Shown piece after piece: positions 1-64,000 of a DNA stretch of 64,000 bases. Positions within the stretch are counted from its first letter, which is position 1; every line of letters begins with the position of its first letter. The DNA lies in assembly GCA_002085155.1 (NCBI GenBank), contig NASX01000007.1, forward strand, positions 1-64,000, written 5' to 3'. The DNA is from Sorangiineae bacterium NIC37A_2. GTDB taxonomy: Bacteria; Myxococcota_A; Polyangia; Polyangiales; Polyangiaceae. The notes below the pieces were generated by a model. The model saw only the letters and a list, made by a program, of their open reading frames with translations. It had not been told where the DNA came from and searched no databases. The translations under genes were made by a program, and so were the position numbers.

Positions 1-72
1 CATCGCCACTCGCTGGGAATACAAGTCGTCGAACTTTCTAGGTTTCTTACGACTTGCCTGCGCCGTCATCAT
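1..72 (-). CDS. Start of an unidentified protein, cut by left edge
   Basis: An open frame without stops runs from tandem ATG codons at 72 and 69 to the left edge. The visible residues (MMTAQASRKKPRKFDDLYSQ, then RVAM) are hydrophilic with a basic patch, as expected for a genuine N-terminus. It lies downstream of cinA on the same strand and is separated from it by the 46-bp repeats. Only 24 codons are visible, so no family can be assigned and the call rests on frame openness and gene order alone. Confidence 0.4.
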   Translation of the reverse strand, partial: MMTAQASRKKPRKFDDLYSQRVAM

Positions 73-152
73 GCTTCGCCATTTTTGAAACGTGCTCTAG
101 ACGACTGGCGCCCGCGCGCACTCGGCGCGCCTTCGCTCGAAGGATGCGCATC

Positions 153-263
153 TGCGCTCGCGCTGGCGAGGGCATCTGGGGTCAGACGAGCCCGCGCCTG
201 CGCTCGCGCTGGCGAGGGCATCTGGGGTCAGACGAGCCCGCGCCTGCGCTCGCGCTGGCGAGG
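153..263. repeat. 46-bp tandem repeat, about 2.4 copies
   Basis: Copies begin at 153, 199 and 245, each with the start tgcgctcgcgctggcgagg. The first two continue through an identical remainder; the third stops matching after 263. The unit length is not a multiple of three and the block lies in the gap after the cinA stop, so it is not a coding repeat. There are no unique spacers, so it is not CRISPR-like. Confidence 0.85.
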
Positions 264-280
264 ACGTCGCTTTTTCTTGG

Positions 281-1039
281 TTAGACGAGCGAATCGGAGC
301 TCTCGTCGTATTCGACGACATACGGCTCAAGGGCGCTCTTGAGGTCGGTGAAAGCTCGCTCGAGGAGGGTCTCGTCTCGGGAATCTACTGTGATGCGCGT
401 CTTATAGACGGGGTGCTTGAAGCGTGGATAGGAGCCGATCATCACCTCGGGGTGAGCCAAGACGACTCGATCGAGTTCGTCTTTGATGGTGAGCTCGTCA
501 GCGTTGATGTGCAGCGACTGTGTGAAAAAGGGGCTCGGGCCGCGCAGGTGAGCGGCGACGGCTTCGAGTTTCTTGAGATAGAACTCAGGGACGCCCGGCA
601 GGAGCCAAACAGGCCCGACGACGATCACGGGCCAGAGGAGGCCCGGCGTGACAAGGAGCGTCGCCCCCTCGGGAAGGAGAGAGAGCCTCTGGTGGGACTC
701 GGAGAAGCTCGCCCCGTAATGGGTCGAGAACAGCTCGAGCATGCCCGGATGGGGTGCGAGGGGACGTCCCAGAGCTTCGGCGACGCCGAGCATGGTGACG
801 TCATCGTGGGTCGGACCGACTCCGCCGCTCGTGAAGACGACGTCGGCTCGTTCGACGGCCCGCTCGACGGCACGGCGGATTTCGATGGTTCGATCTGGGA
901 CGATTTCGATGCCGTCGAGGGAGATCCCGAGCCGGCGCAACGTACGAGCGAGTTCGAAGGAATTTCGATCCCGGACCTTTCCGGTCAAGAGTTCGTCGCC
1001 GATGGTCACCGCGCGCGCGGAGCGGACGACCTGGGTCAT
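281..1039 (-). CDS. cinA: CinA-type MoaB/MogA-fold (molybdopterin-binding-like) domain protein
   Basis: The 252-residue protein begins with the family block ITIGDEL-like (VTIGDELLTGK, residues 11-21), followed by TSGGVGPTHDD near residue 70, the nucleotide/molybdopterin-binding signature of the MoaB/MogA fold in the CinA N-terminal domain. The C-terminal CinA amidase (PncC, NMN deamidase) domain of full-length CinA is absent, so this is the stand-alone N-terminal form, related to pyrophosphatase-type enzymes. Its ATG overlaps the xseB stop by four bases (tcat at 1036-1039), so the two are translationally coupled. Substrate unknown. Confidence 0.88.
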   Translation of the reverse strand: MTQVVRSARAVTIGDELLTGKVRDRNSFELARTLRRLGISLDGIEIVPDRTIEIRRAVERAVERADVVFTSGGVGPTHDDVTMLGVAEALGRPLAPHPGMLELFSTHYGASFSESHQRLSLLPEGATLLVTPGLLWPVIVVGPVWLLPGVPEFYLKKLEAVAAHLRGPSPFFTQSLHINADELTIKDELDRVVLAHPEVMIGSYPRFKHPVYKTRITVDSRDETLLERAFTDLKSALEPYVVEYDESSDSLV

Positions 1040-1293
1040 GAATCGAGCTCGGTCAAAATGGGTTGGCCTGACTCGTCGAGCCCCAAGAGCTCCTCGATGC
1101 GCGCTTCGGCTTTGTCGAGCTCGGCCTGAGAAGCGCGGGAGAGCTTGATGCCCTCTTCGAAGCGAGCGAGGGACTCCTCGAGCGTGAGCTCGCCGGACTC
1201 GAGCTCGCCGACGATGGCGCTCAGTCGCGCCAGAGCGCCCTCAAAGGACAGTTTCGGCTCGGGGGCAGGGGGGCTGTTTTTTTTGGCAGACAT
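1036..1293 (-). CDS. xseB: Exodeoxyribonuclease VII small subunit
   Basis: The 85-residue protein has the XseB core LSFEGALARLSAIVGELESG, then LTLEESLARFEEGIKLSR and a coiled-coil-forming C-terminal helix, the normal size for the family. XseB binds the large subunit XseA to form exonuclease VII, which degrades single-stranded DNA. I chose ATG 1293 because homology starts about 15 residues later; the longer frame upstream is Arg/Ser-rich and unlike the family. xseA is not in this window, so the partner lies elsewhere. cinA follows with a four-base overlap. Confidence 0.92.
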   Translation of the reverse strand: MSAKKNSPPAPEPKLSFEGALARLSAIVGELESGELTLEESLARFEEGIKLSRASQAELDKAEARIEELLGLDESGQPILTELDS

Positions 1294-1366
1294 GACGGCG
1301 TCGTGAGCGGCGTGGGTCGCCCCCGCGAAATCAACCAGAGCGAGGATAGACGAGCGGGCCGCCTTG

Positions 1367-2392
1367 TCAGCCCTGGTCCTGAAACTGGCTCGAGAGCGCC
1401 TCCGCCGCTCTCTTTCGCAGCAGAGCGTCCGGGTCGAGATCGGCGGCGAGGGCAAGTGTACTCCGGCTCGCGGGGGTTCGGCCGGCTTGAACGAGGAGGG
1501 CAATGAGCGCCTTTCGCACCTCCGTGGACCACTCCGCGCGATAACGTTCCGCTACGGCGCCCGCGATCCAAATGCGCTCCTTCGGGCTCGACGTCGAGCG
1601 GAGGCGCGTCATGAGCGCTTGGCTGACGGCGAGCCGCGTCGCCGTCGAGTCATCTTGAAAAAGCGGCAAGAGAGCCGCGAGGGGGCCCGCGAGTTGTTTT
1701 TTTGTGAGAGGGGGGCTCGGCGGCTCGGATTTCTTCTTGTTCGCAGAGGGCGCTTCTTCTCCGAGAGCGCGGCGCGCGGCGGTTCGGGCAGGGGAGGGCT
1801 CGAGTCCCCGGGCGCGGGCCAAAAGGGCACGGCGGGCGAGAGGATCCGGGGAGCGGAGCAGAGCCATCGCCGCTGTGTCGACGGCGAGCCTGTCGATGCC
1901 CGGCGCGTCTCTCTTCGTCGGGTGGTCGAGGAGGGTCAAGAGCGCGAGAGTGAGAGAGTTATCGATATATGATGTTTGGTGGGCCCGGAGAGCGCGGGCG
2001 AGTTCGACGCGGACCAAGGCATCGCCGGTGCGCTCGGAATCCGCGGCTAACTCGAGCAAGGCGCGGCGGGAGATTTCGCTCGGCCGGGCCGAGACTCGAC
2101 GGACGTCGAGGGGGCTCCGGGGAACCTCGCGCGGGTCCGACAGAAGGCGCCGGAGGGTGCGCTCCGCCCAGAAGTTGTCGGATCCGTTGTCGGCCGGGGG
2201 AGCCGCTCGGGCTCCTGGGCAGCTCAACATGACGCCACCGCACAGGGCGAAGGCGCACCAAAACTGGAATCGGGTGCGCCCGACCGAGCATCCCGAGGGG
2301 CCCTCCTCGGGGGCCTGTCCGCCGGGAGCCTCCTGCCCGTGGGACGGGCGCGTGGGACGCTGCATTTTGGAGTTGTGTCCTAGAGCTCCCAT
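1367..2392 (-). CDS. Exported HEAT-repeat-like protein, function unknown
   Basis: The 341-residue protein has a long basic N-terminus, then a hydrophobic stretch (FWCAFALCGGVMLSC) ending in an Ala-rich cleavage-like site (GARAAPPADN), suggesting export. The rest is alpha-helical with repeated Leu/Ala/Arg segments such as RRALLELAADSERT and RKALIALLVQAGRT, typical of HEAT-like repeats. A Lys/Pro/Ser linker (residues 215-230) divides two helical halves. ATG 2365 is an alternative start giving a shorter N-region. It lies 73 bp upstream of xseB and diverges from murA. No enzymatic motif seen. Confidence 0.7.
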   Translation of the reverse strand: MGALGHNSKMQRPTRPSHGQEAPGGQAPEEGPSGCSVGRTRFQFWCAFALCGGVMLSCPGARAAPPADNGSDNFWAERTLRRLLSDPREVPRSPLDVRRVSARPSEISRRALLELAADSERTGDALVRVELARALRAHQTSYIDNSLTLALLTLLDHPTKRDAPGIDRLAVDTAAMALLRSPDPLARRALLARARGLEPSPARTAARRALGEEAPSANKKKSEPPSPPLTKKQLAGPLAALLPLFQDDSTATRLAVSQALMTRLRSTSSPKERIWIAGAVAERYRAEWSTEVRKALIALLVQAGRTPASRSTLALAADLDPDALLRKRAAEALSSQFQDQG

Positions 2393-2418
2393 CCCCTTTG
2401 TTGTAAGGCTCCCCGCCT

Positions 2419-3681
2419 ATGGATGCCATCCGAGTCCGAGGACAGCGTCAACTCCACGGGACGATCCCGGTCGGTGGCGCCAAAAACGCGGCGCTGCCGA
2501 TCTTGTGTGCGACCCTCCTGTCCGACGGCACGAGCCATCTGAAGAACGTCCCCGGCCTCCGGGACATCAATACGACGGCGGAGCTCCTCGGGGTGCTCGG
2601 TCGGAAGACCTCGGTCCAGATCCCCGAGGTGACCGTCGGTCCTTCGACGGGCGCTTTCGTTGAAGCTCCTTATGAGCTCGTTCGCCAGATGCGCGCGAGC
2701 GTGCTCGTGCTCGGCCCGCTTTTGGCCCGTCATGGCAAAGCGAAGGTTTCTCTCCCCGGCGGCTGCGCGATCGGGGCGCGCCCCGTCGATCAACACCTCA
2801 AAGGTCTCGAGGCCCTCGGCGCGACCATTCGCGTCGAACACGGCTACATCGAAGCGGAAGCTCCCCGTCTGCGCGGAGCGGAGATTGTCTTCGACCTTCC
2901 GACGGTCACCGGCACCGAGAACATCATGATGGCGGCGGCGCTCGCCAAGGGGCGCTCGACCCTCGTCAACTGCGCTCGCGAGCCGGAGGTCGAGGAGCTC
3001 GGCCGGGTGCTCAACAAAATGGGCGCGAAGGTGGACGGGGCCGGAACCAGCGTGATCCACATCACCGGCGCCGATGAGCTCGCTCCCTTCGAGCACGCGG
3101 TGATCGCTGACCGCATCGAGGCGGGCACCTTCATGGCCGCTGTTGGGCTCGCGGGGGGCAGCATCCTGCTCGAGCACGCGCCGATCGACGATCTCGAACC
3201 CGTCATCGTGAAGCTCCGCAAAGCCGGCCTCACCATCGAGCGCGAAGGTGACGGGGCGCGTGTGGAGCGTCTGGGACCGCTCTTGCCTGTCGATGTCACG
3301 ACCGCGCCACACCCGGGCTTCCCCACGGACATGCAGGCGCAGTTCATGGCGCTGATGACGCTCGCAGGAGGACGCTCCGTGCTCACCGAGACCATCTTCG
3401 AAAACCGCTTCATGCACGTGCCCGAGCTGAGTCGCATGGGCGCGCGCATCGAAACCCGCCACAACACCGCGCTCGTCGAAGGGGTCAAGGGCCTCTCGGG
3501 GGCTTCGGTCATGGCGACGGACTTGCGCGCGAGCGCGAGCCTGGTCATCGCCGGCCTGGTCGCTGAGGGCGAGACCATCGTGCGCCGCGTGTATCACCTC
3601 GACCGCGGTTACGAGTCGATTGAGAAGAAACTGGGTCGGGCTGGTGCTGACATCGAGCGCATCTCCCTCGAAGGACCGTGA
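2419..3681 (+). CDS. murA: UDP-N-acetylglucosamine 1-carboxyvinyltransferase
   Basis: First committed step of peptidoglycan synthesis: it transfers enolpyruvate from PEP to UDP-GlcNAc in the cytoplasm. The 420-residue length is standard. The N-terminal GGAKNAALP motif carries the conserved Lys (K22), and the catalytic Cys is present at residue 116 in [15 protein letters not shown], so the enzyme should be sensitive to fosfomycin, unlike Cys-to-Asp variants. The C-terminal [13 protein letters not shown] block is intact. The start is 26 bp from the divergent HEAT-protein gene; the 3' end overlaps hisG. Confidence 0.98.
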
Positions 3682-4316
3682 AGATGAGACCGCTAACGAT
3701 TGGGATCCCGAAGGGACGTATCCTCAAAGGGCTCGTGCCGCTCTTTGAGCGAGCGGGCATCGGGATGCGTGAAGTGTTCGCTGACGATCGCCGCTTGATC
3801 CGAGAGAGCGACGATGGATCGGTCCGTTTTCTCATGCTCAAGCCCGACGATGTGCCGACCTACGTCGAGTACGGTGTCGCCGACCTGGGAGTGAGCGGAC
3901 GGGACGTGCTGCTCGAGCGCGGGTACGAGCTTTACCAGCCCGTCGACCTGGGCATCGGTCGCTGTCAGATGGTGGTGGCGGGTCCCCCTGGAGTGCAAAT
4001 CGGGACCCGGCCGCGCGTCGGTACGAAATTCCCCCGCATCGCGACGGAGCACTTCGCGCGTCGGGGCATTCAGGCGGAGGTGATCTACATCTCGGGTTCC
4101 GTGGAGCTGGCGCCGCTCGTTGGTCTCTCGGACGTCATTGTCGACTTGGTCGAATCGGGCGCCACGCTGCGCGAAAACGGGCTCGAGGTGATCGAGCCGG
4201 TCCGGGACATCTCGAGTGTCCTTGTGGCGAACCGAAGTCTCTACAAGCTCCGCCACGCCGAGATTGCTCCTTTCGTCGAGCGACTCCGCGAGTTTTGCGC
4301 GAGCTCGAATCCTTAA
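3678..4316 (+). CDS. hisG: ATP phosphoribosyltransferase, short form
   Basis: First enzyme of histidine biosynthesis (ATP + PRPP to phosphoribosyl-ATP). Conserved blocks include [11 protein letters not shown] at the N-terminus, [13 protein letters not shown], and [20 protein letters not shown], which contains the PRPP-binding region. At 212 residues it lacks the C-terminal regulatory domain of long HisG. Short forms need HisZ for activity and feedback control, and hisZ is not in this window. The GTG at 3678 overlaps the murA stop; ATG 3684 is an alternative. The murA-hisG pairing recurs in several bacterial lineages. Confidence 0.96.
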
Positions 4317-4346
4317 GCGACCGCGCTCTTTGGGCGAAAAATCTTG

Positions 4347-4374
4347 AGCTGCTTCGCGCGCTCGCGCGGCAGCT
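4347..4374 (+). terminator. Hairpin after hisG, likely terminator
   Basis: Outer arms agctgc (4347-4352) and gcagct (4369-4374) enclose a second stem cgcgcg (4355-4360 and 4363-4368), giving a GC-rich hairpin 30 bp past the hisG stop. No U-run follows, so termination efficiency is uncertain. Confidence 0.5.
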
Positions 4375-4447
4375 TGCGCGTGGAAGCGAACCCTCGGGAC
4401 CGTGCCTCTTTGGGGGGTCTGCGTGAGTTCACCTGCGTGAGCTGAGG

Positions 4448-4477
4448 CACGCCCGCACTTCGGTGCGTGGAGGCGTG
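4448..4477 (+). other. Hairpin with C(TTCG)G tetraloop
   Basis: Outer arms cacgcc (4448-4453) and ggcgtg (4472-4477) and an inner perfect stem cgcac/gtgcg (4454-4458 and 4463-4467) close on TTCG. In RNA this is the exceptionally stable UUCG loop. It lies in the 373-bp gap between hisG and the small gene at 4690, a gap with no convincing reading frame. Confidence 0.5.
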
Positions 4478-4526
4478 GAGCGGAGCACACGGGGGCCGCC
4501 GAGAGTTTCAGCTTCAGGCCATGGGG

Positions 4527-4550
4527 AGTGAATGCGTGAGGCGATTCACT
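4527..4550. promoter_or_regulatory. Dyad agtgaat/attcact, possible activator site
   Basis: A perfect 7-bp inverted repeat, agtgaat (4527-4533) and attcact (4544-4550), with a 10-bp spacer. Its centre is about 100 bp upstream of the sigma-54-like promoter at 4628-4643, the usual distance for an enhancer-binding protein. No protein can be named from the sequence. Confidence 0.4.
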
Positions 4551-4627
4551 GGCGGCCGCCGTCAATCGGCCTGGCGGCGACAGCGGCCAGAGGCCGCGCT
4601 TTGCGGCTTTTCTCGGCAATTCCCGCC

Positions 4628-4643
4628 TGGCACGCGGTTTGTA
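4628..4643 (+). promoter_or_regulatory. Probable sigma-54 (-24/-12) promoter
   Basis: The sequence tggcacgcggtttgta matches the sigma-54 consensus TGGCACG-N4-TTGCW at every defined position except one (T for C in the -12 GC). The spacing GG-N10-GT is correct. Transcription would begin near 4655, about 35 bp before the ATG of the small gene at 4690, which has its own GGAGA ribosome site. Confidence 0.65.
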
Positions 4644-4689
4644 CTTCTCCGCTCCGTCGACACGTTGTTCGACAGAGATAGGAGAAGTC

Positions 4690-4914
4690 ATGGACCATTC
4701 GAAGATGAAGTATGTGTATGTGATCAGTGGCAAGGGCGAGCGGAAGTTCTGGAGCAAGATCGGCGTCGCGTTCGTGAACCGAGACGGCTCTCTGAATTGC
4801 AAGCTCGAGTCGCTCCCCGTCGACGGCGAGCTTCACATCCGAGACGCTGCGGTTCGTGAAGACCGAGACGGCTCGACCTCTCGCCGAACCCCCAGTCTCG
4901 CGAGTGTGGGCTGA
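4690..4914 (+). CDS. Small conserved protein of unknown function (74 aa)
   Basis: ATG 4690 follows a good ribosome site (aggagaag, 4679-4686). The core, YVISGKGERKFWSKIGVAF then NRDGSLNCKLESLPVDGELHIRD, resembles a small beta-rich family found in many proteobacteria and plasmids with the pattern W.RIG.AF.NRDGS.N..L..LP..G.L..R. That family has no assigned function. The last 20 residues (DRDGSTSRRTPSLASVG) are not part of it. The gene sits behind the sigma-54-like promoter and ends 13 bp before the ComEA-like gene, so the two may be co-transcribed. Family resemblance is from memory. Confidence 0.75.
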   Translation: MDHSKMKYVYVISGKGERKFWSKIGVAFVNRDGSLNCKLESLPVDGELHIRDAAVREDRDGSTSRRTPSLASVG

Positions 4915-4927
4915 GGAGGGCGAGCTC

Positions 4928-5656
4928 ATGGCGATCGAGAATTCAGATCGGGATTGTTCCGTTCGACTCGAACCTGAGCGCCATGGAGACCTCGGGGAGC
5001 CGGTGCGCCGGCTCCCCGAGGCGCTCGCGATGCGGTGCCGAGAGTGGTCGCGGGCCCTCTGGGCTCCGGTGTACCTACGTTTGGGCCTGGGGGTCTTTAC
5101 GTTGGGCGCGATTGCCATGATGGGCGCCCGCGCGCAGGGAGAACCTCGAGGAACGGTTGTGGCGACGCTGGCGGCTCCCGGCGCTGAGCCGCGTCCGGAG
5201 CCTCCGGTGGCCCCTGTGGCTCCCGCCCCTTGCGTGACGGTGAGCGCTGGAAGTGGCCTGTCTGAGACGTCCGCTTCACCACAGGGGCGAGCGGGGAGCG
5301 GGATCGCAGAGGCCCCGCCTGCTCCTCGAAGCAGCGACGGGCGCATCATCCTGAACACCGCGACGGAGGCCGACTTCGATCGGTTGCCCGGCGTGGGCCC
5401 GAAGCGGGCGCAGGAGATTGTGAAACTCCGAGAGAGGCTCGGGCGCTTTCGGCGCGTCTCAGATCTGCTCAGGATCCGAGGGGTGGGCCCGAAGACTTTG
5501 AAGAAGTGGCAGGACCTCATCGTGCTCGATCCTCCGCCCGTCGAGGAGCCGAAGGCGCCTGAGGAGAAATCGGGCGCAACCGGCGATGCCCCGAGACCTG
5601 CTGGGGCCGGGGGCCCGAAGCCTGCCGAGCCTGCGGGGGCCAAGGGCTCCGGGTAA
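4928..5656 (+). CDS. ComEA-like helix-hairpin-helix protein, membrane-anchored
   Basis: ATG 4928 follows GAGGAGGGCGAGCTC, a better start than the upstream GTG inside the previous gene. Of 242 residues, a single hydrophobic segment (YLRLGLGVFTLGAIAMMGA, about residues 50-70) anchors the protein; a Pro/Ala-rich linker follows. A ComEA-type double HhH DNA-binding module (LNTATEADFDRLPGVGPKRA, then FRRVSDLLRIRGVGPKTLKK) lies near residues 140-195. A Pro/Glu-rich tail ends it. ComEA proteins bind incoming DNA in the periplasm for transformation; no other competence gene is adjacent, so uptake is inferred only from the domain. Confidence 0.85.
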   Translation: MAIENSDRDCSVRLEPERHGDLGEPVRRLPEALAMRCREWSRALWAPVYLRLGLGVFTLGAIAMMGARAQGEPRGTVVATLAAPGAEPRPEPPVAPVAPAPCVTVSAGSGLSETSASPQGRAGSGIAEAPPAPRSSDGRIILNTATEADFDRLPGVGPKRAQEIVKLRERLGRFRRVSDLLRIRGVGPKTLKKWQDLIVLDPPPVEEPKAPEEKSGATGDAPRPAGAGGPKPAEPAGAKGSG

Positions 5657-5740
5657 AAGGCTGTCCGAGCGCGCCCGAGGGATGCCCCGGAGCCTTGGGG
5701 GAGACATTTGCCCGTCGTGTTCTATGGTTTCCCGAGACCC

Positions 5741-6838
5741 ATGAAAACTTGGGGTGCTACCCAAACTCGGCGGGCGCACTTGAACGCCTGGGCCCACGGT
5801 GCTGCGGCGCTCGCGACTGGACTCAGCCGGGGCGCGCAGGCGGAACCCAAAGAAGCTGATCCTTCGCCGCAGAGTTTCATTGCGCGGCCGCCCGAAGGAT
5901 TCGTGCCTCTTTCCCGCCCCGGCGTTGTCGCTCAGGTGGAGGCGAAGGGGGACTACGCCTCGATGATGCAGCCGAACCTGCTGTGGCCGCGCCCGGAGAT
6001 TGCGCGTCGGCTCGTCGAGCGGGTGCTCATGGATCTCACAGGAGCTCCGAACCTCACCGCAGCCATGGCCCGTTTTGTCCACCCGGCGGACATCGTGGCC
6101 ATCAAGGTAAACGGCATCGGCGGACAGGTGGGCCACACCATGGCCGTCAATTTTGAGGTCATTTTGCCGATCGTGGAGGCCATCATCGAGGTCGGCGTTT
6201 CTCCTCAAAATATCACTATCTACGAGCAGTATCCGACGTTCTTGATGGGTACGCGGGTCAACGTGCGGGGCTATCGACTCCCAGAGGGCGTGAACGCCAC
6301 CTCACACAATAACCGCGACATGGTGATGCCGCGCGAGATGATCTTTGAGCGCATCCCGACGCGCTTCTGTCGCCAGCTCACGGACTCGACAGCGCTCATC
6401 AACATGAGCCTGATGAAAGACCACAGCATTTGTGGTTTCACAGGGGCCCTCAAGAACATCACCCAGGGCAGCATCGAAAACCCCCAGCAGCACCACGCCC
6501 ACGGCGCTTCTCCGCAGATCGCCGTCATCTACGCGCACCCCATCGTTCAGAGCCGCGCGCGCCTGCACATCACCGACGCCTTCAAAATCCTCTACGATAA
6601 AGGGCCCCTCGACGTGGATCCGCGGATGCGCGTGCCCCACGGCTCCGTCTACGCGAGCACCGATCCGGTCGCTCTCGACGCCATCGGCTACCAAGTGATC
6701 GACAAGGAACGAGTGGCCCGGGGGGGGCGAACTTTGGCTGCTTGGGGTCGTTCTCCTACCTACATTGAGCGCGCCGCCGATCGGGGTCTCGGCCTCCTCG
6801 AGCCGCGGTATGTGAAGCTTCTCAAGACCGTGATTTGA
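5741..6838 (+). CDS. DUF362 domain protein, exported (Tat-like signal)
   Basis: From ATG 5741 the protein has 365 residues, beginning with a twin-arginine-like signal (TQTRRAHLNAWAHGAAALAT, then Ala-rich cleavage region). A TTG at 5708 would add 11 residues. The body has DUF362 hallmarks: DIVAIKVNGIGG, the ALINMSLMKDHSICGFTGALKN region and DPVALDAIGYQVI near the C-terminus. DUF362 proteins are often linked to iron-sulfur or oxidoreductase contexts, but biochemical function is unsettled and no ferredoxin cysteine cluster is present. It lies alone between comEA and a lipoprotein gene. Confidence 0.82.
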   Translation: MKTWGATQTRRAHLNAWAHGAAALATGLSRGAQAEPKEADPSPQSFIARPPEGFVPLSRPGVVAQVEAKGDYASMMQPNLLWPRPEIARRLVERVLMDLTGAPNLTAAMARFVHPADIVAIKVNGIGGQVGHTMAVNFEVILPIVEAIIEVGVSPQNITIYEQYPTFLMGTRVNVRGYRLPEGVNATSHNNRDMVMPREMIFERIPTRFCRQLTDSTALINMSLMKDHSICGFTGALKNITQGSIENPQQHHAHGASPQIAVIYAHPIVQSRARLHITDAFKILYDKGPLDVDPRMRVPHGSVYASTDPVALDAIGYQVIDKERVARGGRTLAAWGRSPTYIERAADRGLGLLEPRYVKLLKTVI

Positions 6839-6972
6839 AAGGGTCGGGGCTCATTTGCGGGGCAGAGCCCGCCTCTTCGAAGGTCGGCAAAGGAGCGCGT
6901 CCACACCCCCGCCCAAGGCTCTGGCGCAGCTTGCCGAGGGCCAAGGAAGGCGACAGGTATGAGGACAGTACC

Positions 6973-7794
6973 ATGGTGGTGCGGCCAGAGTCGGTTTCAG
7001 GTTTCCGGTGGCGCGGGCAGTGGGTGCGCCTGTCCCGACTCTTGGCCGTCGCATTTTTTCCGGGGCTCATCGCCTGTGGTCGCGCAGCGTCGCCCTCCGC
7101 GGACCTCGGTGCTCCCGGCCCGCTCCTCGGAGCTCAAGCCGTAGCCGCGCGGGGCGACGTGGTGACCCGCTTCGCGAAGGTGGGCCCGTCGAAGCAGAAC
7201 TCGCTCGACCCTGCTCCTATCGAACCCGAGCTCCCGAATCTGGATTCGCACCAGGGGGCTCTCGAGCGCCAGCTCGGCGCTCCTTGGGGACAGCAGACCG
7301 ATCGCGACGGGTTGGCGGGTTTTCCTCTCATCGACGCGGGCAACTGGCGCCGGGTTCGTTACCACGGCGTGCCGACCTTCACAGCCTTCACCTACGGAGA
7401 CGAACATCACTCCATCACCGCTGCCTTCTCGGTCCCGGTCGAAGGGGAACCTTCGAGCCGTCGCTGTATGGCGAAGTTTGAGGCGAGAGCGATTCGTGAG
7501 TTCGAAGCTCTCGGTGGAAAGCGCGGGCCGATTCGGGAGACGAGCGGGCGCTATCGTGACCAAGAGCTCCTGATCCATACGGCGGACGGTGAGCTCTCGA
7601 TGTTCTTCACGACCTATCGCTTCTCGGTGGCCTGGGCGGCGTACCCGGGATACGAGGGCGGATGTGTCGTCTATTCGGCGGGGGTTCTTTGGGGGGATGA
7701 CCCGAAGCTGGCGCAGAAGGTCCGCGATCGCTGGGTGCGAGAAGGCTTCGAGCGCTTCGTGCCCCACACCGTCGAGCTACCGGTGCGCCGCTGA
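6973..7794 (+). CDS. Lipoprotein of unknown function
   Basis: ATG 6973 gives 273 residues with a signal peptide ending in a lipobox (FFPGLIAC, Cys about residue 34). After a Pro/Ala-rich spacer the domain has several aromatic residues and Gly-rich strands (YHGVPTFTAFTYGDEHHSIT, FFTTYRFSVAWAAYPGY), suggesting a beta-rich fold. Two later Cys could form a disulfide. I recognise no family. The stop codon is inside a small palindrome that is copied again 42 bp downstream. Confidence 0.75.
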   Translation: MVVRPESVSGFRWRGQWVRLSRLLAVAFFPGLIACGRAASPSADLGAPGPLLGAQAVAARGDVVTRFAKVGPSKQNSLDPAPIEPELPNLDSHQGALERQLGAPWGQQTDRDGLAGFPLIDAGNWRRVRYHGVPTFTAFTYGDEHHSITAAFSVPVEGEPSSRRCMAKFEARAIREFEALGGKRGPIRETSGRYRDQELLIHTADGELSMFFTTYRFSVAWAAYPGYEGGCVVYSAGVLWGDDPKLAQKVRDRWVREGFERFVPHTVELPVRR

Positions 7795-7846
7795 GCGGCG
7801 GACGCGGGCGCGCTCCCACTACCGGTGCGCCGCTGAGCGGCGGACG
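7777..7846. repeat. Duplicated 28-bp palindrome-containing element
   Basis: Identical 28-bp copies occupy 7777-7804 and 7819-7846. Each contains cgccgctgagcggcg, a perfect 6-bp stem around TGA. In the first copy that TGA (7792-7794) is the stop codon of the lipoprotein gene. The block separates two convergent genes and may act as a two-way terminator. Confidence 0.75.
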
Positions 7847-7854
7847 AACGACGT

Positions 7855-8394
7855 TTAGCGCCAGCGGTATTCGAAGGCGCAGCCGCGCACCCCGTTCAAA
7901 GACGGGATGCGGTAACGGACTGTCACGTGACGCCCGCCGGTGAACTCGAGCATGCGCGATAAGTACCCGGCGAGTTCTTCAAGGAGCGCATCGTCGATGA
8001 CCCAACCAGTCAGGGTCGCGTCGACGCCTCCCGGGACCTTCGTCCAGGACCAGGAGCCCGTGTCTTGGAAATGACGCCAGAGGTGAGCCTCGGCGGTGAA
8101 GATGTGACTTGGGGAGAGCACGCGGAAGAAGATGCGGAGAATGCGGCTCATGTCACTGTCCGCTTCGTAGGCGCCAATCTCCCGCATCAGGCCGAGATCT
8201 CCGCGACCACACACATCATCGATCGCGTAGAGAAGCTTCGCGAACAGGCTGACCTCGTACCAACCGACGGCCACGCTTGTGTCGATGATCGAAGCGTCTT
8301 CGGGATCGAGCGCCTCGAGAACCTTGGCCCAGCTCCCGGGGGGCTGGCGATTCAGCACGTAGTTCTTCACATTGGCGAAGCCGATCCCCTTCAT
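7855..8394 (-). CDS. DUF2378/HNOB-fold-like protein
   Basis: The conserved part starts at ATG 8394 (MKGIGFANVKNYVLN), giving 179 residues; the open frame continues 57 codons upstream but is Ser/Arg-rich and not family-like. The pattern, an opening MKG, then DTSVAVGWYEVSLFAKLLYAI, a DMSRILRIFFRVLSP core and a terminal beta-rich stretch, resembles the DUF2378 (TIGR02265) proteins abundant in myxobacteria, which are related to heme-NO-binding folds. I see no clear proximal heme His. Function unknown; a sensory role is inference. No obvious ribosome site precedes 8394. Confidence 0.6.
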   Translation of the reverse strand: MKGIGFANVKNYVLNRQPPGSWAKVLEALDPEDASIIDTSVAVGWYEVSLFAKLLYAIDDVCGRGDLGLMREIGAYEADSDMSRILRIFFRVLSPSHIFTAEAHLWRHFQDTGSWSWTKVPGGVDATLTGWVIDDALLEELAGYLSRMLEFTGGRHVTVRYRIPSLNGVRGCAFEYRWR

Positions 8395-8671
8395 CTTGGG
8401 CGGGACTGCGGCTGCCTGAGCGGACTCACCGAAGATGGACGTCCTGCGTTTGGTGCTGCCTCTAGAAATTTCCACTCGAGCCTGGAGCCTTCGCTGGTTC
8501 AGAGTATTGCACGACTTACGGTGTCGGGTGGAGGGGAGGCCCTTGGTGCCGTCATTTGGCTGCACACGGAGCGCCTTTCGCTGGACGCTCGGGCGGGGAG
8601 GCTGAGCATTTCGGCGGAAGAGCCCCTCGGGGAACTCCCGGTGTTCGGCTGGTCCGGAGGCTCGGGAGACC

Positions 8672-10099
8672 TCAGGAGGTCGCGGGGGATGCCGCGTTGA
8701 CCTGAGCCCGGCGCTCCGCGAGCTCGGCCTGAATCTGTGCCACGCGCTGATCCTTGAGCGGGTAGAACAAGAAAATCAGGATCGACAGGATGCCGAAGGA
8801 GGCGGGGGCCAAGCTGACGAGGAGCCCGAGGCTCTGCCGGACCGCCGGACTCGGCGTGACGTTCGCTTGAAAGCCCACGGTGCTCAGGATCTGGAAAGCA
8901 ACATAAGCCCCAATGGCCCACGAGATCTTCTGGCCCATCTGGGAGGCGGAGAAGACGAGTCCCGTCATGCGCCGCCCCGTCTTCCATTCTGCGTAGTCCG
9001 CCGTATCCGCGTACATGGCCCAGAGCAAGACTGGGATCGGAGAGGCGGCCATCGAGCCGACGATCTCCGCGATGAAGAGGTACTGCACCTGGCTCGGGGG
9101 AATGAAAAAGTACGAGGCGGTCGCTGAGATGGCGATCGAGAAGCAGGCGATGAAGGTCTTCGCCTTCGGGAGGCGATGGGACTGGGACGCGGTGATGAGC
9201 ACGCCGACGACGGAGGCGGCCTGACCAGCCGTATTGAGCGTGGACACGAGGCCGTCGAAGCTGAGCGGAATCGAGAAGAAGGGGATCTCGCGCGAGGTGT
9301 CGCCACCGAGGACGTAGTACTTAAAGTAATGGGCGAAGACGGAGCTCTTCAGAGAAACGAAGAGAATGAAGCTGACCGTGGTCGCGAGCAGGAGCCGCCA
9401 AGGACCGTTCGTGACCAAAAGGCGCAGGTCGGCGAGAACCGAGTTCTTCTGTTCCGTCGCGGGAGCTAGCCGCTCGCGGGTGCCCGCGAAGGTGATCCAG
9501 AAGAACACGAGCGCCACGAGCCCGATCAAGATGAACGCGAGCTGCCAGCCTTTTTGCGGATTCTGCCCGCTATCCCCGAGGTAACGCACCAAGGGCAATA
9601 GGGTCGCCGAGATGACCATGCCTGCCGAGAATGCGCAGACGAACTTGATCGAAGAGAGCCTCGTGCGCGCCGCGCCGTCACTGGTCATCACCCCCAGCAT
9701 CGCCGTGTAGGGGATGTTGATGACGGTGTAGAGGATCATGAGACAGTTGTAGGTGACGTACGCCCAGACGACTTTACCGGTAGGCGCGAAGTTCGGTGTC
9801 GTGAAGGTCAGGACCCCGAACACCACGAAGGGCAGGGCGCCGAACAGGATGAACGGCCGAAACTTTCCGAAGCGGGTATTGGTCCGGTCAGCCCAGAGGC
9901 CGACGACAGGATCGTCGATGCCAGCGAAGACGCGACTGAACAGGAGAAGTCCGCCGAGGGTTGCGGCGCTGATGCCGAAAACGTCCGTGTAGTAATAAGG
10001 GAGGTACTTCGAGAAGGTGTGCCAGTAGAGCACGCAGGCGAAGTCGCCGGCGCCATAGGCCAGCTGTTCACGGAACGGGAGCTTGTCGTCCTGGCTCAT
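8672..10099 (-). CDS. GPH-family (MelB-like) sugar:cation symporter
   Basis: The 475-residue protein has 12 likely membrane segments. Signature blocks of the glycoside-pentoside-hexuronide family are visible: REQLAYGAGDFA at the N-terminus, DPVVGLWADRTNTRFGKFRP in the first cytoplasmic loop, and YADTADYAEWKTGRRMTGL in the loop before helix 9. These transporters bring in sugars or glycosides with Na+ or H+. ATG 10099 is preferred over a TTG at 10114. No sugar-catabolic gene is adjacent, so the substrate cannot be inferred. Confidence 0.9.
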   Translation of the reverse strand: MSQDDKLPFREQLAYGAGDFACVLYWHTFSKYLPYYYTDVFGISAATLGGLLLFSRVFAGIDDPVVGLWADRTNTRFGKFRPFILFGALPFVVFGVLTFTTPNFAPTGKVVWAYVTYNCLMILYTVINIPYTAMLGVMTSDGAARTRLSSIKFVCAFSAGMVISATLLPLVRYLGDSGQNPQKGWQLAFILIGLVALVFFWITFAGTRERLAPATEQKNSVLADLRLLVTNGPWRLLLATTVSFILFVSLKSSVFAHYFKYYVLGGDTSREIPFFSIPLSFDGLVSTLNTAGQAASVVGVLITASQSHRLPKAKTFIACFSIAISATASYFFIPPSQVQYLFIAEIVGSMAASPIPVLLWAMYADTADYAEWKTGRRMTGLVFSASQMGQKISWAIGAYVAFQILSTVGFQANVTPSPAVRQSLGLLVSLAPASFGILSILIFLFYPLKDQRVAQIQAELAERRAQVNAASPATS

Positions 10100-10259
10100 T
10101 TTGGGAGCCCGCAAAGTACGGCCAAAAGCCCTTTGGACTCAAGCGCTCCCGAGCAACGCGTCCCGTCGAGATGCGTGATTTGCTGGACATCGCCTGCGAG
10201 TCGAGGCTTGTGGCGATCGATGACAGCAGTTTCCGAGAAAACGATAAGACTGTCGGTGG

Positions 10260-14087
<3,828 letters not shown>

Positions 14088-14220
14088 CACAAAATTGCCC
14101 TCTTCGCTTCTGAGCGGGCCCCTTGCGCCACGCGCTCGGGCTGCCCGAGCCGCACCGAAGCTGCTCGGCATGCTACGATGCCTTCAGGCGCTGTCGAGGC
14201 TCAGGCCTCTTCTGGCAGGA

Positions 14221-16548
14221 TCAATAGCGCGCCCGCGGCGCGGAGCGGGCCCGCTTGCGCGCTGTTGTCTCGCTAGCGCTCGATTCGTCACCCTCGGGGC
14301 TCTCGTCACTAGAAAGGGGACTCAGCCGCTCGTGGAGGGCGGTGAGCAGCTCCTCTCGGGAGATCTGAGGGCCCTGGCACCTCGCGACAAGGGCCGCCAG
14401 CGTTCCGCGCAGCTCGACGTCGTTTCCGTAGAGGGGCAGGTCCAGAAGTTCACCGAGGGCCGCGCGCGTGAGGCTCTGCGGCCTTCCTCGGCCGAGGGAG
14501 CCGAGACGCGCGAGCTCGAAGGCGATCAGTGTTTGGAGGTCTTCTGCGCGCTGACGAAGCTCCGGGAGTTCGACGACGGGCGCGGTCTGGGTGGGCGAGA
14601 GGAGGGGCATGGGATCGGGCGCGCTGAGCAAGATGCGCGCGGGCGCCGAGCCGGAGAGGGCGGGAGGAGCTGGACGCACGATCTCGGTCAGGAGGCTTTC
14701 GTCGAGGAGATTGGCTCCCTGGACGAGCAGCGTACCTCCCGCGGCCCGGCGGAATGCGGATGATGGACCTGTGAGGAGGAGCTCTGCGAGCTCGGGAGCT
14801 CCTTCTCCATAAGGCGAAACGTCAAAGACGATCAGCGGTCCCTCGGTGCCCGTCAGGTGCAGGTAAGCGCCCCAGGGGACAGGGTCGACTCCGGCGGGGG
14901 TCTTGAGCAGGAGCAAACGGGCGTCTCGCTGCGCCTCGAGCTCTCGCTTAGTCTGGATGGCGCGGGGGCTGTGCCCAGCGACGCTGAGGGGGAGGGCGAG
15001 TCGTTCCGCTTCGCTCTTCGTTCCGTCCTTGATGGCTTGGAATTTCTCGCGGAGCGCCGCTGCTTGATTGCGCTCCTCGTCGAGCAACTTCCTGGCGGCG
15101 AGGTCGCGCGCCTGACTGCGGACGAGAGCGGAGTGGATCGAAACGAGTCCCGTCAGCTTTTCACCGAGGCGTCCTAAGGCTTCTGCTTCTTCGAAGCTCA
15201 GCCAGCTCTTGCGTTGCCCCTTCGGAATCACGAGCAAACCGACAGGGCCGTCTTCTTCTTGCAGTGCGACGACGACGCCCGCCTCATGAGCCAAGAACCA
15301 GCTGAGCACTTCGCGCACTTCAGGCTGCCGAACGGCCGCGCCTTCGAGGCTCTCTCGGCGGAGGACTCCGAAGGGTTCGAGGGAGGCGAGGCGGTAGACT
15401 TCGCTGAGGAAGTCCGCCGGTTTTTCCCGGAGGAAACCGCCCGTCTCGACCCAGAGCAGGCGCCCCGGGTTCGCGGTCAGAATTTCGGGGCGGTAGTTCG
15501 ACTGGACCTCGGAGACCACGAGCGAAAGCAAGGCGCGTGTCATGGCGCGGTCCGGATCCGGATCGAGCGAAGCGATCTCCGCGCGCAAGACAGCGCTCAA
15601 GAAGCGCTCAGCCCGCGGCCGGAAGGGCCTGGCTATTGCATTGGCGAGGGCTCCCAAGAGCGCGGCGATTGCGAAGGTGAGGAGCGTGATGGTGACGGCA
15701 CGCTCGGGGGAGTGGAGCGCGGTCCAGGCCAGGAGGGCCGACAGGGGCCCCCCGATCAGGAGCAGCGTCATGAGGCCCCGCACGATCCGTGCGATGAGCG
15801 TGGGGTTCGGTGCGATCTTGGTGATGCCCACCGCCACCGAGCCGCCGAGCAGGCAGTCGAGGGCAATTTTGTCGCTCTGGCCGATGTCCAAGAGGACTGA
15901 ACCGAGCGCGACCAGCAGCGAGGTGAAGAGCAGCGCGAGCCCGGCCTTCGAGCGATCGAGAGTCCCGAGCTCCAGGCCGCGCAGGAAGTAGATGCGTCCC
16001 TCTGCCGCGAGCAGGAGGAGCAGGCTTCCGAGCGCCGAGAAGGTAAGCGCGGTGTCGAGGGCGAGCGGCGGAAGTGGGACCAAGCCCGGCGCCACCAGGG
16101 CAAGGAGCGCGGCGAGCGTCGCCGGGGCCCACAAAGCGCTCAGTGCGAATTGGATGTCCTTGGCTTGGGCCCTCGGTGGGACACGGCGGAAGCCCGGAGG
16201 CGCTTCGACTGACGTCGTGAGGAGCAGGGCGCCGAGGGCCGCGGCGTGGACCGAGATCGCTTCGATCAGGCGCGTGAGCGGCCCGGCCCCTCCGAGGCTG
16301 AGCGGAGTCAGGAAAAGAACAAGCCCCGAGAGCAGGAGTTCGAGGGGCCGCTCGGGTCCAACCAAGCGATGAGCATTGCGGTACCGATCGGCTCTCGTGA
16401 GGAGGAAGCCGAGCAACAGCGGGGCCAGGAGCGGCGGCGCGAGCGCGAGCCAACTTGGGGCCGGACCTGGGCGGTTCGCGATGAGCGCGAGCGAGAAATA
16501 GGTAACGACCCCGATGGGGAGCAGGAAGCGCCGCTTGAGGTCGAACAC
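14221..16548 (-). CDS. Membrane protein with GAF-like and degenerate sigma-54-activator AAA domains
   Basis: The 775-residue protein has about ten hydrophobic segments in residues 1-310, a GAF-like region (about 325-470) ending VVALQEEDGPVGLLVIPKGQ, a charged coiled coil (475-515), then a region aligning block by block with NtrC-type AAA domains. AGHSPRAIQ matches the domain entry, AAGGTLLVQG matches the GGTLFLDE strand, LPELRQRAEDLQTLI matches LPPLRERREDI, and LYGNDVELRGTL matches WPGNVRELRN. Walker A is replaced by KTPAGVDP and no GAFTGA loop or Fis-type helix is evident, so it should not hydrolyse ATP or activate sigma-54. The tail is acidic, then basic. A membrane-bound decoy or scaffold is inference. 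Confidence 0.75.
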   Translation of the reverse strand: MFDLKRRFLLPIGVVTYFSLALIANRPGPAPSWLALAPPLLAPLLLGFLLTRADRYRNAHRLVGPERPLELLLSGLVLFLTPLSLGGAGPLTRLIEAISVHAAALGALLLTTSVEAPPGFRRVPPRAQAKDIQFALSALWAPATLAALLALVAPGLVPLPPLALDTALTFSALGSLLLLLAAEGRIYFLRGLELGTLDRSKAGLALLFTSLLVALGSVLLDIGQSDKIALDCLLGGSVAVGITKIAPNPTLIARIVRGLMTLLLIGGPLSALLAWTALHSPERAVTITLLTFAIAALLGALANAIARPFRPRAERFLSAVLRAEIASLDPDPDRAMTRALLSLVVSEVQSNYRPEILTANPGRLLWVETGGFLREKPADFLSEVYRLASLEPFGVLRRESLEGAAVRQPEVREVLSWFLAHEAGVVVALQEEDGPVGLLVIPKGQRKSWLSFEEAEALGRLGEKLTGLVSIHSALVRSQARDLAARKLLDEERNQAAALREKFQAIKDGTKSEAERLALPLSVAGHSPRAIQTKRELEAQRDARLLLLKTPAGVDPVPWGAYLHLTGTEGPLIVFDVSPYGEGAPELAELLLTGPSSAFRRAAGGTLLVQGANLLDESLLTEIVRPAPPALSGSAPARILLSAPDPMPLLSPTQTAPVVELPELRQRAEDLQTLIAFELARLGSLGRGRPQSLTRAALGELLDLPLYGNDVELRGTLAALVARCQGPQISREELLTALHERLSPLSSDESPEGDESSASETTARKRARSAPRARY

Positions 16549-16639
16549 GGGCCCTGGATGCTAGCCTGAAACATGCCGGGCAGGGAGCGGACTCTTACTT
16601 TTCCTCACTCTGCGCGTGCGGCGTGAGCGGCGGGCGGCG

Positions 16640-16698
16640 CTCTCGAGTTCGATAGCGGCGGATTGCCAGGGACGGCGCCGCTCGCTATTGCTCGAGAG
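16640..16698. promoter_or_regulatory. Imperfect inverted repeat upstream of phoH
   Basis: Perfect outer arms ctctcgag (16640-16647) and ctcgagag (16691-16698) continue into a largely matching inner stem (gatagcggcg against cgccgctcgctatt). The element fills most of the 213-bp divergent gap between the membrane-protein gene and phoH and could be an operator or a leader hairpin. Confidence 0.45.
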
Positions 16699-16761
16699 AG
16701 AAATCGGACTGGGGTGCGGAGATGCCGTTGTCCGAGGGGCCTGTCCCCCGCGAGTGCACGA

Positions 16762-18078
16762 ATGAAGAAAAACTACGTTCTCGACACGAATGTCCTGCTC
16801 CACGATCCCCAGTGCATCTACAAGTTTGAGGACAACGATCTCTACGTTCCGATCTATGTGATCGAAGAGATCGATACCTTCAAGCGGGACACGGGAGAGC
16901 GCGGCCGAAACGCGCGCAGTGTTGTCCGGAATTTGGACGCTCTCCGCGAAGGTGGCGGAACTCTCGCTGCGGGAGTCCCCGTGGGCGACGGAGGATCACT
17001 TCGCGTTTACGTCCCCGACAAGAAGTCGGTGCTGGCGGTGGCCTTGAAGCCGAGCGCCGGTGACAACGCGATCCTCCAAGCGGCGCTCGACATTCGGGAC
17101 GCGGCGGCGGGTAAGAAGACCGTCTTCGTGACGATGGACGTCTCCTTGCGGATTCGCGCCGACGCCCTCGGTCTCGAGACCGAGGCCTACGAGAACCAGA
17201 CTGTTGATCCCGATCGACTCAAGTCGGGCATCACGGAGCTCTCCGTTTCTCCAGAAGAGCTCCAGCGCTTCTTCAAGGAGGGCCGCCTTGAGATCCCGAA
17301 TCGAGACATTCCAGCCAACGGGAGCGTCATGCTCTGCGAGCTCGGGCTCCAAGATCGAACGGGCCTCGGGCGGTTCGATCCAAAGCAAGGTGCCGTTCGA
17401 CAGCTGATCACACCGCGCGAGGGCATCGCCGGGATTCGTCCGCGCAACCGTGAACAGGCCTTTGCTCTCGATTTGCTCCTCGATGACAGCGTGAAACTCG
17501 TCACGCTGATCGGCTCGGCCGGTACGGGCAAGACCTTACTCGCGCTGGCGGCAGGACTCTCGCGCGTTGTTGAGGGAGGAGCTTTCACCCGCCTCTTGAT
17601 CAGTCGCCCGGTTATGCCGCTCGGACGAGACCTCGGTTATCTGCCGGGAGATGTGGACGAGAAGCTGGGTCCCTGGATGCAGCCTCTCTACGACAACCTC
17701 GAGTACCTCCTGGTCGCGGGCGGCGGGAAACGTCGCGGTTTCCGCGGTTTCGAGGAGCTGCTCGACAGCGGACAGATCCAGGTCGAACCCCTGACCTACA
17801 TTCGCGGCCGCAGCCTCCCGGCCCAATTTGTCATCGTCGACGAGGCCCAGAACCTCACGCCGCACGAGGTGAAGACGGTGGTCACGCGCTGCGGTGAAGG
17901 GACGAAGATCGTGCTGACGGGCGACCCCTACCAGATCGATAACCCCTACGTTGACGCCACAAGTAACGGTCTTTCCTTGATTGCCGATCGCTTGCGGGAC
18001 GAGACGATCGCCGGGCACGTCTTGCTCACCAAGGGCGAGCGCAGCGAGCTCTCGAATCTGGCAGCCTCAAAGCTCTGA
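16762..18078 (+). CDS. PhoH-family ATPase with N-terminal PIN domain
   Basis: ATG 16762 gives 438 residues. The N-terminal PIN nuclease-like domain starts KKNYVLDTNVLLHDP with acidic residues D8 and a later VFVTMDVSLR block; the C-terminal PhoH domain has Walker A GSAGTGKT (about residue 253) and Walker B VIVDEAQNLT, then LTGDPYQID. This PhoH2-type PIN-ATPase fusion is an RNA helicase/ribonuclease, in some bacteria paired with a small antitoxin. Here no small partner gene precedes it; the following gene is a DUF1704 protein. The preceding 33 codons of open frame are Arg/Pro-rich and excluded. Confidence 0.93.
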   Translation: MKKNYVLDTNVLLHDPQCIYKFEDNDLYVPIYVIEEIDTFKRDTGERGRNARSVVRNLDALREGGGTLAAGVPVGDGGSLRVYVPDKKSVLAVALKPSAGDNAILQAALDIRDAAAGKKTVFVTMDVSLRIRADALGLETEAYENQTVDPDRLKSGITELSVSPEELQRFFKEGRLEIPNRDIPANGSVMLCELGLQDRTGLGRFDPKQGAVRQLITPREGIAGIRPRNREQAFALDLLLDDSVKLVTLIGSAGTGKTLLALAAGLSRVVEGGAFTRLLISRPVMPLGRDLGYLPGDVDEKLGPWMQPLYDNLEYLLVAGGGKRRGFRGFEELLDSGQIQVEPLTYIRGRSLPAQFVIVDEAQNLTPHEVKTVVTRCGEGTKIVLTGDPYQIDNPYVDATSNGLSLIADRLRDETIAGHVLLTKGERSELSNLAASKL

Positions 18079-19141
18079 GCCGGAGGAGACTCTGGAAACT
18101 GCAGGCGCCCCTGCCGCGCGGCGGCTCGAGCTCGACCGCATCGAAGAGCGCCTCCTCGAGCTCGAGGCGGAGATTTGCCTGCTCGATCGCGCGACTCCCG
18201 CCGGATTTTCGGCGGTGGTGGCCAAGATGGTCGCCGGTGCGACTCCGCTCTCGGAAGCTCAGTTGCCGGTCCGGCCGCTGGGGGATCCGGGCGGCTTGCA
18301 TCGGGAGCTTGCGCGCTTGGAGAAAGAGCTCTCGCGCCTTGTTCCCGATCTGCTCCGCGATCTCTTGAGGGAGCGGGTGGCTGAGCTCGCCTCCGAGGCC
18401 GAGCGCGCAGCGCTCCTCGGGACGGACAAGGTGCGCACAGCGATGCTCGACCTCCTCGCTCCTTTCCGAGCGTTGCTCTCGGAAGGTGACGAGCTCGCAC
18501 GCGATTGGCTTGGGGAAGGCGGAAGCGAAGAAGAAAGCGAGCCACTCGTCTCCCTCGAAGAGCTCGCCCGCCGTGAGGTCGAAGAGAGAGCTCTGCCGAT
18601 CCAAATCGCTGTGCGGGACATGCCGAGCCGAGCGGCGGCCGGTGCGAGGACTCTCTTCGTGCAGCGGCGCCTTCAAGTGCCGCGTTCCCTCGCAGAGCGC
18701 ATTCTCCTGCACGAACTCGAGGCTCACCTCTTGCCTCGCCTGGAAGCTCAGCGCTCTGGTGCACCCTTCGCGATCGGTCCGGCCCTGTCCTGGCTCGACG
18801 AAGAAGGATTCGCGCTGGAGCTCGAGCGGCGTGGCGGCTTCCTGAAAGGAGCTCGCTCCCGTGAGCTAGCGCACCGTTACCGGGCGGCGCGCGCCGTGCT
18901 CGAAGGCATGTCCCCGGAGTCGATCGTGACGGAGCTCTGTGATTTCGGTCATCCGAGGGAGGAGGCGGTGCGGATTTGGGCGCGAGCGGCGCGCGGTCCC
19001 GGGCTCGGGAGGGATGTCGTTTATCTCTTGGGTTATCTCCGCGTCTCCCGCGCGCTCAAGGCTCACGCGAGCCTCGAGAAGTGGTTTCGTCGCGGTCGGA
19101 TGAGCGTCGAGGCGGCCGAACGACTCGACGCTGGTGTGTGA
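17981..19141 (+). CDS. DUF1704 (MATCAP-like) metallopeptidase-family protein
   Basis: The zinc motif HELEAH (HExxxH, 18710-18727) is followed about 25 residues later by DEEGFALELE, the position of the third ligand in the DUF1704 family, known in bacteria as flavohemoglobin-expression-modulating QEGLA-motif proteins and in animals as tubulin tyrosine carboxypeptidases (MATCAP). The N-terminal part is a charged helix/coiled coil. The start is unresolved: the only conventional start upstream is TTG 17981, 98 bp inside phoH, while a good GGAGGAG (18082-18088) precedes an in-frame CTG at 18092. Protein-like sequence begins near 18110. Bacterial substrates are unknown. Confidence 0.75.
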   Translation: MPIACGTRRSPGTSCSPRASAASSRIWQPQSSEPEETLETAGAPAARRLELDRIEERLLELEAEICLLDRATPAGFSAVVAKMVAGATPLSEAQLPVRPLGDPGGLHRELARLEKELSRLVPDLLRDLLRERVAELASEAERAALLGTDKVRTAMLDLLAPFRALLSEGDELARDWLGEGGSEEESEPLVSLEELARREVEERALPIQIAVRDMPSRAAAGARTLFVQRRLQVPRSLAERILLHELEAHLLPRLEAQRSGAPFAIGPALSWLDEEGFALELERRGGFLKGARSRELAHRYRAARAVLEGMSPESIVTELCDFGHPREEAVRIWARAARGPGLGRDVVYLLGYLRVSRALKAHASLEKWFRRGRMSVEAAERLDAGV

Positions 19142-19168
19142 GAGGCCGCAGGCAAGAGCGCCCTATCA

Positions 19169-19972
19169 TCAGAGATTTGTGAACTCTGCGATCACGGGAG
19201 TGTGGTCGGAGGGGCGCGTCCAGCCGCGGGGTTCCCGATCGATGTGCGCGCGGTCCAGGGTTTGGGTGGCGAGTCGATTGCCGAGCAGGTAATCGATGCG
19301 GAGACCACGATTCCTTCGGAAAGCCTGCATGCGATAGTCCCACCACGAGAAGAGCCCGGCCTCGCTGGACGACTCTCGGAACAGATCGACGAGCCCGAGC
19401 GAGAGCAGAGCGTCAAAGGTCGTCCGCTCCTCTTCGCTGAAGTGGAGCTTGCCGGCCATCTGGACAGGGTCGAACACATCCCGGGCGTCTCGGGCGATGT
19501 TGAAGTCGCCGCCGACGACGAGGGGCATCAAAGGTGAGTCGCCGACCAAACCTCTGGCGCTGAGCGTTTCCCCGAGTCGCCGGAGGAAGGCGAGCTTCTC
19601 GGGGTAGGCGGGAGAGTCGAGGGCTTTTCCGTTGGGGACGTAGACGGAGCAGACGCGAACCGGTCGGCCCGAGGGGCTCTTGACCGTCCCGAAGATGAGA
19701 CGGCGCTGTTCGGCCGGGCCCTCGCTGCCGACGAACTCGGTCTCGACGTCCTCGATGGGTGAGCGGGAGATAATGGCGACGCCGTTATAGGAGGCTTGCC
19801 CTGTACGCGCGGTCGAATAGCCGAGCGGCAGGAACGTCTCGATAGGAAATTCGCTGTCTTTGGCCTTCGTCTCTTGAAGCAAGAGCACGTCCGGCGACCG
19901 CTCTCGGAGGAAACGCTCGACGAGGTCGACGCGGGCCCGGACGGAGTTGATATTCCAGGTAGCTATGTGCAT
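19169..19972 (-). CDS. xthA: Exodeoxyribonuclease III
   Basis: The 267-residue protein is a complete exonuclease III/AP endonuclease of the endonuclease-exonuclease-phosphatase fold. Visible motifs are the N-terminal ATWNINSVRAR (metal/phosphate site), LLLQETKAKDSEFP (catalytic Glu), VYVPNG, GGDFNIA (Asp/Asn) and the C-terminal SDHTPVIAEF (catalytic His). It repairs abasic sites and removes 3' blocking groups, including after peroxide damage. It is convergent with the DUF1704 gene and divergent from the TonB receptor gene at 20032. Confidence 0.97.
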   Translation of the reverse strand: MHIATWNINSVRARVDLVERFLRERSPDVLLLQETKAKDSEFPIETFLPLGYSTARTGQASYNGVAIISRSPIEDVETEFVGSEGPAEQRRLIFGTVKSPSGRPVRVCSVYVPNGKALDSPAYPEKLAFLRRLGETLSARGLVGDSPLMPLVVGGDFNIARDARDVFDPVQMAGKLHFSEEERTTFDALLSLGLVDLFRESSSEAGLFSWWDYRMQAFRRNRGLRIDYLLGNRLATQTLDRAHIDREPRGWTRPSDHTPVIAEFTNL

Positions 19973-20031
19973 GAAGCGGAAAAGGGGGGCCGCGGATAGG
20001 CTTGCGGCGAGACCGCTTCGCTTCTACCTAG

Positions 20032-22773
20032 GTGCTCGTGCCGAGCAAGCGCCGATCTCTCTTTGCGCTGAGTGTGCTCCTCTTTACAGGTCGAGGGGTC
20101 CAGGCTGCGGAAGATCCGGCGCCGAGCGCTCCGCCTGCCGAGGGTTCTGACCGGCCGGCAGAGGCGGCACCTCCGGAAGCTGGTCGACCTTCGGTCATCA
20201 TGCCGGAGCTCGAGTCCTACGTAGCTCCTGTCTATCCGGAGGAGATCGGTCCCGAGAGGCCCAGGGCGATTGTGCGCCTCCAGCTCACCGTCGAAGTGGA
20301 CGGGTCGGTGAGTGAGGCTTCGGTGACGGAGGCGAGTCACGAAGGCTTTGACGAAGCCGCGACTGAGGCTGCGCGCTCTCTCAAGTTCCGGCCGGCCCTC
20401 GTCAATGGCGAACCGCGCAAGGTGAAGATCGGATTCGAGTATCAGTTTGAACCTCCGGAAATCGCTCAGCCCGAGCCCGAACCCGCGCCCGCCGAAGTTC
20501 CCGCGGTGACGTGGGGTGATCTCGAGGGTTCCGTGTTCCTCTCCGGTCCTGACACGCCGCTGCCGGGCGTGGACGTGCTCGTGATCGATCCGGTCGGCAA
20601 CCAGTACACGGCGGTTACCGACGAGGAAGGACGTTTCCGCATCGAAGGGCTCTCTCCCGGCGTCTACCGCGTCCAGATCCAGCCGGACGGGTTCGAAAGC
20701 TATCAGGGAGATGAGTCGATCACGGCGGGCGAAGCGACAGCCGTGACCTATCGGCTCGCTCCTCAAGCCGCCGAAAACGAGATCATCGTGCGCGGCGAGC
20801 GCCCGCCCCGCGAAGTGACAAAACGCACTCTCCAAAGGCGCGAGATCGAGCGAATCCCGGGGACGTCCGGTGATGCTTTGCGCTCGATCCAGAGCTTGCC
20901 GGGCGTTGCGCGTCCCCCGGCTCTCGCGGGCCTTCTGATCGTGCGCGGTTCAGCGCCCCAAGACACGGGGTACTTCGTCGACGGCACGTCGGTTCCGCTC
21001 ATCTACCACTTCGGTGGTCTCTCGAGCGTGATCCCGACCGAGCTCCTCGATCGGATCGACTTTTATCCCGGTAACTTCTCGGTGCGCTACGGTCGCGTCA
21101 TGGGTGGTATCGTGGACGCGGGTTTCCGCTCCCCGAACACTGACTGTTACGGACCCTACGGCGCTCCGACGGAGCGAAAAGGATGCTTCCATGGCATGGC
21201 GCAGGTCGATCTGATCGACGCGCGCATCCTCGTGCAAGGGCCGATCGCGAAGAACTGGACCTTCGCCGTCGCCGGCCGACGCAGCTACATCGACACCTGG
21301 CTCAAGCCGGTGCTCGAGAGCGCAGGCGCGAGCGTGACCTCGGCGCCGGTTTATTACGACTATCAGGTCCTCGTCGACTACAGCTCGGAGCCGGGCGAAA
21401 GGCTCAGCCTCCGCTTCTACGGCTCCGACGACCGCTTCGAGACGATCATCACGAACCCCGCCGCCAGTGAGCCGGGATTCGGCGGAAACCTCAGGTACGC
21501 CACGGCGTTCTCCCGGGTGCAGGCGCTCTATCAAAAAGACCTCACGGATCGCGTCTCGATCGACGCTCAGCTCTCGGTCGGCACCGAGTCCCTCGACTTC
21601 GGCCTCGGCGGGAACATCCGCTTCGACCTCAGGTCCATCCCGGTCTATCTGCGGAGCGAGATCGGCTACAAGATCCATCGCACCCTGCGCGCGAACCTCG
21701 GACTCGATTTCTCGCTCTCTCCCTACGACATCTTCGTCCGCGTGCCTCCCCCTCTGCCGAGGGGACAAACCGCCGATCAGCCCCTTTCGACCAGGCCTTC
21801 TATCGAGTCCTCCGATAGCGGGGCGGTGTTCCGGCCGGCTTGGTACGCGGACCTCGAGTGGCAGCCCACAGCTCGCTTCCGCTTCGTGCCGGGCCTGCGC
21901 GTGGACTTCTCGCGAGACTCAGGCCAGACCGACGTGAGCCCGCGCGTCACGGCTCGCTATTCTCTCTTCTTGCCGGAAGACGATGCTCCTTGGGGCAAAG
22001 GACGCACCACCGTGCTCAAGGCGGGGGTCGGTCGCTTCGCTCAGCCCCCTCAGTTCCAGGAGTCGAGCCCCCAGTTCGGAACGCCGGGCGTCGGCAGCAA
22101 CTTCGCCTATCACTATTCGCTCGGCGTTGAGCAGGGCCTCACCGACCACCTCGATCTCACGGTGGAAGGTTATTATAAGGACCTGAACCCACTCGTCTCC
22201 AGCGCCTCGGGCGAAAACAACAAAGTCATCTACGACACCGAGGGCCGAGGTCAGGTGGTGGGTCTTGAGACGTGGCTGAAATACCGAGCTGATGAGCGTT
22301 TCTTCGGCTGGGTCTCGTACACGCTCAGCGAGAGTCTCAGGCAAGACCGTCCCGACCAAGAAAAGTACCGGTTCCAATACGATCAGACTCACAACCTGAT
22401 CCTGCTCGGCAGCTATCGCCTGGGCCGGGGCTGGGAAATCGGTGCTCGCTTCCGTGTGGTGAGCGGGCAGCTCGCCACTCCGACCGTGGGGCGTCCAGCG
22501 CTCCCGGCGATATTTGCAGGTGACTCGGGGACCTACGTGGCGATCGAAGGACCTCGCTACAGCGAGCGGCTGCCTCTCTTTCATCAGGTGGACGTGCGGA
22601 TCGACAAGCGCTGGCAGTTCCGTGACTTCCGGCTGAACGCCTATCTCGACGTCCAGAACGTCTACAACAACGCTGCCGTGGAATCGTACGTGTACGGCTT
22701 CGACTACAGCCAGAAAGCTTACAACACGGGCCTACCGATTCTGCCGAGCCTGGGTCTTCGGGGGGAGTTCTGA
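20032..22773 (+). CDS. TonB-dependent receptor with N-terminal TonB_C and carboxypeptidase-regulatory domains
   Basis: The 913-residue outer-membrane receptor has a signal peptide, then a periplasmic TonB C-terminal-like domain (about 55-140, VRLQLTVEVDGSVSEASVTE and LKFRPALVNG), a carboxypeptidase-regulatory beta-sandwich (about 165-245, GVDVLVIDPVGNQYTAVTDE), a plug (about 255-365, LRSIQSLPGVARPP, FVDGTSVPLIYHFGG) and a 22-strand-type barrel ending in the usual terminal Phe (LRGEF). The start is GTG 20032 or GTG 20038. It probably imports a large or scarce ligand. The next gene overlaps it by one base (TGATG), the first of a four-gene run to 27024. Confidence 0.9.
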   Translation: MLVPSKRRSLFALSVLLFTGRGVQAAEDPAPSAPPAEGSDRPAEAAPPEAGRPSVIMPELESYVAPVYPEEIGPERPRAIVRLQLTVEVDGSVSEASVTEASHEGFDEAATEAARSLKFRPALVNGEPRKVKIGFEYQFEPPEIAQPEPEPAPAEVPAVTWGDLEGSVFLSGPDTPLPGVDVLVIDPVGNQYTAVTDEEGRFRIEGLSPGVYRVQIQPDGFESYQGDESITAGEATAVTYRLAPQAAENEIIVRGERPPREVTKRTLQRREIERIPGTSGDALRSIQSLPGVARPPALAGLLIVRGSAPQDTGYFVDGTSVPLIYHFGGLSSVIPTELLDRIDFYPGNFSVRYGRVMGGIVDAGFRSPNTDCYGPYGAPTERKGCFHGMAQVDLIDARILVQGPIAKNWTFAVAGRRSYIDTWLKPVLESAGASVTSAPVYYDYQVLVDYSSEPGERLSLRFYGSDDRFETIITNPAASEPGFGGNLRYATAFSRVQALYQKDLTDRVSIDAQLSVGTESLDFGLGGNIRFDLRSIPVYLRSEIGYKIHRTLRANLGLDFSLSPYDIFVRVPPPLPRGQTADQPLSTRPSIESSDSGAVFRPAWYADLEWQPTARFRFVPGLRVDFSRDSGQTDVSPRVTARYSLFLPEDDAPWGKGRTTVLKAGVGRFAQPPQFQESSPQFGTPGVGSNFAYHYSLGVEQGLTDHLDLTVEGYYKDLNPLVSSASGENNKVIYDTEGRGQVVGLETWLKYRADERFFGWVSYTLSESLRQDRPDQEKYRFQYDQTHNLILLGSYRLGRGWEIGARFRVVSGQLATPTVGRPALPAIFAGDSGTYVAIEGPRYSERLPLFHQVDVRIDKRWQFRDFRLNAYLDVQNVYNNAAVESYVYGFDYSQKAYNTGLPILPSLGLRGEF

Positions 22774-23906
22774 TGTCGAGCGCGAAACGAGGAAAGTGGC
22801 GGACTGTGCGGGCGCTCCTCGGCGCGAGCCTGGCGACGGCGTCGGTGCTCGGGACGAGCTGCGGTCCGATGCTCTCGACGGTCGGAGTTGTGGAGTCTTT
22901 GCGCATCCTGGGCCTTCGCAAGTCGGCGCCTTATGCGCGTCCGGGCGAGGTGGTGCGACTCGAGCTCCTTTGGGATGGACCGAAGAGAACCCCCGTCCAG
23001 CGTTTCTTCGGCTTCTTTTGCGTGAATCCTCCGAACGATCGCTTCGAGCTCTGTTTGCAGGGGGAGCCTTCGCTCCCGCCGCGCTTCGTCTTCAACGAGG
23101 ACACCTTTGAGCTCAAAATCCCCGAGGACGCGGTTCGTCCCCAGACGGGCAACGAGACACCCTACGGGCTCGCAGTCGTCTTCTACGGCGTGTGCGCGGG
23201 GCGCTTCACGGTCGGCGGCGAGCCGATCGATGATGGTTTCGGCGGGGCAGGCGGACTGGGAGGTGCCTCGGGCGAAGAAAGAAACGATGTCCCGACGAGC
23301 GGCACAACGGACGGGCGAGGCCATTTCACAGGGCTTCCTGTCTGCATCGATGACGATGGAGAGCCCGTGGGTTCTGAGGGATTTGTCGTCGGCTATTCGC
23401 AGATCTTTGTCTACCCGGAGTTCCGGAATCCGAACCCGCGGATCCTCGACTTCCGCGTGAACGGCAGATCGGTCCAGGTCGATTGTTATGATGAAGAGTG
23501 CGTAGGACGCGCCTTCGAAATCCCTGACCTCGATGGCTGCGCTCCGGGCGTCGCCTGTTTCCAGGCCTGCAGTGAGAGTCCAGGCGCGACCTGTGAAGAG
23601 GAGCGCGTGTTTGCGGTCGTCGATCCTGACTCGGTCGATCTCGATGAGGCGTCGTATGTGAACTACGGACGTGAAATCGAGGAGAGCCAGTGGGTGAGTT
23701 ATTTCACCGATCGGGGAGGGTTCACTTCGGAGCTCCGCCTCGTGAACGACTCAGCCTCCGGCTTCAACGCCGATCACAGCACCGGCTTCCTCCCGCCGTC
23801 GAAGCCAGGTCCGGTGAGGATTTGGGCGGTCGTCCGGGACAACCGCGGCGGAGCCAGCTGGGCGCGGATTTCGGGCTACGTCGAACCCCGGAAAGAGGAG
23901 CGCTGA
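22773..23906 (+). CDS. Lipoprotein of unknown function, Cys-rich
   Basis: The 377-residue protein starts at an ATG overlapping the receptor stop. A signal peptide ends in a lipobox-like LGTSC (Cys about residue 30). The mature part has many Cys (for example CYDEEC, CAPGVACFQACS), suggesting disulfides in the periplasm or on the surface, and a Gly-rich linker (GGAGGLGGASG). Beta-sandwich-like pieces near residues 50-130 and 290-370 are plausible but no family is recognised. Its position directly after the TonB receptor suggests a partner that captures ligand; that is inference. Confidence 0.8.
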   Translation: MSSAKRGKWRTVRALLGASLATASVLGTSCGPMLSTVGVVESLRILGLRKSAPYARPGEVVRLELLWDGPKRTPVQRFFGFFCVNPPNDRFELCLQGEPSLPPRFVFNEDTFELKIPEDAVRPQTGNETPYGLAVVFYGVCAGRFTVGGEPIDDGFGGAGGLGGASGEERNDVPTSGTTDGRGHFTGLPVCIDDDGEPVGSEGFVVGYSQIFVYPEFRNPNPRILDFRVNGRSVQVDCYDEECVGRAFEIPDLDGCAPGVACFQACSESPGATCEEERVFAVVDPDSVDLDEASYVNYGREIEESQWVSYFTDRGGFTSELRLVNDSASGFNADHSTGFLPPSKPGPVRIWAVVRDNRGGASWARISGYVEPRKEER

Positions 23907-24046
23907 GAGCCCCTGGGGCCCGGCGCAATTTTTTCGGAACCAGTTTGACTCTTGAGCGGGAAGTTTTTCACCGCACTGTCCGTACTCGTCTGGATCAGGC
24001 CTCGTTCGCGTTGACCCAGGCGCACCCTCAGAGCACATTTTTGGCC

Positions 24047-25696
24047 GTGCGTCTTTCTTCCTTCGTCGGCTGGATTGCCTTTTGCCTTCCCCTCTTGGGG
24101 TGCAATGAGCCTCCTGGATCTCCCGCGGACGGTTCGGGCGGAGCTGCGTCCACCGGCGGCGGGCCTTCGGTCGCTTGTGAGGAGCCGCCGCTCCCGGCCC
24201 CTTTTGCGCGTTTGCTCACTCGCTCCGAGTACCGGCGAACTGTGCAAGAGCTCCTCGGGACGACTGAAGATCCGACCGTGACCTTTCCGGAAGAACCGGA
24301 GGTGAACGGCTTCAACAATAACGCGCGCTCCTACGCAGCGACGCCGCTCCTCGTGGAGCAGCTCGACCTGGCTGCTTCGAAGCTCGCGGCGAGCGCGCAG
24401 GCGCGAGCATTTTCAGGTCTTGTGAGCTGTGAAGGGAAGAGCGAGCGAGAGTGCGCCAGCGACTTCATCGCCCGTTTCCTTCGTCGAGCGTTCCGCCGCG
24501 CGCCGTCGAGCGCGGAGCTTGTGAGCTTCGAGACTCTCTACGATCGGGTGGCGTCCGGCTCGGGCCACGCCGAGGGCCTTCGTTCGATCATCGAAGCGGC
24601 GCTCCTCTCGCCGCAATTTCTGTACCGAGTCGAGGCGCCTTTAGTTTCTGAGCCCCTCGCGGAGAGCCGCGAGCTCCCGCTCGGCCCGTACGAGCTCGCC
24701 TCGCGCCTGAGCTATTTCCTTTGGGGCAGTATGCCCGATGAGCTCTTGCTCGCGCGAGCAGAAGAGGGCGCCCTCTCGACCCCGGCGGGGATCGAAGCAG
24801 AGGCGCGACGTCTCCTCGCCGATCCGCGAGCGAAGGATCGCGCTTCCGAGTTCCACTCACTCTGGCTGAAGACGAATCGACTCCCGAGCCTCGCGCGGGA
24901 TGGTGCGCCAGCGGAGTTCGGGCGGGACCTTCAGCGCTCCCTGCTCGCTTTCCTTGACGACGTGCTCTGGGCCGGTGGGACGATCCGCGATCTTTTGACG
25001 ACCGAGGTCGTCTACGCCACGCCCGCGATGGGAGCTTTTTATGGCTACGCGACGGACCCGAGCGCTCCTTTCACGCGCGTCGTGCCGCCGGAGCCTCGTC
25101 CCGGACTCTTGGGTCAGCCGGCGCTTTTGACGCGGCTTTCGCTGGCGAACCAATCTTCTCCGATCCAAAGAGGTGTGTTTGTGCGCGACGCGCTGCTCTG
25201 TTCGCCGGTGGCGAATCCTCCCCCCAGCGTGAACAATAATCCCCCCGATCCCCAGCCGGGCCTGACCACGCGAGAGCTCTTCCGGGTGCATACGGAGTTC
25301 GCTGTGTGCGCTGAGTGTCATCGCTTGATCGATCCAGTGGGCTTCGGCTTCGAGGCCTACGATCAGCTGGGGCGCTATCGGACCGAACAAGAAGGCAAGC
25401 CGATTGACGTGAGCGGGAGCCTCGATGAGGTGCCGGATCCGGCGATGGCGGGCTCTTATACGGGGCTCGGGGAGCTCTCAGAGCGCTTGACGATTGGAAA
25501 TACGGTGCTCGATTGTGTGACGCGGAAATGGCTCGAATTCGCCATTGCTCGCGCTGTTTCACCGGCGGACTCCTGTGAGGTGCTCGCTTCTCTCGACGGA
25601 GGCAGCTCCGACACTCCGCTCATCGAGGTGCTCGTGGCCATCACCAAGAGTCGTCCCTTCCGGATGGCTCCTCATTCCTCGGAGACGACTCCATGA
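24047..25696 (+). CDS. DUF1592/DUF1588-type (cytochrome-like) lipoprotein
   Basis: From GTG 24047 (549 residues; TTG 24041 is an alternative) a signal peptide ends in a lipobox (LPLLGC). The body follows the DUF1587-DUF1592-DUF1588-DUF1585 arrangement known from planctomycetes and myxobacteria: RLLTRSEYRRTVQELLG near the N-terminus, SAELVSF...LRSIIEAALLSPQFLYR in the middle, and a heme-c motif CAECH in the DUF1588 part, then DPVGFGFEAYDQLGRYR. The biochemical role is undetermined; the single CxxCH suggests one covalent heme. It overlaps the next gene by four bases. Confidence 0.88.
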   Translation: MRLSSFVGWIAFCLPLLGCNEPPGSPADGSGGAASTGGGPSVACEEPPLPAPFARLLTRSEYRRTVQELLGTTEDPTVTFPEEPEVNGFNNNARSYAATPLLVEQLDLAASKLAASAQARAFSGLVSCEGKSERECASDFIARFLRRAFRRAPSSAELVSFETLYDRVASGSGHAEGLRSIIEAALLSPQFLYRVEAPLVSEPLAESRELPLGPYELASRLSYFLWGSMPDELLLARAEEGALSTPAGIEAEARRLLADPRAKDRASEFHSLWLKTNRLPSLARDGAPAEFGRDLQRSLLAFLDDVLWAGGTIRDLLTTEVVYATPAMGAFYGYATDPSAPFTRVVPPEPRPGLLGQPALLTRLSLANQSSPIQRGVFVRDALLCSPVANPPPSVNNNPPDPQPGLTTRELFRVHTEFAVCAECHRLIDPVGFGFEAYDQLGRYRTEQEGKPIDVSGSLDEVPDPAMAGSYTGLGELSERLTIGNTVLDCVTRKWLEFAIARAVSPADSCEVLASLDGGSSDTPLIEVLVAITKSRPFRMAPHSSETTP

Positions 25697-27024
25697 AGCG
25701 GGCCTTGAAGATTCCGAGACGCGCGCTGCTAGGCGCAGGCGGCGCAGCTCTAGCGCTCCCTCTGCTTCGCTCTCTCGAGGTCCGTGCGGCTGACCCTGCG
25801 TGGCCGCTCAGGTTCGTTGTTTTCAATAGCCCGAACGGCACGGTGACCAAAAATTGGTTCCCCTCCGTCGTTCGCTCGGAAGAGGATTTCGACCTCGGAA
25901 AGATTCATGAGCCCCTCGCTCCTTACAAGGATCGGCTCCTGCTTGTGTCGGGGGTGAACTGTCACGTCGGCCTCTCATCAAAAGGCAACGGCGGACCTCA
26001 CCAGCGAGGTATCGGCGCGCTCTTCACGGGCCAAACGCTGGCGAAGGGGGAGTTCGTCGACGGCTGCGGGTCGCAGGCAGGCTGGGCCCGGGGCCCGAGC
26101 TTGGATCAGGTCATCGCGGAAAAGATCGGAGGCTCGAGCCGGTTTCGCTCTCTCGAACTGGGCGTTCGCTGCATGGACAACGACGTGCAGGGCCGGATTT
26201 CCTACAGCGGCCCGGAGGCGCCGCTGCCGCCGACGAACGATCCGGCGCTGCTCTACGAGCGCTTGTTCCAGCGCACACCGGCTGAGCCCGGGTCGGGCGC
26301 GAGTCGCAAGGCGGCGGTCCTCGACACCGTCTTCGAGCAATTCGGCACCCTCAGGCCCAAGCTCTCCACGGAAGACCGAGACAAGCTCGACGCGCACACG
26401 GAGCTCGTGCGGGATCTGGAGCGCCGACTCGGCATCGGTGCAGACGGGGAAGCCTGTTTGGCGCCGGAGCAGGTGGTCGGTCTGAATCCAGATAGCGAGG
26501 TCGACATGCCGAAGATCAGCCGGGCGCACCTCGACTTGCTCGCGACAGCGATCGCCTGCGACCTGACGCGCGTCGCCAGTGTTCAATACTCCACGGGCTT
26601 CAATCGCATCCGCTATCCTTGGCTCGACGAGGGCGGGGAAGGGCACAGTTTGAGCCACTCCGGCGACAGCGACACCGCCTCTTGGGACATTCTCACGGGA
26701 CGGGCCCGCTGGCACATGGCCGAAATCGCCTATTTCATGGAGCGCCTGGCGGCGATTCCGGAAGGTGACGGTACCGCCCTCGATCACACGGTGATCCTGT
26801 GGGGCACCGAAGTGTCCCAGGGCAATACACACTCCCTGTCGAGCATCCCCTACCTTCTCATCGGCGACGCGGGCGGTGTGATCAAGACGGGTCGGTATCT
26901 GACCTTCGAGGACGCTTCGAGCGTCGATTACCTCGCGACCATCGCGGCGGCCTTCGATTCCACCCTAGCCGACTTCGGCGACATCGAGTTCAAGGAAGGA
27001 CTTCTCACGTCCCTCTACGCGTGA
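25693..27024 (+). CDS. DUF1552 protein with Tat signal
   Basis: The 443-residue protein begins with a twin-arginine-type signal, IPRRALLGAGGAALALPLL, and continues with family blocks FNSPNGTVTKNWFP, HQRGIGALFTGQT, and DHTVILWGTEVSQGNTH near the C-terminus. DUF1552 proteins occur next to DUF1592-type proteins and resemble a sulfatase/alkaline-phosphatase-like fold (DUF1501 relatives), but no enzymatic function is established. The ATGA overlap with the DUF1592 gene implies coupled translation and a shared function in the periplasm. Confidence 0.9.
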   Translation: MKRALKIPRRALLGAGGAALALPLLRSLEVRAADPAWPLRFVVFNSPNGTVTKNWFPSVVRSEEDFDLGKIHEPLAPYKDRLLLVSGVNCHVGLSSKGNGGPHQRGIGALFTGQTLAKGEFVDGCGSQAGWARGPSLDQVIAEKIGGSSRFRSLELGVRCMDNDVQGRISYSGPEAPLPPTNDPALLYERLFQRTPAEPGSGASRKAAVLDTVFEQFGTLRPKLSTEDRDKLDAHTELVRDLERRLGIGADGEACLAPEQVVGLNPDSEVDMPKISRAHLDLLATAIACDLTRVASVQYSTGFNRIRYPWLDEGGEGHSLSHSGDSDTASWDILTGRARWHMAEIAYFMERLAAIPEGDGTALDHTVILWGTEVSQGNTHSLSSIPYLLIGDAGGVIKTGRYLTFEDASSVDYLATIAAAFDSTLADFGDIEFKEGLLTSLYA

Positions 27025-27047
27025 GCTCCGTGGTCGAGGCGCCCGGC

Positions 27048-27746
27048 TCATGACGTGCGGGAATCCTCGTCGGGCGGCAGAGGCTCGACGCCGAGTGCCC
27101 GGCTGAGGAACGCGTGGAGAGCGTAGAGGATGGGCGTGAGGACGATCGCGATGATGAGCTTCAGGGTGTAAGCGGTGAGGATGATGCGCTTTAGCTCGGC
27201 CATACTGAGCAGGCCAATCCAGGCGACTCCCGTGATGGTCACTGTGTCGATGAGCTGGGAGATCAGGGTCGACCCGGTGGCCCGGAGCCAGAGGGCTCGT
27301 CCTCCGGTGAGCTTTTTGAGCAGGGTGAAGACGCTGATGTCGACGAGCTGTGCCACGACGTAAGCCGTGAGCGAGGCGACGATCATCCGCTGGGAACCGA
27401 CGAACACGTTCTCGAAGGCCGCCTCGTTCACTCCTTGCCAGCCGGGCTGACGGGTGAGCTCGGCGATCGGAATGGCGGTCGCGACGGCCACGAGCAGGTA
27501 GGTCAATAGCGCCATGAAAAACGCCACGAAGGTGACGAATCGCGCGGCTTTTTTCCCGTAGTACTCGTTGATGAGATCGGTGAGCACGAACGTCACAGGA
27601 AAGGGGATCATGCCGACCGTGGTCGTGAACTCGAAACCGAGCCAGTCGCCGGAGACGAGCTTGCCTCCGAGCAGATCGCCGACCACGAGGCAGGTCGAGA
27701 ACGTGGCCGTCAGGTAGATGAAGAGGGCATTTCTGCGGGTGATCAC
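27048..27746 (-). CDS. yhhQ: Queuosine precursor transporter (YhhQ/DUF165)
   Basis: The 232-residue membrane protein has six or seven hydrophobic segments and the DUF165 patterns FPVTFVLTDLINEYYGKKAAR and a later RATGSTLISQLIDTVTITGVAW. YhhQ-type proteins import preQ0 or preQ1 for queuosine and 7-deazaguanine synthesis. Its ATG overlaps the end of the lipoprotein gene at 27743 by four bases. glutamyl-Q-tRNA synthetase, which acts on queuosine-modified tRNA-Asp, is encoded in the same window at 47894-48841, supporting use of queuosine. Confidence 0.9.
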   Translation of the reverse strand: MITRRNALFIYLTATFSTCLVVGDLLGGKLVSGDWLGFEFTTTVGMIPFPVTFVLTDLINEYYGKKAARFVTFVAFFMALLTYLLVAVATAIPIAELTRQPGWQGVNEAAFENVFVGSQRMIVASLTAYVVAQLVDISVFTLLKKLTGGRALWLRATGSTLISQLIDTVTITGVAWIGLLSMAELKRIILTAYTLKLIIAIVLTPILYALHAFLSRALGVEPLPPDEDSRTS

Positions 27747-28951
27747 TCGGGGCTCCCCACTTGGTCGATCCGCTCCATCAAGAGCTCACCTGGTCCATCT
27801 TTTTCGACGAGGCGCTTGAGCTGCCCTTTTTCATCCAGCGTCCCCGTCAGTTCCGCTGCGCCGCGCCGGAGAGCGATCTCGGGGCCCGCCTGCGCTCGGG
27901 TGACGACCAGCGGGGTCGGGTGTGCCGGGTCGAGCGCCGGACGATAGAGGGAGGCTTTGAGCTCGGGTCTTTCGGCCGTTGTCTGGGCGATCAGCTTTCC
28001 GAGCTCGAGCTCGTCAGTGAGGCGACTGTCCTTGAAGGACGCCTTGAACTCTTCGCCGCCGAGCTTTCCCGAGACCTGATACTTCCCTTTTGCGGTGCGC
28101 CGGAGTTCGAGCTCGTGGCGGACGGTGCCGCTCTCGCTCGCGACGAAGGTGGCGGTCTTGATGCCCTTTGTGTCCCGCACGACGACCTCGAGGGCATCAG
28201 TTGTGCTGAGCTCGCCGTCGGGGCCGGGCAGGAACTGCGCGGAGAGGGTCACGGCCGCGCGAGGCTCGTCTTCTCGATCCATCACCCGAAGCCAGCGAAA
28301 GCCGAAAGGCGTGGCTTCCCTCGAGATGGTCCAGAGCTCGGAGTAGAGAGGCTGTTTCCCGTTGGTCTCGATGCTCGCGAGAAGCGACGTGATCGCTCCA
28401 GCGAAGGTCTCCAGGTACCCCGCCTCGTCGAGAAAACAGAGGGCAGGAGCTTCGGCCCTTGGACTGACGGCGAGCTTGAGGCCACCGCGCTGATTCCCTT
28501 CGGCGCTCTCGAGCTCATAACGAGCGTCGACGAAGACCACGGGCGCGCCGCCGCTCACCACGATGCGGTAGGGGCGCACCGTTTGGAAGCGGACCTTGGA
28601 GCGCATGCTTTCGAGGACCGTGCGGATGGCCTGACCGGCATCCATGGCGTCCTGGTAAAAGAAGCAGCGCGTTTTCGCGGCGGTGCCCAAGGAAAAATGG
28701 GCCTGGAGGTGACCCCGGCCGGAGACGAACTCGACGGGGATCGTCGAAGGAAACGTCGCCCGGAAGGAGCCGTCTGGGGCTTGGGCCGGGACGCCGGCTG
28801 GCAGTTCCTTCTCGCGTCCGAACTCGTCTTCGGTCCCTGCGCTGCTTGAGCTCGGGCCGGGCGAGGTGCCGGGAGCTGTGTGTGAACCTCCGCAGGCGAG
28901 AGCGAAGGCGATCGGCAGGAGGGGGAGCACCTGGCGGAGAGCTCGCTGCAT
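27743..28951 (-). CDS. Lipoprotein of unknown function
   Basis: The 402-residue protein has a signal peptide with lipobox FALAC (Cys 20), then a Gly/Ser/Pro linker and a mixed alpha/beta body. The region VEFVSGRGHLQAHFSLG onward and DAGQAIRTVLESMRSK show alternating strands and helices, but I recognise no family. Late segments (RAQAGPEIALRRGAAELTGTL) could be beta strands of an immunoglobulin-like domain. It is the second-last gene of a minus-strand run beginning with the metallophosphoesterase. Confidence 0.75.
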   Translation of the reverse strand: MQRALRQVLPLLPIAFALACGGSHTAPGTSPGPSSSSAGTEDEFGREKELPAGVPAQAPDGSFRATFPSTIPVEFVSGRGHLQAHFSLGTAAKTRCFFYQDAMDAGQAIRTVLESMRSKVRFQTVRPYRIVVSGGAPVVFVDARYELESAEGNQRGGLKLAVSPRAEAPALCFLDEAGYLETFAGAITSLLASIETNGKQPLYSELWTISREATPFGFRWLRVMDREDEPRAAVTLSAQFLPGPDGELSTTDALEVVVRDTKGIKTATFVASESGTVRHELELRRTAKGKYQVSGKLGGEEFKASFKDSRLTDELELGKLIAQTTAERPELKASLYRPALDPAHPTPLVVTRAQAGPEIALRRGAAELTGTLDEKGQLKRLVEKDGPGELLMERIDQVGSPE

Positions 28952-29026
28952 GGCGCGAGAGTACCCGGGCGGGGCGGATCAGCAAATGTGGGAGGTCAGG
29001 GAGTGGCTCGAGGCGGACGGCGCGGT

Positions 29027-29983
29027 CTAGGGCGCGCGGAGCTGGATGAGCCGAGAGGCCGGATAGCCGAGGTCGATGAGCGGCGGATGCAGAGACGCGA
29101 AGAAGAGCGGAGACGTGACAATCATCCACAGGGCCGTGAATGTGGTCCCGAGCGCTCTCGGAATCCGCAGGGCAATGCGCTCGGCGACGAGCAGGCCGGC
29201 CCCCTGAATCAGGAAAAAGAGGAGCATCATCCCGGGGCGCGCCGCGTTCCCCGAAGCTCCCCAGGCGAAGTATTCGTGGAAGAGCGCGCTCCAGAAAAAG
29301 ACAATGAGCACGGTGCGCACGCCGCTCGTTTTCGAACTCTGACGGAGCGCGATGTAGCGCAGAGCGAAGCGGGCGATGAAACGATTCCAGCGCCGACCCC
29401 AGAAGTCGCGGAGTGAAGTTGCGAGTAAAGGTTGTTCGAACAGACGATCCGTGCGCGCTCCGCTGAGCTCGACGAGCCCGCGCAAGAGCGCTTCGAGGCT
29501 CGTGATGGTGAGCACGAAGTAGAGGATCAAGATGGTGGAGCGCAAAAGCCAGTGCCAGCTCGGAGGATCTCCGAAATCGAGGAGCGCTGCGATCACGAGC
29601 CAGACGGAGTAAGTGACAGCGGCCTCGAGGAAACTCGCTCGAGCGCTCTTTCGGTTCTGCGCGCGCGCCTCGGGGCTCTTCGGGTAGCCGCGCAAGACCG
29701 GGACAAAGAGCCAGAGGAAGAGCTCAGCTTTGCTCTTCTTCAAGCGCTCGCGCTCAAGGTCCGGCAAGCGCGCTGCGAACACGACAGCGAGGCCCGTGAG
29801 AAAGGTACTCGCGACACCTCGACTCGGGCAAAGGATGGGCGCGAGTGCTCCGAGGAGCGCGGCGACGGCGCGGGCTCGGACCGTGGTCGCGGGCCGCAAA
29901 ACGGCCCAAGCCCCGCAAAGGAAGAGCCAAAGAAAGAGCGCCACCCAGGTGAACGCAGCGAGGGGAGAGATCCCGAAGTCCAA
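29027..29983 (-). CDS. Wax-synthase-like membrane O-acyltransferase
   Basis: The 318-residue polytopic membrane protein has the MBOAT/wax-synthase core: SLRDFWGRRWNRFIARF followed by a long hydrophobic segment with LFHEYFAW, in which the conserved catalytic His lies (FWSALFHE). Bacterial members esterify acyl groups to lipid or polysaccharide alcohols; the acceptor here is unknown. The apparent start is TTG 29983 and no better in-frame start is evident, so the N-terminus is uncertain. The CPBP protease gene lies 73 bp upstream. Confidence 0.8.
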   Translation of the reverse strand: MDFGISPLAAFTWVALFLWLFLCGAWAVLRPATTVRARAVAALLGALAPILCPSRGVASTFLTGLAVVFAARLPDLERERLKKSKAELFLWLFVPVLRGYPKSPEARAQNRKSARASFLEAAVTYSVWLVIAALLDFGDPPSWHWLLRSTILILYFVLTITSLEALLRGLVELSGARTDRLFEQPLLATSLRDFWGRRWNRFIARFALRYIALRQSSKTSGVRTVLIVFFWSALFHEYFAWGASGNAARPGMMLLFFLIQGAGLLVAERIALRIPRALGTTFTALWMIVTSPLFFASLHPPLIDLGYPASRLIQLRAP

Positions 29984-30056
29984 GAGCGGCGCGAGCAGAC
30001 CATAGGTCTAGGGCCCTTGAAAGCGTGGCGGAGGCTCGGGGAATGCGGCTTTTTCT

Positions 30057-30764
30057 TTACAGGAGCGACAGCTCGTTGTTCAAAAAATGCAGGAAAATAC
30101 AGCCATAGATGCTTCTGGTCTGTGCGAAGAGGAACCCGAGCACGACTCCCGTCACGAGGAGAGACAAACTCGGGCTCAAGAGGGCCTCCGTTCCATAGCT
30201 TGCGAGCAAGGAGGGGCCGTGCAGGAGCGTGAAGAGACCAGAGGTCAGAAACAGGGCCGCCCAGAAGCGCGCGATCAAGGAGCGAAAGTTGGGCGCTGTT
30301 TCCCGGGCCCAGGTCAGCGCCTCGGAGGTAATGACGCCTCGAAAGACGAGCTCTTCGAGGACCGGCGCCGTGAGCCGCGGACTCAGGCCGCTGTAGAGCT
30401 CACCGAGGACGAGAGCGGGCGTCTTGCCCAGATTTGCGGCCGTCCCCACGACCAAAAATCCGCCGAGTAAGAGGGGCAACGTGATGGCCCGGGCCACTTG
30501 AGGGCGGCCGTAGGGGAATCCAAAGCCGAGGGGCTCTGACCAGCGGCGGCCGTAACTGACCATGAGATAGACGCCCGCTGGGACGACCCAGAGCAGGAGT
30601 CGGGCGCCGGTGGACCAAAGTTCGGAGGCCTCCGGCGAGAGCGACAGCCGAGGACGCACGAGGGCCCAAACGAGCCACAGAAGGGCGAGGAGAAAAGAGA
30701 GCGCAAGGAGCCTCTTGAGGCTCACGTGAGGGCGCGGGGGGAGGGACGTCTCTCGCTCTTCCAC
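30057..30764 (-). CDS. CPBP-family intramembrane metalloprotease
   Basis: The 235-residue membrane protein has six or more hydrophobic segments and the three CPBP motifs: EELVFRG (EExxxR, in APVLEELVFRGVI), TLLHGP (His of motif 2), and HFLNNEL (His/Asn of motif 3). Members of this CAAX-prenyl-protease/bacteriocin-processing superfamily cleave within the membrane. Its ends lie close to both neighbours (8 bp from the metallophosphoesterase gene). Its target is unknown; linkage to the adjacent acyltransferase suggests envelope work. Confidence 0.9.
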   Translation of the reverse strand: MEERETSLPPRPHVSLKRLLALSFLLALLWLVWALVRPRLSLSPEASELWSTGARLLLWVVPAGVYLMVSYGRRWSEPLGFGFPYGRPQVARAITLPLLLGGFLVVGTAANLGKTPALVLGELYSGLSPRLTAPVLEELVFRGVITSEALTWARETAPNFRSLIARFWAALFLTSGLFTLLHGPSLLASYGTEALLSPSLSLLVTGVVLGFLFAQTRSIYGCIFLHFLNNELSLL

Positions 30765-30772
30765 GTTTCGTC

Positions 30773-32005
30773 TTAGAGGGCTCCTGCCGAGGGAAGGGGC
30801 TCTTGGGCTCGGAAAAGGGGCGGCGAGATCGGCAAAGTGAACTCCTGCTCTGGTTCGTGCGACGAGAGATGAAGGGACGGCGAATAGGTTCGCATCGCGA
30901 GCTTCGCACCGTCGCGCGAGAGCTCGAGGAGGCGCAGGTAACCGAGGCCCCCTTCGCGGAGCATTTGATAGTTGGCGAGGACCTGATGGACGAGATTCCC
31001 CTGTGCGCCTTCTGAAGTCAGGCGCGCGGCGCCCCGCCCGAGCACGTGTCCACTGAGAGTCAGGAAGAAGCCAGGATCATCGCGGACGAGCGCTTCCCAG
31101 AGCATCTCACCGTCGAAGGAGCGGCCCCCTTCGGAGCCCTCGCGGGCGGTCCAGTAGGCGAGGGGATTCCATTTTTGCTCTGTGCCTCGGGTCCGAAAAT
31201 CGTAGCGGGTCCCGTCGTCGTAGAGGTAGGCGTGGGTGACGAGGATGCGGCGATCTTTCGGATAGGCGGAGAGAGTCTTCTTCGCCCACTCGACGGATCT
31301 TTCGTTCGGGCTCCATCCCAGCGCGAGGACCCCGAGGCTGAAGAGGGGGGCTTTGCATCCTTCGGGGCAAGCGCGGAGACTGCCATTTTCTCCTCGCTCA
31401 ATCGGAAATCGATAGTAGGCGTTCTCGAGGTCTGCGGGGCGTTCGGTCGCGGCGAGCAGCTGCTTCGACTTCACGAAGTCGAGCGAGAAGTAGTCGGCGA
31501 GCTTGGTCTCTCTGCGATCGGCGCTCCCTGCTTTGCCGTGGTCATGATTTCCGGTCACGAGCAGGAAGGGGACGCGGTCCGGAAGAGAGCCCAGGTTTTC
31601 CCGGAAAAAGAGCCACTCTTCGGCGCTGTTGTGGTCGGTCAAATCGCCCAGCGTCAAAGTCGCGATGATGTTGCGAACGCCCGCCTGCTTCTCGACGAAC
31701 GCGGCTTGGCGCTTGAGGTGCTCGGAGCGACACGCAACGTAGTATTGCGTATCCGGCAGCACGGCGAGGGTGAGGCCCGCTGGGTCGAAGCGTGCTGGTT
31801 CCCCTGCGCTGGTTTGCCCGAGTTCGAGTGGAAAGTGCGGCTCGCGAATTTCCTTGGGGAGCCCGCAGGGCTCAGGAGCGCTGACCGTCGGGTCAGTCGA
31901 CGCGGGCAGCTCAGGGGCCTCGGTCTTCGGAGGAAGCTTTGCGGTTCGTGAGCACCCTAGGCCACAAGCGCTGACCAGGACGACGAGCGGAATCAGACGA
32001 CCCAT
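30773..32005 (-). CDS. Calcineurin-like metallophosphoesterase, lipoprotein
   Basis: ATG 32005 gives 410 residues (ATG 32023 is an alternative) with a lipobox-type signal (VLVSACGLGC). Metallophosphoesterase motifs are visible: LPDTQYYV (motif I, Asp), TLGDLTDHN (motif II), VTGNHDHGK (motif III, GNHD), LVTHAYLY (His) and TLSGHVLGRG (GH). It is probably secreted and membrane-anchored in the periplasm or on the outer membrane. The substrate (a phosphodiester or phosphomonoester) cannot be predicted. It heads a minus-strand run of five genes. Confidence 0.9.
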   Translation of the reverse strand: MGRLIPLVVLVSACGLGCSRTAKLPPKTEAPELPASTDPTVSAPEPCGLPKEIREPHFPLELGQTSAGEPARFDPAGLTLAVLPDTQYYVACRSEHLKRQAAFVEKQAGVRNIIATLTLGDLTDHNSAEEWLFFRENLGSLPDRVPFLLVTGNHDHGKAGSADRRETKLADYFSLDFVKSKQLLAATERPADLENAYYRFPIERGENGSLRACPEGCKAPLFSLGVLALGWSPNERSVEWAKKTLSAYPKDRRILVTHAYLYDDGTRYDFRTRGTEQKWNPLAYWTAREGSEGGRSFDGEMLWEALVRDDPGFFLTLSGHVLGRGAARLTSEGAQGNLVHQVLANYQMLREGGLGYLRLLELSRDGAKLAMRTYSPSLHLSSHEPEQEFTLPISPPLFRAQEPLPSAGAL

Positions 32006-32040
32006 CAAGGGCCGCCTTACCATGCCTTGGCCCGCTGGCC

Positions 32041-32265
32041 TTACCCTTCGGGAATCGCCGGCAATTCAGCCGTTACGACCTTGTTTCCGTACTCGGGCGG
32101 AGGCGCGCGATGGATCTTCAGTTCTTCCTCCGGCGTCTCGGGCTTCGTGCGCTCCTGCATCGCGTGGCGGACCGGCGGCTCGGGGGGCGGAGGCTGGTAA
32201 TGAGCGCAGCCGACCGTGAGGTAGCCCAAATAGGTCAGCGCGAGGAGGCGCGTCCAGGAAGTCAT
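32041..32265 (-). CDS. Small Pro-rich lipoprotein (74 aa)
   Basis: ATG 32265 starts a signal peptide with lipobox YLTVGC (Cys about residue 19), followed by a Pro-rich segment (HYQPPPPEPPVRHAMQERTK) and a short tail. The upstream open frame to 32514 is Arg-rich and not lipoprotein-like. The 74-residue mature protein has no recognised domain. It ends 18 bp upstream of the metallophosphoesterase ATG (or abuts an upstream alternative start), so it may belong to that operon. Confidence 0.65.
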   Translation of the reverse strand: MTSWTRLLALTYLGYLTVGCAHYQPPPPEPPVRHAMQERTKPETPEEELKIHRAPPPEYGNKVVTAELPAIPEG

Positions 32266-32715
32266 GGCGCGTCCGCTCGAGCTCCGGCGGCATGCATCTC
32301 TCTCAGCGCACGTCTGAATCGCGTGCAGCGGCTTCTTGGTTGAGAGAGGAGATCGGCGTCCCATGACAAGAGTGACTCTCTCCGTCGCACCTCGGCGAGC
32401 AGGAGAGACGAGCTTTCGTCTTACCTCAAGCGTGACACGTGCCTCTCCTTCGCGCCAGAAATTCTCGGGCGTTTTCGCTTCTCGGGCACGTCGAGGGCGA
32501 TCGGCGCGCCCCAACGAGCGGAGGCCAGGCCGCGCGCCGCGCGTGAGGTCTCGCGGCGTGCAGCGCGTGGCTCAGGTGCGACGCGCGGGGATGGATCGCG
32601 GCGAGTGCTTCGATGCGAGCGCCACTGCTCGCGCTCGCCGGAACGGGGCTCTTGGAAGCTCCCTCAAGGGCCCTTGCTTTCCAGCGATTGAATGGAACGT
32701 GATGGCTCAGATAGG

Positions 32716-32742
32716 ATGACTCATTTGAGCACAATGAGTCAT
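32716..32742. promoter_or_regulatory. Perfect 9-bp inverted repeat, operator-like
   Basis: atgactcat (32716-32724) and atgagtcat (32734-32742) are exact reverse complements separated by 9 bp. Located about 130 bp before the PilZ-AOS start, it has the form of a dimeric regulator site. Confidence 0.55.
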
Positions 32743-32760
32743 GTCGTAGTGACGGGCCAT

Positions 32761-32790
32761 GGAGACAATTGACAGTTGATGTGGAGACAA
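32761..32790 (+). promoter_or_regulatory. Direct repeats ggagacaa around a TTGACA-like hexamer
   Basis: ggagacaa occurs at 32761-32768 and 32783-32790, and ttgaca (32769-32774) lies between them as a possible -35 box. No clear -10 hexamer follows at the standard spacing, so promoter assignment is tentative. Confidence 0.35.
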
Positions 32791-32874
32791 GGGTGTTTTC
32801 CTCCGCCTTCTCCTTAATTCAGCGACTGAGTGGCCCGTTGGAGCAGATGTCGTCCCAATCAGGAGAAATGCCCT

Positions 32875-34554
32875 ATGAGTCTATTTTTGTCCCATCCAAC
32901 GGTGAAATTGCGCGCCCAACGGTTCATTCCACTTCGTGGAAAGAACTTCGATGTGCGCATCAATGGCGAGCTCGCACGTCTCGCTAACATTTCCGAGAGC
33001 GGTCTCGGTTGTTACGTCGCCCAGCCCAACGTCGACGATGTGCAAACAGCAAGTGTCGATCTTCTCGTCGAGGGTGAGCCCCTCAGCGTGGGTTCTGCCC
33101 GCCTCGCTCGCGTGGAAGCGCCGACCCCTGGCCACCCGTTCGAAACGCTGCTCGGTTTTGCCTTTGACCGGGAGCGCCCTGACCTGATCGGGCATCTGCT
33201 CGAATTCCTCGACCTCCCCGGTCGCTCCGAACAGGAAACCGACGCAGAAATGGACGAGGAAGAGTCTTGTCCGAGCTCGCGCACCTTGGATCAGTTCTAC
33301 GAGACCCCGAGCGACGACGTGTTCGCCAAGTGTAACCAATTCCAGACCTGGGTGCAGGCGATGCACCGCCGCGGTTACTACCAGCGCTTCTATCGCGTGA
33401 CCTTGGACGGACCGATCGACAGCCGGGTCCACGTGCGCGGACCGAGCCGCGGCACCAAGAAGTCTCTCATTTGCTTCGACTCGAACAGCTACCTCGGGCT
33501 CCATCTTCACCCGAAGGTCCTCGAATCCGTCCAGGCGGCGACCCGAGAGTTCGGTTACGGAACGCCGAGCGCTCAGCTGCTCTGCGGAACGAATCGCCCT
33601 CTCCGTGAGCTCGAGGAGACGCTCGCCGAGTTCCACGAGCGCGAAGCGGTGATGGTGTTCCCGTCCGGGTTTGCGGCGAATGCCGGCACCATCCGCGCCC
33701 TCGTGCGCGGCAACGACGCGCTGTTTCGCGATCAGCACGCCCACGCCAGCATCCAGGAGGCCTGCCGAGCGGCGGGCGCGAAGCGTTCGAAGGTCTTTGC
33801 CCACAACGACGTGGCCTACCTCGAGCGCATGCTTGCCCACGCGGACAAGCTCGAGTGCGACGCGAAGCTGGTGGTTACCGACGGCGTCTTCAGTATGCAC
33901 GGGGAGCTCGCGCCCCTGCCGGAGATGCTCGCCGTTTGCCGCAAGTACAAGTCACGCCTGATGGTCGACGACGCCCACGGCGTCGGAGTGATCGGCCGCG
34001 AGGGCCGGGGGGTCGAAGAACACTTTGGCCTGACCGGGGAGGTCGACGTGCTCATGGGCACGCTCAGTAAAGCGATCGGCGCGGTGGGCGGATATGTCGC
34101 CGGCAGCCACGAGCTGATCGACTACCTGCGTTTCTATGCGCCGAGCGGGTTCTTCACCACCTCACTCCCCGCGCCGATCTGCGCTGGGGCCAAGACGGCC
34201 CTCGAACTGATCCGAGCGGAGCCGGAACATCGGGCGCGCCTCTGGCACAATATTCGGCGTTTCGTGCCGCAGCTGAAAGCAGCGGGACTCCACGTCTCCG
34301 AAGCTGTCTCGCCGATCGTCACCGTCTTCGTCGGCAAGCAGGAGACGCTCTGGAAGGTGAGTCATGAGCTCTTTGATTCTGGCATCAAATGCGGAAATGT
34401 CGCTTATCCGGCTGTTCCGCGCAACGGCGCTATCCTTCGCCTCACCATCAACGCCCGGCACACGGACGAAGACATCGATTTCGCCGCCGAAGTTCTGGCG
34501 CGGATCGGCGCCAAGTACGGCATCAATCACTTCGACCGCGCGCAGGTCGCGTAA
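32875..34554 (+). CDS. PilZ domain fused to alpha-oxoamine synthase
   Basis: ATG 32875 follows AGGAGAAATGCCCT and gives 559 residues. Residues 10-110 resemble PilZ: NISESGLG matches the (D/N)xSxxG motif, but the preceding arginine motif is RAQR rather than RxxxR, so c-di-GMP binding is uncertain. From about 150 the rest is a PLP-dependent alpha-oxoamine synthase: FDSNSYLGLHLHP, FPSGFAANAGTI, VDDAHGVG (H368) and GTLSKAIGAVGGY, with PLP Lys K399. This family includes serine palmitoyltransferase, BioF, KBL and ALAS; the LCB-like start (FAKCNQF) suggests SPT, but substrate is not decided by sequence alone. An operator-like dyad lies upstream. Confidence 0.9.
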   Translation: MSLFLSHPTVKLRAQRFIPLRGKNFDVRINGELARLANISESGLGCYVAQPNVDDVQTASVDLLVEGEPLSVGSARLARVEAPTPGHPFETLLGFAFDRERPDLIGHLLEFLDLPGRSEQETDAEMDEEESCPSSRTLDQFYETPSDDVFAKCNQFQTWVQAMHRRGYYQRFYRVTLDGPIDSRVHVRGPSRGTKKSLICFDSNSYLGLHLHPKVLESVQAATREFGYGTPSAQLLCGTNRPLRELEETLAEFHEREAVMVFPSGFAANAGTIRALVRGNDALFRDQHAHASIQEACRAAGAKRSKVFAHNDVAYLERMLAHADKLECDAKLVVTDGVFSMHGELAPLPEMLAVCRKYKSRLMVDDAHGVGVIGREGRGVEEHFGLTGEVDVLMGTLSKAIGAVGGYVAGSHELIDYLRFYAPSGFFTTSLPAPICAGAKTALELIRAEPEHRARLWHNIRRFVPQLKAAGLHVSEAVSPIVTVFVGKQETLWKVSHELFDSGIKCGNVAYPAVPRNGAILRLTINARHTDEDIDFAAEVLARIGAKYGINHFDRAQVA

Positions 34555-34558
34555 GACC

Positions 34559-34954
34559 TCACGTCACGCCCGCGCTCCGGGCGCGGGCGATGGCGTGACG
34601 CCTGCACTTGGGCAGGTCACGCTCGTCGGCCGAGCCTTGGGGCCGCACGGCGAACTCTCGCCGTGCGGCCCCCAAGGCGGAGCTTTCCATGGCCGGGGCG
34701 GGTGTGGGCTCGCGGAAGCTTGCCCATAGCGAGCCGCCGTAGAGGACGAGCAGGAGGATCCAAAGGAGTCGAGTCCTCGGCATCGAAGCAGCTCGAAAGG
34801 GGGCCAAGGGGAAGACGATGAAGGAGAGGAGGGCTCCGAGCGGCGAGAGCTTCGCCATCCGGGCGCACAAAATCGCGTGACATGTCAGCCAGCTCGCAAA
34901 CGAGAGGATGACGACGGCGAAGAGCGCGAGACCCATGGATGGCCTGGAAAACAT
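34559..34954 (-). CDS. Small membrane protein of unknown function
   Basis: The 131-residue protein has three hydrophobic segments: MGLALFAVVILSFASWLTC, LGALLSFIVFPLAPF and RLLWILLLVLYGGSLW. The starts ATG 34954 and ATG 34936 are both possible. After about residue 90 the sequence is Arg-rich and is encoded over two large hairpins, so the true 3' end or reading frame may differ; a frameshift that extends an intergenic hairpin into the gene would give this picture. No family recognised. It is convergent with the PilZ-AOS gene. Confidence 0.55.
   Translation of the reverse strand: MFSRPSMGLALFAVVILSFASWLTCHAILCARMAKLSPLGALLSFIVFPLAPFRAASMPRTRLLWILLLVLYGGSLWASFREPTPAPAMESSALGAARREFAVRPQGSADERDLPKCRRHAIARARSAGVT
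34562..34600. terminator. GC-rich hairpin between convergent genes
   Basis: Arms cgtcacgcc (34562-34570) and ggcgtgacg (34592-34600) bracket a further perfect stem gcccgcgc/gcgcgggc (34568-34575 and 34581-34588) that competes for shared bases. It starts 8 bp after the PilZ-AOS stop and probably ends transcription from both sides. Confidence 0.65.
34634..34678. other. Long hairpin, 20-bp arms with one bulge
   Basis: Arms at 34634-34653 and 34658-34678 pair over 20 bp with a single extra C in the right arm and a 4-base loop (actc). It lies within the predicted tail of the minus-strand gene 34559-34954 and next to the terminator at 34562-34600. Confidence 0.75.
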
Positions 34955-35023
34955 AAGCGGACGAGGGACCTCGGCGGAAGGGCTCGATTCGGGGTACGGC
35001 TCGGGCTAGAGTGAAAGGAAGAC

Positions 35024-36865
35024 GTGCGACTCGGACTGATCCCCTTCGCTGCTGTACTGGGCCTTTCGGCGGCGTCGCTTGGGCTCGCCCCGAACGTCGA
35101 AGGGGCCGACCGGCGCTCCGACGTTTTCCCTCTCTCGAAGGTGGAGAAGGGGCTGAAGGGCTATGGGCTTACGGTCTTTGAAGGCACGAGGCCCGATCGT
35201 TTCGACGTCGAGGTCATCGACGTGCTCCGGAACTTCCGCCCACGCCAGGACCTGATCTTGGTGCGCACGACGCATCCTCGCCTCGAAGTTGCCAAGATCG
35301 TGGCGGGCATGAGCGGGAGCCCGATTTACTTCGGGGGCAAGATGGCCGGCGCTTATGCTTATGGCTGGTCCTTTGGGGCTGAGTCTGTTGCAGGGGTGAC
35401 GCCCATCGAGTCGATGCTGAGCGACTTGGATCGGCCGCTACCGAAAGTGCTCCGAGGGCTCCCCCTTTCGCCCCTCGGTGTCGCTCGCGCTTCGGAGACA
35501 GGCCGTCCGAACGCCTTCGCCGATTATAGAAGTTACGACGTGAGGGCTCATGCCCAGGCTCTCGCTGCAAAGAGCGGCCAAGCTGAGCCGCGCTCAGAGC
35601 TCCGTCCGATCCAAACGCCGCTGCTCTTCGGCGGCGCCTCCGATCGCATCGTCGAAGAGGCCCGTTCGCTCTTGAGCCCGCTCGGGCTCGAACCTCTCGC
35701 CATGGGAGGAGCGGCGCCGCCCGGTGCCCGCGCCACCGAGCCCTTTGTGGACGGCGGCGCCATTGGAATTCAGCTCATCTCCGGAGATGTCTCGGCTTTG
35801 GGGCTCGGGACGGTGACTCGCGTGGAGGGGCGCAAGCTCGTCGCCTTCGGTCATCCAATGATGGAGATCGGCGTCACTGCGCTCCCCGCCGCCCAAGCGC
35901 GCGTGCTTTGGTTCATGGCGTCGGTGCAGCGCTCCTTCAAGGTCGGAGAATCCCTCGGGCCGAGAGGAATGTTGGTCAACGACAGGCAAGCCTCAATCGT
36001 CGTCGACCAAGAGGCGACGGCGAGGACCATCCCGGTCACGTTGAACATCCGTGGCGAACCCGGCGCTCCCCACCCGAACTGGAACTTCCGGGTCGCTCAC
36101 GATCCGTTCATCACGCCCGCTTTTCTCGGGATGGCGCTGGGCAGTGGAATCCAGACGACGGCAGCTGAAAGGCGAGACGTCACCTTCCGCATGCGCTCGA
36201 AGCTGAAGCTCGCGGGACACCCTGAGGTCATCATTGACGACCTCAGGGCGGGCCCGACGGGCGTGCCTGACGCGAACCAGCTCATGCAGTCGAGCGTGGT
36301 GCAAGCCGTGGGGGCGCTCTTCTCGAACCCCTGGGAAGACATCGTGGTGGAGCGCGTCGACGTCGACGTGGAGCTCACCTTCGCCCGCGAAGTGAGCGTT
36401 CTCCGTGGGGTGGACCTGCTCACGCCTGAGGTAGAGCGGGGCGGCGCTGTTCGGCTCCGCCTGTGGATCCAGCCGCACGTCGGACCCTTGCGCAGCGAGC
36501 TCATCACGGTTCCCCTCCCGGACACGTTTGAGGACCAAGAAGTGAAGCTTCAGATCCGTCCGGGCCACGCCGTCGAGCGGGTTCGTCCACCACCGGAGTC
36601 CGTGGACGATTTCCTACGGAACCTCGAGGCGATCTCCTACGAGCCTCGCTCGGTTGTTGTCTCCTTTGAAGTCGGACAGTCGTCGGTCGTGCATCGAGGT
36701 CTCGTGGCCGAGTCTCTACCCCCCGGCGCCATCGATCGGCTGACGACGACCCGAAACGCGCTCAGCCCGCTCGAGTTCCGCACCATGCAGCACAAGGTTT
36801 TCCCGACCTCGGACTACCTGATCGGTTCGGGCACCGTCTCCGTCCGCGTGAAAAAAAGGTCATGA
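35024..36865 (+). CDS. SpoIVB-type (S55) serine peptidase, permuted order
   Basis: From GTG 35024 (613 residues) a signal peptide precedes FDVEVIDVL..RPRQDLILVRTTHPRLEVAKIVAGMSGSPIYFGG, the S55 serine block (S97). The His-containing block VTRVEGRKLVAFGHPMMEIG (H277) follows later. In SpoIVB, as I recall its sequence, the GALGH His block precedes the GMSGSPI Ser block, so here the two halves occur in reverse order. The remaining 320 residues are beta-rich and include a CARDB-like stretch. It overlaps the propeller gene by four bases. Substrate unknown. Confidence 0.82.
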   Translation: MRLGLIPFAAVLGLSAASLGLAPNVEGADRRSDVFPLSKVEKGLKGYGLTVFEGTRPDRFDVEVIDVLRNFRPRQDLILVRTTHPRLEVAKIVAGMSGSPIYFGGKMAGAYAYGWSFGAESVAGVTPIESMLSDLDRPLPKVLRGLPLSPLGVARASETGRPNAFADYRSYDVRAHAQALAAKSGQAEPRSELRPIQTPLLFGGASDRIVEEARSLLSPLGLEPLAMGGAAPPGARATEPFVDGGAIGIQLISGDVSALGLGTVTRVEGRKLVAFGHPMMEIGVTALPAAQARVLWFMASVQRSFKVGESLGPRGMLVNDRQASIVVDQEATARTIPVTLNIRGEPGAPHPNWNFRVAHDPFITPAFLGMALGSGIQTTAAERRDVTFRMRSKLKLAGHPEVIIDDLRAGPTGVPDANQLMQSSVVQAVGALFSNPWEDIVVERVDVDVELTFAREVSVLRGVDLLTPEVERGGAVRLRLWIQPHVGPLRSELITVPLPDTFEDQEVKLQIRPGHAVERVRPPPESVDDFLRNLEAISYEPRSVVVSFEVGQSSVVHRGLVAESLPPGAIDRLTTTRNALSPLEFRTMQHKVFPTSDYLIGSGTVSVRVKKRS

Positions 36866-38907
36866 AACGCTTCCCCTTCTCGTTTGTCCGGCTCGTACGT
36901 TCGAGCGCGGCCCTTGCCTCTGCTCTTTTCTTCGCGGTTCCGGTGGGCGCGGTCGGGACGCGGTATTTCGTGCTCGAGAGCGCGAAGGACTTTTCGGAAG
37001 GCGAAGCGAAGGGCGTCTTCGTCGACGCTCGGGGGCACCTGCGCCCCGGTTTTCGCCTGACGAGCACGTCGCTCGCCGACGCGGCTCAAGTTTGGGCAAC
37101 CCTCCAAACGAAAGACGGACTCCTCCTCGCAACCGGCAACGATGGGGCGCTGTTTCGTTACCGAGCTGGCAAGACGGAGCGCTTGGCGGCGACCGACGCG
37201 CTCGCTCTGACGAGTCTCACGGGCGCCTGGAACCGAACGTTTGCCGGGAGCTTTCCCGGTGCGCGCATTTTTGAGTGGACGGGTGGTCAGCTCAAAGAGT
37301 TCGTGAAACTCGACGGCGCGGAGCACATCTGGGCGCTCGCTCACGATCCGAAGTCGGACGCCCTGTTTGCGGCGACCGGACCGGAAGGCAAGCTCTATCG
37401 CATCACTCGGGACGGCAAGGCCCAGGTTCATTTTGACGCGGAAGAGAGCCACTTGGTCAGCCTCGCCGTCGCTGCCGACGGCACCGTGTACGTGGGGAGT
37501 TCTGGGAAGGCCAGAATCTACAAGGTGACGGGACCGGGCCGCGCCAGCATTCTTCATGACTTTGGGAGTACGGAGGTGCGCGCTCTCGCCGTAGGCGCGA
37601 GCGGAGACGTCTACGCGATCGCCAATGAGCTCAAGAGCGGCGGTCGCGTCGATAGCTGGAAGGCGGATCGGCCTGCTCCTGCCAAGGGCGGAGATGGCCT
37701 GAGCGGCTCGGGTGAGCTTCACGTGTTCGACAAAAATGGTCGCTCGGCGCGCCTCTACGTCAGCAAAGACGAACCTCTCGCTTCGCTTGCGATCGACCGC
37801 TACGGGCGGGCCCTCGTCGGAACGGCGAATCAGGGGCGCGTCTATCGGACCAGCCGCGACCTCGACACCGTGATGGTCGCGGACCTCGACGAGCGTCAGG
37901 TGAGCGCGATCCGGATGGACGGAGAGGACTCCGGAGTCATCATCGGCAGCGATCCGGCGAATGTGCACGAGATCGAGAGCCTCGGGAGCCTGTCAGGTAC
38001 CTACACGAGCGCTGCCCTCGATGCTGGCTTGCGCGCGGACTTCGGGAAGATTCGTTACGAGGCCTCCCCCGGCGTGGAGATCCGCACGCGCACGGGGAAC
38101 TCGGCCGTGCCTGGACTCGGCTGGTCGGACTGGTCTGCTCCCCTAGAAAACGGCGCTCAGATCGCGAGCCCCGGCGGACGCTTCTTGCAGTTCAAGGTGG
38201 TGATGCCCCCGGCGCAGGACCGAAAGTTGTGGCGGGTCGAGATCCCGTTTCGCACGGACAACCTCCGCCCGATCTTGACCGGGATCCGGGTTGAGTCGCC
38301 GAGCGCGCCGAAGGGAAGTCGAGGACTGAAGGCTTCGGGAGGTCCTGTCGAGGGGAACCCCTCGACGAAGCTCAAGGTCACCTTTGACGTCGAAAACCCC
38401 GACGAAGACGAGCTTCGTTACAAGGTCGAATATCGGCATGTTGATTCCTACCGCTGGCTGAATGCGCTTGAGCCCAGCGAGGTGCTGACCAAAAACTCCT
38501 TCCAATGGGAGACCGCCTCGCTTCCTGAGGGTTATTATCGCTTGCGCGCGACGGTGAGTGATGAGCTCGCGAATCCTCCCTCCGAAGCTCAATCGCACAG
38601 CCTCGAGAGTCAGCTCATCCTCGTCGACAACACCCCGCCCCGAATCGAGCAGGCTCGACTCGAGGGGAAAGTCCTCCGAGCGAGGGTGCGCGACGGCCTC
38701 GGCCCGGTGACCCGTATCGAGGTGCGCTTCGCGGGGAGCCCGGAGTGGTTCCCGGTCGGTGCTGAAGACGGAATTTTTGACTCAGCGATCGAGACGACCC
38801 GGGCCGACCTGTCGTCGATTTGGCCCGGAGACCCGGCGTTTTTGACGCTCCGGGCCTATGACGCCGCCAATAACTCCGCTTTGGAAATTGTTACGGTTCC
38901 GCGCTGA
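36862..38907 (+). CDS. Exported beta-propeller plus Ig/Fn3-like protein
   Basis: The 681-residue protein begins with a signal peptide (RSSAALASALFFAVPVGAVG). Residues about 70-380 contain recurring blades (GNDGALFRYRAG, TGPEGKLYRITRDG, VGSSGKARIYKVTG, GTANQGRVYRTSRD), a beta propeller. Residues 385-470 and 480-680 look like carbohydrate-binding and fibronectin-type sandwiches (WSDWSAPLENG, VTFDVENPDEDELRYKVEYR). ATGA overlap with the S55 gene implies coupling and probably a shared complex on the cell surface or in the periplasm. No catalytic motif seen. Confidence 0.82.
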   Translation: MKRFPFSFVRLVRSSAALASALFFAVPVGAVGTRYFVLESAKDFSEGEAKGVFVDARGHLRPGFRLTSTSLADAAQVWATLQTKDGLLLATGNDGALFRYRAGKTERLAATDALALTSLTGAWNRTFAGSFPGARIFEWTGGQLKEFVKLDGAEHIWALAHDPKSDALFAATGPEGKLYRITRDGKAQVHFDAEESHLVSLAVAADGTVYVGSSGKARIYKVTGPGRASILHDFGSTEVRALAVGASGDVYAIANELKSGGRVDSWKADRPAPAKGGDGLSGSGELHVFDKNGRSARLYVSKDEPLASLAIDRYGRALVGTANQGRVYRTSRDLDTVMVADLDERQVSAIRMDGEDSGVIIGSDPANVHEIESLGSLSGTYTSAALDAGLRADFGKIRYEASPGVEIRTRTGNSAVPGLGWSDWSAPLENGAQIASPGGRFLQFKVVMPPAQDRKLWRVEIPFRTDNLRPILTGIRVESPSAPKGSRGLKASGGPVEGNPSTKLKVTFDVENPDEDELRYKVEYRHVDSYRWLNALEPSEVLTKNSFQWETASLPEGYYRLRATVSDELANPPSEAQSHSLESQLILVDNTPPRIEQARLEGKVLRARVRDGLGPVTRIEVRFAGSPEWFPVGAEDGIFDSAIETTRADLSSIWPGDPAFLTLRAYDAANNSALEIVTVPR

Positions 38908-38978
38908 GGGAGGGCGCTACGGGGTCTGGCTAGTGGCGGACGGACGGGCGTCAGTTAGACTGGCCTCTGGTTTTGACG

Positions 38979-39998
38979 ATGCAGGAGCAGCCACCTTCCG
39001 AAACGCTGCGCGCGAGCGGTCCGCCCGCGGAGCGGGACGCTCATGAGCCGACGCGACCCCGGGCGCGCGCTTCGACGAAGCTGGGTGCGGTTCTGCTGAT
39101 TCTCTCTGGCTTCTTTCAGGTCGACTGTTCGGCACCGAGGGCTGTCGACGCCGATGACGGAGGCGGAGGGACGGGGGGCGCAAATCGGACTGAGGTCGAG
39201 ATCGATCTTGGTCCCGGGGGCGACTCGGGTCAGGACGGAGGAGTTCACCCTCTCTGCGGCAAGGGAACCTGTGACCCGGGCACAAACGCCGGGTGCAAAG
39301 CTCTCCGCAACGAGATGGGCTTTGGAGGAGCCGGCGACGATGTCCAGGGTCTCGGCGGCGAGATGGCTGTCGGGCAGGGGGGATTGCTCGGCTGGGGCGG
39401 ACTTCCTGACGTTTCGGAGGAAGTCTCTGCGTGCCGAGTTGTGCCTTGCTCGGGAGACGATTGTGAGGCCAAGCGGCGCTGTGAGCCGGCCGGGCGAGGG
39501 AAAGAGCTCGATCCCTGTTTCTCTCCGGCGGACTGCGCGCCGGGCCTGACCTGCATCGGCGAGGGAAGTTCGGGCGTCTGTCGAGCCTACTGCTGTGATG
39601 GTCGCTGCTCGGGCGATTCCTATTGCGAAGTGCGGGAGCAAGTCGGACCTGAGCTCGAGGTCCCCGTTTGTGTCCCCTATAGTAACTGCTCCCTGGACGA
39701 TCCGTATCCCTGTCCGCCGGGCAGCCTCTGTTCTTGTGGCGGCCAGCGCGCATGTCTGCTCGTGGGGCCCCGGGGGCGGACTGCTTGTTTGGTCCCGGGC
39801 GAGAAGAAACAAGGCGAAGCTTGCACCGGTGCGGTCGCCGGCGAATGCGCCGCGGGCTACGTGTGCGCCAAGACGCTCGGCTGCGTCGCGATCTGTCGCC
39901 GCAGCGACACGCAGAACCCTTGTGAGCCTGGCTTTACCTGTCAGGTTCCGGCGGACTTCCCGGACGGCTTTGGCGTCTGCGTCGGAACTCGGACCTGA
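38979..39998 (+). CDS. Cys-rich lipoprotein
   Basis: ATG 38979 gives 339 residues with a basic N-region, a hydrophobic stretch (LGAVLLILSGFFQVDC) and a lipobox-like Cys, then a Gly-rich linker. The C-terminal two thirds carry more than 30 Cys in short spacings (CFSPADCAPGLTCIGE, CRAYCCDGRCSGDSYC, CAAGYVCAKTLGC), a myxobacterial dickkopf/EGF-like pattern of disulfide modules. Surface location is inferred. It follows the propeller gene by 71 bp, so it may belong to the same transcript. Confidence 0.75.
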   Translation: MQEQPPSETLRASGPPAERDAHEPTRPRARASTKLGAVLLILSGFFQVDCSAPRAVDADDGGGGTGGANRTEVEIDLGPGGDSGQDGGVHPLCGKGTCDPGTNAGCKALRNEMGFGGAGDDVQGLGGEMAVGQGGLLGWGGLPDVSEEVSACRVVPCSGDDCEAKRRCEPAGRGKELDPCFSPADCAPGLTCIGEGSSGVCRAYCCDGRCSGDSYCEVREQVGPELEVPVCVPYSNCSLDDPYPCPPGSLCSCGGQRACLLVGPRGRTACLVPGEKKQGEACTGAVAGECAAGYVCAKTLGCVAICRRSDTQNPCEPGFTCQVPADFPDGFGVCVGTRT

Positions 39999-40993
39999 CT
40001 ATTGGGACTCGGCGCTTCGCTCACGGAAGAGTGAGCTTCAAGGGTCTTCGAGGTGTCCTCGCTGGCTGGCTCAGGGGACGTCCTCTCCGCGCCCGTGGTC
40101 TCGATGGGGGCACGGAAAAGGTGGTCTTCGATAGCCACGTTGACGATGGCGCCGATGATGAGCGCATGGCACCAGAGCAGGAGCCAGAACATGACGACGA
40201 TGACGGTGAGAAGACTGCCGTAAAAAAGCGCCATCCTAGACGCGCTTGCCACGTAAATACCAAGGCCGATCGAGGCCATGGCGCCGACGAGCGAAGCAAC
40301 AAACGCCCCCGGAATGATCGTCTTCTGTGGGGCCTTCCGCTGGCCAATGGCGACGTAATAAACGACCGAAAGAAAGCCGGTGGACAGGACGAGGAAGGCG
40401 GCGAAAGTGCCGAGTCGGACCAGACTGCTGCCGACGAACTTGCCGAGGAGAGACTCGACGAAGTCGGCGCCTGCGGAGCCGACTAAGTAGCCGATGAAGG
40501 TGACGAGGCAGAGAGAGCCGACGAAGAGGAGCGCCAGACCCAGGGCCCAGAGGCGCGCTCTGATGTAACCGCGAGGACGACTGTCGAAGATCTCCTCACA
40601 CAATCGAATCAGAGTGTGAAAAGCGTCGGAGGCGATCCAAAGGGCGCCGAGGAGCGCGATAGGAGCGAAGTTCGCCTCGGAGATGGCCTCGAAGTTTCGC
40701 GCAACCAGGCGATTCATCTGACCTGGAGCGAGTTCGAGAAATGCGCTGCTCTTGGCGAGCGCTTTGGGATCGGCGTGAAGAACGCGGACGATCATGAAGC
40801 CCGCGAGCCCGAGCATCGGTACGAGGGCAAGAAAAAAATCAAATGCCATCGCACTCGCGGTGCGCATGGTTTGATGGTGGGAGAAGGTTCGCCAGGCGCT
40901 GCTGTGGAAGAACCTCCGAACTGCGTGGGTCAGGGCTCCCAAACCCCGGGGGCGTGCAGGTCTCACCGGAGGGCTCGGGGGCTCATCAGACAT
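39941..40993 (-). CDS. YihY/BrkB family membrane protein
   Basis: ATG 40993 gives 350 residues. After a basic N-terminus (VRRFFHSSAWRTFSHHQ) come six hydrophobic segments, with YihY/BrkB patterns TASAMAFDFFLALVPML and LFYGSLLTVIVVMFWLLLWCHALIIGA. The family (UPF0761) is of unknown function; the old ribonuclease BN name for it is incorrect. The C-terminal 70 residues are Ser/Pro/Thr-rich and disordered. The tail overlaps the convergent Cys-rich lipoprotein by 58 bp. An open frame further upstream lacks family similarity. Confidence 0.88.
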   Translation of the reverse strand: MSDEPPSPPVRPARPRGLGALTHAVRRFFHSSAWRTFSHHQTMRTASAMAFDFFLALVPMLGLAGFMIVRVLHADPKALAKSSAFLELAPGQMNRLVARNFEAISEANFAPIALLGALWIASDAFHTLIRLCEEIFDSRPRGYIRARLWALGLALLFVGSLCLVTFIGYLVGSAGADFVESLLGKFVGSSLVRLGTFAAFLVLSTGFLSVVYYVAIGQRKAPQKTIIPGAFVASLVGAMASIGLGIYVASASRMALFYGSLLTVIVVMFWLLLWCHALIIGAIVNVAIEDHLFRAPIETTGAERTSPEPASEDTSKTLEAHSSVSEAPSPNSQVRVPTQTPKPSGKSAGT

Positions 40994-41110
40994 AGGAGGG
41001 TTTTCTAAGGGTGGAGTCAGCTCAGCTTGTAATGCCCGCGCAGGAAATGTTTCACTCTGAATCGTGGGCCGAAACCCGGCCCGAAGTGCGTCCTTCGAGC
41101 GTTTCTGGTC

Positions 41111-42810
41111 ATGCAGCGATTCGATTTCTACAGCCTGCCCCGCAGTCTTCAAGACAGGTTCATCGAATCGACCCAGGGCGTCGCTGTCCCTTTGCCTATC
41201 GCCCTGCGCATCTCGAAAAACCCCGCCCGCCTGGTTTGGCTCGCAGCGAGCCTGATTTTTATTATTGCATGGGTAGCGGTCGGAGTCCGCGGCTTTGGCG
41301 ATCTGAATCATTCCGCGGCCCTCGGGGGCCCGACGCTGGCGGTGGTCTTTGTCCTCTTGGCCCTTTCTGCCCTCGGGTGCGCCGGTCGGGCCTATGTGCT
41401 CTCACTCCGCGCGGCTCACGCCCCCTTCGTCGCCGGAGACTACGTCTTCCCCTCCGGGATCATCCAGGTCAGCGGCTCGACCATTGTTGTTCACGATGCG
41501 TCGGCGGTGACCGCCGAGCAGCAGGGAAGCCTGGTTACCTTTGTGATTCAAGGCGGAGGCAAGCTCGCCCTCATGCTACCGAGCGCGGACGAAGCGAGCG
41601 AAGCCGTGCGCGCATTCCGCGAAGGGAAAGAGCGCTGGCTCGCAGCGAAACCCGACGATGCGCTCGAGCGCGCGCGCCTCTATTGCCTCTGTGAGAGCGG
41701 TGTACCGAATCCGCTCGCGCCGACTCGGCCGCACCCGAAACCTCCGCTAGCGCCGGTGATCGCCGTGTGCGCAGGAGTCGTCGTCCTCGCGGGACTCCTC
41801 GGCTCCGGGCTGGCTCTGTATCGGGACACCGCGAGTGAGCAGGCTCTCTACCAAAGCGCAACGCAGAAGGATTCGGTCGAGGCCTATACGAGCTACCTCG
41901 CCCGGGGCGGCAAGCGCCCCGAGGTGGGCGCGATTCTGCTTCCGCGCGCTCGGCTGAAGCAGGCGATCGCTGACGGCTCCATCGGCGCCGTGATCGCCTT
42001 CGCCCGCGAGAATCAGGGGTCGAAGATCCAGCCCGAGATCGATGCCGCGCTGCGCGCCGCTCTGCTCAAAGAACTCGAGGTCGCCCGAAAGTCAGGGACC
42101 TTAGCGGCGCTGCGTGACCTGCAGAGTCGCTACGAGCAGGTCCAGCTGATCGCTCCCGAGCTGAAGGCTGCTCAGCATGCTGTCTACGAAGCGGCATACC
42201 AGAGCTACCTCGCCCAGTCGGCGGGGGACAAAGCTCTCGATGAGTTCGTGGGCCACCTGCTCACCTACGCGGAGACGCATGGTCCTCGAGTCGAGGTGCG
42301 CTTCTTCCACGACTTCCCCCAAGATCCGCAGGTCTTGGACAGCATCGTGAAGAAGAACGAGAAGTACTTCCTCGGCGCGCGCAGCCTCCCGAGCCAATAT
42401 TTCCTGGGGGCGCCCGCGCGCGAGCGTGAAAAGGCCCTCGGCGAGCGGATCGTGAGCAAACTCAGCGAGATGTTCCCGAAGGACGTCCTTGAGTTCCACC
42501 TCGCGCCCCTTCCCGAAAAGGAGAACGAGCCTCCTGCCGAGGTGACGGGACCGACCTTGACCATCTCGCACAAGGAGACCCTCTCCGGCGGATTTGTGGG
42601 CGGGGCCCCGAAGAGCATGTACCTCGGCGCAACGGTGCGCATGGACGCCCGTTTCCAGCTGCCCTCGGATCGTTCCCACGAGTACCACTTTGGGGCTTGG
42701 AAGAACCCGAGCTACGCGATCGGAGAAGAGAAGCCGACCGAGATCCCGAAGGTGTATGGCCGGATGATGGATGATGCCTTCGAGCAGTTCTTCACCGAGT
42801 ACCTGCGCAA

Positions 42811-42829
<19 letters not shown>
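41111..42829 (+). CDS. Membrane-anchored protein of unknown function
   Basis: The 572-residue protein has two N-terminal hydrophobic segments (WLAASLIFIIAWVAVGV, AVVFVLLALSALGCAGRAYVL), a PH-like small beta domain (SGIIQVSGSTIVVHDASAV), a third membrane segment (VIAVCAGVVVLAGLLGSGLAL) and a soluble C-terminal part with helical repeats (AYTSYLARG, AYQSYLAQS) and a late beta-rich region. No family recognised. The last 19 bases overlap the DUF2254 gene, suggesting the two membrane proteins are co-produced. Confidence 0.75.
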
Positions 42830-44411
<1,582 letters not shown>

Positions 44412-44415
<4 letters not shown>

Positions 44416-45116
44416 AACTGAGCTTGGGCAGCGGCGGCTGGGATCGGGGCGCCCTCCCAGATCTCCGAGAAGGAGAGGACGACGTGATGGGCAGGCTCGA
44501 CCAAAGCGCGATCGAGGAGGGGGTCGATGATGGCAACGATGCGCTGCACACGCGCGCGCCGCGCGGCTTCGACGCCCGCAGCGGAGTCTTCGAACACGAT
44601 GGCGCGGGTCGGAGCGATCCCGATCTGTCGCGCGGCGTGGAGGAACACGTCGGGCGCGGGTTTGTGGCGACCGACGCCGGGATCACTGGCGCAGACCACC
44701 GCGTCGAAGGCGGAGAACCAGGGGTGGTGGCTCGTCTTGGCTTCGAAGTAGAGTCGATCCGAAGAGGTCGCGACCGCGAGCGGTAGCCCGCGCCTCTTCA
44801 GCTCAAAAACGAGCTCGGGCGCGCCTGCTTTGGGCACTGATTTTCGGAAGAGCTCAAGCAAGAGCGGCCTCTTCCGCTGGTTGAACTCGTCGGGCGTCAT
44901 CGTGGAGCCGACGCCTTCGAGCAGGATCTTCGCGGCGATATGAGGCGCCCGGCCCATCATCTTGGACTTCAGGGCGAAGTCGAAGCGGTCTGCGAGCGGC
45001 CCCAAGATTTGACGGGTCGCCTCGGTGTAGGTGATCTCGGTGTCGAGCAGGACGCCATCGAGATCGAACAGGACGCCTTCGATGCCGTCGAGCAGCTCGT
45101 CGAGAGTCTTCTTCAT
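44412..45116 (-). CDS. HAD-superfamily hydrolase (phosphatase/phosphomutase type)
   Basis: The 234-residue protein has all four HAD motifs: FDLDGVLLDTE (nucleophile Asp), VATSS (motif II Thr/Ser), KPAPDVFL (motif III Lys) and VFEDSAAGVEAA (motif IV). The alpha-helical cap (about 20-90) places it in subfamily I with beta-phosphoglucomutase and pseudouridine-5-phosphatase-like enzymes. Specificity cannot be predicted. It is convergent with the DUF2254 gene, overlapping by four bases. Confidence 0.93.
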
Positions 45117-45158
45117 GTCTCTCTCGACGTTAACCAGTCCCGCCCAATCGGGAAGGGC

Positions 45159-45407
45159 CTAGGCGCTGATTCGTCCGCGCTTGGATGGTGAGGGCGGAAG
45201 CACGGTGCATTTGGCGACCGGTCGCGAGGAGAGGGGCATCAGCTCCGGGGTGGACTCAGGGGCGCTGTCGACCGAGCGCTCGTCGTAAATTGCAGCGAGC
45301 AGACGGTCGACCTCGTGGCGACTTCCGGCGCGAATGGCGGCGCGGAGAGGTCCCGCCCAATTTCCGGCTGGATCGAGCGTGCTCAGGACGAGCCGCGCTT
45401 CCCACAT
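45159..45407 (-). CDS. Hypothetical protein (82 aa)
   Basis: ATG 45407 starts MWEARLVLSTLDPAG, a small mixed protein with a helical middle (LRAAIRAGSRHEVDRLLAAIY) and a Pro/Ser tail. The open frame runs further upstream to 45509 with Arg-rich sequence. No family recognised and no strong ribosome site; it may be real because it reads in phase with the local codon bias and lies tightly behind the HAD gene. Confidence 0.4.
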   Translation of the reverse strand: MWEARLVLSTLDPAGNWAGPLRAAIRAGSRHEVDRLLAAIYDERSVDSAPESTPELMPLSSRPVAKCTVLPPSPSKRGRISA

Positions 45408-45776
45408 CGTGTCTTTTCGAACCGAAAGAGGCCCAAAAGGAGAAGAAATTTTCTCCGAGAAGTCCTCTACTTGGTCTCGTGTGTCACCCCGTCGACCGGT
45501 CGTCCTCATCTTCTACCCGGTCTGCAAACGGCACTTCGGCGCGGTGACTGTAGGGGGATTGATCGAAAAAGGCGCCGGCCTCTCTTCCAGTGGGCCGCGA
45601 AACGCGTGACGCGCTCCCGCGCAAAGTCCGCGAGAGGCGGGGGGTGGGCGAGCAAAAATTGCCGAGGGACGCTCGCGCGCGGGGATTTTTCAGGCAAAAT
45701 TTGGTTTTTCGGGGCGGTTTCCTTGCACCCACAGGGTCGCCTTCCTAAGGTTCCGCACCCAGAGAGGAGTCCCTTC
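45408..45776. other. Divergent 369-bp region, nothing coding
   Basis: Open frames here are shadows. It holds the promoters for the small minus-strand gene and the hydroxylase-like gene, with an A/T-richer stretch around 45650-45720. No clear -35/-10 pair, repeat or hairpin stands out beyond the GAGAGGAG ribosome site at 45761-45768. Confidence 0.5.
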
Positions 45777-46385
45777 GTGCTCAAGGCTACCCCAGAATCT
45801 CCCCGGATGTTCGAGAGCGATTTCATCGATCTCTTTTCCCGCACCCACTGGTCTGTGGTGCCCATCATCTGGATCCCCGTGTCCCTCTTGATGCTCGCCT
45901 ACAGCGCCCTGCGTACCGGGACGGGCCTCCTTTTGACCATCGGCCTCGCGCTCGTCGGCTTTTTGGTGTGGACGCTCGTTGAGTACTGGCTGCACCGCCT
46001 GTTCTTCCACTGGCAGCCGCCCGGGAAGTTCGGTGAGCGGATGCACTTCTTGGTCCACGGGGTGCATCACCAGTGGCCCCGGGACAAGTACCGGCTCGTG
46101 ATGCCGCCGGCCGTCAGCCTGACCCTGTATTTCGTGTTCCTCGGGCTCTTCTACCCGATGTTCGGGGAGAAGACTTGGGCGTTCCACGCTGGATTTGTGC
46201 TCGGCTACGTCTTCTACGACGTGACGCACTACTGGCTGCACCACTACAGCCCGAAGTCGAAGTACGGCCAGCGCCTCAAGCGCAACCACATGATCCATCA
46301 CTTTGAGGATCCCGACTCCCGCTACTGTGTTTCGAACATGGTCTGGGACCGCGTGTTCGGGACTCTCGGCAAGCGCAGCGTCTAA
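45777..46385 (+). CDS. Fatty-acid 2-hydroxylase/sterol-desaturase-family protein
   Basis: GTG 45777 is 8 bases behind GAGAGGAG; ATG 45807 is an alternative. The 202-residue protein has four membrane segments and the histidine clusters of the family: EYWLHRLFFH, HFLVHGVHHQWPRDKYR, then HYWLHHY and a terminal HMIHHF. The VHHQWPRDKYRLVMPP block is diagnostic of FA2H/Scs7-like enzymes that 2-hydroxylate acyl chains of sphingolipids or ceramides using a diiron centre. Linkage to the PilZ-AOS gene 11 kb upstream is suggestive, not proven. Confidence 0.85.
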   Translation: MLKATPESPRMFESDFIDLFSRTHWSVVPIIWIPVSLLMLAYSALRTGTGLLLTIGLALVGFLVWTLVEYWLHRLFFHWQPPGKFGERMHFLVHGVHHQWPRDKYRLVMPPAVSLTLYFVFLGLFYPMFGEKTWAFHAGFVLGYVFYDVTHYWLHHYSPKSKYGQRLKRNHMIHHFEDPDSRYCVSNMVWDRVFGTLGKRSV

Positions 46386-46440
46386 GGCGCGCCCTCGGCG
46401 CCTGAGCGCGAGCAACACTCGACCCTCGGCGCGCAGCGAA

Positions 46441-46481
46441 GAAAGGCCATCTCAGCGGGTACGCTGGCGATGGCCTTTTTC
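46441..46481. terminator. Strong two-way hairpin terminator
   Basis: Outer arms gaaaggccatc (46441-46451) and gatggcctttttc (46469-46481) plus an inner stem cagcg/cgctg (46453-46457 and 46462-46466) with a ggta loop form a long stem; T-runs follow on the plus strand and A-run precedes on the minus side. It separates the hydroxylase-like gene from the convergent hydrolase gene. Confidence 0.85.
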
Positions 46482-46494
46482 TTCCTTTTTTGCC

Positions 46495-47160
46495 TCAGAG
46501 TTCCTTTTCGCCCCAAAGGGGACGGTTTTCGCTCTGCAAGAAGAGGCGGATTTCGTCGAGGATCTGTTGGTTCAGCTCAGCTTGGCTCTGTCCGCGAGCT
46601 CGGAGCGTACTGACCGTAGCTTCGAGGGAGTGATCGCCGCTCGGGACGATGAGGAGACGGGTCGGGGCCGAGCGCTGGCGGGCGACGGTGCGGAGCTCGT
46701 CGAGGGGCGCCAGGCGGTCCCGGGTTCCTTGAATGAGCAGGAGCGGGACTTGTGCCGCGAGGAGCGCGTCGCTGCGGCGAACCCCGCTTTGGCTGACCAG
46801 GGGGTAGCCAAAGCAAATGACGCCGGCGGTGGGGAGCTCAGCCGCGACGTGACAGCCCACTCTGCTGCCCATGCTCTTCCCCACGAGCCACGGAGGGCCC
46901 GCGTGCGTCTCGCCCGCGCGGCAGAGAGCTTCCTTGTGAGCCTCGATGAGTGTGGGCAAAGGATCGGGACGGCGCCGGCCGGCTAAGCGGTATGGGTAGT
47001 CAAAGGTGATAACAGGTCCCACACTGGTGAGGAGAAGACTCCAGTCCTGCATCCAGGGAGAGCTCGAGGGCGCACCTGCCCCGGGCGCAAACAGGAACCA
47101 GGCAGGGGGCTGTTCGGTTGCTGCCGGAGGCAGATTCTGGGACACTGCGGCCCGTTTCAT
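46495..47160 (-). CDS. Alpha/beta hydrolase (KANL3/TEX30-like)
   Basis: ATG 47160 gives 221 residues. The family pattern is FAPGAGAPSSSPWM (oxyanion region), then LVGKSMGSRVGCHVA with the nucleophile motif GKSMGS, and late DHSLE containing the catalytic His; a LIQGTRDRLAPLDEL block carries the Asp. It belongs to the KANL3/Tex30 branch of alpha/beta hydrolases. Substrate unknown. Its start codon overlaps that of the divergent gene at 47159 by two bases (CATG), so one of the two starts may be wrong. Confidence 0.85.
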   Translation of the reverse strand: MKRAAVSQNLPPAATEQPPAWFLFAPGAGAPSSSPWMQDWSLLLTSVGPVITFDYPYRLAGRRRPDPLPTLIEAHKEALCRAGETHAGPPWLVGKSMGSRVGCHVAAELPTAGVICFGYPLVSQSGVRRSDALLAAQVPLLLIQGTRDRLAPLDELRTVARQRSAPTRLLIVPSGDHSLEATVSTLRARGQSQAELNQQILDEIRLFLQSENRPLWGEKEL

Positions 47161-47776
47161 GGGCGAAACTCTCGTACCACCATCGGTCTCTGAGGATGAC
47201 GACGACGTCGTCATCGCACTCGAAACGGCTCGAGTCGAGGAGGAGCGTGGGTCGCCCGCGGAAGCGGCCCGTTGGGTGCAGCGAGCGGCGGGAGCGGCGC
47301 GCAAACAAGGACGTCCGAATCGCGCGGGAGAGCTCTCCAGGGTTCAGGCGATGCTCGCCGAAGCGGCCAACCAATTTCAGCGGGCCTCCGAGCCCCAGCA
47401 GATCCTCGACACGGACGACGACTTCACCGAACACACCATCGTCGATCGTCCACCAGTCGAGCCGACCGTCCTCTCCCCTCAGGCGACCCCTCGTTCGACC
47501 GCTCCCTCCGAGGCTCCGTCACATATCCCGGAAGCTCGCTCGAGCCAGCTTCCGTCAGCGCCTCCCCCTCAGGTTGCGCCGGCTCCGCGTCCTCCCTCTC
47601 AGCCCCAAAAGCCCGAGCCTTTGGGACCCGAGACTCATCTCGCGACCCGCGTCGCTGTGCGGAAAGGGACGGGCGGAATGTTGCTCGTGCGTCCTCTCAG
47701 GAGCGACGAGAATCCCGCCGCCGGCGAACAAGCCGCGCTCCTGGTTCCTCTCGACCCGAACGTTCGGCTCGGCTGA
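47159..47776 (+). CDS. Hypothetical protein, TPR-like N-terminus, Pro-rich tail
   Basis: ATG 47159 gives 205 residues. The first 80 (ALETARVEEERGSPAEAARWVQRAAGAARKQGR) are helical and TPR-like; the middle is Pro/Ser-rich (APSEAPSHIPEARSSQLPSA); a short final segment (TGGMLLVRPLRSDENPAAGEQAALLVPLD) is beta-like. No family recognised. Codon bias and length support a real gene. Its start overlaps the divergent hydrolase start; GTGs downstream are possible alternatives. Confidence 0.55.
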   Translation: MGETLVPPSVSEDDDDVVIALETARVEEERGSPAEAARWVQRAAGAARKQGRPNRAGELSRVQAMLAEAANQFQRASEPQQILDTDDDFTEHTIVDRPPVEPTVLSPQATPRSTAPSEAPSHIPEARSSQLPSAPPPQVAPAPRPPSQPQKPEPLGPETHLATRVAVRKGTGGMLLVRPLRSDENPAAGEQAALLVPLDPNVRLG

Positions 47777-47792
47777 GGGGCGGGGGAATTCA

Positions 47793-47869
47793 TGGGCCTC
47801 CGGGCCGCGTGCCGTTGGGCCTCCCGGCCGCTGTGCCGCCGCTGGGCCTCCGGGCCGCTGTGCCGCCCA
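47793..47869. repeat. Three-copy GC-rich repeat, 23-27 bp period
   Basis: tgggcctccgggccg-type units start at 47793, 47816 and 47843; the later units share the continuation ctgtgccg. They lie in the gap between the hypothetical gene and the convergent gluQ gene. Confidence 0.7.
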
Positions 47870-47893
47870 TCATCCCCTCACAAATGGGTTGTT

Positions 47894-48841
47894 TCAAGGA
47901 GGGTTGTCTTCGAGGAGGCTCGACGCGGAAGCGATGATGTCCTCGGTTCCGACCTTCTTCGGATCGAAGCGGGCCCTGAGCTCCTCGCTCGTCATCTCCT
48001 TGCGCCCAGCTTCGCTCGCGTCGAGCTGACCCGTGAGCTCTGCGATGAAGCCGACGATGCGCTCGGGGCGAGCTCCCGCCTTCCGGAGCTCCTCGAGGCT
48101 GCGGGCCTGATCTCGTTTCGCGAGGCGCTTTCCGCTCGGATCGCAGATGAGTGGGACGTGAAACGTGGTGGGCTTGGACAAGCCGAGCGCCCGCTGCAGC
48201 AGGATTTGGCGGGCGGTGCTCTCGAGGAGGTCTCGGCCGCGGACGACCTCTGTCACGCCATCGAGGTCGTCATCGACGACGACCGCGAGCTGGTAAGCGG
48301 GGGCGCCGTCGCGTCTTCGAATCGGAAAGTCCCCGACCGTCGCGGCGACGTCGATGCTCTGGGGCCCGAAGTTCTCGTCCACGAACTCGACCGCGCCGCC
48401 CTCGACGCCGAAACGGAGCGCGGCGCTGCGTCCCGTCTCGCTCTTCGCGCTTTCGAGGTCTTGGAAGCGTCCGCGGCAGCGGCCGGAGTAGCGGGGCTCA
48501 GCGCCATGGGGCGCTGAGATCTCGACCAGCTCACCCCGCGTGCAGACACATGGGTAAGCGAGGCCGCGCGCCAAGAGCTCGAGAGCCCGCGCCTCAATCC
48601 GCTCCAGACGCGACGACTCGAGGACGGGCTCGCCATCCCAGTCGAGGCCCAGCCAAGTGAGATCGCGGAGCGCACTGTCGATGTACTGCCTGTGAGCTCG
48701 AGCGCGATCGAGATCGTCGAAGCGAAGCACCACGCGCCCGCCCTGGCTTCTCGCCTTGGCCCAAGCGAGCGTGAAAGCGAAGGCGTGCCCGAGGTGAAGG
48801 GGACCTGTGGGGCTCGGTGCAAGGCGGCCTACGACGGACAT
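47894..48841 (-). CDS. gluQ: Glutamyl-Q tRNA(Asp) synthetase
   Basis: The 315-residue protein resembles the catalytic half of glutamyl-tRNA synthetase: GRLAPSPTGPLHLGHA (HIGH motif as HLGH), FDDLDRARA, the zinc site CVCTRGEL with SGRCRGR, and KRLAKRD in place of KMSKS. It lacks the anticodon-binding domain, the mark of GluQ, which attaches glutamate to queuosine at position 34 of tRNA-Asp. The yhhQ precursor transporter elsewhere in the window fits. ATG 48841 is chosen; the start overlaps an antisense ATG of the divergent methyltransferase. Confidence 0.95.
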   Translation of the reverse strand: MSVVGRLAPSPTGPLHLGHAFAFTLAWAKARSQGGRVVLRFDDLDRARAHRQYIDSALRDLTWLGLDWDGEPVLESSRLERIEARALELLARGLAYPCVCTRGELVEISAPHGAEPRYSGRCRGRFQDLESAKSETGRSAALRFGVEGGAVEFVDENFGPQSIDVAATVGDFPIRRRDGAPAYQLAVVVDDDLDGVTEVVRGRDLLESTARQILLQRALGLSKPTTFHVPLICDPSGKRLAKRDQARSLEELRKAGARPERIVGFIAELTGQLDASEAGRKEMTSEELRARFDPKKVGTEDIIASASSLLEDNPP

Positions 48842-48893
48842 GGACTTCGTTTTGTTCTCGCGAGTCTTCCGCGCTTTGTGTAGCGTCGGTGCA

Positions 48894-49715
48894 GTGAGCA
48901 CGAAGAAGAAAGCGACGCGGAAGGCGGCCTCCGCTTATACCGCGCGAACCGCGGACAAGCATGAGCTCTACCAACTTTCGGTCCAGGCCGTGGACCACGA
49001 GCTCGACTTCATCGAGAAGGTCTACCGAAATCTCTACAAGGCTCGCCCCCTCTTGTTGCGTGAGGATTTCTGTGGGACCGCGTTGTTTTCGGCCCACTGG
49101 GCCAAGAGCCACCCCGAGCGGCACGCCGTAGGCGTCGATATCTCCAAGGAGACGCTCGCCTGGGGCCAGGAGCGGAACGTCGACCCGCTCGGCGAAGCCA
49201 AGAGCCGCGTGAAGCTTCTCTGTGAAGACGTGCGCCAGAAGCGCAAAGAAAAACACCAAGTCATCAACGCGATGAACTTCAGCTACAGCGTGTTCCGAAC
49301 GCGCGCTGACATGCGAGAGTATTTCGCGAGCGTGAAGCGCTCCCTCGTGCGCGAGGGGATGTTCGTGCTGGACGCTTACGGCGGCTGGGAATCGCAGCAG
49401 CCCATGCAGGAGCCGCGTAAAGTCGCGCAAGGCTTCACCTACGTCTGGGACCAGAACAAGTTCGATCCCATTACCCACGAGGTCCTGAACTATATCCACT
49501 TCGAGTTCAAAGACGGGACGAAGATGGACAAGGCGTTCACCTACGAGTGGCGCTACTGGACCTTGCCCGAGCTTCGGGAGCTCTTGATCGAGGCAGGGTT
49601 CAGCTCGGTGCGCGTCTATTGGGACGTGGCTCCCGATGACGAAGAGGAGAATTACAAGGTGCTCACGAAGGCTGAAAACCAGCCTGGTTGGCTCGCTTAC
49701 TTGGTCGCGTTCTGA
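48894..49715 (+). CDS. SAM-dependent methyltransferase
   Basis: From GTG 48894 (273 residues; an in-frame ATG at 48840 overlaps the gluQ start) the protein has a class I methyltransferase fold: LLREDFCGTALFSAHWA as motif I, AVGVDISKETLAWGQ as motif II (acidic), and MNFSYSVFRTRADMREYF and MFVLDAYGGWESQ later. The C-terminal WTLPELRELLIEAGFSSVRVYWD is typical of this branch. Methyl acceptor unknown. Divergent from gluQ. Confidence 0.85.
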   Translation: MSTKKKATRKAASAYTARTADKHELYQLSVQAVDHELDFIEKVYRNLYKARPLLLREDFCGTALFSAHWAKSHPERHAVGVDISKETLAWGQERNVDPLGEAKSRVKLLCEDVRQKRKEKHQVINAMNFSYSVFRTRADMREYFASVKRSLVREGMFVLDAYGGWESQQPMQEPRKVAQGFTYVWDQNKFDPITHEVLNYIHFEFKDGTKMDKAFTYEWRYWTLPELRELLIEAGFSSVRVYWDVAPDDEEENYKVLTKAENQPGWLAYLVAF

Positions 49716-50989
49716 GGTTTACAGCGGACCGTCAGCGCCCAGGTGCGATGGTCCGCGGTAAACGCGACGACGACGCCGGGCTTTGCTTCGCCTTCCAAGG
49801 GGGCCACGGAGATCTCGTTGAAGGCGCGCGCTCGCACCAGGACTTCGGGCTTCTGAAAGCCAGCTGCGCCGAGGCGCGCGACCCTGAGCTCTTGGGGCGC
49901 GCGCGGCTTCGGTTCGCTCGGGATCGCGTAGAAGACGAGGGTCTCGCCGCAGGCCCGCTCGATCGCGATCGGCGCCGGATCAATCCCGTTCGGGTAAGTG
50001 ACCCAGACAGGGTCGGAGACGGATTGGGCGGCCTGATCGAGCGTCAGAACCGCTACCCCAAAGGTGACGATGTCCTTGGCGGTGGCGATGAGCGCGACGC
50101 CGCCCGTGCCCGCGAGCGTGCTCCCGTGGACTTCGGTGAGGGGCTGCGAGCCGGGCCCGACCCAGAGCACTGAGCTCGGTCCGAGCTCGGGGCCGCCCTT
50201 GCGAAAACGCACAGTGCGGAGGTGGAGCGGGGAAAGGCCGGAGCGCCCTTCGAGCATCAGGAGCTTCGGAAACGAGGGGACGGCGATCACATCCAGGCTC
50301 GTGATCGAGGCGCCCTCGGGGGAGGCGACCTTGGCTCCCTTGCCTTCGGTCCAGATCATGGCGCGCAGGACGTCCCCATCCTCGGCCAAATAGGCCACGC
50401 TGTCAGGGGCGGTGCCGAGGCTGTGCACGCGCGCTCCTGAGCGCGCGGGACCGAGGTATTCGGTGGTGGAGGGGGTGCGCTTCGAGCGCGCGAGACGACC
50501 GCTAGCGGAGATCCAATAAGCGTAGTTTTTCGTGAGCGCGGGGCCGCGACCGTAGCGGAAGAACTCCTCTCGCTCGGCGGAGATGGCGCTGAAGCTATCG
50601 CCTTTGCGGCGCGCGAGGTACATGCCGTCACCTTTGGTGATGAAGAAGATCCCCTCAGAAGAAGCGGCCATGGGGCCGGCGGGCCCGACGTCCTCGGGCT
50701 CCGAGAGGAGGAAACTTTCAGCCTCGGCGATGGCGTAGCTCGAGGGCCCGGCGGCCTCCTCGGCGGGCGCCGCGGGGCCCGAGGGAGCGCTTTGCTCGGG
50801 CGCGCTTGCCGCAGGCTTTTCCTGGGCGGCGGGGGGCGCCTCGCCTCGGGGAGCGCCCGCGAGGGGCCCCGTCATCGGCGTTCCGGAGCTCGGGGTGGGT
50901 TTGGGGCGGTCTTCTTCACAGGCGAGGAGCCCGAGCGCCGCGGCGAAGGCAGAGGAAACGAAGGCTCTCCGCCATCGGGTTTCGACCAT
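49697..50989 (-). CDS. Lipoprotein with beta-propeller-like body
   Basis: ATG 50989 gives 430 residues with lipobox LGLLAC (Cys about residue 24), a 70-residue Pro/Ala/Ser linker, then repeated beta-rich segments (GIFFITKGDGMYLARRKG, YAYWISASGRLARSKR, SVAYLAEDGDVLRAMIW) about 45-50 residues apart, consistent with propeller blades. No enzymatic motif. The 3' end overlaps the methyltransferase gene by 19 bp, and the 5' end is divergent from the AgmX-like gene 18 bp away. Confidence 0.8.
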   Translation of the reverse strand: MVETRWRRAFVSSAFAAALGLLACEEDRPKPTPSSGTPMTGPLAGAPRGEAPPAAQEKPAASAPEQSAPSGPAAPAEEAAGPSSYAIAEAESFLLSEPEDVGPAGPMAASSEGIFFITKGDGMYLARRKGDSFSAISAEREEFFRYGRGPALTKNYAYWISASGRLARSKRTPSTTEYLGPARSGARVHSLGTAPDSVAYLAEDGDVLRAMIWTEGKGAKVASPEGASITSLDVIAVPSFPKLLMLEGRSGLSPLHLRTVRFRKGGPELGPSSVLWVGPGSQPLTEVHGSTLAGTGGVALIATAKDIVTFGVAVLTLDQAAQSVSDPVWVTYPNGIDPAPIAIERACGETLVFYAIPSEPKPRAPQELRVARLGAAGFQKPEVLVRARAFNEISVAPLEGEAKPGVVVAFTADHRTWALTVRCKPQNATK

Positions 50990-51007
50990 GGGCCAAAGCG
51001 TACAACA

Positions 51008-51667
51008 ATGTGGCGTCTCATGAACGTTCGCTCCCGATGGCACGTGGCTTTGCCCGCTGTATGCCTTTTTTCGCTCGCTTGCGCTTCACCTCGCCCCGCT
51101 GAGACTCCCCCAGGCTCTGCCGAGGACGCCACCTCTTCGGATCCGGTCGACGAGCGCCCAGCTTCCGCTGCCACCAGCGCGCAAAGTTCAGAGCAAGAGC
51201 GGACCGATGTTGGGACCGAGGCCCGCGAGCAGGAGCAACCCGACGTCTCCGGACCGGGGGAGGTGACGTCTGAACCGGCCCCGGGCAGCTGGATCGAGGA
51301 TGGGCGCGCTCCCGATCCGAAGCGAGGGCTGCCACGGATTTCGACCCGTCATATCGGCATGCACCTCGGGGGCGAGTCGAATACGGACGACGCCAAGCGC
51401 CCCTGGCTCAAGGCCATTGAGTCCCAAGAGCTCCGCCTGCTCAAGTGTTATCGCTATGTGACCTCTCCACTGTCCGGGGGGACGGTGGGTGTTGACCTCT
51501 ACGTCGGCACCGGCGGCGGCCAACCTCAAGTGCGCAAGACGCGTCAGCGTCTCGGGGGACCGGACTTCGATGAGTGCATCCGCGAGGCGTTCGGCGCTGT
51601 GCGCTTCCCGGCTCCGAGACGGCCGATCGTGATCAGCTATTCCCTGCGCTACGACGTGCAATCCTGA
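51008..51667 (+). CDS. AgmX/PglI-type TonB-like lipoprotein
   Basis: ATG 51008 (219 residues; ATG 51020 also possible) begins with a signal peptide and lipobox FSLAC. A Ser/Pro/Glu linker follows. The C-terminal 85 residues (QELRLLKCYRYVTSPLSGGTVGVDLYVG, then DFDECIREAFGAVRFPAPR) are the AgmX/PglI C-terminal domain, a TonB_C-like beta-alpha-beta fold associated with adventurous gliding motility in Myxococcus. Whether this copy functions in motility is unknown. The promoter must lie in the 18-bp gap to, or within, the divergent lipoprotein gene. Confidence 0.85.
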   Translation: MWRLMNVRSRWHVALPAVCLFSLACASPRPAETPPGSAEDATSSDPVDERPASAATSAQSSEQERTDVGTEAREQEQPDVSGPGEVTSEPAPGSWIEDGRAPDPKRGLPRISTRHIGMHLGGESNTDDAKRPWLKAIESQELRLLKCYRYVTSPLSGGTVGVDLYVGTGGGQPQVRKTRQRLGGPDFDECIREAFGAVRFPAPRRPIVISYSLRYDVQS

Positions 51668-51707
51668 GGCAGGAGCGCGCAGCCTGGGTCCAGGAAACGC
51701 AAGGCCC

Positions 51708-53312
51708 CTAGGCCTCACCCTCGATCGGAGGGGAGGTCTCTCCGGGCCTGATGAGTTCAGCTTCCCTGAACTCAGCGAGCACGTGGAGGCGGCTCTGGAT
51801 GTCTGCGTAGAGCCCCCGGTACGCGCCGCGGTACAGGCGGTCATAGCTCGACGCCGCGGGGCCAGGTTCGAACTCCTCGCCGGTGCGCGTCATCTCGAGG
51901 GCCGCCTCTTCGAAGTGGGGATAGATGCCGTGAGCGACAGCGCCGAGGAGTGCGGCGCCGAGCGCGGTCGCCTCCGCCGATGCGGTTCGCACCACTTTCA
52001 GATCGAGGACGTCGGCTAAGATCTGGCACCAGAGGTCGCTCCGAGATCCCCCGCCGAGCACATGGACGCGCCGTTCGAGGCGACCGGCCGAGCCTTCGAT
52101 GCCCTCGAGGTGATAGCGAAGCTCGAAGGAGAGTCCTTCGAGCACGGCGCGGTAAACGTGCTCGGGGCGGTGCCGATGGTGGAGGCCGATGAGCGCACCC
52201 CGCGCTTCATCGTCCCAATGGGGGCTCATGACTCCAGCCCAGTAAGGGAGGACCAAGAGCCCGTCACTTCCGGCGGCGATGGCTTCCGCCTGGCGCTCGA
52301 GCTCCAGCATGGCCTCTTTGCGGAGCTTCTTCCCGAGCTGGTTTTCGAGCCACCAATAGAGCGTCTGCATGCCGCCGCGCAGCGTCGTCTCCAAGCAATA
52401 GGAGCCGGGAACCGCGGAGAAGAGCGTGCGGTAAGCGTTCGAGAGCTGGTAGCTTTGGGTCAGCACCGCCGCGCTGACCGCTGTCGCCATTTCGATGTAG
52501 CAGCGATGAGGGGTCGTGACTCCTGCCCCGAGCCCTGCAGCTTGGCCGTCGCCGGCTCCCGCGTAGACGAGGGTCCCTCCGGGCAGTCCGAGGCTCGTGG
52601 CGGCACCGGGAGTGAGCGGACCGATCAGGTAGCCGGGCTCCACGAGCTCGGGGAGTTGATCGGGGCGGAGGCCGACCAGGGTGAGCAAGTCTGCGGACCA
52701 CTTCTTGGATCGCATATCGAGCAAGCCGCTCGGATCCGCGGACGCAAAGGAGGAAACAGCCCGTCCCGTGAGGCGCAGGCTCAGGAAGGAGTGGACGTCG
52801 TGGACAAAGGAGCTCGGGCGAAGCTCGGGGTGGGTCCCGAACAAGTGCATCAACTTGTAGAGAGACGGCGTCGTGCAGGGGGGCTTGCCGCTGAGGCCGT
52901 GGATGCGCACTGCGCCGAGGCGTGAGGTGGCGCGGGCCACTTCCCTTTGGCAACGGCTGTCCATCCACAAAAGGGCTGGGGCGAGAGGCGTGCCCTTTCG
53001 GTCGGTGACGACCACAGTCTCTCTTTGGTGAGCGATGACCAAGACGGCGATCTCTGCCACCTGCTCGGGGGAGAGGCCGCGCTTCATTTCGGCAATCGCG
53101 CGACCGAGTCCCGTCCACCACTCTTCGGCGTCCTGCTCGTAGGCGTCGGTCTCGGGGCTCTTCACCGCGAGCGCAGCTCTTCCCATCGAGAGCTCCTGGC
53201 CTCGCTCGCTGTAAGCGACGGCGCGGAGCGTCGTCGTGCTGGCGTCAATGGCGACGATGATTGCGTGGTCCAGGGCGATGAGAATTAGAGTCGACGCATC
53301 GACTTGGGGCAA
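51708..53312 (-). CDS. FGGY-family carbohydrate kinase
   Basis: The 534-residue protein is an FGGY sugar kinase of the xylulokinase/glycerol-kinase group: VAIDASTTTLRAV (phosphate 1), LLWMDSRCQ, DPSGLLDM, and the C-terminal adenosine block VHVLGGGSRSDLWCQILADV with EATALGAALLGA. Substrate is not identifiable. The apparent start is TTG 53312, only 22 bp from the divergent greB GTG at 53335; no better start is seen. No sugar isomerase or transporter is adjacent. Confidence 0.92.
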   Translation of the reverse strand: MPQVDASTLILIALDHAIIVAIDASTTTLRAVAYSERGQELSMGRAALAVKSPETDAYEQDAEEWWTGLGRAIAEMKRGLSPEQVAEIAVLVIAHQRETVVVTDRKGTPLAPALLWMDSRCQREVARATSRLGAVRIHGLSGKPPCTTPSLYKLMHLFGTHPELRPSSFVHDVHSFLSLRLTGRAVSSFASADPSGLLDMRSKKWSADLLTLVGLRPDQLPELVEPGYLIGPLTPGAATSLGLPGGTLVYAGAGDGQAAGLGAGVTTPHRCYIEMATAVSAAVLTQSYQLSNAYRTLFSAVPGSYCLETTLRGGMQTLYWWLENQLGKKLRKEAMLELERQAEAIAAGSDGLLVLPYWAGVMSPHWDDEARGALIGLHHRHRPEHVYRAVLEGLSFELRYHLEGIEGSAGRLERRVHVLGGGSRSDLWCQILADVLDLKVVRTASAEATALGAALLGAVAHGIYPHFEEAALEMTRTGEEFEPGPAASSYDRLYRGAYRGLYADIQSRLHVLAEFREAELIRPGETSPPIEGEA

Positions 53313-53334
53313 GGGCGTGCTAGGTCCGCGCGTC

Positions 53335-53805
53335 GTGGCGGATTCGAACTACTTGACCCCTTCTGGTGCCCAGAAATTGCGGGACGAGCTGGCGCGGCTC
53401 TTGACCGTGGAGAGGCCGCGTGTGGTGACGGAGGTCGCTGATGCGGCGGCGCAGGGCGACCGTTCCGAGAACGCCGAGTACATCTACGGCAAGAAGCGCC
53501 TGCGCGAGATCGATCGGAGGGTCCGCTTCTTGACCAAGCGCCTCGAGGCTGCCGTCGTCGTGAAGCCAGGCGAGAACGCGACGGACGAGGTGCGCTTCGG
53601 TGCGACCGTCGAAGTGGCTTTTGAGGATGGCGAGACGAAGACCTACGTGCTCGTCGGACCGGACGAGTCCGAGCCTGGCCGAGGTCTCGTGAGCTTCCAG
53701 TCTCCTCTTGGGCGCGCGCTCATGAAGAAGCGCGTCGGGGATATCGTCACGGTCCACAGGCCCGCGGGCGCTGTCGAAGTCGAGATCATCGCGATCAGCT
53801 ACTGA
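53335..53805 (+). CDS. greB: Transcription elongation factor GreB
   Basis: GTG 53335 gives 156 residues with the GreB N-terminal coiled coil: NYLTPSGAQKLRDELARLL, then QGDRSENAEYIYGKKRLREI, where the acidic Asp/Glu at the coiled-coil tip reactivate backtracked RNA polymerase by transcript cleavage. The C-terminal FKBP-like domain (LMKKRVGDIVTVHRPAGAV) is intact. GREB rather than GREA is indicated by YIYGKKRLREIDRRVRFLTKRLE. An upstream extension to 53236 is not family-like. Confidence 0.95.
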   Translation: MADSNYLTPSGAQKLRDELARLLTVERPRVVTEVADAAAQGDRSENAEYIYGKKRLREIDRRVRFLTKRLEAAVVVKPGENATDEVRFGATVEVAFEDGETKTYVLVGPDESEPGRGLVSFQSPLGRALMKKRVGDIVTVHRPAGAVEVEIIAISY

Positions 53806-53836
53806 GCCGAGCGCGAATTCGCGGGGCAGGCCGCGC

Positions 53837-54724
53837 TCAGCTCTGGTCCGGGGCGGCCGGAGCGTACTCGAAGAGCAGAGAGAGGGCCAAAGCCAGGCGA
53901 TCGCCGAGTCCGACGCGGAAGCCCAACGTGAAGCGGGCGTTCAAGTCCGAAGCGACCAGCCCGGAGCTCGTTTCCAGCACGTCGAGCCCAAAGGGGCCAA
54001 AGTAGCCGAGACTACCGAGGAGCTCGGCCGCGCGCAGCCCGAGCCCGGTGAGCTCGCTGGTCCTTGGATGCGTCTCGGGGATTCGCTCGATCGTCATCAC
54101 AGAACCGTAACGGTCTGCCTCGACCCGGGCGGGATGGCCGAGCAACGGAGACCCTCCGGGGAGGATCATCCCATGGATCGAGAACTCAGCGCTGATCTCG
54201 AGCTCGCTTTCTACGATGAGACCTCCCAGCCGGATCCCGTCCCGAAGGAAGCGCAAATCATCTTCTTTGAGGGGCGCGCGGATCTTGCGTTGGCGGCGAC
54301 CAGCGAAGGAAAAACGTCGCTTCAGGCGGAGCGGGCCGAAGCCGGCGAGGAGATTTTCGGCGCGCTCGACGGCCCCGTCCCCTTCGAGAAGCTCTCGGCA
54401 CGCGGGGGCGGGGAGGGGACTTTGAGCGAGCAGGGCTTTGTCGTTGACGCGCGCGAGGACGCTCGGGTCAGGGGAGGCTGGCAGCTTATAGCCGAGGCCC
54501 ACTGCGATCCGGCGAGCTCCGGGGGTCGGACACCACAGGAGCGCCCGCCGCGGCGCTGGGTCTGCCTCTTGGAGGTCGGGCAAGAGCGTCATGTCGTCGC
54601 CGCCAGTGAGGAGACGGAAGCGCGGAGCCATACGGCGCATGGCTGCGAGCGTGGCGTGATTCGTTTGATAGTTGAGCGGCCGTTCGAGCTCGAGCTCGGC
54701 GTCCGGGTTCAGGATCCAGAGCAT
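53837..54724 (-). CDS. ATP-grasp-fold protein
   Basis: The 295-residue protein has ATP-grasp features: LLAGFGPLRLKRRFSFAGRRQ as the central nucleotide-binding segment (Lys/Arg-rich), VESELEISAEFSIHG, and GPFGLDVLETSSGLVASDLNARFTLG, with Asp/Asn metal ligands. Such enzymes ligate carboxylates to amines or thiols, but the substrate is unknown. Its start overlaps the DUF455 gene by 16 bases; the DUF455 plus ATP-grasp pairing recurs in other bacteria. Confidence 0.82.
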   Translation of the reverse strand: MLWILNPDAELELERPLNYQTNHATLAAMRRMAPRFRLLTGGDDMTLLPDLQEADPAPRRALLWCPTPGARRIAVGLGYKLPASPDPSVLARVNDKALLAQSPLPAPACRELLEGDGAVERAENLLAGFGPLRLKRRFSFAGRRQRKIRAPLKEDDLRFLRDGIRLGGLIVESELEISAEFSIHGMILPGGSPLLGHPARVEADRYGSVMTIERIPETHPRTSELTGLGLRAAELLGSLGYFGPFGLDVLETSSGLVASDLNARFTLGFRVGLGDRLALALSLLFEYAPAAPDQS

Positions 54725-55563
54725 GGCGGAGGATCGTGCGCAGCCTCCGGCTGCCAGGCTTCGAGCTTCTCGAGGAAGGGCTTCGGCATCTCAGCCTTTT
54801 CCCGCAGATCGTAGCGGAGCTTCTTGCCCCGGAGCAAAAGGGGCGAAATCGGCGGAGGCAGCTCGTTGCACCAGCGCTCGAAGTCGACGTCGCCCGTGTA
54901 GTATTTGAACCAGCGAGTCGCGAAGCGAACGTGGGCGACCTCCTCGCGGCCAATCTGGTCCTGGATCTCGGCTCCGCGCACGTCCCCGATACCCCGGAAC
55001 CAGGAGCCGAAGCGCTCCGTATGCTCGAGGTTTGCGCCCTCAAGACCCATGCCGATGAAGGCGAGGAACGACACAATCGTCTCACAGGTCGTTGCGCGCT
55101 CCCAGAACCAGTCCCGCACCGGGAAGTCGCCGACCTTATGACCGAGCTCTTGGAGGTGGGTCTCGTAGAGGCCCATGTGACGAATTTCGTCGCGGGCGAT
55201 CCGAATCAGACCGAGGCGGAGCTCGTCGGGCGCCTCGGGAAAGCGAAGAAACGCCCAAGCCATAAGCTCGGCAGCTTGGAGCTCGTGGTGCCAGAACTTA
55301 TGGACCACCTCGGCTCGCTTCTTCACGCTGAGCAGGGCGCCTTGTTTGACGCTCTTCGGCTTGGCGCTGGTGACTTCGAGTTCGGCCGGGCGCACCGGGC
55401 GGCAATCGATCGGAAGCTCCATGTGGCCGAGCTCCTTGATCGAAGGAGGCGGCGAGCGCTTGAAGTCGAGGCTCTTCGACAGAACATAGCTGAGCGCCCA
55501 GTCCTCCAAGGGACCCGGTTCGAAGGGCGTGTTGCCTTTTGCGTCGCGTTGCTCTTGGATCAC
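54709..55563 (-). CDS. DUF455 ferritin-like protein
   Basis: The 284-residue helical protein carries ferritin-like diiron ligands: HHELQAAELMAW (ExxH-type), ARDEIRHMGLYETHLQ and later GREEVAHVRFATRWF. DUF455 proteins resemble rubrerythrin-like or MiaE-like tRNA hydroxylases in ligand pattern, but no activity is known. It overlaps the downstream ATP-grasp gene by 16 bases, so the two are coupled and may modify the same compound. It diverges from the phosphatase gene at 55647. Confidence 0.85.
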   Translation of the reverse strand: MIQEQRDAKGNTPFEPGPLEDWALSYVLSKSLDFKRSPPPSIKELGHMELPIDCRPVRPAELEVTSAKPKSVKQGALLSVKKRAEVVHKFWHHELQAAELMAWAFLRFPEAPDELRLGLIRIARDEIRHMGLYETHLQELGHKVGDFPVRDWFWERATTCETIVSFLAFIGMGLEGANLEHTERFGSWFRGIGDVRGAEIQDQIGREEVAHVRFATRWFKYYTGDVDFERWCNELPPPISPLLLRGKKLRYDLREKAEMPKPFLEKLEAWQPEAAHDPPPCSGS

Positions 55564-55646
55564 TTCTCGCTTACTTGGGCTCGGACCCCGCCAGAGCTCG
55601 CTCGAGGGCCCCGGCCTGATGGGTCCGAGCGCCCCCGTACACCACC

Positions 55647-56147
55647 ATGGCTGAAACCATCAACGTCTGCTTCGTTTGCCTCGGAAATATCTGTCGTTCG
55701 CCGACGGCCGAGGGCGTATTCCGGGCCCTCGTGACCCAGGCGGGGCTCAGTGACCGGATCCACGTCGAGAGCGCAGGTACGGCCGGGTACCACATCGGGG
55801 AGCTGCCGGACCCGCGGGCGCGGGAGCACGCGGCACGGCGGGGACTTCAGCTGGTGTCGAGGGCCCGTCAGTTCCAGGCGAGGGACTTTGAGCGTTTGCA
55901 CTACGTGCTTGCCATGGACAAGCAGAACTATCGCGATCTGGTCGCGCTGCGCTCGGTCGCTCGCAGCGACAGCGTGCACCTCGCGCTGTTCCGCGATTTC
56001 GATCGCTCCGCGCCTCGCGGGTCGAGTGTCCCGGATCCTTATTACGGAGGCCCCGAAGGGTTCGAAGAGGTCCTCGATCAATGTGAGCGCGCGGCGGCCG
56101 GCCTCCTCGAGGCCATCAAGACTCGTCTAAAATCCGAGGGCCGCTGA
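55647..56147 (+). CDS. Low-molecular-weight protein-tyrosine phosphatase
   Basis: The 166-residue protein has the CX5R active site CLGNICRS (C11, R17) right after the start and the general-acid motif DPYYGGPEGFEEV in the C-terminal half. Low-molecular-weight phosphatases of bacteria often act on exopolysaccharide tyrosine kinases or as arsenate reductases; the DPYYGG form favours the phosphatase branch. No kinase partner is adjacent. A cluster of hairpins follows. Confidence 0.95.
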   Translation: MAETINVCFVCLGNICRSPTAEGVFRALVTQAGLSDRIHVESAGTAGYHIGELPDPRAREHAARRGLQLVSRARQFQARDFERLHYVLAMDKQNYRDLVALRSVARSDSVHLALFRDFDRSAPRGSSVPDPYYGGPEGFEEVLDQCERAAAGLLEAIKTRLKSEGR

Positions 56148-56193
56148 CGCTTTTTTTGCGACGAAATATTCGCGAAACCTAACGAAGGGGTGG

Positions 56194-56214
56194 CCCGCGA
56201 TCCGAGATCGCGGG
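56194..56214. terminator. Perfect 9-bp hairpin after the phosphatase gene
   Basis: cccgcgatc (56194-56202) and gatcgcggg (56206-56214) pair around a cga loop, 46 bp after the stop codon. A likely terminator, without a U-run. Confidence 0.5.
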
Positions 56215-56221
56215 GAGGGCG

Positions 56222-56240
56222 AGCCGCGATTTCCGCGGCT
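56222..56240 (+). terminator. Second hairpin with T-run
   Basis: agccgcg (56222-56228) and cgcggct (56234-56240) form a 7-bp stem with a 5-base loop, followed directly by ttt. The two hairpins form a tandem terminator. Confidence 0.5.
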
Positions 56241-56254
56241 TTCGAAGTTTGTCG

Positions 56255-56278
56255 GCGAATCTGCGTACATAGATTCGC
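56255..56278. promoter_or_regulatory. 8-bp dyad gcgaatct/agattcgc
   Basis: gcgaatct (56255-56262) and agattcgc (56271-56278) are exact reverse complements around an 8-base spacer. It lies about 220 bp upstream of the porin-like gene and could be an operator. Confidence 0.35.
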
Positions 56279-56496
56279 GGACTCGCTCCATTTCGAAGGT
56301 TGCTGTTAACCCACGGAATTTTCGTTGTTTCCTGGATTTCGGGCCATGAGCGCTCAGCCAGTGGTGCGCTCTTTTGCAGCGAAAACTCTTAGAAACAGTT
56401 CACTGGTTATAGCTCGACCCACAGGCAATCGGATTGTCCGACCCGAGTCGCCGGCCCGTTTCACGGGATCTGAATACCCAAGGAGAAATCTTCAGC

Positions 56497-57744
56497 ATGA
56501 CTTTGATTCGATCCACATCCGCACTCTCCGCAGGCGTCGTCCTGCTTCTGGCTCCGTGGTCCGTTGCCCAAGAGATCCAGGCAGAGGCCTCGGTTGAGAC
56601 GCCGGCTGAGGCTGAGGCTGCGCCGGCTCCAGAACCGGCCCCGGAACCTGTGGCTGAGCCTGAACCCGAACCCGTTGTCGTCGAGGAAGCTCCTGTCGAG
56701 GAGCCCGCTGCCGACGAAGAAGAGTCGACCTCTGGCGTGAGCTACCTCGTGTTTGCAGATGCTTACGCGAGCTTCCAGACGGCTGCTCCGGGCTCGCCCT
56801 CGCCGTCCTACCGCGCCTACGACTCCACCGTGAACTCCGGCAATGGCGCCGAGGTGCAGGACGGATTCCAGCTCTCCTGGCTCGGTGTCGACCTCAACTG
56901 GGACGGTGGCCCTGTCGGCGCGACCGTGAACCTCCGCGGCGGCCCGGGTGTGAACATCTACTACTACGACACTCGCATGACGGGGCCGATCTCCTTCACG
57001 CAAGCGTACGTGACCTGGAAGCCCGTCGAGAACCTCTCCCTCGACTTTGGTATGTTCGGCACCCTCTTCGGGGCCGAGGTCGTCGAGAACTGGGCAAACT
57101 TCAACTATACCCGAAGCGCGCTCTACTATCAAATGCAGCCGTTCTGGCACACGGGTCTCCGTGCGTCCTACGCGCTGAGCGACGAGTTCTCGATCAACGG
57201 CTTCATCGCCGACGACGCCAACCAGATCTCGCTGCTCGACAGCAGCGGCGGTGGCAACAGCACGATGCAGGCTGCTCTCCAGGTCGCCTACGCGGGCAAC
57301 GGCTTCAGCGCCGCCCTCGGCACCATGCAGACCCTCGGTGAGAACTCGCTCTCGGGCTTCGATCGCTTCGTCGACCTCGTGCTCGGGTACTCGGACGACA
57401 AGTTCGGCATCCTGTTCAACGGCGACTTGAACATCGGTGACAACGCGGCCACCGACTACTACGGCCTCAGCTTGGCAGCTCGCTACTTCTTCGTCCCCGA
57501 GTTCGGCATTGCACTGCGCGGTGACTTCCTCGACCTGGACATGGACGTCAGCGACAACGAGGTCGTGACCGGTACGCTGACCTTCGACTACCGTCCGCTC
57601 AAGGGCGCCGACAACCTGATCCTGCGCTGGGACAACCGGGTCGAGGCGGCGACCGGACAGTACACCAACCGGGATGGCTCGCCGGCTGACGCGTGGTTCT
57701 CATCCACGATCGGTGTGACGGCCTACACCTCCGGCATGCTCTAA
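56497..57744 (+). CDS. Outer-membrane porin-like beta-barrel protein
   Basis: ATG 56497 follows AGGAGAAATCTTCAGC. The 415-residue precursor has a signal peptide (ALSAGVVLLLAPWSVAQ), a 50-residue Glu/Pro/Ala-rich segment (PEPAPEPVAEPEPEP) that probably spans peptidoglycan, and then alternating amphipathic strands with aromatic girdles (YTRSALYYQMQPFWHTGLRASYALSDEF, LVLGYSDDKFGILFNGDLNI), an outer-membrane barrel. The family is the porin-like proteins common in deltaproteobacteria; pore specificity is unknown. Its codon bias and strong ribosome site suggest high expression. Confidence 0.85.
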   Translation: MTLIRSTSALSAGVVLLLAPWSVAQEIQAEASVETPAEAEAAPAPEPAPEPVAEPEPEPVVVEEAPVEEPAADEEESTSGVSYLVFADAYASFQTAAPGSPSPSYRAYDSTVNSGNGAEVQDGFQLSWLGVDLNWDGGPVGATVNLRGGPGVNIYYYDTRMTGPISFTQAYVTWKPVENLSLDFGMFGTLFGAEVVENWANFNYTRSALYYQMQPFWHTGLRASYALSDEFSINGFIADDANQISLLDSSGGGNSTMQAALQVAYAGNGFSAALGTMQTLGENSLSGFDRFVDLVLGYSDDKFGILFNGDLNIGDNAATDYYGLSLAARYFFVPEFGIALRGDFLDLDMDVSDNEVVTGTLTFDYRPLKGADNLILRWDNRVEAATGQYTNRDGSPADAWFSSTIGVTAYTSGML

Positions 57745-57776
57745 GTCGGTTGGGCGGAGGAAACTCCGAAACAGAA

Positions 57777-57804
57777 GGGGTTCGAGCGCTCGCGCTCGGA
57801 CCCC
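57777..57804 (+). terminator. Hairpin terminator after porin gene
   Basis: ggggttcgagcg (57777-57788) pairs with cgctcggacccc (57793-57804) around a four-base loop, with one G-T pair, 32 bp after the stop. CT-rich sequence follows. Confidence 0.7.
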
Positions 57805-57928
57805 TCTCTGCTTTGTGATGGGTTTCTCTGGCCCCCCTCTCGTCACAGCGTCCATCTTCCGGTGCCCATCGCGCACGTCGGGCCGGCGCTTTCCTATGAC
57901 TTTGGCCGGGCGGGAGCCGCCTCCTCGC

Positions 57929-58903
57929 TCAGCTCGCTGATTCTCCCGCCTCCGCGAGGGGATTCAGGATTACGGCCCCGCGGGGAGCGGCTGCGAGCGC
58001 GCTGTCGAGAGCCTGTGCGAGCGCCGTCTCGAGAGCTTCGGTGACGCGCCTCCTGAGCTGGCTGCGGGATGTGACGACGCCGATTTCGCGCACAGGCTCG
58101 GGGGAAGCAAAGGGCCTGAGTTGAGCCCGCTTGCGGCTCGGGGGCAGAGCACTGGCCACGAGCTCCGGGAGCACCGTGGCGCCGAGGCCTTTGTCGACGA
58201 GTCGGATCAAGGTCTCGAAGCTGCCGCTCTCGAAATGCACCTGGCGGGGCGCTGGAATGTCCATGGCACACAGCGACAGGACCTGAGCCCGAAAGCAGTG
58301 TCCTTCGGGCATGACCCAGAGGCTGCGCTGTTTGAGATCTTCTTGGCGGATGCGAGCCTTTTTGAGCAGAGGATCTCCGGGCGGAAGATAGGCGAACATC
58401 CGTTCGAGCCCGACGCGCCGCTCGGTCAGTCCAGGCATGGCGAGGGGAATGGCCGCGATGCCGGCGTCGAGCGTGTCAGCCTCGAGGCGCTCGATCATCT
58501 CGCTCGTCTTGAGCTCTTCGACGCGGAGCTCGACTTTCGAATGGGACTCGAGGAACGAGGAGAGGAAGAGCGGGATCACGCTCGACGAGAGGGTCGGAAT
58601 CACGCCGAGACGGAACGGGCCTGAGGGTTCGTCCTCCTCGCGCACGATCTGTCCGAGGCGCTCCGTCTCCCGCAGGATGGCGCGCATCTGGCGCAGAGCG
58701 GACGCTCCTTCCGGGGTGACGAGGACCGGCTGCTTGCTCCGATCGAAGAGCACGATGCCGAGCAACTCCTCGAGCTTCTGGAGCTGCATGCTCAGGCCCG
58801 ACTGGGAGACTCCCGAGCGCGCCGCGGCGAGCCGGAAATTCTGCGTGTCGGCCACCGCGATGGCGTACCGCATCTGAGTCAGGGTGACGGCGCCGAGGTC
58901 CAT
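57929..58903 (-). CDS. oxyR: Hydrogen-peroxide-sensing LysR regulator OxyR
   Basis: The 324-residue protein has the LysR HTH (FRLAAARSGVSQSGLSMQLQKLEELLG) and a regulatory domain with the OxyR redox pair. C203 and C212 lie in GHCFRAQVLSLC, with the nine-residue separation of C199-C208 in E. coli. Oxidation by peroxide would form a disulfide and alter DNA binding. It is divergent from ahpC-ahpF, its usual targets, and shares a 170-bp promoter region with them. Confidence 0.95.
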   Translation of the reverse strand: MDLGAVTLTQMRYAIAVADTQNFRLAAARSGVSQSGLSMQLQKLEELLGIVLFDRSKQPVLVTPEGASALRQMRAILRETERLGQIVREEDEPSGPFRLGVIPTLSSSVIPLFLSSFLESHSKVELRVEELKTSEMIERLEADTLDAGIAAIPLAMPGLTERRVGLERMFAYLPPGDPLLKKARIRQEDLKQRSLWVMPEGHCFRAQVLSLCAMDIPAPRQVHFESGSFETLIRLVDKGLGATVLPELVASALPPSRKRAQLRPFASPEPVREIGVVTSRSQLRRRVTEALETALAQALDSALAAAPRGAVILNPLAEAGESAS

Positions 58904-59073
58904 GGTCCTTTCGCAAATTGTCCCAGAAAAAAGCCCCTCACGCCATCACTTTCGATGAACGGACGATAAAAACGTTCGATTGGACTTAACGCTCGGGAAT
59001 GGGCATGTTTCTTTCTATGAAGGTCGGGGGACCCGAAGAAGGCCCCCATTTCAGCTCACCGGAAAGGAAAGAA
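58904..59073. promoter_or_regulatory. oxyR-ahpC divergent promoter region
   Basis: TTCGAT occurs at 58951-58956 and 58975-58980, 24 bp apart, with another GAT between at 58965-58967, spacing compatible with OxyR tetramer contacts on one face of DNA. The exact E. coli consensus is absent. ahpC has a strong ggaaaggaaagaa ribosome site just after. Confidence 0.45.
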
Positions 59074-59637
59074 ATGTCTCTCATCAACACCAAAGTGCTT
59101 CCGTTCAAAGCCACCGCCTACCAAAAGGGTAAGTTCGTCGACGTGTCGGACCAGTCCATCCTCGGCAAGTGGTCGGTCTTCGTCTTCTATCCCGCGGACT
59201 TCACGTTCGTTTGTCCGACCGAGCTCGAAGACCTGGCCAACAACTACGCTGAGTTCAAGAAGCTCGGCGTCGAGGTGTACGGCGTATCCACCGACACCCA
59301 CTTTGCCCACAAGGCTTGGCATGACACCTCCGAGGCCATCAAGAAGGTCGAGTATCCGCTCGTGGGCGATCCCACTGCGCGCCTCGCTCGGAACTTCGAC
59401 GTCCTCATCGAGGAAGAAGGCCTGGCACTCCGCGGCACCTTCGTCGTGAACCCCGAAGGCATCATCAAGCTCTGCGAGATCCACGACAACGGCATCGGCC
59501 GTGACGCGGGCGAGCTGCTCCGCAAGGTCAAGGCCGCTCAATACGTCGCTTCCCACCCCGGCGAGGTTTGCCCCGCCAAGTGGAAGGAAGGCGAGAAGAC
59601 CCTCAAGCCCTCCCTCGACCTCGTCGGCAAGATCTGA
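59074..59637 (+). CDS. ahpC: Alkyl hydroperoxide reductase subunit C (peroxiredoxin)
   Basis: ATG 59074 gives 187 residues. The peroxidatic Cys C47 lies in FVCPTE, the resolving Cys C166 in EVCPAKW; both match classical AhpC positions. It reduces hydrogen and organic peroxides in the cytoplasm and is re-reduced by AhpF. The longer frame from 58999 is excluded because of the ggaaaggaaagaa ribosome site and the family start at MSLINTKV. A perfect hairpin follows. Confidence 0.97.
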
Positions 59638-59653
59638 CGATCCCCCCGAAGAC

Positions 59654-59686
59654 GCTCGCCTTCGGCTCTTTGAGCCGAAGGCGAGC
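59654..59686 (+). promoter_or_regulatory. Perfect 15-bp hairpin between ahpC and ahpF
   Basis: gctcgccttcggctc (59654-59668) and gagccgaaggcgagc (59672-59686) are exact reverse complements around a ttt loop, 16 bp past the ahpC stop. No U-run follows, so it may stabilise the ahpC mRNA or act as a partial terminator before ahpF. Confidence 0.8.
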
Positions 59687-59719
59687 CCCCCTCACCCATT
59701 TTTCAAGGAATGACCAGCC

Positions 59720-61279
59720 ATGCTCGATGAGACCCTCAAAGCACAACTCGGCGCCTACCTCGCTCACCTGAAGGGCCCGATCGAATTGGTCGCTCGTCTC
59801 GATGACGGCGACGCATCCCGGGAGATGCGGGCATTGCTCGAGCAGATCGCGGAGGCGTCTTCCTTGATCACTCTCTCGTTGGGAGATTCGGGGACGCCGC
59901 GCGTTCCCTCCTTTGGCATTGCCAAGGCCGGCGAGAAACCCCGCGTACAGTTCGCGGGACTCCCGCTCGGGCACGAGTTTACGTCGCTGGTCTTGGCTCT
60001 GCTCCACGTGAGCGGTCATCCGCCCAAGGTCGACGCGGCGGAGCTCGAGCAAGCCACGAAGCTCGCGGGCCCCTTGGCCTTCGAGACGTTCTTCTCGGTC
60101 AGCTGCCAGAACTGTCCCGACGTCGTTCAAGCGCTCAACATCTTGGCTTCTCGGAATGCGAACGTGACGCACGTCGCGATTGACGGAGCTTTGTTCCAGG
60201 ACGAGGTCGAAGAGAAGCAGATCATGGCCGTGCCCACGATCTACCTGAACGGCGAGAAGTTCGGGCAAGGGCGCATGGAGCTCGGCGAGTTCTTGCTCAA
60301 GCTCGATGAAGGCGCGGCGGCTCGGACGGCGGAAAGCCTCAGCCAGAAGGAGCCCTTCGATATGCTGATCGTCGGTGGTGGCCCCGCGGGAGCGGCGGCG
60401 GCGGTCTATGCGGCTCGAAAGGGCATCCGTACGGGCATCGTGACCGAGCGTTTCGGCGGCCAAGTCCTCGACACTCTCGCCATTGAGAACTTCATCTCGG
60501 TGGAGCACACGGAGGGGCCGGCGCTGGCTCAGGCTTTCGAGAATCACGTCACCTCCTACGGGGTCGACGTCATGAAGAACCAAAGAGTCAGAAAGCTCGT
60601 TTTGGGCGATCTGGTCCAGGTCGAGCTCGAGAGCGGAGCCACTCTGCGCGCCCGGAGTATCGTTTTGGCTACGGGAGCTCGCTGGCGCGACATGAACGTG
60701 CCGGGCGAGGCTGAGTACCGGACGCGCGGCGTGACCTATTGTCCTCACTGCGACGGCCCCCTCTTCAAGGGCAAGAACGTCGCAGTGATCGGCGGCGGTA
60801 ACTCCGGCGTCGAAGCGGCGATCGACTTGGCGGGCGTGGTGCGTCACGTCACCCTGCTCGAGTTCGCCTCAACGCTCAAAGCGGACGACGTGCTCCAGAA
60901 GAAGCTCCGGAGCCTCGAAAATGTGCGCATCATCACCGAAGCGCGCACGACCGAGGTGATCGGGGACGACCAGAAGGTCCATGGGCTCGTCTACGAAGAC
61001 CGGGCGTCGGGCGAGAAGCACACCCTCGAAGTGGAAGGTGTCTTCGTCCAGATTGGCCTGCTCCCTTCGACGGACTTCTTGAAGGGCACGATCGAGCTCT
61101 CTGCCTTCGGCGAGATCATCGTCGACGCCAAGGGTCAAACGTCCCATCCGCGCGTCTTTGCGGCCGGCGACGCGACCACGACCCCTTTCAAGCAGATCAT
61201 CATCGCGACCGGAGAAGGCGCTAAAGCCGCGCTCGGTGCCTTCGAGATGCTGATGCGGGACGGCGCGCCGCACGCTTGA
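59720..61279 (+). CDS. ahpF: Alkyl hydroperoxide reductase subunit F
   Basis: The 519-residue flavoprotein has an N-terminal tandem thioredoxin-like domain with CQNC (C129, C132), an FAD site [17 protein letters not shown] (about 219), the redox disulfide CPHC (C341, C344) and an NAD(P)H site [15 protein letters not shown]. It transfers electrons from NADH to AhpC. The ATG is 82 bp after ahpC with the hairpin between. Together with ahpC and oxyR this is a complete peroxide-defence unit. Confidence 0.97.
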
Positions 61280-61366
61280 CGTGAGAGGGAATCTCGCTCG
61301 CTGGGGACAGCCAGCGGGCGAGAGCCGAGCTAGAAACGCAAGCGGCGCGAAAGAGGCGCGCCGCGC

Positions 61367-61783
61367 TCAATTGAGCGTTTGGTCGCCAAAGCGCAGCGGG
61401 AAACCCGCGATGTCCACTTCGAAGGTCTCGCCGGTGGTCTCGCTCACCATCCGGTACTCGCCCTTCATGAATCCAAAAGGCGTGGGGAGCGGACAGCCTG
61501 AGGTGTACTCGAAGGATTGGCCGGGCCGAAGCACCGGTTGTTCTCCCACGACCCCGGGGCCGCGAACATGCTCGACGTTTCCGTTGGCGTCGGTGATTTC
61601 CCAGTGCCGATGGAGCAGCTGTACGGTCTCGTTGCTCTCGTTTTCGAGCGTGATCGTATAGAGGAAAAACCACATGGGCTGCGCGGGGTTCGAGTGCTCG
61701 CTGGAATAGCGGGCGCGGACCTTCACGCGGATGCCGTGGGTGATCGCTTCGGAGGTCGTGTGCATCACTCTCGGACCATTCAT
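61367..61783 (-). CDS. apaG: ApaG protein
   Basis: ATG 61783 gives 138 residues with the ApaG fold: ITHGIRVKVRARYSSEHSNP, the WFFLYTITLENESNE strand, VQLLHRHWEITDANG, GPGVVGEQPVLRPGQSFEYTSGCPL, and a terminal FPLRFGDQTLN. ApaG-like domains bind nucleotide-like ligands; a role in magnesium and cobalt homeostasis is described in enteric bacteria. ATGA overlap with rnd (61780-61783) indicates coupled translation. Confidence 0.93.
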   Translation of the reverse strand: MNGPRVMHTTSEAITHGIRVKVRARYSSEHSNPAQPMWFFLYTITLENESNETVQLLHRHWEITDANGNVEHVRGPGVVGEQPVLRPGQSFEYTSGCPLPTPFGFMKGEYRMVSETTGETFEVDIAGFPLRFGDQTLN

Positions 61784-62940
61784 AGCGGCGGCGGTTCTTT
61801 CTCGCAAAACGCCTGAATTTTCTCCAAGAGGAGCGCCTTACGAAAGCCCTCAAGGGCAGGAGCGAGGGCGGCTGTGAGGGCATCAGGGCGGTCCACGGGC
61901 ACGCCTCGGAGCTCGGCCAAGAGCTCGCGCATGTTCTTCGTCACTCGCGCCGGCAGCACGAACTCCGGGCTGACCCGGAGCTCGGCGCAGACTTCGGCGC
62001 GCAGCAGCGCAAGCCAGGCGTCGAGCCGGATGTCTTCGAAGGTGGCGTAGGGCGGGGGAGCGATCGCGACGAAATCTCGCATGTTCGCTGTGCGCGCGGC
62101 GTCGGCGAGCCCTTCGATGATGCGCTTGTGGTGGCGGAGGGCGAAGCCGCGCGGGACTCCTTTGAGCTGGAGCAGGACGTCGCGGCTATGGGGCATCCGG
62201 CTGGCGATAGCAAACAGGGCCTTCGGTTCCGGGGCGTCCTCGCGCTCTTCCCGCGACAGGCCATTGAACCATTCGATCAGGAAACGGAGGCCATTTTGAG
62301 CTGCGGGACCGAGCTGCCAGGCGTTGCGAAAGGACTCAAGGGTGAGTCGGTGGGGCAGGCTTGTGAGGCGCTCGGTGGCTTCGCGAGAGGCGAGCCGGAT
62401 CATCTCGGGCCGCGAGGGGGAGAGGGCCTCGGCGCGCTTCTCGAGGGCCTCGAACAGAGCGGGTAGGTGCAGGATGTCGCTCGCGGCGTAGCGCAGCTGA
62501 TCTTCGGAGAGGGGGCGCCGGGTCCAGTCGTCGGCTTGATGGGCTTTGTCCTCCCGAACGCCGAGCATCAGAAACTTCAGGTAGGCCAGGGAGACATTCG
62601 ACTCCGCCGTCGACAGTGCCCAGCCGACCTGAGTATCGAAGAGGCTGCGCGGGGAGCTCGCCCCGATCGCCTGCCGGATCAGATCGACGTCCTGGAGCCC
62701 CGCGTGGACGACCCACTCCGAGGTCTCAAAGGGACCCCGCAGGGGCGACAAATCCCGTGCCTTGAGCGCATCGACCAGAAAGACCTGCTTGCCGTCGGTA
62801 GCTTGGAGCAAACAAATGCGGATCCCCGAGCGGTTCGACTCGAACTCTGTGTCGAGATAAAGGCGCTCCGCTCCTTCGAGAGCGCGCGCCATGGCCGAGA
62901 CGGACTCCGGAGTCTCGACGAGCACGGGGCGCTCGCTCAC
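61780..62940 (-). CDS. rnd: Ribonuclease D
   Basis: The 386-residue protein has the DEDDy exonuclease motifs: LYLDTEFE (D,E), WVVHAGLQDVDLI (Asp in motif II) and LRYAASDILHLPALF (Tyr/Asp in motif III). A tandem HRDC-like C-terminal region (LLQLKGVPRGFALRHHKRI) follows. It trims the 3' ends of tRNA and other stable RNA. Start ATG 62940 overlaps the purB stop (ATGA-type) and the 3' end overlaps apaG. Confidence 0.95.
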   Translation of the reverse strand: MSERPVLVETPESVSAMARALEGAERLYLDTEFESNRSGIRICLLQATDGKQVFLVDALKARDLSPLRGPFETSEWVVHAGLQDVDLIRQAIGASSPRSLFDTQVGWALSTAESNVSLAYLKFLMLGVREDKAHQADDWTRRPLSEDQLRYAASDILHLPALFEALEKRAEALSPSRPEMIRLASREATERLTSLPHRLTLESFRNAWQLGPAAQNGLRFLIEWFNGLSREEREDAPEPKALFAIASRMPHSRDVLLQLKGVPRGFALRHHKRIIEGLADAARTANMRDFVAIAPPPYATFEDIRLDAWLALLRAEVCAELRVSPEFVLPARVTKNMRELLAELRGVPVDRPDALTAALAPALEGFRKALLLEKIQAFCEKEPPPL

Positions 62941-64000
62941 AAGAGCGCTCCCGGCTCGTACTTGAGGGCGTCGGGGTTCGCTCGTGCGATCACCTCAACC
63001 TCCTTCGCGAAGGCCATCGCCTGACTCGGGGCAGCGCCTACGAACTCGATGGGACTTGCGAGCAGAGCGTCGAGCTCCTCTTGGTTCAGGGGGATGCGAC
63101 GATCGCCGCCGAGGCGAGCCAAGAGGTCGTTATCGCTCTGGCCTTGTCGCATGGCGAGGGCGACGGCAACCGCGTGCTCCTTGATCGCTTCGTGCGCCTG
63201 TTCACGACCGCTGCCGCGGCGCACGCTGGCCATGAGGACCTTGGTCGTGGCCAAGAACGGCAAGTAGCGGCGAAGCTCGCGCTCAATCACCTTCGGATAG
63301 TAGCCGAGCTCGGAGAGGACGTGGAGGAAGGTCTCAAACAAGCCGTCGATGGCGAAGAAAGCGTCCGGCAACATCACGCGCCGTACAACGGAACAGCTCA
63401 CGTCGCCTTCGTTCCACTGGTCTCCGGAGAGATGGGTCGCCATGGCGAGATAGCCGCTCAAGATGGCCGTGAAACCGTTGATCCGTTCGCAGGAGCGCGA
63501 GTTCATCTTGTGGGGCATGGCGCTCGAGCCGACCTGCCCCGGTTGGAAACCTTCGGTGGCGAGCTCCGCTCCGGCCATGAGCCTGAGCGTCTTGGCGAAA
63601 CTGGCGGGGCCGGCGGCGGTTTGGACCAGCGCGCTCACCACGTCGAGGTCCATCGAGCGCGGGTAGACCTGACCGACGTTCGTCAGGACCTTCTTGAAGC
63701 CGAGGTGGCTCGCGATCTTTTCCTCGAGCAGGGCGAGCTTCTTGTCGTCGCCGTCGAACAGATCGAGCATGTCCTGGGAGGTGCCGACGGGGCCTTTGAT
63801 GCCGCGCAGAGCGTAGCGGGCCGAGAGCTCTTCGAGCCTCCCGAGCGCCACCAGGAGCTCCTCGCCGCTGTTGGCGATGCGCTTGCCGACGGTGGTGGCC
63901 TGGGCCGGTACGTTGTGACTTCGGCCCGCAATGACGACCTCTGAGTATTCCGCGGCGCGCTCCGCCATCAGCGAGAGAGCCTTGATGACGCGCGTACGGA
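62937..64000 (-). CDS. purB: Adenylosuccinate lyase, 5' part cut by right edge
   Basis: The visible C-terminal 354 residues read in frame to base 63998, beginning RTRVIKALSLMAERA at the edge, so the gene begins outside the window. It contains the lyase signature GSSAMPHKMNSRSCERI with the catalytic Ser in the mobile loop, the His-containing GRSHNVPAQATTVGKR block and the tail LLASPIEF. The enzyme converts SAICAR and adenylosuccinate in purine synthesis. The frame from MAERA alone would be too short, since family members have about 450-480 residues. Confidence 0.93.
   Translation of the reverse strand, partial: RTRVIKALSLMAERAAEYSEVVIAGRSHNVPAQATTVGKRIANSGEELLVALGRLEELSARYALRGIKGPVGTSQDMLDLFDGDDKKLALLEEKIASHLGFKKVLTNVGQVYPRSMDLDVVSALVQTAAGPASFAKTLRLMAGAELATEGFQPGQVGSSAMPHKMNSRSCERINGFTAILSGYLAMATHLSGDQWNEGDVSCSVVRRVMLPDAFFAIDGLFETFLHVLSELGYYPKVIERELRRYLPFLATTKVLMASVRRGSGREQAHEAIKEHAVAVALAMRQGQSDNDLLARLGGDRRIPLNQEELDALLASPIEFVGAAPSQAMAFAKEVEVIARANPDALKYEPGALL

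Follow-up and report, generated by a model that had tools for sequence, protein, structure and literature searches.

A PilZ-type domain joined to an alpha-oxoamine synthase of a separate subfamily in Sorangiineae bacterium NIC37A_2 and a few relatives

PilZ domains are best known for the control of motility and polysaccharide synthesis. The canonical c-di-GMP site of these domains combines RxxxR with (D/N)xSxxG, and PilZ domains without c-di-GMP binding exist (PMC10333796). Fusions described from Myxococcus are CsdK1/CsdK2 (PilZ-DnaK), PixB (PilZ-PilZ-GNAT) and Pkn1 (PilZ-kinase) (PMC8316039, PMC10313047). Among alpha-oxoamine synthases (AOS), PigH uses serine and an ACP-bound ketothioester as the substrates of its condensation (PMC6667630). 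Our search of open-access papers found no description of a PilZ domain joined to an AOS or a serine palmitoyltransferase (SPT), nor any paper on a characterised PilZ-regulated enzyme of the AOS class, in keeping with the original prediction, which knew of none.

The window, a stretch of 64,000 nucleotides from contig NASX01000007.1 of Sorangiineae bacterium NIC37A_2, contains such a fusion as a single intact reading frame of 559 aa, with AGGAG 9 nt before the ATG at 32875. The coordinates of the gene given in the original prediction, as well as NISESGLG (residues 38-45), RAQR (residues 13-16) and K399 within GTLSKA, were all correct when checked against the sequence. Its main claim, a PilZ domain joined to a complete AOS, is borne out by the Pfam match of an ortholog, the predicted fold and the catalytic residues. 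The same fusion is found as one ORF in five genomes, and thus cannot be put down to an error of assembly or reading; it is real and common to a few relatives. The features of the locus are as follows.

32861-32865 (+): AGGAG, probably the ribosome-binding site of the fusion gene
32875-34554 (+): PilZ-AOS fusion gene, 559 aa; one ORF kept in five genomes
32911-33216 (+): predicted PilZ domain, residues about 13-114 (Pfam via ortholog, alignment, fold model)
32911-32922 (+): R-A-Q-R in place of RxxxR, residues 13-16; R13 and R16 invariant in five members
32986-33003 (+): NISESG, (D/N)xSxxG motif, residues 38-43; S40 and G43 invariant
33217-33258 (+): linker predicted to be disordered, residues 115-128 (pLDDT under 50 in the full-length model)
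33280-33456 (+): N-terminal AOS extension, residues 136-194; PigH-type proteins match here too
33457-34524 (+): AOS domain, residues 195-550 (profiles, structure matches)
33574-33576 (+): Q234; a Gln shared by the seven clade members, against Arg in 38 of 39 other AOS aligned
34069-34071 (+): K399, PLP lysine, in GTLSKA (alignment)

The window protein alone matches Pfam PF07238 (PilZ) weakly (13.9 bits, E = 0.068; cut-off 22.5), but assignment of its N-terminal domain becomes firm through relatives, the aligned N-domain of one of which, L004 (G045), passes this cut-off (25.5 bits, E = 1.7e-5). The corresponding domain of L048 (G083), a locus that ends at a contig edge, scored 12.5 bits and that of L005 (G032) gave no match in the Pfam search, while a sequence search of the window protein against the PDB returned no PilZ match. 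As the original prediction had proposed, the structure of the N-terminal part was predicted, here for residues 1-137 (AlphaFold, with a five-row alignment of PilZ-AOS members), and solved PilZ entries ranked first in comparisons with the model, in agreement with the six-stranded barrel fold of PilZ. It has seven strands and a C-terminal helix, with the strand order of PilZ (pLDDT 72). The best Foldseek matches were mostly PilZ proteins (Alg44, PlzA, MrkH, VCA0042) with probability 1.00, none with an E-value below 0.001, and VIA-align ranked PilZ-type entries first, with Z from 10.6 to 6.8, ahead of any clearly unrelated fold (highest Z 6.2). Judged by sequence and fold model, residues about 13-114 are a genuine PilZ domain. 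The full-length model, in which residues 115-128 come out as a disordered linker, has a pLDDT of 88.

The remainder of the protein matches Pfam Aminotran_1_2 (E = 3.2e-48) and TIGR00858 (E = 1.1e-106, 356.6 bits); several sister models also match, none reaching its cut-off. Residues expected of a type I PLP-fold AOS (H290-A291-S292, D365, H368, K399 and R522) are all present, with K399, H290, D365 and H368 invariant and R522 nearly so in a 46-row alignment, and the predicted fold of this part matches SPT, Kbl, BioF and ALAS structures. BioF (8-amino-7-oxononanoate synthase) was rejected as an identity, the TIGR00858 score lying below the cut-off of 426, as was Kbl (glycine C-acetyltransferase; TIGR01822, 290 bits against a cut-off of 493). 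In a tree for which the reference rows of solved SPT, BioF and Thermus AOS were partial, being only stretches from printed alignments, the five fusions and two further orthologs (L047, L081) form one clade (support 100/100). When PigH-type proteins taken from plasmids, with their gene contexts read, were added, this seven-member clade was sister to PigH (99/96), the window AOS falling outside the PigH clade rather than within it. Alignment and tree thus place the protein as an AOS with the full catalytic set, in a subfamily of its own whose sister group is the PigH type. A second AOS of the window's genome (L002; G000:C47) belongs to the SPT clade and has an N-terminal extension of ~120 aa. 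In L051 (G367), a different AOS lies behind AMP-ligase-like and carrier-like segments, a separate multidomain architecture recognised by reading the translation by eye.

The original prediction would have lost its force had the fusion been widespread and already characterised; it occurs in five of the 318 genomes of the class, and no paper describing it was found. The genome search was confined to Myxococcota, and beyond this phylum plasmids were covered. Besides the window gene, the members are L004 (G045), L005 (G032), L048 (G083; cut by the contig end) and L082 (G559). The two further orthologs, L047 (G116) and L081 (G513), are AOS without PilZ in the same operon as found in other members, which indicates that the PilZ domain is not needed for AOS chemistry. 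A scan of genome contigs for the window protein found AOS relatives only, mostly from Bacillota; in these relatives the match starts past the PilZ region, and in most of them the ORF is too short to hold such a domain or nearly so. The trees would allow PilZ to be ancestral in the clade with two later losses, but branching within the clade is not firm.

The arginine part of the PilZ site is non-standard, as the original prediction had stated from the window protein, and this extends to the whole group. In the alignment the five members read LRAQRF, DRAERY, TRAERF, SRDVRY and SRDERF, so that none of the five has the first Arg of RxxxR (Leu, Asp, Thr, Ser and Ser at this position) and an R-x-x-R-[FY] pattern, formed by an Arg one place later and the last Arg, is invariant. 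The second motif (NISESG, NISRTG, EVSRSG, NLSSRG and ELSHTG) agrees with (D/N)xSxxG in the window protein, and by motif reading the D/N position is Glu in two other members. Canonical c-di-GMP binding is uncertain because the first Arg is missing in all five. The same genome has 10 PilZ and 10 GGDEF matches, which makes it likely that c-di-GMP is present, and RxxxR with (D/N)xSxxG is retained in the majority of its other PilZ domains that were read.

Four of the relatives (G032, G116, G513 and G559; loci L046, L075, L081 and L082, respectively) share a gene order: behind the AOS come genes for a UbiA-family prenyltransferase and a lipid kinase of DAGK/YegS type. An AIRS-type protein is encoded directly behind the UbiA/DAGK genes in G032, G116 and G559, and in G513 an AIRS-like stretch was seen only in a shifted frame. 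The G032 copies match Pfam UbiA (PF01040, E = 3.5e-25), DAGK (PF00781, E = 3e-17) and AIRS (PF00586, E = 1.5e-21). Relatives of this UbiA protein occur in 4 of the 318 class genomes, exactly these four and adjoining the AOS in each; the chance of all four falling among the seven AOS holders is ~8e-8, a figure that treats genomes as independent of kinship. This cluster of AOS, UbiA and DAGK genes, joined by AIRS in three or all four of the genomes, may encode an undescribed lipid or meroterpenoid pathway. Directly upstream of the fusion in G032 lies a gene for a DUF3419 protein (PF11899, E = 5.8e-59; L046:9920-11023, -). Beside the G559 operon (L082:2014-6502) are genes for an AMP-binding ligase, a protein without Pfam match and an O-methyltransferase, the ligase and methyltransferase lying upstream of the operon; pig clusters also have a methyltransferase upstream of PigH.

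The window gene stands alone, without the lipid operon around it, and a search of its genome for relatives of the operon's UbiA or DAGK proteins found none. Its neighbours encode a metallophosphatase, a CAAX-type protease, an MBOAT protein, a vitamin-uptake transporter and an S55-type peptidase; no pig-type genes were seen around it. A fatty acid hydroxylase family protein (PF04116, E = 6.7e-21) is encoded ~11 kb downstream (45834-46385, +).

The original prediction had raised the possibility that the enzyme is an SPT, with c-di-GMP controlling sphingolipid entry. SPT is among the nearest solved families (E = 9e-72) and relatives have a member of the lipid-kinase family PF00781 as neighbour, but the protein scores below every NCBIfam equivalog cut-off (for SPT models NF047600, NF047599 and NF047603, 321, 311 and 240 against 640, 500 and 670), its AOS belongs to the fully supported separate clade, outside that of solved SPT, and the genome already encodes an SPT-clade enzyme, L002. 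A sphingolipid operon was sought near the gene in the window and none was found. SPT identity was therefore not borne out, and we consider it unlikely. For the PilZ domain itself two proposals lie close together. It could be a ligand-free docking or scaffold module for a carrier protein, partner enzyme or membrane, replacing the fused carrier domains of PigH, which we regard as quite possible, or, somewhat more tentatively, a switch in which c-di-GMP bound at R13, R16 and NISESG would rearrange the domains and turn the AOS on or off. Docking is favoured by the degenerate c-di-GMP motif, the use of other non-canonical PilZ domains as protein scaffolds (PMC10333796) and the ACP domains carried by PigH, in the sister clade (PMC6667630), but the genes adjoining the window gene encode no obvious partner. 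The invariant R-x-x-R-[FY] and SxxG of all five members, which pure docking would not require, suggest instead a retained binding surface; the many GGDEF and PilZ domains in the genome and the existence of c-di-GMP-binding enzymes with PilZ domains, e.g. BcsA (PMC10333796), also argue for a switch. Against it stand the varied residues at the first Arg position and the Glu at the D/N position in two members, the retention of the full motif by the majority of PilZ domains elsewhere in the genome, and the finding that R9A within the binding motif of CdbS abolishes binding (PMC10313047).

Taken as a whole, the best reading, which we favour by a modest degree, is a specialised-metabolite or lipid AOS of its own subfamily with a PilZ regulatory or docking module. 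The AOS would form an aminoketone from an amino acid and an acyl group carried on CoA or ACP; in the relatives this aminoketone may be prenylated and phosphorylated to a lipid or meroterpenoid-like product. PilZ would modulate or dock the condensation, as the committed step, via its degenerate c-di-GMP site or a protein partner. Co-occurrence of UbiA next to the AOS, together with both folds, the separate clade and the conserved catalytic residues, was counted in favour of this reading, as were the c-di-GMP machinery of the genome and the PilZ-effector fusions of Myxococcus; the two orthologs without PilZ, the lone window gene, in a genome that showed no relative of the UbiA or DAGK protein, and the existence of PilZ domains that do not bind c-di-GMP were counted against it. 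A bolder proposal, that PilZ is an allosteric sensor (of c-di-GMP or another ligand, through the altered R-x-x-R) switching the committed step of a hitherto undescribed pathway of Polyangia (AOS-UbiA-DAGK-AIRS) to prenylated amino-lipids or meroterpenoids, seems rather unlikely.

With PilZ attached to a PLP condensing enzyme, a second messenger or a partner would control a committed step of biosynthesis. Lipidomics could reveal the undescribed pathway suggested by the operon of the relatives, and the altered arginine motif is well suited to testing cleanly how much drift PilZ ligand binding tolerates.

Among known systems, SPT of Sphingobacterium multivorum (PDB 3A2B/8GUH) resembles the window protein in fold, catalytic residues and sequence (about 34% identity) but belongs to another clade; the window protein has Q234 in place of Arg and reaches no SPT cut-off. 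PigH, the HBM synthase of prodigiosin and tambjamine clusters, shares the AOS domain (about 36-39% identity) and the N-terminal extension before the fold, and forms the sister clade, but has ACP domains and sits in pig clusters, whereas the window protein has PilZ and no pig genes. Like CsdK1/CsdK2, PixB and Pkn1, the fusion carries PilZ on an unusual effector domain in myxobacteria, although PilZ is paired with a PLP enzyme in none of them. BcsA is likewise a synthase with a covalently attached PilZ domain, but has RxxxR (PMC10333796) and makes cellulose, whereas the window protein is a PLP condensing enzyme without the first Arg. PilZ-AOS is a new architecture of known parts.
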